Positions 1 through 22,588 of a stretch of 22,588 nucleotides of DNA are shown here, piece after piece; the first letter of the stretch is position 1, and each line of letters opens with the position of its first letter. The notes below the pieces were generated by a model. That model ran no database searches, was not told where the DNA came from, and saw only the letters and a program-made list of their open reading frames with translations. The DNA is from a virus. Both the position numbers and the translations under genes were made by a program. Location of the stretch: positions 1-22,588 of the IMG/VR virus record IMGVR_UViG_3300031885_000125. One strand, written 5' to 3'.

Positions 1-597
1 GGTCGTCTTTTTGTCGCGAAAAATGTCCGGGACTCTGTTTATCGAATGATCCTCCGCGGTCTCGCGCATACCGAACAAGACGCGGAGAGCTTGTTAATCA
101 CGTTCGCGGACGAACTAGATATCTCGACGACGACAGCCTTCCTCGAGCCGTGGGAGCGGACTCTCGGGATCCCGGACGAGTGCTTCGATACGAATACGAC
201 TCTCGAGATCAGGAGACAACAAGTCTTAATAAAACTCGCGGCTCTCGGAGTCCAGACCGAACAAGATTTTATCGATCTCGCGGCTATGTACGGAGTCCGG
301 ATCGCTATTAACTCCGGGATCCAGCATTACGCCTTTACAATGATCTTCCCGATAATCTTTTTCGATACCGCGAAGGACGCTCGGTTTACGATGGTCGTCT
401 TTTACGAGACCCCGGTCGCGTCGACTTTTACGTTAACCTTCCCTTTCGTATTCGGCGGAGCGGCGATCCCTGTTATAGAATGTCTTTTCCGTAAACTTGT
501 CCCGGCGAACGTCGATCTCAAGTTTATACAAGTCGACAGCGTCGACCCGGTAACGGATCGAGCTTTTAACTCCGGCTTCTCCGGCGGGTTCGCTTAA
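1..597 (+). CDS. YmfQ/gp48-like (DUF2313) baseplate protein, 5' partial
   Basis: Tail baseplate protein of the YmfQ/Mu gp48 family, which acts next to the baseplate J-type protein in contractile tails. The frame is open from base 1 and has no start codon before the ATG at 46. Starting at that ATG would cut into the conserved N-terminal motif (here ILRGLAHTEQDAESLL, matching the family pattern LLPRGxAW...D..LL), so the true start lies left of the window. Other family hallmarks visible are FLEPWERTLGIPDEC, the TLEIRRQQVLIKLAALG segment followed by QTEQDFIDLAAMYG, and the C-terminal ECLFRKLVPANVDLKFI. The gene ends in a double stop (TAATAA at 595-600), 12 bases before the fibre gene. Family assignment is from motif memory and is quite sure; the role is known from the family only. 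Confidence 0.85.
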   Translation, partial: GRLFVAKNVRDSVYRMILRGLAHTEQDAESLLITFADELDISTTTAFLEPWERTLGIPDECFDTNTTLEIRRQQVLIKLAALGVQTEQDFIDLAAMYGVRIAINSGIQHYAFTMIFPIIFFDTAKDARFTMVVFYETPVASTFTLTFPFVFGGAAIPVIECLFRKLVPANVDLKFIQVDSVDPVTDRAFNSGFSGGFA

Positions 598-612
598 TAA
601 AGAGGGTTTTTT

Positions 613-1851
613 ATGCAAGATCTTAACGACAAGGTTACAGGCTCGACGCTTACGGCGTCCGAGTGGAACGAAGTCCCGAGCGAATTACAGAATCCTATTG
701 TACAGACCGGACAGTCGTTAACGTCCGCGGATCTTAATCAATTAGGGAAAGCGATCGCGGCTTATGCTGGAGCCGGGGATTACTATATCGACAATGGATC
801 CGCGGGAGTAATTACTCTCCTCGTCTCTGGAACCATACAATCGCCTCCCGCTTACCGGGACGGTCTTACGCTTCGCTTTATAGCGGGATTCTCTAACGCT
901 GGAGCCGTAACGATACAGGCTCCGGGACTCGGGGTTATCCCTCTCGTCGATCAAACGAACGCGGCTCTCGTCCTCGGGGATATTGTCGCCGGGGTTTATT
1001 ACGTCGTTCGATACTCCGCGGCGTTCGGGAAGGCGGTTTTACAAAAGGCTTCGACCATTACGAACGCTCTCCCTCGTTCGTATATCTCCGGTCTTATGCT
1101 GTCGAATAACGCTCTCGATCTGGTAAAGGATATCGATATCGCTCCGGGAGTCTGTAAGGCGGCGACGCAAGACGCGGACTTTTCACTCGGAGCGGCTCTC
1201 GGTAAGCGTATCGACGCGGTCTGGACTCAAGGCGGAACGCCGGGAGCGACTGTCGGAGGCTTCCCGTCTGGACTCTCTGGAGGGGTTCCAGTGGTCGGGA
1301 CGTGGTATCGGATCTTTTTAATCTGGAAAGCGACAGGACAGATCGACGCGGGATTCGATACCGCGACGAACGCGGCGACTTTGCTCGCGGCGGCGGCGGC
1401 TTCCGGTTATACAAAGTATCGGCAAATAGGATGGATATTTTATAACGCGGCGGGATCGATCCAGCCTTTTACACAGTCGCAAGCGAACCCGAATCTCGTC
1501 GAGTGGAAAAGCGTTATAAACGATCTCGACGTTAACCCGGTCGTTACGACTCAAGTTAACTTTACAGTTACGGCTCCTCCCGGCGGATATGTCGTCGCGA
1601 ACTTTTTAATAAAAGACGGCGGAGCGGCAAACCCGAAGTATGTAACTATTACGGAAGTCGATAAAGCTCCTCCGACTCCGACTCCGAATAATTGTACTTT
1701 CTGGACAGAACCCGCGGGAGAGACGGGGTTTTCATGGATGGTAGTAAGGGCAGACTCGAATAGACAGATCTGTTATCGGTGCGACAATGTCGGAACGGAT
1801 CGGATCCTATGCAATACGAGAGGGTTCCAGTATTTTCGAGAAGCGGAATAA
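613..1851 (+). CDS. Tail fibre / receptor-binding protein
   Basis: A 412-residue fibre-type protein placed directly after the baseplate gene, the usual site of the host-recognition fibre. The N-terminal ~70 residues (EWNEVPSELQNPIVQTGQSL, then SADLNQLGKAI) resemble virion-attachment segments of phage fibres. The middle (residues ~155-300) matches a module common in prophage tail proteins: LPRSYISGLMLSNNA, DIDIAPGVCKAA, LGKRIDAVW, then YRQIGWIFYNAAGSIQPF. The C-terminus holds several cysteines and aromatic residues and is probably the variable receptor-contacting part. The start is supported by GAGGG seven bases upstream. No chaperone gene follows; the next gene is convergent. Receptor binding is inferred from position and module type. 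Confidence 0.75.
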   Translation: MQDLNDKVTGSTLTASEWNEVPSELQNPIVQTGQSLTSADLNQLGKAIAAYAGAGDYYIDNGSAGVITLLVSGTIQSPPAYRDGLTLRFIAGFSNAGAVTIQAPGLGVIPLVDQTNAALVLGDIVAGVYYVVRYSAAFGKAVLQKASTITNALPRSYISGLMLSNNALDLVKDIDIAPGVCKAATQDADFSLGAALGKRIDAVWTQGGTPGATVGGFPSGLSGGVPVVGTWYRIFLIWKATGQIDAGFDTATNAATLLAAAAASGYTKYRQIGWIFYNAAGSIQPFTQSQANPNLVEWKSVINDLDVNPVVTTQVNFTVTAPPGGYVVANFLIKDGGAANPKYVTITEVDKAPPTPTPNNCTFWTEPAGETGFSWMVVRADSNRQICYRCDNVGTDRILCNTRGFQYFREAE

Positions 1852-1865
1852 CAAGGAAAGACAGC

Positions 1866-1896
1866 AAGGAAGACGACGACAGGGACGTCTCTCCTT
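1866..1896. terminator. Possible bidirectional terminator at convergent junction
   Basis: The short gap between the converging fibre gene and leftward operon can form an imperfect hairpin: AAGGA-AGACG (1866-1875) pairs with CGTCT-C-TCCTT (1886-1896), with one bulged C and a 10-base loop. It lacks a clean U-run on either strand (the leftward transcript continues with a mixed T-rich stretch), so this is only a candidate. Confidence 0.3.
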
Positions 1897-2267
1897 TATC
1901 TTCGCTTGCTCTGGTATATAACGTGATAATCGTGGTCTTTATGCTCGATTAACCAGATCTTTTCGAGGAGCTTCCGTCGGAACTTATAGTCCGCGGTCTC
2001 GAATCCTTTCGCCTCGATAAGCGAGAACGAACCGTCGAGATTATGCGTCCGGAAGTCTACTTTATGGCTTACCGAATGAACTATCCGACCGCTCTCGTTA
2101 TATATCGGAATATCGACTCGATACTGACAGTCGAACCCGAGGATCTCTCCGGCTTTAACTCGATACTCCAGATCGACAGCGACCCCGGCTTCAAACTTAC
2201 TGTCGAACGTCTTGTCTCCGACTGTCGTCTTTTTGTTCCCATATTTTTTAAAGCTCGTCGTATACAT
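1896..2267 (-). CDS. DUF1064-like PD-(D/E)XK nuclease
   Basis: A 123-residue protein matching the phage DUF1064 family, believed to be small PD-(D/E)XK endonucleases. Visible motifs: KYGNKKTTVGDKTFDSKFEA (an acidic residue, Glu26, in the first helix), VDFR with Asp71, and SLIEAKG with Glu85 and Lys87, giving the E...D...ExK arrangement of this fold. It would cut or process DNA in the cytoplasm, probably during replication or recombination. It is the last gene of the leftward operon; its ATG overlaps the stop of the upstream gene as TAATG, so translation is probably coupled. The exact substrate is not known from sequence. Confidence 0.7.
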   Translation of the reverse strand: MYTTSFKKYGNKKTTVGDKTFDSKFEAGVAVDLEYRVKAGEILGFDCQYRVDIPIYNESGRIVHSVSHKVDFRTHNLDGSFSLIEAKGFETADYKFRRKLLEKIWLIEHKDHDYHVIYQSKRR

Positions 2268-2437
2268 TACCGGAACCCGCGTCGACAGTCTTTCGACTCG
2301 AGGAGCGGCTTAACCTCTCCGCAATTACGCGAGGAGATATAAAATATCGACGCGAGGACGGCGATAATCCCGAGAGCGAGAAGGATCGAACAGACCTCGA
2401 TAAACGGCTCGAACTTGTTATCGTCTTTCTTTCGCAT
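2267..2437 (-). CDS. Small single-span membrane protein (56 aa)
   Basis: A short gene of 56 residues: a charged N-terminus (MRKKDDNKFEPFIE), one hydrophobic helix (residues ~15-34, CSILLALGIIAVLASIFYI) and a basic, Cys-containing tail (RNCGEVK...CRRGFR). The start has a good ribosome-binding site (GGGAGG, seven bases upstream) and the stop overlaps the DUF1064 start codon as TAATG, which supports it as a real gene. The length and single transmembrane helix recall small early phage membrane proteins, but I do not recognise the family. It sits between two cytoplasmic nucleic-acid genes, so its place in the operon gives no clear clue. Confidence 0.65.
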   Translation of the reverse strand: MRKKDDNKFEPFIEVCSILLALGIIAVLASIFYISSRNCGEVKPLLESKDCRRGFR

Positions 2438-2452
2438 AACTAAGCCTCCCGG

Positions 2453-2635
2453 CTATCGCTTCCCGACTCGAATAAAGGATCCGGTCTTCGACTGGATATA
2501 CTGTTTACCTCCGATCGTTTTTAACCGGACGACGGAAAGACCTTCGGCTTCGAGAAGACGGATCGCTCGCTTTAATCGGCGGATCTTCGCTTCGTCTTTT
2601 ATGCGGTAAAAAACCGCGAGGACAGGGTTAACCAT
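2453..2635 (-). CDS. Small unknown protein (60 aa)
   Basis: A 60-residue basic protein of the leftward operon with no family I recognise. The first half (EAKIRRLKRAIRLLEAEGLS) looks like an amphipathic helix; the second half looks like two or three beta strands (VVRLKTIGGKQYIQ, SFIRVGKR). The compact alpha-beta shape and positive charge would fit a small nucleic-acid-binding protein, which is inference only. The start is supported by AAGGAG at a normal distance. It lies 15 bases after the DUF1367 gene and 15 bases before the membrane-protein gene, so it is cotranscribed. Confidence 0.6.
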   Translation of the reverse strand: MVNPVLAVFYRIKDEAKIRRLKRAIRLLEAEGLSVVRLKTIGGKQYIQSKTGSFIRVGKR

Positions 2636-2650
2636 ATTCGGAACTCCTTT

Positions 2651-3112
2651 TTATCCAGTGTAACCGAGGATTTTATCGACGACTTCGTCGAGATCTTCTC
2701 GAGTGTAATTTTTTAAGATATTCGAGAGGAGGACGTCGGCGATCGCATTAAAGAACGCCTCGAACTCGATCTCGTCCATACTTGCGAAGGATATCGACTT
2801 CGCGACAAGCTCGAACGATCCGTCGACCTTAAAGACCCGGTCGTAAAAACCTGCGAGGACGGTTATATCGTTCCGAAAGACGTCGAAGTTCTTAAGCGGA
2901 GCCGGAGATCCGTCGGAAGGTTCCTCCGGGATCCAGCTATTAAACCCGAGCCGGATTAACGAGAGCGTCTTCCGGTGAAAAAGAGAGTTCCGCTCTTTAA
3001 CGATATCGACCCGATAGACCGATCCGTTACGGAGCTTCTCCAGTTCCTCGAGGTCGTCCCCGGACGCCGGGACGAGATAGCCTCCGGTCGCCTTCGTTAC
3101 GAAACAACGCAT
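2651..3112 (-). CDS. DUF1367 phage protein
   Basis: A 153-residue protein matching the DUF1367 family found in early regions of many phages. Diagnostic segments: GGYLVPASGDDLEELEKL near the N-terminus, RNSLFHRKTLSLIRLGF, the FRNDITVLAGFYDRVFKVDG core and KSISFASMDEIEFEAFF. Family members lie beside recombination and replication genes, and a DNA-metabolism role is commonly assumed but not shown. Here it overlaps the upstream HTH gene by 16 bases and has no strong ribosome-binding site, which suggests translational coupling. Length is close to the usual family size and nothing appears truncated. Confidence 0.75.
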   Translation of the reverse strand: MRCFVTKATGGYLVPASGDDLEELEKLRNGSVYRVDIVKERNSLFHRKTLSLIRLGFNSWIPEEPSDGSPAPLKNFDVFRNDITVLAGFYDRVFKVDGSFELVAKSISFASMDEIEFEAFFNAIADVLLSNILKNYTREDLDEVVDKILGYTG

Positions 3113-3321
3113 CGAGCGGACGTCCGTAAAAGGCGGGGATATGGCGAGTCTTTTGTCCAGTAGACGAACGACTCCTCCTCGGACAGCATACGATAAACCG
3201 ATGATCTAGAGACGTTAAAGCTCTCCGCGACTTCGACGACCGCGGCGGCGTGGTTCGACGCTGGATCGCCTTTCTTTCGTCGAGCGATCTTTTCGACTAT
3301 TTCTTTAAGGGGTTTAATCAT
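3097..3321 (-). CDS. Small helix-turn-helix protein
   Basis: First gene of the leftward operon, 74 residues. Residues ~25-47 (AAAVVEVAESFNVSRSSVYRML) have the spacing of a DNA-binding helix-turn-helix like those of resolvase/Rpn-type HTH modules. I place the start at 3321 (MIKPLKEIVEK) because AGGAG lies eight bases upstream; an earlier in-frame ATG at 3357 has no ribosome-binding site and would overlap the likely promoter. It could regulate the divergent control region next to it, which holds an inverted repeat, but this is inferred from position. It lacks the size and fold of a CI-type repressor, so a lysogeny role is not supported. Confidence 0.65.
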   Translation of the reverse strand: MIKPLKEIVEKIARRKKGDPASNHAAAVVEVAESFNVSRSSVYRMLSEEESFVYWTKDSPYPRLLRTSARCVVS

Positions 3322-3347
3322 TATCTCGACTCCTGTATCGAGCCCGA

Positions 3348-3377
3348 AGTTTACCATTATTAAAAACAGGACGACAA
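3348..3377 (-). promoter_or_regulatory. Candidate promoter of the leftward operon
   Basis: On the minus strand there is TTGTCG (3377-3372), an 18-base spacer, then TAAACT (3353-3348) preceded by TG with one base between, which makes an extended -10. The predicted transcript would begin about 15 bases before the AGGAG site of the HTH gene. Matches to consensus are moderate (4 of 6 in each box). Confidence 0.4.
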
Positions 3378-3390
3378 GGTCTTTTTTTTA

Positions 3391-3422
3391 GGATCCGGAT
3401 AGAGTAAGATTCTCCCGGATCC
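3391..3422. repeat. Inverted repeat, candidate operator between divergent operons
   Basis: GGATCCGG (3391-3398) and CCGGATCC (3415-3422) are perfect 8-base arms with 16 bases between them. The right arm lies within a perfect 12-base palindrome, CCCGGATCCGGG (3414-3425). The repeat lies between the two candidate divergent promoters, covers the rightward -10-like TAAGAT (3405-3410), and is followed by CGGGTCTTT twice in a 12-base period (3422-3430, 3434-3442). This is where an early-switch protein would bind. It does not look like a terminator because neither strand has a U-run after the stem. Confidence 0.5.
3405..3410 (+). promoter_or_regulatory. Weak candidate -10 box upstream of the ERF gene
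   Basis: TAAGAT is the same hexamer as the -10 box of the two strong repeated promoters at 9669 and 16763, and sits in the only long gap before the rightward early genes. The -35 position holds only a T-run (TTTTTT, 3382-3387), so the promoter may need an activator or lie elsewhere in this gap. Confidence 0.3.
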
Positions 3423-3458
3423 GGGTCTTTTATCGGGTCTTTCGGACAATCCCTCTCT

Positions 3459-3468
3459 ACAGGAAGCG
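3459..3468 (+). promoter_or_regulatory. Conserved RBS box, copy 1 (ERF gene)
   Basis: ACAGGAAGCG five bases before the start codon. It is the most divergent of seven near-identical boxes in the window; the other six have A-rich sequence before GGAAGCG. Confidence 0.6.
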
Positions 3469-3473
3469 AAAAA

Positions 3474-4244
3474 ATGATAGACGAAACGAAAGAAAAAGTC
3501 CCCGAAGTTTATTCGGCGATCTCCAGAGTATCCGCGGCGATATCGAAGATCGGTATCTCGAAAGACAAGCAAGCAAAAAACCAGAGCGGCGGAGTTATGT
3601 ATAACTTCCGCGGTATCGACGACGTATTTAACGCTCTCTCTCCGCTCCTCGCGAAAGAGAAGCTCGTTATAACGCCTCGAGTAATCTCCCGGGAGTGCGT
3701 CGAGCGGACGACGAGGGCGGGATCCGTTCTCTTTTTCGTAACGGTCGAGGTTGAGTTCGATCTCGTCTCCGGGGTCGATGGCTCTCGCCATACTGTCCGG
3801 ACTTATGGCGAAGCTCAGGACTCCGGCGATAAGGCGACGAATAAGGCTCTCTCCGCGGCTTATAAATATATGTCGCTTATGGTCTTTTGTATCCCGATTA
3901 TCGGTCGCGACGACGCGGACGAGACAGGGGAGGTCGATCTTAAGCCGACAGAGAAGCCGGAGACGTCCGGGAAGCCGGGTCGAGCTCCTAAGCCGACGGA
4001 AGATAAGCCGACTCCAGAGGAGCCCGACGGCGAGCCTCTCCTCTCGCTGGATCAAGTAACCGAGATCTCGGACGAGGTTAAGACAGTTGGTCTCGACGTT
4101 ACCCGTCTCCTATCATATTACGGGAAGCATTATTCGAGACCCTTCTCGAGTCTGTCAGAGCTTCCGGCGTCCTGTTACGAACACGCGAAAGGACAGATCG
4201 CGGCGGCGAAGGAACGTCTCGCGAAGTCTCAGGAGCCGAAGTAA
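3474..4244 (+). CDS. erf: ERF-family single-strand annealing recombinase
   Basis: Phage recombinase that coats single-stranded DNA and anneals complementary strands, the partner of the exonuclease encoded next. The N-terminal ~155 residues carry the ERF core: VYSAISRVSAAISKIG, NFRGIDDVFNALSPLLAKEKLVI, then an extended beta segment (VLFFVTVEVEFDLV) and the hallmark GEAQDSGDKATNKALSAAYKY, ending in IIGRDDAD. Residues ~155-190 are a Pro/Lys/Glu-rich linker, followed by a small helical C-terminal domain (~190-256) that may contact partners such as SSB. Length (256 residues) is normal. Its stop overlaps the exonuclease start as TAATG, so the two are coupled. The start has the conserved AGGAAGCG box. 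Confidence 0.93.
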   Translation: MIDETKEKVPEVYSAISRVSAAISKIGISKDKQAKNQSGGVMYNFRGIDDVFNALSPLLAKEKLVITPRVISRECVERTTRAGSVLFFVTVEVEFDLVSGVDGSRHTVRTYGEAQDSGDKATNKALSAAYKYMSLMVFCIPIIGRDDADETGEVDLKPTEKPETSGKPGRAPKPTEDKPTPEEPDGEPLLSLDQVTEISDEVKTVGLDVTRLLSYYGKHYSRPFSSLSELPASCYEHAKGQIAAAKERLAKSQEPK

Positions 4245-4891
4245 TGCTCCTCGTTAGCGAGCAAGGGTCGCCGGAGTGGTTCGCGGCAAGGAAGACCCGG
4301 ATAACCGCGTCCCGGTTTAACGAGATCCTCTCGGGAACCCCGGCGGCGTGGAACCGGATTATCTCGGAGCTTAACGGGGAGACCCGGGCGTTCTCTGGTA
4401 ACGAGGCGACCCGGTGGGGATCCAGATACGAGGACGAGGCGATATCTCTTTTCGAGCTCGAGGAGAATCTCGACGTACAGAGAACCGGGTTCCATATTCT
4501 CGACAAGTATCCGGACGATATAGGAGGATCTCCCGACGGTCTCGTCGGGAAGGACTCGATAATCGAAGTTAAATGTCCGTTTAATCCGGAGATCCATTTA
4601 AAGACCTATCGAGAGCAAAAAATCCCGGCGAAGTATGTCGCGCAGGTGCAAGGGAACCTCTTAATAACCGGACGCCGGGTCGCGTGGTTCCTGTCTTATG
4701 ATCCTCGACAGACCCCGGATAAAAGACTCGTTAAGATTCTTATCGTTAGGAACGATAAATATATAGACGAGCTCCTTTTTCGTCTGTTACAGTTCGTCGA
4801 GTCGTGGAAAGGATTAACCGATCCGATCCATTACTTCGCAAAAAGGGAGGCGACCGATATATTCGACGATACCCTCCCTCCGTTATTTTAA
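4244..4891 (+). CDS. YqaJ-like viral recombinase exonuclease
   Basis: Lambda-exonuclease-like nuclease of the YqaJ family that resects double-stranded ends to make 3' single strands for the ERF protein. Motifs: QGSPEWFAARKTRITAS at the N-terminus (the conserved helix with GSxEWxxxR), WGSRYEDEA, and the PD-(D/E)XK active site GSPDGL (Asp98) with IIEVKCPF (Glu108, Lys110), then YVAQVQGNLLITG with the conserved Gln. All catalytic residues are present. At 215 residues it is full length. Tight coupling to the ERF gene (TAATG) fits a two-component Red-like recombination system acting in the cytoplasm. Confidence 0.92.
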   Translation: MLLVSEQGSPEWFAARKTRITASRFNEILSGTPAAWNRIISELNGETRAFSGNEATRWGSRYEDEAISLFELEENLDVQRTGFHILDKYPDDIGGSPDGLVGKDSIIEVKCPFNPEIHLKTYREQKIPAKYVAQVQGNLLITGRRVAWFLSYDPRQTPDKRLVKILIVRNDKYIDELLFRLLQFVESWKGLTDPIHYFAKREATDIFDDTLPPLF

Positions 4892-4895
4892 TCAG

Positions 4896-4908
4896 CTAAA
4901 AGGAAGCG
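4896..4908 (+). promoter_or_regulatory. Conserved RBS box, copy 2
   Basis: CTAAAAGGAAGCG five bases before the ATG at 4914, in a 22-base intergenic gap. One of the seven-member set. Confidence 0.7.
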
Positions 4909-4913
4909 CAATA

Positions 4914-5627
4914 ATGACGACGCAAGATATCAAGACAATCGAAAAACACGATCCCGCGATCTCCGGTCGAGCCGGAGAGCTTGTCGCAATGGCGGAGCGG
5001 TGCGAGATCCTTACTGTCGAGGATCTGGAAAAGGCTTCGGATCTTCTAAAGTTTATAAAATCGACTTACAAAAAAGCGGAGGAGGAACGGAAAGCGATAA
5101 CCGATCCGATTAACGCTTCCGTTAAGATCCTTAACTCTCGTTTTAAGTCGATAACCGATCCTCTTTCGACGGCGGAGTCCAGCGTTAAAGCGAAGATCCT
5201 GTCCTTCGAGCAAGAGCGGAGACGCAAGGCGGAGGAGGAGGCTCGCGAGAAGGCTCGTCTCGACGCTATAGCGGCGGCGGAGGAGGAAGCGAGGCGTAAG
5301 GCGGAGGAAGACACGCAAGCGGCTATAAACGCCGGACAAATCGATATATTCGCGGATCCTGTAGAGGTCGAGGTAAAGATCGACGAATCGAAGATCGTTA
5401 TCCCGGAGCCTGTCGTTAATAACGCTCCTGTCCGCGGAGCCTATGGTTCGACGACTTCTATCGTTAAGCGATGGACGTTCGAGGTAACGGATATCGCGGC
5501 TCTCGCGGCATACGATAAATATCTCGTCTCTGTCGTATCGACGGAGATTAACCGGAAGATCCGGGAAGGCGTCCGGGATATCCCGGGTCTCCGTATTTAT
5601 CAGGACGAATCGATCTCCAGTCGATAA
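4914..5627 (+). CDS. Coiled-coil recombination-accessory protein
   Basis: A 237-residue protein of a type often found beside phage annealing proteins and exonucleases; the function is not established. The N-terminal part (LEKASDLLKFIKSTYKKAEEERKAITDPI) and following long charged helix (residues ~85-145, rich in RKAEEEAREKARLDA) predict a coiled coil. The C-terminal domain has RWTFEVTDIAALAAY and the ending GVRDIPGLRIYQDES, the typical closing motif of the family (IPGVRVYEE). The Ala/Glu/Arg-rich helix accounts for the long open frames on the opposite strand. An accessory role in recombination is inferred from neighbours. Confidence 0.65.
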   Translation: MTTQDIKTIEKHDPAISGRAGELVAMAERCEILTVEDLEKASDLLKFIKSTYKKAEEERKAITDPINASVKILNSRFKSITDPLSTAESSVKAKILSFEQERRRKAEEEAREKARLDAIAAAEEEARRKAEEDTQAAINAGQIDIFADPVEVEVKIDESKIVIPEPVVNNAPVRGAYGSTTSIVKRWTFEVTDIAALAAYDKYLVSVVSTEINRKIREGVRDIPGLRIYQDESISSR

Positions 5628-5637
5628 GGGGTCGATA

Positions 5638-6318
5638 ATGTTTTTCTTTTCCTACCATATAGGGGACTTCGTCTCCGCGACTCACCACCTAGATCTAGTC
5701 GAGGAGGCGATTTATCGTCGCCTTCTCGATCTGTATTACACGACCGAGAAGCCTCTCCCGGACGACGTTAAGGTTCTCGCCCGGGCGATACGCGCAAAAG
5801 GCGAGGAGGACGCGGTTAAGGCGATTCTCGAGGAGTTCTTTAAGTTATCCGACGGGGTCTGGAGACAGACTCGCGTCGACGAGGAGATCGCAAAGTATCG
5901 AGATAAGTCTCGCAAGGCTTCCGAATCGGCTTCGCATCGATGGAAAGATCCGAAGGGAAAGGAACCGCAAAGCGAACGCAAAGCGAACGCAAAGCGAACG
6001 CAAAGCGGAAAGGATCCGGACGGTATGCTAACCAATAACCAAGAACCAATAACCAAGAACCATAAACCAGTAAAGGGAAAGAGAGAGAGCTCCGCTCCCT
6101 CTCCTCTCTCTCCCTCGTTAATTATCCTCGACCCTCTCTGGAGTCCTTCGGCTGAATTGATTACAGAGGTCGCGGAGATAGCGACTGTCGACGAGAAGTT
6201 CGCTCGCGATTGTTCGATCGGATTCGCGGCTCACTACGTCGGGAGATCCTATAAGCCGACGGCGTTACGGTCGGCTCTGGTTAAGTGGGTCGATCGGGAG
6301 CGGAGGTTTAATCTATGA
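5638..6318 (+). CDS. DUF1376 replication protein (O-like initiator candidate)
   Basis: A 226-residue protein with an N-terminal DUF1376 domain (residues ~4-82: YHIGDFVSATHHLDLVEEA, YRRLLDLYYTTEKPLP, VWRQTRVDEEIAKYRDKS), found in phage replication proteins. A low-complexity linker (~90-150) is encoded by two arrays of direct repeats, followed by a compact C-terminal helical domain (~155-226, ELITEVAEIATVDEKFARDC ... GRSYKPTALRSALVKW) like the end of other phage replication proteins. This matches the lambda O arrangement, where the origin lies inside the initiator gene. It probably binds origin DNA and recruits replication proteins; no helicase or loader gene follows in the window. Its stop overlaps the next start as ATGA. 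Confidence 0.75.
   Translation: MFFFSYHIGDFVSATHHLDLVEEAIYRRLLDLYYTTEKPLPDDVKVLARAIRAKGEEDAVKAILEEFFKLSDGVWRQTRVDEEIAKYRDKSRKASESASHRWKDPKGKEPQSERKANAKRTQSGKDPDGMLTNNQEPITKNHKPVKGKRESSAPSPLSPSLIILDPLWSPSAELITEVAEIATVDEKFARDCSIGFAAHYVGRSYKPTALRSALVKWVDRERRFNL
5968..6007 (+). repeat. 11-bp iteron array inside the replication gene
   Basis: CAAAGCGAACG occurs three times in direct tandem (5968-5978, 5979-5989, 5990-6000) and again partially (CAAAGCG, 6001-6007). The 11-base unit is not a multiple of three, so each copy is read in a different frame (QSERKANAKRTQS). Conservation is therefore at the DNA level, as expected for protein-binding iterons. Confidence 0.85.
6030..6071 (+). repeat. 7-bp repeat array, AT-rich, candidate unwinding region
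   Basis: Six head-to-tail 7-base units: AACCAAT, AACCAAG, AACCAAT, AACCAAG, AACCATA, AACCAGT. The strand is markedly purine-rich after it (GTAAAGGGAAAGAGAGAGAG) and poor in GC relative to neighbours. Together with the 11-bp iterons 22 bases upstream this forms a likely replication origin of the lambda type (iterons then AT-rich segment). Confidence 0.75.
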
Positions 6319-6686
6319 TCTTTATCGACGATAACGAGCTCGTCGGGGTCTTCGTTAATAACCTCCCCGGGAAGCTCTCTGTAATAACGTCGAACGATAA
6401 AGCGTTCGCGAGGTTCTCTCCTGTAACGGGAGACGGGCTCGTCTCTTACGAATGTCCTCTCGAGGAGCTTGTCTTTTGCGATATGGCTGTCCAGTTAAAA
6501 AACAGGTCTCGAGCTCAGGTAGATTTTATCCGTCGCTTCTCTTGCGGTTTTTGTGGGGGAGATCTTTTTTCTCCAGAGTGCGGAGCTATTTACGACAAGT
6601 GCTCGGAAGGTCTCCGGATCCTTCGGTTCGGTCGGACGCTTAAGGAGTTCCATTCTCGGAGGAGGTTAAAAAATGTCGAAGCCTGA
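6315..6686 (+). CDS. Unknown protein with four-cysteine cluster
   Basis: A 123-residue protein I do not recognise. The N-terminal half looks like a beta-rich domain (LVGVFVNNLPGKLSVIT, AFARFSPVTG). The C-terminal half has a CxxC pair (Cys77, Cys80 in CGFCGG) and two more cysteines (Cys89, Cys96), spacing that could bind one zinc ion, then a basic tail (FHSRRRLKN). It starts inside the stop of the replication gene (ATGA) and overlaps the next gene by 14 bases, so it is translated as part of the replication operon. A zinc-binding accessory to replication is possible; this is inference. Confidence 0.6.
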   Translation: MIFIDDNELVGVFVNNLPGKLSVITSNDKAFARFSPVTGDGLVSYECPLEELVFCDMAVQLKNRSRAQVDFIRRFSCGFCGGDLFSPECGAIYDKCSEGLRILRFGRTLKEFHSRRRLKNVEA

Positions 6687-6933
6687 TATCCTCGGAGGAA
6701 CTCAGCGTCTCTATATTGTCGCGAGGCGTCTCTTAATCAATAAAGCGGAGATTCTCGACTATCGGCTCGGGAAAGACGGAGAACCTCTTATCGTGGTCTC
6801 CTCTAATCCGTTAAGGAGTCTAGATCTCGTTAACCATACAGGAAGACAGATCCCGGAGTCGGAGCCTGTAATAACGGAAGGCGGTTTTAATTGCGTTCGT
6901 TATTATGGCGTCTCGGTCGTCTGGAAAAATTAA
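6673..6933 (+). CDS. Unknown small protein (86 aa)
   Basis: An 86-residue protein without a family I can name. Predicted beta strands alternate with turns (LYIVARRLLINKAEILDYRLG, EPLIVVSSNPLRSLDLV, CVRYYGVSVVW). The start has a very strong ribosome-binding site (GGAGGAGG, eight bases upstream) even though it lies within the preceding gene. A gap with a conserved RBS box follows before the HTH gene. Likely an early, expressed gene of unknown role. Confidence 0.55.
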   Translation: MSKPDILGGTQRLYIVARRLLINKAEILDYRLGKDGEPLIVVSSNPLRSLDLVNHTGRQIPESEPVITEGGFNCVRYYGVSVVWKN

Positions 6934-6940
6934 CCACAAC

Positions 6941-6953
6941 ACAAAAGGAAGCG
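6941..6953 (+). promoter_or_regulatory. Conserved RBS box, copy 3
   Basis: ACAAAAGGAAGCG five bases before the ATG at 6959. It decides the start of the HTH gene against a longer in-frame reading from 6905. Confidence 0.75.
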
Positions 6954-6958
6954 AAGTA

Positions 6959-7240
6959 ATGACAGAGAAAAAAGAGAAAGATCCGACCCATAAAGACCGG
7001 GTTAAAGAACGCCTCGATCGAGGTCTCCCGATAACAAGTCTCGACGGATTTACGAAGCTCGGGATCGTGCATATCCCGAGCGTTATCAGGGATCTTAAAA
7101 AAGAGGGTTATCCGATAAAGACAGATTCGATCCCGGTTAAAAACCGATATCGAAAGACGGTTTATATAAACGTCTGGAGGAAGCTCGTTATCGAGGAGAA
7201 AGGACAGGTCGACTTTTTTGGAGGGTTCGGTAATGGCTAG
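6959..7240 (+). CDS. Winged-helix HTH protein (phage HTH_39-like)
   Basis: A 93-residue protein whose residues ~15-70 match a phage helix-turn-helix domain: KERLDRGLPITSLDGFTKLG, IPSVIRDLKKEGYPIKT, then a beta wing (PVKNRYRKTVYINVW). These small proteins are common in phage replication modules and probably bind DNA. The start at 6959 is chosen over the in-frame ATG at 6905 because the conserved RBS box sits before it and the earlier ATG lies in the previous gene. The C-terminus (QVDFFGGFGNG) overlaps the next gene by 8 bases. Confidence 0.7.
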   Translation: MTEKKEKDPTHKDRVKERLDRGLPITSLDGFTKLGIVHIPSVIRDLKKEGYPIKTDSIPVKNRYRKTVYINVWRKLVIEEKGQVDFFGGFGNG

Positions 7241-7517
7241 ACCTAAAAAAGAACCGTTAACGGTTATCGATTTAAGTCGCGATATCTTACGCTTCCCGGG
7301 TCGATTCGACCTCGAGAAAAAGCTCCGGCGATATGTCGATTATTACAAGACCTCGAGAAAGTATCTCCCGGAATATATCACTCTCGGAGCCGACGATCTG
7401 GAGGAAGCAAAAAAGACAGCGTTAAAGCGTAATAAAGTCCGGGTCGCTCCCGGAGTCTCTTTTTCATTCGACGGGATCCCTCTCGTCCCTCTTAATCACT
7501 TAAAAAAGGAAGGTTAA
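7233..7517 (+). CDS. Unknown basic protein (94 aa)
   Basis: A 94-residue protein starting MARPKKEPLTV, placed immediately before SSB. It is basic with a helical middle (FDLEKKLRRYVDYYKTSRKYL, DDLEEAKKTALKRNKV) and a proline-containing end. The start at 7233 has GAGGG seven bases upstream; a TTG at 7218 in frame is less likely. The charge and the position among replication genes suggest nucleic-acid binding, which is inference. I recognise no family. Confidence 0.6.
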   Translation: MARPKKEPLTVIDLSRDILRFPGRFDLEKKLRRYVDYYKTSRKYLPEYITLGADDLEEAKKTALKRNKVRVAPGVSFSFDGIPLVPLNHLKKEG

Positions 7518-7520
7518 TTT

Positions 7521-7952
7521 ATGGCTCGCGGAGTTAATAAGGTTATCTTAATCGGGAACGTCGGGGACGAACCGGACGCTCGTCACTTTCCCTCTGGAGA
7601 CGCGGTAACGACTGTCCGTCTCGCTACCTCGGAGACGTGGTCGGATAAAGCGACCGGAGAGCGTAAGGATCGGACAGAGTGGCATAGGGTAGTATTTACC
7701 GGAAGACTCGGGGAGATCGCGGCGGAGTATATTCGCAAGGGATCGAAGATTTACGTCGAGGGATCCATCCGGTCGAATACTTACAAAAAAGACGGGGTCG
7801 ACGTCTGGAGGACAGAGATCCGAGCTTTATCTCTCGAGCTACTGGACTCCGGCGGAGAAAATAAGCGACAATCGAGGGCAGAAAATAACCCCGGGACTCT
7901 GGATATCCCGGGCGACGGGTCGGATATGTTCGACGACGATATCCCTTTTTAA
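7521..7952 (+). CDS. ssb: Single-stranded DNA-binding protein
   Basis: A phage SSB of 143 residues that coats single-stranded DNA at the replication fork and during ERF-mediated annealing. The N-terminal OB fold is clear: MARGVNKVILIGNVGDEPD, TTVRLATSETW, RTEWHRVVFTGRLGEIAAEY, GSKIYVEGSIRSN, VDVWRTEIRA. A short disordered linker (~105-135) leads to the acidic tip FDDDIPF, the conserved docking tail for replication and repair partners. Nothing is missing. It sits at the end of the replication block, just before the CsrA-like gene. Confidence 0.96.
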   Translation: MARGVNKVILIGNVGDEPDARHFPSGDAVTTVRLATSETWSDKATGERKDRTEWHRVVFTGRLGEIAAEYIRKGSKIYVEGSIRSNTYKKDGVDVWRTEIRALSLELLDSGGENKRQSRAENNPGTLDIPGDGSDMFDDDIPF

Positions 7953-7977
7953 CCGGACAGGAAAAGGATCTTTTTTT
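7953..7977 (+). promoter_or_regulatory. Leader of the CsrA-like gene with two GGA sites
   Basis: The 25-base gap contains ACAGGA and AAGGAT six bases apart, the second overlapping the Shine-Dalgarno region. CsrA proteins bind A(N)GGA sites and often repress their own mRNA through a pair that includes the ribosome-binding site, so this leader could be autoregulatory. A T-run separates the site from the ATG. Confidence 0.4.
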
Positions 7978-8178
7978 ATGTTATGTCTTTCGAGATATCC
8001 CGGACAGTCGATCATTATCTTCGATAAGGACGAGAACCCGGTCGCGGAGATTAGGATAAATGGACTCAAGGGAGAACAGGTCTCCGTCGGTATACAAGCG
8101 AGTCGATCCTTCGGGATCGTTCGCTCCGAACTGCTAACCCCGGAGCGGGTCGACGAGATAGGAGGTCTCCTTAAGTGA
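7978..8178 (+). CDS. csrA: CsrA-like RNA-binding translational regulator
   Basis: A 66-residue homologue of CsrA/RsmA, a dimer that binds GGA-containing hairpins or leaders in mRNA and controls translation or stability. It aligns over the full length: MLCLSRYPGQSIII (CsrA MLILTRRVGESLMI), INGLKGEQVSVGIQAS (LGVKGNQVRIGVNAP) and GIVRSELL (SVHREEI). RNA-contact residues Leu4, Arg6 and Arg49 (equivalent to Arg44) are kept, while Arg7 is Tyr. A few extra residues (DKDENP) lengthen the first hairpin. It lies between SSB and the lysis genes and its stop overlaps the next start as GTGA. It could act on host mRNAs or on phage mRNAs, seven of which share a GGA box. Confidence 0.85.
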   Translation: MLCLSRYPGQSIIIFDKDENPVAEIRINGLKGEQVSVGIQASRSFGIVRSELLTPERVDEIGGLLK

Positions 8179-8561
8179 ACGATAACTCTCGAATCCCGGA
8201 CGACGCTCCGGAGCGTCTCGCCTCTCTGGAGACAGGGCATAAAGCGTTACATAAAGACTTAACCGCGGTCGCTGGAGCTCTCGAGAACCTCGGTCGAGAC
8301 TTTCGGCAATCGATGGATAAACTACAGGAGAAGATCGCCTCTCAGTCCGCGACGCCGTGGGGAGTCCTCGCGTCGTGGGCGAGCGTTATTATCCTAGTCT
8401 TAACGATCGTCGGATCTTTTTACGTCCGGGATCTGTCCCGGATACAGTCGGAAGTCGAAAGGATCCCTCGGGATCTGGAAAAGGAGCAAGTCTTACGGGA
8501 GGAGATCCATACGCTTAAAATGCAAGCTCTCGAGCAAAAGGTCGACTTTTATAAACGATAA
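8175..8561 (+). CDS. Membrane-anchored coiled-coil protein, lysis cassette
   Basis: A 128-residue protein with one transmembrane helix (residues ~64-84, VLASWASVIILVLTIVGSFYV) between two predicted helical coils (~12-55 and ~88-126). It begins with GTG overlapping the CsrA stop and is followed by the holin, so it is part of the lysis operon. The single span with a coiled-coil tail recalls spanin or holin-accessory proteins. No lipobox or signal peptidase site is visible, so a classical Rz/Rz1 pair is not supported. Lysis involvement is inferred from position. Confidence 0.65.
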   Translation: MNDNSRIPDDAPERLASLETGHKALHKDLTAVAGALENLGRDFRQSMDKLQEKIASQSATPWGVLASWASVIILVLTIVGSFYVRDLSRIQSEVERIPRDLEKEQVLREEIHTLKMQALEQKVDFYKR

Positions 8562-8575
8562 AAGGAGCGGATAAC

Positions 8576-9145
8576 GTGAACTTTATAGACTTACTCCTCG
8601 GGGGAGCCGGAGGCGGCATAATCGGGACGATCGGTTCGCTTGCTAACAAGTGGCAAGAGGCGAGATCCTCGCTCGCTCTTGCGAAAGAGAATAACGCTAA
8701 CAAGTGGCAAGAGGCGAGATCCTCGCTCGCTCTTGCGAAAGAGAATAACGCTCACGAGATAGCCTTAAAGGATCGCGAGTTCTCCCTGTTACAGTTAAAG
8801 CTCGGAAGCGAAGGTTATCTTAAGGAGCTAGAACGGGATATCGCCTTCGACAAGACCTCCGGAGATTCTCTTGTCGCGAGCATAGAGTCGGACGCGGCGG
8901 CTTATAGCGTCGTCGATACGAGTAAGGCTTCGCCGTGGCTTGTCCTCGTCGACGTTATCCGCGGTCTTATGCGACCCGGGTTAACGATCGGGTTAACGTC
9001 TTTAAACGGTTATCTCTCCGTCGTATTGCTCGGGAAGTTAACCGAGACAGCGGATCTCGGGAACCAGATTATCCTGTCGACAGCGACCCTCGCCGGAATG
9101 TCCGTCGCGTGGTGGTTCGGGGCGCGTAGTCATGCCAGCAAATAA
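8576..9145 (+). CDS. Holin (3-TM family) with internal duplication
   Basis: A 189-residue membrane protein resembling the three-TM holin family that carries a long cytoplasmic coiled linker. It has a glycine-rich first helix (residues ~3-22, IDLLLGGAGGGIIGTIGSL), a charged helical region (~24-105), a second hydrophobic region (~117-150, with RGLMRPGLTIGL) and a third (~162-182, ending WWFGAR). It forms the membrane lesion that starts lysis and works with the lysozyme whose start it overlaps by 14 bases. The start is GTG with AAAGGAG upstream. An 18-residue unit is duplicated exactly. Family assignment is by motif memory. Confidence 0.7.
   Translation: MNFIDLLLGGAGGGIIGTIGSLANKWQEARSSLALAKENNANKWQEARSSLALAKENNAHEIALKDREFSLLQLKLGSEGYLKELERDIAFDKTSGDSLVASIESDAAAYSVVDTSKASPWLVLVDVIRGLMRPGLTIGLTSLNGYLSVVLLGKLTETADLGNQIILSTATLAGMSVAWWFGARSHASK
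8642..8749 (+). repeat. Exact 54-bp tandem duplication in holin gene
   Basis: Two identical 54-base units (8642-8695 and 8696-8749) encode an 18-residue block (ANKWQEARSSLALAKENN) twice in frame within the coiled linker. No base differs between them, so the duplication is recent or maintained by slippage. Confidence 0.95.
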
Positions 9146-9632
9146 CGAGAGACGGGTTAATAAAAAGGCGGGTCTCGGGCTCGCGGCGATCCTTCTCGCG
9201 TCCCCGATGGTTATCTATTACGAAGGCGTCGAGCTTAAGACCTACTCCGACCCGGTAGGGATCCCGACAGCCTGTATCGGCGAGACAGATAAGGAGATCG
9301 TCCTCCGGGAATCTTTTACCCGGGACGAGTGTCTCGCTCTTGCTGGTGCATCGATGGCGGTACACGCGACCGAGCTCGCGAAGTGTATCGAGAAGCCGAT
9401 AAAAAATAACGAGGCGGCGGCTCTCTTGTCGTGGTCGTATAACGTCGGGGTCGGGGCGGCTTGTTCCTCGACTCTGGTTCGGAAGTTAAACGCCGGGGAG
9501 CCCGCGTCGGTATGGTGCGAGGAGCTTAAGAAGTGGGATAAAGCCGGAGGTCGAGTCCTTTCCGGTCTTACGAAGCGACGGACGTCCGAGTTTAATATGT
9601 GCGTCTCCGGAGTCTGGAGTCCTGTAAAATAA
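9132..9632 (+). CDS. SAR endolysin, GH24 lysozyme
   Basis: T4-type lysozyme (glycoside hydrolase 24) that cuts peptidoglycan in the periplasm. The catalytic triad has the exact T4 spacing: Glu31 (YYEG), Asp40 (YSDPVG) and Thr46 (PTACIG), E-x8-D-x5-T. Residues ~13-30 (AGLGLAAILLASPMVIYY) form a weakly hydrophobic, Ala/Gly-rich N-terminal segment right before the catalytic Glu, the mark of a signal-arrest-release endolysin that is exported inactive and freed when the membrane depolarises. Cys48 just after the Thr and other cysteines could form the controlling disulfides, as in P21. Conserved SYNVGVGAACSSTLVRKLN and GGRVLSGLTKRR complete the fold. It overlaps the holin gene. Confidence 0.92.
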   Translation: MPANNERRVNKKAGLGLAAILLASPMVIYYEGVELKTYSDPVGIPTACIGETDKEIVLRESFTRDECLALAGASMAVHATELAKCIEKPIKNNEAAALLSWSYNVGVGAACSSTLVRKLNAGEPASVWCEELKKWDKAGGRVLSGLTKRRTSEFNMCVSGVWSPVK

Positions 9633-9645
9633 TTTTACCGAACGC

Positions 9646-9674
9646 TTTACAAGTCCGAAAAATGAGAATAAGAT
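9646..9674 (+). promoter_or_regulatory. Strong promoter A of the accessory block
   Basis: TTTACA (9646-9651), a 17-base spacer and TAAGAT (9669-9674): good sigma-70-type boxes (4 of 6 matches each) at ideal spacing. The same boxes with the same spacing recur at 16740-16768. Predicted transcription start is near 9681. An AT-rich inverted repeat (GTAAAAT/ATTTTAC, 9624-9638) lies just upstream and could act as an UP-like element. Confidence 0.8.
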
Positions 9675-9682
9675 ATCTCTAA

Positions 9683-9722
9683 CGGTCGGGATAAGCCTTA
9701 CCGGGTTAAACAAAAGGAAGCG
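9683..9722 (+). promoter_or_regulatory. Structured leader A with RBS box (copy 4)
   Basis: A hairpin at the predicted 5' end: CGGT-C-GGG (9683-9690), loop ATAAG, CCT-T-ACCG (9696-9703). It is followed by GGTTAAACAAAAGGAAGCG, identical to leader B, and the ATG at 9728. The pairing, not the sequence, is kept between the two leaders (T-A here, A-T in leader B), which supports a real RNA structure. Confidence 0.7.
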
Positions 9723-9727
9723 AAAAA

Positions 9728-9931
9728 ATGTCTATTATCTCCGGAACTCCTTTCTCTGTTTTTAATAATGCAGAACCAGACAGTCTAACCGACGCGCATA
9801 TAACGCTACTCGACGATATGCGAGACAGCGGAGCCCATTATAAAAACGAAGGATCTCGGATTATGCTAGACCTCCGTTCCGCGGGGTTTGTTGATTACTA
9901 TCCGCATAACGACACATTTAAGGCGGCTTAA
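9728..9931 (+). CDS. Unknown protein (67 aa), first gene after promoter A
   Basis: A 67-residue protein of unknown family, led by promoter A and the conserved leader. It looks largely helical with a short beta end (DAHITLLDDMRDSGAHY, SRIMLDLRSAGFVDYY). The length and simple composition suit a small soluble protein. Being first in a strongly promoted accessory operon, it might be a host-takeover or anti-defence protein; that is speculation from location. The next gene starts just after its stop (TAAT ATG). Confidence 0.6.
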   Translation: MSIISGTPFSVFNNAEPDSLTDAHITLLDDMRDSGAHYKNEGSRIMLDLRSAGFVDYYPHNDTFKAA

Positions 9932-9932
9932 T

Positions 9933-10148
9933 ATGAGACTCCGCGATTATATTGTCGAACAATCGAAAAAATTAAAGCTCGAAGTCGATCCTCGCTTCGT
10001 AGAGTCGGGACTTCTCCTTCGTTATGGCGGGACTTCTAACTTGTCCGCGAGAGAGTTTAATAAAGAGATCCGGCTCGTCGCGGAGATCTGTAAGACCTCG
10101 GACGGAGTCGCCTCTCTCGAGCGTTCCGCTCTGTCGTGGGGTCTTTAA
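9933..10148 (+). CDS. Unknown small protein (71 aa)
   Basis: A 71-residue protein (MRLRDYIVEQSKKLKLEVDP...) with helix-strand pattern and no recognised family. I start it at 9933, one base after the previous stop, rather than at the upstream in-frame ATG at 9888 that lies within the previous gene. Its TAA overlaps the next ATG (TAATG at 10146-10150), so it is coupled to the PP-loop gene and may work with it. Confidence 0.55.
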   Translation: MRLRDYIVEQSKKLKLEVDPRFVESGLLLRYGGTSNLSAREFNKEIRLVAEICKTSDGVASLERSALSWGL

Positions 10149-11029
10149 TGGGGAGAATAATCGCGTCGGATAGCGGGAACCTCGACCTCTTTATCGAATA
10201 CGATAAAAGACAAAAGAGGATAGTCTGTTATTCGGGAGGGCATAGTTCCGCGATCGTCGCGATCGAGGTCTGTCGTCGATACGGTTCGGAGAATGTCGTT
10301 CTCCTTAATCACGATATCGCGGAAAACGTCGAGGATCTTGATATTAAAAGATTTAAAAGAGAGGTCGCCGACTATCTCGGAAAGGAGATCGTATTCGCGA
10401 ATATACAGGATCTCGAGGGAGACGCTCTGCCGGATCAATTCGACGTCTGTATTAAGGCTGGAGCCTTTAAGGTTGGGAGCGGTTCGGAGTTATGTACGTC
10501 TCGTCTCAAGACGGAACCCTTTTACAAGTGGCTCTCGGAGAATACAGATCCGGCGAATACTGTTATTTATTACGGATTCGATCCGAAAGAGATCCGGCGG
10601 ATACAGAGGAGATCGGGGATCCTTGGGTCGATGGGATATCGGACAGACTATCCTCTCGCGTTATGGAAAGATCGGACGATCTTTAATACTGGAGAGATCG
10701 GAATCGATCCTCCTCTCGCGTATGGAAAATATAAACACGCGAATTGTAAAGGATGTTTAAAGGCGGGTCGCTTGCATTGGTTTATAACATATTGCGACCG
10801 ACCGGATCTTTTCGAGAAAGCGAAGCGAGCGGAGGACGAGATCGGATATACAATCTTAAACGGTCAGTCTATGGAGTCCCTCGAGCCTACCTTCCGGAAG
10901 TTACAAGAGGCGGGAGTCGAGGGAAACGAACATATAGGAGGCGTCTCTTTTTGGTCGCAAGTAAAAAGGAGCGGAGTTTTACTAGAACCAGACTCGGAGG
11001 ATCTTAAGCCTTGCGAGTGTGTTTTTTAA
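10148..11029 (+). CDS. PP-loop ATPase, PAPS reductase-like family
   Basis: A 293-residue member of the phosphoadenosine-phosphosulfate reductase / PP-loop superfamily. The adenine-nucleotide loop SGGHSS (residues 29-34 in CYSGGHSSAIVAIEV) is intact, followed by NVVLLNHDIAENVEDLD, the substrate-side motif GSELCTSRLKTEPFY and the C-terminal CKGCLKAGRLHWF with a CxxC. In this superfamily the loop activates a substrate with ATP before sulfur transfer or amidation; relatives include sulfate reductases and DndC-type DNA-sulfur proteins. Phage copies are common but their substrate is mostly unknown. I start it at 10148 (TAATG) rather than GTG at 10136. A sulfur or base-modification role is a hypothesis. 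Confidence 0.8.
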   Translation: MGRIIASDSGNLDLFIEYDKRQKRIVCYSGGHSSAIVAIEVCRRYGSENVVLLNHDIAENVEDLDIKRFKREVADYLGKEIVFANIQDLEGDALPDQFDVCIKAGAFKVGSGSELCTSRLKTEPFYKWLSENTDPANTVIYYGFDPKEIRRIQRRSGILGSMGYRTDYPLALWKDRTIFNTGEIGIDPPLAYGKYKHANCKGCLKAGRLHWFITYCDRPDLFEKAKRAEDEIGYTILNGQSMESLEPTFRKLQEAGVEGNEHIGGVSFWSQVKRSGVLLEPDSEDLKPCECVF

Positions 11030-11032
11030 CCA

Positions 11033-11045
11033 ACAAAAGGAAGCG
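11033..11045 (+). promoter_or_regulatory. Conserved RBS box, copy 5
   Basis: ACAAAAGGAAGCG five bases before the ATG at 11051, in a 21-base gap after the PP-loop gene. Confidence 0.75.
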
Positions 11046-11050
11046 AAAAA

Positions 11051-11347
11051 ATGAAAAAAACTACTTTAAAAGTCGAGACTCTTGTCGGAACCTTTACTCG
11101 GAAGACGGCTTCTCCGTATAAGTTCGCGGTAGTTAGATCGAGCGAAAGATCGGATAAAGTTTATCGAGATAGCCTTGTTCCGGGTTCGGACGTTTATCGC
11201 GGAGGGGTTAACGGTCACTGGATAAAGGATAAAGGCTTCGTCGTCTCTTATCACGGTTCGGAGGAGGCGGCTATTAAGGCGGCGAACGGTCGTTCGGCTT
11301 ACGTCTCGAACGATACTGTTATCGGGATCTTCCCGGTCTCTGTATAA
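11051..11347 (+). CDS. Unknown protein (98 aa)
   Basis: A 98-residue, mostly beta protein (TTLKVETLVGTFTRK, PYKFAVVRSS, KGFVVSYHGSEEAAIKAAN, TVIGIFPVSV). The final third has a short helix (EEAAIKAAN) typical of small phage proteins that sample a repeated motif (GSEEAAIKAA is also echoed in the later 209-residue gene as FGSDKAARDKA). Unknown function. It carries the conserved RBS box and is followed by a perfect hairpin at 11355-11376. Confidence 0.6.
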   Translation: MKKTTLKVETLVGTFTRKTASPYKFAVVRSSERSDKVYRDSLVPGSDVYRGGVNGHWIKDKGFVVSYHGSEEAAIKAANGRSAYVSNDTVIGIFPVSV

Positions 11348-11354
11348 GTTAACC

Positions 11355-11376
11355 GAGCCGGGAACCCTCCCGGCTC
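11355..11376 (+). promoter_or_regulatory. Perfect 9-bp hairpin without U-run
   Basis: GAGCCGGGA (11355-11363), a 4-base loop and TCCCGGCTC (11368-11376) form a very stable stem between two accessory genes, ending 4 bases before the RBS box of the next gene. No T-run follows, so it is not a classic intrinsic terminator; it may be a processing, stability or attenuation element. Confidence 0.65.
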
Positions 11377-11380
11377 TCAC

Positions 11381-11393
11381 CTAAAAGGAAGCG
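11381..11393 (+). promoter_or_regulatory. Conserved RBS box, copy 6
   Basis: CTAAAAGGAAGCG five bases before the ATG at 11399 and directly after the hairpin at 11355-11376. Confidence 0.75.
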
Positions 11394-11398
11394 AAGCA

Positions 11399-11767
11399 AT
11401 GAAAAAAAACCAGAAAGTAACCGTTATCGACGTCGTCGCGGTCTTTAAGCCGGGGATCTGTTATACCGAAAACAGGTTCGAGATTAAGGAGCTCCAGATC
11501 CTCGCGGAGCGGAGAGAGATTATCGTTCTCGACGCTGATTACTTTCCGACCGTAAGCATCTCCGCGAAAAAGGATATCTGTCGTCAGAATATCGAAGTCC
11601 CTTCGATCGGGTTTAACCTAGACTGTAAGATATGGGGAACCTCGATAACTTATCGGCTATATACGCAAAAGAAAAAGACTCCAGCGGCTATCCGTAAAGA
11701 GATCGATCGAGCCCGGGACGAGAAGTTCGGGTCTCTTTTCGCTGTCGACCTTTCGTTTATTAAGTGA
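11399..11767 (+). CDS. Unknown protein (122 aa)
   Basis: A 122-residue protein with alternating strands (KVTVIDVVAVFKPG, REIIVLDADYFPTVSIS, DCKIWGTSITYRLY) and a helical C-terminal part (TPAAIRKEIDRARDEKF). I recognise no family. Preceded by the stable hairpin and a conserved RBS box. It is followed 10 bases later by the 209-residue gene, so both are on one transcript of the accessory block. Confidence 0.6.
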   Translation: MKKNQKVTVIDVVAVFKPGICYTENRFEIKELQILAERREIIVLDADYFPTVSISAKKDICRQNIEVPSIGFNLDCKIWGTSITYRLYTQKKKTPAAIRKEIDRARDEKFGSLFAVDLSFIK

Positions 11768-11777
11768 GGGCGAGATT

Positions 11778-12407
11778 ATGCGAATCGTTAACAGTAAGAA
11801 CGACAGAGCCTTCGAGGATTTACACGTTAAGAGCGACGTCGAGTTCGGCGTCTTTTTCGTTTATAAGAAAAACAAGATCGCGGAGTTCGGGTTCGGTCGG
11901 ATGGAGAGCTTCCCGGGTATCGAGGAAGCTCGAGCGGCTTGTATCGATTACCTCGGAAAAAGATCAGATCTCGGAGATCTCCGGGTCTCCTTTATCTCGA
12001 GGAAGTATTTAAAGTCGACGACAGGTCGCAAGGTCTGGAGAGACCCGAAGACGTGTATCTTTTACGGATATATTCGGGAGTCCGATCGATGGAAAAGGTC
12101 GATCGAGTTCGGATCTGATAAGGCGGCGAGAGATAAGGCGGACGAGTGGAAAAAAGAGGGAGAGGTCGGTTATGTATTGCTCCCGTCTCTCCGGGGAGAT
12201 CTTAAGGTGTGGGAAAAATATATCGGTAAAAGCGTCGACGTCCTCGTCCGTTTCGACGGATCCGATAATATAAGGATCGGACGATATCTTTACGGGGTCG
12301 GAGAGTGGGACGTCGACGGAAGGGGAGGGAGCGTTCCTCCGGCTGTCTCCGAATGGTGGGATATGCCAGTTCCGGGGACGGGTAAAAAGATAGGGAGGGC
12401 GAAGTAA
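11778..12407 (+). CDS. Unknown protein with DUF551-like C-terminus
   Basis: A 209-residue protein. The N-terminal ~140 residues (two similar halves: VEFGVFFVYKKNKIAEFGFG ... EEARAACIDYLGKRSDL and CIFYGYIRESDRWKRSIEFG ... KAARDKADEWKKEG) suggest an internal repeat of a strand-helix unit. The C-terminal ~65 residues (VDVLVRFDGSDNIRIGRYL, GEWDVDG, VSEWWDMPVPG) fit the DUF551 pattern, a small domain ending in a W-M-P-L-P-like motif that is common in phage accessory proteins. Function unknown. Its TAA overlaps the next ATG (TAATG). Confidence 0.65.
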   Translation: MRIVNSKNDRAFEDLHVKSDVEFGVFFVYKKNKIAEFGFGRMESFPGIEEARAACIDYLGKRSDLGDLRVSFISRKYLKSTTGRKVWRDPKTCIFYGYIRESDRWKRSIEFGSDKAARDKADEWKKEGEVGYVLLPSLRGDLKVWEKYIGKSVDVLVRFDGSDNIRIGRYLYGVGEWDVDGRGGSVPPAVSEWWDMPVPGTGKKIGRAK

Positions 12408-12847
12408 TGTCGAGATATTGCTTTTACGACGATCCGATAGCTCTCCGGAGAGTCGCCTTCGATAGCGAGAAACAACAGGTCGCCTTTATGGTTAAAGACC
12501 TAGTCGACGACGAGAATGTCCGGGTTAAGATTTGCTCCGACCGTGGCTTCCCTCTTTCCGACTGGAGTCCGGGTCGAGTTATCGGGGATATCTCTTTTCT
12601 CCCGTCGACCTTATTAAAGGCGGTTTTTTTTAGGAATAGGGAAAGGATCGAGGAGCTCGAGAGGAAAGCGGTTATCTCGGAGGTTATGTCGGAGAATGTC
12701 ATTATCGACGCCGTCCGTTATCGATATCTTCGGGAAGTAATCGGAGCCGACGAGGGAGGGATCTTCCTTCCTTGCGGGAACTCTTGTCCGAATCCAGTCG
12801 AGACAGATCGAGCGATCGACGATCTTATTAAGCGGAGGGTCGGATAA
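12407..12847 (+). CDS. Unknown accessory protein (146 aa)
   Basis: A 146-residue protein. The N-terminus looks like a compact beta domain (LRRVAFDSEKQQVAFMVKDL, VRVKICSDRGFPL). The second half has a charged helix (RNRERIEELERKAVISEVM) and then a segment (DAVRYRYLREVIG ... ETDRAIDDLIKRR) resembling the RYRWLRE...D.AID ending seen in small phage accessory proteins. Coupled on both sides by TAATG overlaps. No catalytic motif is visible. Confidence 0.6.
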   Translation: MSRYCFYDDPIALRRVAFDSEKQQVAFMVKDLVDDENVRVKICSDRGFPLSDWSPGRVIGDISFLPSTLLKAVFFRNRERIEELERKAVISEVMSENVIIDAVRYRYLREVIGADEGGIFLPCGNSCPNPVETDRAIDDLIKRRVG

Positions 12848-13161
12848 TGGCTTCCCTTAATTTATGTAAAGATCATCGGCAAGAGTGGAAGGGGTCGGAA
12901 TACGATCCGCATAATTGCGACCATTGTAAAGCGTTAAAGTCCGTCCCGGTCTGGAGTAAAGATCTCGACGATATCCCGGAGGAGATCCCGGTCTTCGCGT
13001 GGACAGCCTTCGACCCGGACGCAAAGCGTAAAAACTGGATCCCGGCGGTATTGATAAAGAAAAAAAATAAAGGCGGCGAGCTCTGTTACTACCTCGAGGA
13101 TAACTTCTCCCCGGCTTACGTCTTCGCGTGGACAGTCGCGACGGTTCCGGAGGGTCGATAA
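12847..13161 (+). CDS. Unknown protein (104 aa) with N-terminal cysteines
   Basis: A 104-residue protein with Cys7, His10 and a Cys24-x-x-Cys27 pair (LCKDH ... NCDHCK) that could bind a metal, then a beta-rich part in which the segment VFAWT occurs twice (EIPVFAWTAFDPD and AYVFAWTVATVP). I recognise no family. Its TAA overlaps the next ATG as TAATG. Confidence 0.55.
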   Translation: MASLNLCKDHRQEWKGSEYDPHNCDHCKALKSVPVWSKDLDDIPEEIPVFAWTAFDPDAKRKNWIPAVLIKKKNKGGELCYYLEDNFSPAYVFAWTVATVPEGR

Positions 13162-13304
13162 TGGATAAGGCGACTCTCGATATCCTGTTATCCCTTGCGA
13201 AGCCTCTCGCAATGTTTCGGAAAGAGCTCGTCGATAACGGCGTCCCGGAGTGGGAAGACAGGTTTAACGAGATAAGAGCTTCCCGCGGTTTTACAGATCC
13301 ATAG
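13161..13304 (+). CDS. Small unknown protein (47 aa)
   Basis: A 47-residue frame (MDKATLDILLSLAKPLAMF..., ending ASRGFTDP) started by the TAATG of the upstream gene. It is largely helical with one hydrophobic face (LDILLSLAKPLAMF) and may be a short amphipathic or peripheral-membrane peptide. It is the last gene of the accessory block; the next 45 bases before the terminase gene show no clear promoter or hairpin. Confidence 0.5.
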   Translation: MDKATLDILLSLAKPLAMFRKELVDNGVPEWEDRFNEIRASRGFTDP

Positions 13305-13349
13305 GAAGCGGGTAAGGTTAAGGCGAACTAAAATAGAGGACTTCTAGTT

Positions 13350-13670
13350 ATGAACAGTAAAAAACCCGGGAAGGCTTCCGGGACGACGGAGAAGGCGGCT
13401 CCAGTGAAAAGGGTTAAGGCTGGAGGGCGACAGAAAGGGACGCCGAACAAGATCTCTCGAGACGTTAAGGAAGCGATCCTCGACGCCTTCGAGGAGCTCG
13501 GAGGAGCGGCTTATCTCGTCTGGTTAGGAAAGGTCGAGCCGTCGTCGTTCGCGACCCTTCTCGGAAAGGTTCTCCCGATCCAGATTACCGGAGGAGAGGG
13601 AAAGGATCTTTTCCCGAGTGGCTTTATAATCGAGGTCGTCGATAGTGCCAGTAAAAAGAGAAAAGGATAA
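13350..13670 (+). CDS. terS: Terminase small subunit-like protein
   Basis: A 106-residue protein that precedes the large terminase and has the profile of a small packaging subunit. The basic N-terminus (KPGKASGTTEKAAPVKRVK, GGRQKGTPNKISRDVKEAIL) resembles DNA-binding GRPKGSPNK segments; the following domain (AFEELGGAAYLVWLGKVEPS, ATLLGKVLPIQITG) matches the family ending LLGKVLPLQ. It should recognise the phage DNA end and load the motor. It overlaps the large-subunit gene by 26 bases. Assignment rests on motif memory and position. Confidence 0.7.
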   Translation: MNSKKPGKASGTTEKAAPVKRVKAGGRQKGTPNKISRDVKEAILDAFEELGGAAYLVWLGKVEPSSFATLLGKVLPIQITGGEGKDLFPSGFIIEVVDSASKKRKG

Positions 13671-14889
13671 CCGGGTTCGAGTCCAGACGACCGAGCCTTT
13701 CCGTCCTTTAATCGACCGGAAGCATAAGAACTATAAAACCCGGTTCCTCACTTTTTACGGAGGACGCGGCGGTCGGAAGTCGTGGGAAGTCGCTCGAGCT
13801 CTCCTCCTCCGAGGAGCGGCGGAGCCTCTCCGTATCTTATGCGCGAGGGAGTTCCAGAACTCGATCGGAGACTCCGTTCTCGCGACGCTGGAAGATATAG
13901 CGACCGAGATCGGGATCGCTCCTTTTTACGAGTTCCAGAGGAACGCGGTTATCGGGTTAAACGGGACGGAGTTCCAGTTTAAAGGGCTCGGAAAGAACGT
14001 CCGATCGATAAAGTCCGCGGAAGGGATCGACCTCGTCTGGATCGAGGAGGGAGAGACTATATCCTCTCACTCTATAAAGACTCTTTTCCCGACGATCCGA
14101 AAGAAAGGGTCGCAAATTATAACGACGTTCAACACTGGACAGGAAAGCGACCCGATATATAAACGACTTGTCCTCGATCCTCAGAAAGACGAGATCGACG
14201 GTCGTAACCATTACGTCCGAAAAGTAACCTATCTCGAGAACCCGGATATCTCCGAGGAGTTTATCGAGGAGGCGGAAGCAATGAGGAGGACAGATCCGGA
14301 GGGTTATTGTCACGTCTACGGCGGCGAGCTCTGGACTCGTTCGGAGGCTCAGGTTCTCGCGGGTAAGTGGAGGATCGGAGAGATCGATACGTCGAACGCC
14401 GACGGGGTTTACTACGGTCTCGACTTCGGGTTCTCTGTCGATCCGTCCGCGTTCGTTAAGGTCTGGATCGTCGGTAACGTCCTGTATATCGAGCGAGAAG
14501 CGTATCGAGTCGGAGTCGAGATCGAAGATTATCCGGACTTTCTGGATAAGATCCCGGGAGCTAGGGATTACAAGATCCGAGCGGATAACGCTCGTCCGGA
14601 GATAATCTCGCATATAAAGAAAAAAGGCTTTAATATCGTCTCTTGTAAAAAATGGGACGGAAGCGTTAAGGACGGGATCTCGCTCCTCCGCTCGTTCGAC
14701 GAGATTGTAATTAACCCGTCTTGTAAAGGTACAATTAACGAGGCGAGGCTCTGGAAGTATAAGACAGATCGTCTCGGAGAGGTTCTCCCGGACTTACTCG
14801 ACGCGAATAATCACGCCTTCGACGCGATACGATACGCTCTCGAGGCTTCGATTAAACAGACGAAAGAGATATCGATAAGGGTCGCTTAA
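13645..14889 (+). CDS. terL: Terminase large subunit (PBSX-type)
   Basis: Packaging motor ATPase and headful/site nuclease, 414 residues. Walker A is GGRGGRKSW (39-47; the usual Gly before Lys is Arg here), and Walker B LVWIEE at 130-135 has the catalytic Glu. The C-terminal RNase H-like nuclease shows YYGLDFGFSVDPSA and an acidic end motif, DANNHAFDAIRYAL. The start is GTG (13645) with GAGG upstream, overlapping the small subunit. It acts on the portal encoded next, with which it overlaps as TAATG. All main domains are present. Confidence 0.93.
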   Translation: MPVKREKDNRVRVQTTEPFRPLIDRKHKNYKTRFLTFYGGRGGRKSWEVARALLLRGAAEPLRILCAREFQNSIGDSVLATLEDIATEIGIAPFYEFQRNAVIGLNGTEFQFKGLGKNVRSIKSAEGIDLVWIEEGETISSHSIKTLFPTIRKKGSQIITTFNTGQESDPIYKRLVLDPQKDEIDGRNHYVRKVTYLENPDISEEFIEEAEAMRRTDPEGYCHVYGGELWTRSEAQVLAGKWRIGEIDTSNADGVYYGLDFGFSVDPSAFVKVWIVGNVLYIEREAYRVGVEIEDYPDFLDKIPGARDYKIRADNARPEIISHIKKKGFNIVSCKKWDGSVKDGISLLRSFDEIVINPSCKGTINEARLWKYKTDRLGEVLPDLLDANNHAFDAIRYALEASIKQTKEISIRVA

Positions 14890-16364
14890 TGAGCATAAAA
14901 GACAGGATAAAGAACGCTTTTAACAGATCCTCCGCTCCTGTCGCTGTCGAGGAAAAGGGATATCTCGCGGAGTGCGGGATCGGTTACTCGGACGCTCCGT
15001 TCTCTTTCGCGGATTATCTAGGCTCCGCGGGACAAGGGGATCTCCGGGCTCTCGAAGCCTGTCGTCTTTATCGACAATGTACGCCTTTTTTCCAGTCTGT
15101 ATCGATGCGGGCGGAGGCGTTCTCCTCTCTCCCGATCCGAGTCTACGACAAAAAGACGAAGACCTTTCTCGAGAATCATCCGATCCTCGATCTATTGAAC
15201 AAGCCGAACCCGCAAGACTCGCGGACGTCGTTCCTTAAGGCTTACTCGAGCTTTTACGATATAACGGGCGAAGCGTTCTTTATGGTTACGGGCGACAAGG
15301 GATCCGAGCCTCTGGAGATCTACGTCGCGAAGCCTCAACAGGTAACGATCGAAGCCTCGACCGATCCTTTTAATCTCGGAGCGGCGGGTTCTTACTGGTG
15401 GCAGTCGACGTACTTCGCCGAACAATACTATCTCGACAGGGCGAACGAGCTCGGAGGAAGTTATCGATACTGGAACCGGGAAGCGACCCGGGAGTTCGCT
15501 CAGGTTAAAGATTTTAATCCGATGGCGTCCGTTAACTGTCTCCGGGGTCTCCCGAAGGCGGCTCCGTTATGGCTCCAGATACAGCAATTTATCCTCGCCG
15601 ATACGAATAATAAATCCGTCCTCTCGCGAGGCGCGAGACCCTCTGTCGCGTGGGTCTCTAAGCTCGACGAGCCTCTTACCGACGAACAGTTCCAGCGATG
15701 GAAAGATCAAGTCCAGAGCTACGAGGGAGCGATTAACGCAGGGAGACAGGTTCTCGTCGATAACGTCGAGCCGAAGATAATCTCGACGACTAATAAGGAT
15801 ATGGAGTTCGCGAATAACCGGAAGGTCGTCCGGGACGATATCTTTTCGGCTTACGGGATCCCTCTGTCCGCGATCTCGTCCGAGTCTATGACTATGGATA
15901 ACCTTAAGGTCTCCGGTCTCCTGTTTTACGAGAACGCGGTTCTCCCGATGGCGGATAACCTTCTCGACGAGCTTACTCGTCTCCTTATGCCGCGATATAA
16001 AGCGTCCGAGGATCTCTGTCTCGCTTATAACCCGATCGATATCCCGGCTCTTAAGGCTCGGTCGATCGGAGAGGCTGTCGAGCTCCAGAAAGTCGCGATC
16101 CTTACAGATAACGAGCTTCGAGCCCGGGTCGGTTACGAGGAGCTCTCCGAAGGCGGAGACAGTGTTTACAAGCCGTCCGGCGTCGTCCCGGTCGAGTCGG
16201 ACGCTTTTACGTCCGATAACCTTCCCTCTCCGGATAATGCGGAGAAGGCTCGCTCTCTGGATAACTTCCGCTCTCACTGTAAGACGATCGTCCGTCCCGA
16301 CGGCTCTCGAGCCTTCTCGGATACGGAGGTCGAGTTAATGGCGAGGGACTTCGGTCTCTCTTAA
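14889..16364 (+). CDS. HK97-family portal protein
   Basis: Dodecameric portal at the unique vertex through which DNA enters and leaves the head, 491 residues. HK97-family traits: the N-terminal segment with FFQSVSMRAEAFSSLPIRVY, LLNKPNPQDSRTSFL, GEAFFMVTGDKGSEPLEIYV, then KVVRDDIFSAYGIPLSAIS and the long C-terminal helix region (ENAVLPMADNLLDELTRLLMP). Length is within the normal range. It is coupled to the terminase (TAATG) and precedes the small gene block rather than the protease directly. Confidence 0.92.
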   Translation: MSIKDRIKNAFNRSSAPVAVEEKGYLAECGIGYSDAPFSFADYLGSAGQGDLRALEACRLYRQCTPFFQSVSMRAEAFSSLPIRVYDKKTKTFLENHPILDLLNKPNPQDSRTSFLKAYSSFYDITGEAFFMVTGDKGSEPLEIYVAKPQQVTIEASTDPFNLGAAGSYWWQSTYFAEQYYLDRANELGGSYRYWNREATREFAQVKDFNPMASVNCLRGLPKAAPLWLQIQQFILADTNNKSVLSRGARPSVAWVSKLDEPLTDEQFQRWKDQVQSYEGAINAGRQVLVDNVEPKIISTTNKDMEFANNRKVVRDDIFSAYGIPLSAISSESMTMDNLKVSGLLFYENAVLPMADNLLDELTRLLMPRYKASEDLCLAYNPIDIPALKARSIGEAVELQKVAILTDNELRARVGYEELSEGGDSVYKPSGVVPVESDAFTSDNLPSPDNAEKARSLDNFRSHCKTIVRPDGSRAFSDTEVELMARDFGLS

Positions 16365-16386
16365 TCTGGAAAAAGGAGTTAATTTT

Positions 16387-16659
16387 ATGCAACAGGCTAT
16401 CATCTGGACAAAAAAACCGATCCGCGTCGCTGGAGACGAGATCTCGATCCTTATCGCGGACGTTATTACCGCGGAGAACGACGAGGTCGTCTGTAAGTTA
16501 GGCTCGGGAGATATCCTTCGGACTTCCTTCGATACTATGATCGAAGGCGAGAATATGGATTCGATCCTCTGTCTCGTAAAGAACGGAGACGGCGGTTATA
16601 TAAACGGCGTCGCGGATATTCGGGTTATCGACCCGGCGGATATCCCTTCCGAGGAGTAA
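16387..16659 (+). CDS. Unknown protein (90 aa) after portal
   Basis: A 90-residue protein, mostly beta (AIIWTKKPIRVAGDEISILIADVI, EVVCKLGSGDILRTSF, GGYINGVADIRVIDP), with an acidic end (DIPSEE). Its start has AAAAAGGAG upstream. The position after the portal hints at a head or connector component, but I recognise no family. It is followed by a hairpin and promoter B, so it ends the packaging transcript unit. Confidence 0.55.
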   Translation: MQQAIIWTKKPIRVAGDEISILIADVITAENDEVVCKLGSGDILRTSFDTMIEGENMDSILCLVKNGDGGYINGVADIRVIDPADIPSEE

Positions 16660-16695
16660 GATATCGATCCCGTCCGGAGACGACGGAAGACAAGT

Positions 16696-16730
16696 CCGGG
16701 AGGATGGACTCTCCCCGGCGATTATTTTAT
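16696..16730 (+). terminator. Candidate terminator before promoter B
   Basis: CCGGGAG (16696-16702) can pair with CTC and CCGG (16711-16718, one bulged C) around an 8-base loop, followed by a T-rich tract (ATTATTTTATCCTTTT). It would end the terminase-portal transcript just upstream of promoter B. The stem is imperfect and the T-run interrupted. Confidence 0.4.
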
Positions 16731-16739
16731 CCTTTTCGC

Positions 16740-16768
16740 TTTACATTCTCAAAAGTAGGAATTAAGAT
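16740..16768 (+). promoter_or_regulatory. Strong promoter B of the head genes
   Basis: TTTACA (16740-16745), a 17-base spacer and TAAGAT (16763-16768): same boxes and spacing as promoter A, while the spacer sequence differs. Predicted transcription start near 16775. It would serve the small genes, gpF-like protein and possibly the capsid genes. Confidence 0.8.
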
Positions 16769-16776
16769 ATCTCTAA

Positions 16777-16817
16777 CGGATGGAGATAGGCTCCTCCGGG
16801 TTAAACAAAAGGAAGCG
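16777..16817 (+). promoter_or_regulatory. Structured leader B with RBS box (copy 7)
   Basis: Hairpin CGGA-T-GGAG (16777-16785), loop ATAGG, CTCC-TCCG (16791-16798), eight pairs with one bulged T. It is followed by GGTTAAACAAAAGGAAGCG as in leader A and the ATG at 16824. Relative to leader A the outer stem base pair changes from T-A to A-T and the inner stem is longer. Confidence 0.7.
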
Positions 16818-16823
16818 CAAAAA

Positions 16824-16979
16824 ATGAAAAGTTACCTTTTCCGCTACGTTAAGGACGGCTCGATCGAGTCGTTCTCCTGTATCGCTCCGACTGCGATCTC
16901 CGCGATCGCTACGCTTAACGCCTCCGTCGGTCTTGTCGAGATCCGTTATCTTAAGTCGTCTCCTCGGAGGGCTCTCTAA
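16824..16979 (+). CDS. Small unknown protein (51 aa), first after promoter B
   Basis: A 51-residue protein: strands KSYLFRYVKDGSIESFSCIA, then a helix (PTAISAIATLNASVGL) and a strand with a basic tail (EIRYLKSSPRRAL). I start it at 16824, after the conserved leader; a longer frame from 16704 would run through the promoter. The pattern is like small phage beta-beta-alpha-beta proteins. Function unknown; the last A of its stop is the first base of the next start (TAATG). Confidence 0.6.
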   Translation: MKSYLFRYVKDGSIESFSCIAPTAISAIATLNASVGLVEIRYLKSSPRRAL

Positions 16980-17125
16980 TGCTATGCGTCGATATGGAGT
17001 CTTTTTTTATTCTCGCGGCTTGTCGTTATATTTACGACGGGGTTCCGGAGGCTTATTACGCAATGGTCGAGATCCCGAAGGGTTATAAGATCGTCGATCG
17101 CTTGTTCGTCGAGGAGGGTCTGTAA
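16979..17125 (+). CDS. Small unknown protein (48 aa)
   Basis: A 48-residue frame (MLCVDMESFFILAACRYIYDG..., ending FVEEGL) linked by TAATG at both ends. It has a short hydrophobic stretch (SFFILAACRYIY), too short for a certain transmembrane span. No family recognised. Coupling to both neighbours supports translation. Confidence 0.5.
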   Translation: MLCVDMESFFILAACRYIYDGVPEAYYAMVEIPKGYKIVDRLFVEEGL

Positions 17126-17358
17126 TGTTTGACTCAAGAGTAAGCGGGATCCCTTGTAAGATAAAAGTCGTATCCTACTCTCCGGGATCTCCCGGGCGAA
17201 CGTGGGGAGCGTGGGAAGACTGTTATCCCGAGGAAGACGAGGAGCTCGAGTTCGAGGTATACGATCGCCGGGGTCGTCGGGCTTTATGGCTGGAGAGGAA
17301 GCTCCGGGACGAGGATTACAGTAGAATCCTCGAGGAGTATAAGGAGGAGTGGTCGTAA
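17125..17358 (+). CDS. Unknown acidic phage protein (77 aa)
   Basis: A 77-residue acidic protein of a type found in head regions of siphoviruses and myoviruses: a beta N-terminal part (IPCKIKVVSYSPG), WEDCYPEEDEELEFEVYDRRGR and then ALWLERKLRDEDYSRILEEY. The order EFEVxDRRGRxxxWLE...L is familiar from phage genomes, though no function is known. Linked by TAATG overlaps on both sides. Confidence 0.6.
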   Translation: MFDSRVSGIPCKIKVVSYSPGSPGRTWGAWEDCYPEEDEELEFEVYDRRGRRALWLERKLRDEDYSRILEEYKEEWS

Positions 17359-17450
17359 TGTTACGAGATTCGATTATCGTTATCTTCGCTCTCCTTTCCT
17401 TGTTATTCTGCGAGCCGATCGTCGATTATCTATTCGGAGCCTCTCTTTAA
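17358..17450 (+). CDS. Tiny membrane peptide (30 aa)
   Basis: A 30-residue frame (MLRDSIIVIFALLSLLFCEP, then IVDYLFGASL) that is almost entirely one hydrophobic helix. It is tied to both neighbours by TAATG overlaps and is preceded by AAGGAGGAG, a strong Shine-Dalgarno site. Small membrane peptides like this are often missed. Its role is unknown; it could affect lysis, superinfection or membrane association. Confidence 0.5.
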   Translation: MLRDSIIVIFALLSLLFCEPIVDYLFGASL

Positions 17451-18403
17451 TGTCTACAGTCGAGGAACGGCAAGCTCTCGCGGAGGAGGATCTCGCGAAA
17501 AAGTTAAAGCTCGAGAAGCCTCTCGCGATCAAGACTCGGGAGCTCCTCCGTAACCTGTCCCGGGATCTCGCCTTAACTTATGGCGCGACCGGAGCGGTCT
17601 TCGACGCTGGAACCTATAAAGACGACTTCGAGGGAATACTTCTCCCGTCTTACAGGAGAGCGGAAAAGGAGTTCGGGACGGTACAGTCGAGGGATCTTCT
17701 CGCGGCGAAGCCGGGAAAGGAGTCGTCGTTTCTCCGTCGTATGTTCGAGCTCCTCGCCTTTAACCGATCGATCTCGGTAGACGAGAGAATCGCGGAATAT
17801 CAGCATAAACGAGACAAGCGTCTACGAGCCTTTACAGATACAGAGGTTCCGAAGCGAGCCGGGTATATAACCGAGACGAATCAAAAAGAGATCGACCGAG
17901 CGGTCGCCGTCGCTGTCGCGGAGGCGTCCGATTCTCTGGTTCCTGTCTCCCGGGTAGCAATCGGAGCGAGAGCGGGACAGGTCTTCCGGGACTCCTCGCT
18001 TTATCGTGGACAGTTAATCGCGACGACAGAGATCCAAAACGCGGCGGAGGGAGCGAAGGATATCGAGGCGGATACTCTCGACGAGTCGATTCGCCCTCTC
18101 GCGGACGATAGCAGGGTCTCGGAGCTCGACCGGGTTAAGGAGTGGCATACTCAAGGCGACGAGAAGGTTCGACCCTCTCACGTCCTCGCGGATCTCCAGA
18201 GGAGACCGTTCGAGGAGGCGTTCTCGGTTCACGGCGAGCGGTTAATGTATCCCGGGGACACTTCTCTCGGAGCGACGCTCGGGAATACGATAAACTGTCG
18301 ATGCTCCGCGATATACTTTATCGACGGGAAGCTCGAGAGAGTTCGGACGGCGAACTCGGATATCGGGATTATCCCGGAAGGATCGCTCGATATTGTTAAT
18401 TAA
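17450..18403 (+). CDS. Head morphogenesis protein (Mu F / SPP1 gp7-like)
   Basis: Minor head protein of the gpF/gp7 family, 317 residues, that assists portal and capsid assembly and stays with the head. The C-terminal domain is typical: QLIATTEIQNAAEGAKDIEA, EWHTQGDEKVRPSHVLAD, then ERLMYPGDTSLGATLGNTIN and CRCSAIYFI, the conserved N-C-R-C ending. The N-terminal half is helical with charged coils (LRNLSRDLALTYGATGAVFD, RRMFELLAFNRSISVDE). It begins at TAATG with the tiny gene. Missing nothing obvious; function is known from the family only. Confidence 0.85.
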   Translation: MSTVEERQALAEEDLAKKLKLEKPLAIKTRELLRNLSRDLALTYGATGAVFDAGTYKDDFEGILLPSYRRAEKEFGTVQSRDLLAAKPGKESSFLRRMFELLAFNRSISVDERIAEYQHKRDKRLRAFTDTEVPKRAGYITETNQKEIDRAVAVAVAEASDSLVPVSRVAIGARAGQVFRDSSLYRGQLIATTEIQNAAEGAKDIEADTLDESIRPLADDSRVSELDRVKEWHTQGDEKVRPSHVLADLQRRPFEEAFSVHGERLMYPGDTSLGATLGNTINCRCSAIYFIDGKLERVRTANSDIGIIPEGSLDIVN

Positions 18404-18442
18404 CCGAGAGAGCGGTAAAGTAATAGATCTCGAGGGTTAAAT

Positions 18443-19729
18443 ATGTCGACGCTTAATAAGGCTCAATTACTCGCCTCCTTTCCCGATAACAATATCGGAC
18501 AGATTGTCCCGTTCAATATGCGGGACTTCGTCGACTCGGTCGAGCTTAAATATAATAATTTTACAGTCGTTAAACCCGGACAGCCTCTCGGAAACGCCTT
18601 TCCAGACCCGGTCGGAGGAAAGATAATTCTCCCGGCTGGATCCGTCTGGTTAATTAACGGAGCGGTTACGGTTAACTTCCCGATACACTTCGAGGACGGA
18701 GCGGTCGTTCTCGGGTTAACGCAGTCTTTAACGACGGACTCTCTTATCCTCGACGCCTCCGCGGGGGCTGTCGCTCTTATCAATAGCGGAGACAATGGAA
18801 CCGGGACAGGAAAGGTCGGACAGGTCTCGAACCTTGTTCTCGACGCTTTTTCCGGGACGGGTCGTTTATTTAACGTAAAAAGTCCGGGCGTCTTTACTGT
18901 CTCCGGGTGCGTCCTATCCTCGCAAGCTCTCGGAGCGATCGATTCGACAGACGGTAACTCCGAGATATACTTCCTCGACTGTATTAACTTTTTGTCTGGA
19001 GCGGGTCTCCAGTTTACCGGGGTTAACGGCGGTCGACTTGTCTTCCGCGGTATGCGTTCCGGGTTCGGTAATACCGGAGTCCAGTTCGAGATTATCGGGA
19101 ACTTTACCTCGATTCTCCTCGGCTCCTGTTATAACGAGGCGGCGGCGGCTATGTTTTCGGCTGTCGAGGGTTCGGCTCCGGTCGGGGTTATCTTCGGAAA
19201 CGGAGCGAAGACCGGATCTCCTTTTATCTCTGGAGTTACCGCGACCTCGATTAACTGGACTTTCTCCGGTAACTCTGGGATCGCGAATACTTCTCCGGTC
19301 GGGGCTCTTGCGATCCGTAGTAATGCGACGATAACCGATATAACCGCGGTTAACTTATGGGTTATTGTAGCAGGGACAAGCGTTCTCGCTTCGTCTTCCT
19401 CTCGATTCGATAGACCGTCCGGATCGACGCTTCGCTATATCGGAAAAGATGCTTTTAATGGAGTATGCGACGTCTCGGTCTCATTAAGTAACCCGGCGAT
19501 ACTAACCGCGAATACTTACGAGATCTCCCTTTTTAAAAATGGCGTCCTTTTCTCGGACGGCGGCGTTAATTATGTCGGGTCTGCTATTATCGGGGCGAGC
19601 TCAAAACAGACGATATCTTTTTCGGCTCCGATCGCGGCTGTCCTTAATGATACTTTCGCGGTCGTTTTAAGATCGACGAACGGAACGCAGGATCCAGTAG
19701 CGACCGATTTAACCTTCGCGATAAAATAA
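18443..19729 (+). CDS. Beta-rich fibre-like protein in head module
   Basis: A 428-residue protein rich in Ser, Thr, Gly, Asn and hydrophobic residues. The N-terminal ~35 residues (MSTLNKAQLLASFPDNNIGQ) resemble the virion-attachment leader of phage fibre proteins (DNxxGxIxPxxxRDxVDS). Residues ~55-300 repeat short strand-turn units (VNFPIHFEDGAVVLGL, GGRLVFRGMRSGF, SINWTFSGNSG), suggesting a beta-helix or spike. The last ~110 residues (STLRYIGKDAFNGVCDVSVS ... FAVVLRSTNG) resemble a jelly-roll head domain. It sits between head protein and protease, so it may be a head fibre, whisker or decoration protein. The exact role is unknown. Confidence 0.65.
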   Translation: MSTLNKAQLLASFPDNNIGQIVPFNMRDFVDSVELKYNNFTVVKPGQPLGNAFPDPVGGKIILPAGSVWLINGAVTVNFPIHFEDGAVVLGLTQSLTTDSLILDASAGAVALINSGDNGTGTGKVGQVSNLVLDAFSGTGRLFNVKSPGVFTVSGCVLSSQALGAIDSTDGNSEIYFLDCINFLSGAGLQFTGVNGGRLVFRGMRSGFGNTGVQFEIIGNFTSILLGSCYNEAAAAMFSAVEGSAPVGVIFGNGAKTGSPFISGVTATSINWTFSGNSGIANTSPVGALAIRSNATITDITAVNLWVIVAGTSVLASSSSRFDRPSGSTLRYIGKDAFNGVCDVSVSLSNPAILTANTYEISLFKNGVLFSDGGVNYVGSAIIGASSKQTISFSAPIAAVLNDTFAVVLRSTNGTQDPVATDLTFAIK

Positions 19730-19739
19730 CGGGGACTTT

Positions 19740-19961
19740 ATGGTTAAAGTTAGATTTACGGCTCTCGAGAACCCTCCCGGCGGTCTCGCTGTCCCTTTTG
19801 ATTATGACGACCCGAGCTCGTTCGATATCGTTTCGGATCCGATGACTGTAACGACTACGTCGACAGGATACGAGGACGACGGGACTCCGGTCGAAGATAC
19901 GAATACGAGGGAGTATTTAAAATCCGAATACTCCGGAGAAGTTATCGAGGAGGGTCTGTAA
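19740..19961 (+). CDS. Unknown acidic protein (73 aa)
   Basis: A 73-residue acidic protein (MVKVRFTALENPPGG, FDYDDPSSFDIVSDPMTVTT, YEDDGTPVEDTNTREYLKSE). It is likely mostly beta or disordered. It is coupled to the protease gene, whose ATG overlaps its TAA as TAATG. It may be a small head-assembly or decoration protein; no family recognised. Confidence 0.5.
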   Translation: MVKVRFTALENPPGGLAVPFDYDDPSSFDIVSDPMTVTTTSTGYEDDGTPVEDTNTREYLKSEYSGEVIEEGL

Positions 19962-21112
19962 TGGATCTAGTAATCGGCAAGCGTTACGAAAAATCCTGTC
20001 GCTTTAAACAGACCGAGACGAAAGAGAACGTCCGGAACGGAGTCCCGGTAGGAATTATCGAGGGTCTCGCCTCGACTTATGAGCTCGACCGCGGCGACGA
20101 TATTATCGTCCCGGGAGCGTTCGCGAATACGTTAAACCGTCACTCCGCGGAAGGTCGTCCCGTTCGTATGCTCCTCCAGCATCAAAATGGAGAGCTTATC
20201 GGAGGCTTCCCGATCGAGTTCGCAAAAGAGACCCCGGAAGGATTGTTCGTCCGCGGCGAGATTAACCTCGAAGTCCAGCGAGGACGGGAGGCTTACGCTC
20301 TTGCGAAGCAAGACGTCCTGACAGATATGTCGATCGGGTTCTCTATCCCGAGCCGGGAGTCTGTCGACTACCAGAGAGAAGGCGATCGCGTCCTCCGACT
20401 GATAAAAGAGGTCGAATTATGGGAGATCTCTCTCGTATCCGAACCAATGAACCCGGGAGCCCGAGTCCAGTCTGTAAAATCCGCGGCAAGTCTCGGAGAG
20501 CTTCCTCTCGCCGATCGTTCGACGCCGTGGGATATGTCGAAGGCTTGCGCGAGGGTTAAAGAGTTTACCGGGTCGAGCGACGCTCCGTCCGAATCATACC
20601 GGGACGCCTTCCTCTCGCTGGATCTTACGAAGTCCGGCTCGTTCGAGGCTTACTCTCTCCAGATCGCGGACGTCGTCGACGGAGCTCTCGTCGCGGTTCC
20701 TCGCGGGATCTTTTCGGCGGCGGCGGCTCTGGTAGGGGCTCGTCCTTGTCCGGCTATGTCGGACGCGGAGAAGTCGGACGCGATAGCGACTGTCGAGAGG
20801 TATTATAAAAAGCTCGACCTCGAGTCTCCGTTCGGTAAAAAAAGCGTCGACTCGACTATCTGCGAGGCTTGCGATTCTCTGTCGGACGTGGAAGACTTGT
20901 TAAAGCTCCTCGGGATATCCTCCGAGGGTCGGAAGATTTTAATATCGAGAATTAAGTCGACGGCGGCTCGCGAGGAGTCCGGCGGCGAAGATAAGGAGAA
21001 GGGAGGTCGAGAGGACGCTTCCTTAGAGACAGAGATCGGGTTAAAGTTAGACCGCATAAACGAAAAGCTCTTTTCTGCAAGGATCGAGAGCTCCCTTAAT
21101 CGTATAAGATAG
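19961..21112 (+). CDS. HK97-type prohead protease with C-terminal extension
   Basis: Serine protease of the HK97 prohead family that processes capsid protein during maturation. The N-terminal ~165 residues carry the fold: GIIEGLASTYELDRGDDIIVPGAF, catalytic His in MLLQHQ, catalytic Ser in DMSIGFSI and the conserved EVELWEISLVSEPMNP. Residues ~180-290 match a second domain often fused in phages (STPWDMSKACARVKEF, LQIADVVDGALVAVPRGIF, then EKSDAIATVERYYKK). The last ~85 residues (SLSDVEDLLKLLGISSEGRK ... SRIKSTAAREESGG, DRINEKLFSARIES) are helical and charged, consistent with a scaffold-like tail. It lies directly before the capsid gene. At 383 residues it is about twice a minimal protease. Confidence 0.88.
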   Translation: MDLVIGKRYEKSCRFKQTETKENVRNGVPVGIIEGLASTYELDRGDDIIVPGAFANTLNRHSAEGRPVRMLLQHQNGELIGGFPIEFAKETPEGLFVRGEINLEVQRGREAYALAKQDVLTDMSIGFSIPSRESVDYQREGDRVLRLIKEVELWEISLVSEPMNPGARVQSVKSAASLGELPLADRSTPWDMSKACARVKEFTGSSDAPSESYRDAFLSLDLTKSGSFEAYSLQIADVVDGALVAVPRGIFSAAAALVGARPCPAMSDAEKSDAIATVERYYKKLDLESPFGKKSVDSTICEACDSLSDVEDLLKLLGISSEGRKILISRIKSTAAREESGGEDKEKGGREDASLETEIGLKLDRINEKLFSARIESSLNRIR

Positions 21113-21123
21113 GAGTCCTAATA

Positions 21124-22437
21124 ATGGACAAGCAAATCGCCGAAAAACTGGATCTCATCGCGACAGGTATCGAGACTGTCCAGAAAGAACACAAGATCCT
21201 CGGGAATCAAGTTAAGGCGCACGAAGGCTTACAAGATCTTGTAAAGTCGATCGGCGATAATCTGGAGGAAGTCCAGAAAGCAAGACAGGCGGAAGCCGGG
21301 GAACGTGCCGCGGTCGAGGCTCTGGTAAAGGATCTACAGAAACGAATCGCTCGCGGTGTAGGTGCGAACGGTGCGGACGGCGTCGTCGACGAGTTTAAAC
21401 AGTACGGCGACGAGTTTACCCGCTATCTCCGCAAGGGTTACGAGATCGACGCGAAGATCTCCGAGGAGTGCGTTCGCGGTATGATCGAAAAGAACTTCCG
21501 CGGCTTGTCGGCGGAGGAGATCTCTATCCAGACAAAAGATATGCTCGCGGGTAATAACCCGGCGGGCGGCTATATGATCCGTCCGGAAGTGTCTTCTCGT
21601 ATGATTAAACGCATATTCGAGACGTCTCCTCTCCGTTCCGTTTGTAGCGTTATGACGATCGCGAGCGACTCTGTCGAACTTTTAATCGACGACAACGAAG
21701 CGGGCTCCGGCGGTTGGGTCGGCGAAGTGGATCCTCGTTCGATTACAGATACTCCGCAAGTCGGAAAGCTGATTATCGAAGCTCACGAGCTTTTTGCTCA
21801 ACCTCGAGCGACCCAAAAGTTCTTAGACGACGCGGGTATCGACGTCGAGTCGTGGCTGTCTGGTAAAGTTACCGCTCGCCTTTCTCGCGACGAGAATACG
21901 GCGTTTATGTTAGGTAATGGCGCATTAAAACCGAAGGGTCTTCTCGCTTATGCGGATGCGGACTCTTACGGAACCTATCAACGCGGCAAGATCCAGACCC
22001 TCGCGTCGATCGGAGCGGCTATCGAAGGCGACGACATGAAACTGTTACAGAACGGCATTAAGGAGGAGTATCAAGCTCGCGCCGTCTGGTTAATGAACCG
22101 AGCGACTTTCGGCGACGTTATCACTCTTAAAGCCACTGGAAACGGCGAGTACATTATGTCGACGGAGTTCCTACGCGATCGCGACGAGCGGATCCTGTTA
22201 GGTAAAGGCGTCGTCTTTTGTAACGATATGCCACAAGTCGCCGAAGACGCTCTCGCCGTCGCTTATGGTGACTTTTTCGAGGGTTATACTATCGTCGACC
22301 GGACAGGCTTCCGGGTTATTCGCGATATGTATACTAATAAGCCTTACGTCCTGTTTTACACTACAAAACGGACAGGCGGCGATGTTACCTCTTACGATAG
22401 CTGGAACCGTCTCCGTATGTCTGGAGTGGGCGGTTAA
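21124..22437 (+). CDS. HK97-fold major capsid protein
   Basis: Major capsid protein, 437 residues. The N-terminal ~85 residues form a charged coiled coil (DLIATGIETVQKEHKILGNQ ... VEALVKDLQKRIARG), a delta-type scaffolding domain that the protease should remove. The mature part starts after ~110 residues and shows HK97-family motifs: GGYMIRPEVSSRMI, VCSVMTIASDSVELLIDDNE, GWVGEVDPRSITDTPQVGKL, FMLGNGALKPKGLL, WLMNRATFGDVITLK and GVVFCNDMP ... VAYGDFFEGYTIVDR. Codon choice differs from other genes (more CGC and GGC), as expected for a very highly expressed protein. A strong terminator follows 12 bases after the stop. Confidence 0.95.
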   Translation: MDKQIAEKLDLIATGIETVQKEHKILGNQVKAHEGLQDLVKSIGDNLEEVQKARQAEAGERAAVEALVKDLQKRIARGVGANGADGVVDEFKQYGDEFTRYLRKGYEIDAKISEECVRGMIEKNFRGLSAEEISIQTKDMLAGNNPAGGYMIRPEVSSRMIKRIFETSPLRSVCSVMTIASDSVELLIDDNEAGSGGWVGEVDPRSITDTPQVGKLIIEAHELFAQPRATQKFLDDAGIDVESWLSGKVTARLSRDENTAFMLGNGALKPKGLLAYADADSYGTYQRGKIQTLASIGAAIEGDDMKLLQNGIKEEYQARAVWLMNRATFGDVITLKATGNGEYIMSTEFLRDRDERILLGKGVVFCNDMPQVAEDALAVAYGDFFEGYTIVDRTGFRVIRDMYTNKPYVLFYTTKRTGGDVTSYDSWNRLRMSGVGG

Positions 22438-22449
22438 TTAACAGAACCC

Positions 22450-22480
22450 GGAGAGAGTTAACCCTCTCTCCTCCTTTTTT
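22450..22480 (+). terminator. Intrinsic terminator after the capsid gene
   Basis: GGAGAGAG (22450-22457), loop TTAACC, CTCTCTCC (22464-22471), then TCCTTTTTT: a perfect eight-pair stem followed by a T-run. It sits 12 bases after the capsid stop and would limit read-through from promoter B into the next genes. Confidence 0.85.
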
Positions 22481-22485
22481 ACTCG

Positions 22486-22499
22486 ACCCTCTGGAGGGT
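22486..22499 (+). promoter_or_regulatory. Hairpin whose 3' arm carries the next gene's Shine-Dalgarno
   Basis: ACCCT (22486-22490), loop CTGG, AGGGT (22495-22499), followed by TTTTATTT. It looks like a second small terminator, but its downstream arm forms GGAGGG (22493-22498), the ribosome-binding site nine bases before the ATG at 22508. Folding would hide that site. Confidence 0.5.
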
Positions 22500-22507
22500 T
22501 TTTATTT

Positions 22508-22588
22508 ATGGTAAAAGATATTGTAAGTAATATCCGCGGTCTTATCTTGATCGCGACTGCTATCTCGACCGAGGGTAATACGGTCGGC
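22508..22588 (+). CDS. Unknown protein downstream of capsid, 3' partial
   Basis: The first 27 residues of a gene that leaves the window (MVKDIVSNIRGLILIATAIS, then TEGNTVG). The start is set by GGAGGG nine bases upstream. Small proteins beginning in this way, with an LVxIATAI-type strand and NT.G, are common after phage capsid genes and usually annotated as unknown or head components. Nothing more can be said from the visible part. Confidence 0.6.
   Translation, partial: MVKDIVSNIRGLILIATAISTEGNTVG

Follow-up and report, generated by a model that had tools for sequence, protein, structure and literature searches.

Bacterial oriC regions combine DnaA boxes, which are bound as duplex DNA, with an adjacent short-step element, the DnaA-trio, that may be read in single-stranded form. 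In phage lambda, the origin repeats lie within the linker of the initiator gene O, and in Stx phages the O linker is lengthened by added iterons (PMC7466680). The Rac prophage of Escherichia coli K-12 has an active origin as well, oriJ (PMC3945230). Here we analyze 22,588 nucleotides of viral DNA (positions 1 to 22,588 of the IMG/VR record IMGVR_UViG_3300031885_000125; hereafter, the window) and propose, from sequence comparisons, that two tandem arrays in the linker of a DUF1376 gene are probably the core of a phage replication origin that resides in the gene for its own initiator.

Two tandem arrays in the linker of a DUF1376 gene

The DUF1376 gene (5638–6318, plus strand; 226 aa) is initiator-like by its Pfam and PHROGs matches, and the relatives of its product are primosomal proteins in PHROGs. 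Residues 3–85 (5644–5892, plus strand) match the DUF1376 profile (PF07120; E = 4e-26), and most of this domain is modeled by AlphaFold2 with a pLDDT of ~97, as helices with a two-strand wing. Comparison of the domain with PDB structures yielded weak matches, many of them to winged-helix domains and none with E < 0.001, and a sequence search of the PDB gave zero matches. We predict that the domain is a winged helix and propose that it binds iterons. At the other end of the protein, residues 167–223 (6136–6306, plus strand) make up a DnaT-like domain, a proposed helicase recruiter, whose match to PF17948 (DnaT DNA-binding domain) is marginal (25.6 bits, with a cut-off of 25); this profile matches one of 70 aligned relatives, namely the window itself. 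The linker between the two domains, in which both arrays are embedded, is predicted to be disordered (AlphaFold2 pLDDT ~50–59). Pfam and PHROGs searches recognized no helicase or loader gene downstream of the DUF1376 gene in the window.

The upstream array (5968–6007, plus strand), delineated with Tandem Repeats Finder, comprises 3.6 perfect copies of the 11-bp unit CAAAGCGAACG, that is, full copies at 5968–5978, 5979–5989, and 5990–6000 and a partial copy at 6001–6007, which we propose to be iterons. It is followed, after a spacer of 22 bp (6008–6029, plus strand; read directly off the sequence), by six AACCANN heptamers (6030–6071, plus strand), in the order AACCAAT, AACCAAG, AACCAAT, AACCAAG, AACCATA, AACCAGT. 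This ACCA array, supported by synonymous shuffles, by comparison with relatives, and by CA density, is a proposed opening site or the site of a second binding mode. No other tandem repeat in the window scores as high as these two arrays. Directly 3′ of the heptamers lies a purine-rich stretch (6072–6089), which might form a hairpin with a pyrimidine arm (whole element, 6072–6115, plus strand; inverted-repeat arms 6074–6085 and 6104–6115, 12 nt, 92% pairing). The hairpin tendency after the array is weak across the family (mean z −0.53); the element is not generally conserved, its role is doubtful, and a conserved hairpin was dropped as a candidate on account of this weak signal. A sequence-only reading of the window had placed both arrays in the linker of this gene, with the coordinates, units, 22-base gap, six heptamers, and purine-rich stretch as given here, and direct inspection, Tandem Repeats Finder, and the domain borders bear it out on all these points.

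Arrays in DUF1376 relatives and in a sister family

An exact search of IMG/VR for four AACCANN units returned at least 120 stretches. Among the matches listed, the heptamer array lies within a same-strand DUF1376 ORF in 113 of 123 loci; most of the remaining ten fall at contig ends or in simple repeats of unrelated origin. Across the loci from this search the array is always in the sense orientation relative to the DUF1376 gene. In GTDB genomes, the bare heptamer falls within DUF1376 genes in 2 of 120 cases and elsewhere mostly represents a simple repeat; by itself, it is not diagnostic of these genes, and searching cellular genomes for the heptamer as a marker was rejected as unspecific.

We also picked 80 loci by the DUF1376-domain pattern alone; they are the loci whose domain is most similar to that of the window, so that close kin are over-represented, and together with the window, locus L002, and Rac YdaU they make up 83 scored genes. 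When an array is called significant if at most 1 of 100 synonymous shuffles reaches its score, 77 of the 83 genes have a significant tandem array, a count which, the loci being related to one another, does not equal the number of independent events. The best period is 7 bp in 57 genes, 6 in 15, 11 in 5, 14 in 3, 12 in 2, and 4 in one; most of the 83 genes have ACCA or AACA as the core, within the same disordered linker and with varying flanks, and the copy number of the ACCA array is mostly 4–6. In control ORFs from the same loci, 5 of 106 were significant, all five being antisense copies of DUF1376 arrays. The repeats thus recur in close relatives with the same gene, a comparison that the sequence-only reading had set beforehand as one of its refutation tests.

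Among 16 named phages, 12, including phages of Chlorobiaceae and Methylophilaceae, have a significant CCA-type array, and the array is not significant in Acinetobacter phage ZC3 and Vibrio phage 1.003.O. A cyanophage DUF1376 gene has a different 6-bp repeat, and the AACCAG array of Bordetella phage IFTN6 is explicable by its repetitive peptide alone. In genomes of Gammaproteobacteria and Pseudomonadota, 14 of 33 scorable DUF1376 genes are significant, 4 of these 14 with the canonical array; remote members of the family have CCA-like 6–7-bp variants or nothing, and one DUF1376 gene from a genome assigned to Bacillota contains CCAGTCC repeats, on a contig that is possibly misbinned. Our search of the literature, mostly of freely readable papers, found no report of DUF1376 origins and no phage report of the motif. 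The arrays, initially suggested to define a new iteron-initiator pair, form a widespread class and are not private to this phage.

The stretch between the DUF1376 domain and the ACCA array contains a significant repeat in 98 of 158 non-redundant genes, spaced in most of these 98 by 11 bp (61) or 21–24 bp (30), and folds better than shuffles, in line with palindromes. Sequence classes of this stretch, defined after looking, have the following counts compared with the synonymous null: GTTCAAC, 39 vs. 1.7; GCGAACGC, the class of relatives to which the window's 11-bp array belongs, 36 vs. 8.6; AACCCA, 29 vs. 6.4; CCCCCTA, 14 vs. 1.5; and CAGATC, 7 vs. 1.7. On the DUF1376-domain tree, the upstream classes cluster (47 changes vs. 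94 after shuffling) and the ACCA type requires just 10 changes (vs. 31), although clustering of labels on a tree could also come from shared descent alone and is no proof of co-recognition. Judged by these comparisons, the 11-bp array differs from one subfamily to another, and the ACCA array hardly changes. The initial view of two iteron arrays is accordingly amended, in that the two differ in behavior.

The ACCA array is common to at least eight unrelated C-terminal types. For this reason, and because DnaT takes 2 nt per subunit (PMC4132743), the DnaT-like C-terminus is unlikely to be the reader of the heptamers. In phages of Pseudomonas, Bordetella, Xanthomonas, Vibrio, and other hosts, repressor/cro/cII-like or other early genes precede the DUF1376 gene, and in many phages the next gene encodes an IstB-like ATPase, a helicase loader, a DnaB-type helicase, or a primase/helicase. 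In several named phages, the DUF1376 gene thus occupies the position of lambda O, which is likewise an early gene followed by a replication helicase or loader gene. In Vibrio phage 1.183.O, a CRISPR spacer is annotated inside the DUF1376 gene (L210:3361-3390), ~70 bp upstream of the ACCA array; this annotation probably represents linker repeats that were misread.

In the Rac prophage, ydaU-ydaV encode a DUF1376 protein followed by an ATP-binding protein, and the C-terminal half of YdaU matches PHROG 678 ("replication initiation O-like"; E = 2.5e-24). The ydaU gene (L123:3120-3977) has no ACCA array; its linker (L123:3500-3600) contains six TGTTNAA-type half-sites, several at 11–12-bp steps, a pattern that was chosen after looking and was reached in none of 1000 synonymous shuffles. 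We consider these half-sites a candidate site for oriJ.

Fold searches identify PF14297 (Lin1244/Lin1753 N-terminal) as a structural sister family of DUF1376. Among the PF14297 loci sampled (L393-L407 and L410-L432), an AAAGN-type array with 5-bp steps, or a close variant, follows the domain in all 15 genes from Bacillota, with the units AAAGT, AAAGA, and AAAGG, and 12 of the 15 are significant at 1/100 or better. In Bacteroidota, some PF14297 genes keep AAAGT and others have differing 5–6-bp repeats (8 of 19 significant); in Pseudomonadota, no PF14297 was found among 299 genomes. Genes of both families contain a short tandem repeat at the DNA level in the equivalent position, AAAGN in PF14297 and ACCA in DUF1376. 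In the few cases that separate domain from host, namely the Bacteroidota PF14297 genes and the single DUF1376 gene with CCAGTCC repeats, the type of array appears to track the initiator domain more closely than the host.

Selection on DNA and the proposed origin

Synonymous-codon shuffles within the DUF1376 gene, which keep the protein exactly, reached the scores of the two arrays (21.5 and 31.5) in none of 5000 trials, the shuffle maxima being 17.5 and 21.0, respectively. Moreover, CA/TG dinucleotides are strongly depleted in the window (observed/expected 0.36), yet nowhere in it is CA denser than in the heptamer array (6 within 41 bp vs. a genome frequency of 2.1%); selection on the DNA sequence is the simplest reading of CCA-based heptamers in a CA-poor window. 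It could be argued that selection acts on the peptide, such that the linker needs a flexible polar repeat which the DNA repeat merely follows: every observed peptide is polar and plausible as a linker, and a few arrays, such as AACCAG (peptide NQNQ; L196, L353, L356, and Bordetella IFTN6), do not significantly exceed synonymous shuffles. However, the 7-bp unit is no multiple of three, sixteen 6-bp ACCA arrays occupy all three reading frames (9, 5, and 2), and a single DNA core encodes wholly different peptides (TNNQEPITNNHKP, HQTPDTRHQTP, NKQETINNKQET, TKTKTNTN, DQDQDQ, PTPTPT). We therefore reject the peptide-level explanation, on the basis of the shuffles and the frames, as highly improbable: in most close relatives, the arrays are preserved as DNA and not as protein sequence, as had been claimed from the window alone. 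A neutral, slippage-driven repeat without function is also very unlikely. Cyanobacteria, Bacteroidota, and others do have similar heptamer arrays in places other than DUF1376 genes, most of them simple repeats, and some hexamer arrays are perfect, but neutrality fits poorly with the fixed position in the gene, a fixed core between varying flanks, a copy number held mostly at 4–6, the presence in phages of several bacterial phyla, and the absence from control ORFs.

Of the functional alternatives, the protein might bind its own gene or mRNA for control of its synthesis, or the C-rich, G-poor transcript might act in termination or translation. The invariant sense orientation and the predicted lack of structure in the G-poor array transcript are compatible with such an operator or RNA element; nevertheless, the orientation is explicable by coding, because antisense frames would yield hydrophobic peptides, the middle of a gene is an unusual place for an operator, and the helical spacing, the initiator gene, and the replication neighborhood fit an origin better, so that we regard regulation as unlikely. 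Somewhat less likely still is another cis-acting DNA site, for recombination, packaging, partition, or priming, that came to lie in the DUF1376 gene by chance. Short direct repeats are used in such sites too, and the recombination genes ERF and YqaJ are located immediately upstream of the DUF1376 gene in the window; across phages with differing neighbors, however, the arrays are tied to DUF1376 and PF14297 and not to recombination or terminase genes. A G-quadruplex on the opposite strand was discarded as not general, the AAACAA class being without GG runs.

Given that the arrays are real and are kept as DNA in most close relatives, in phages of several bacterial phyla, they most likely represent a lambda-style in-gene origin, of a type for which we found no description. 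When the same kind of test was applied to lambda O at longer periods, the annotated ori iterons 1–2 were recovered. Points that count against the origin reading are the missing ACCA array in Rac ydaU, whose prophage does have an active origin, the lack of a significant array in most remote DUF1376 genes, and the composition of the flanks. The lambda-origin architecture suggested initially holds for the direct repeats in the linker of an initiator gene, beyond coding need, and does not extend to an AT-rich flank or to the initiator family. No AT-rich unwinding element was seen beside the arrays (flanks ~52–58% AT vs. a gene mean of 52%); the ACCA array itself averages 64% AT and 5% G, and CACCAGA-type classes are not AT-rich. 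Furthermore, the N-terminus of the initiator is PF07120 instead of the lambda O (Phage_rep_O) family. On account of these two differences, we file the feature as a variant of the in-gene phage origin that stands outside the lambda ori family. In addition, the DUF1376 iterons are 11 bp apart, in contrast to 20–24 bp in lambda, and the second array, ACCA at 6–7 bp, has no counterpart there. To the DnaA boxes and DnaA-trio of oriC, the two-part DUF1376 arrangement bears a resemblance in the manner of working only: the step is 6–7 nt and not 3 nt, the sequence is unrelated, and no DnaA homology was found. GC skew, whose values are positive along the rightward block of genes, starting at ~3 kb, and do not switch near 6 kb, is uninformative as origin evidence in this window.

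In our best reading, the origin consists of subfamily-specific iterons and a conserved, nearly G-free CCA array. With lambda O (PMC7466680) as the model, the predicted winged-helix DUF1376 domain would bind the 11-bp iterons, which fall once on each turn of the helix, or the related palindromes of other family members, and the variable C-terminus would recruit the helicase or loader, often the product of the next gene in relatives. The adjacent ACCA array would be opened or read, with each 6–7-bp unit contacted by one molecule of a conserved factor; the simplest candidate for this factor is the DUF1376 protein, using a second mode of binding. We infer binding, melting, and origin activity as well as the reader of the ACCA array, which, because the C-termini vary, is most likely the DUF1376 domain or a conserved host factor. 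More tentatively, and with rather less confidence than in the origin itself, we suggest that the ACCA array could be a new kind of origin element: short-step (5–7 nt) and strand-biased, with a core set by the family of the initiator domain (ACCA in the case of DUF1376, AAAGN in that of PF14297), whatever the C-terminal domain and, for the most part, whatever the host phylum. The initiator domain would read this element as the strands open, and the fast-changing iterons beside it would give each phage its specificity. If the origin reading is correct, sequence alone would suffice to mark where replication probably starts in a large class of phages and prophages, and DUF1376 and its kin would gain a function as origin-binding initiators. 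Such loci would also provide a ready-made set of two-part origins for separating the variable specificity element from the conserved one and testing them, and the odd, low-complexity look of these linkers at the protein level would be explained.

Base composition and other features of the window

The CA/TG depletion is uniform along the entire window (1-22588), in which the observed/expected ratio is 1.64 for CG and 1.55 for TC/GA; GGCC is absent (37 expected) and GCGC occurs 14 times vs. 84. Among the loci first compared, leaving out L001, itself an excerpt of the window, the next-lowest CA/TG ratio is 0.87. The depletion is common to L392 (0.33; terminase segment 100% identical) and L381 (0.40; capsid 69% identical), and ten more distant capsid relatives, at 1.0–1.2, are without it. 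The window further contains a perfect 54-bp tandem duplication (8642-8752), which is in frame (18 residues) within the ORF at 8576-9145, and a PAPS-reductase-like gene at 10136-11029 (phrog_424; E = 1.5e-29).
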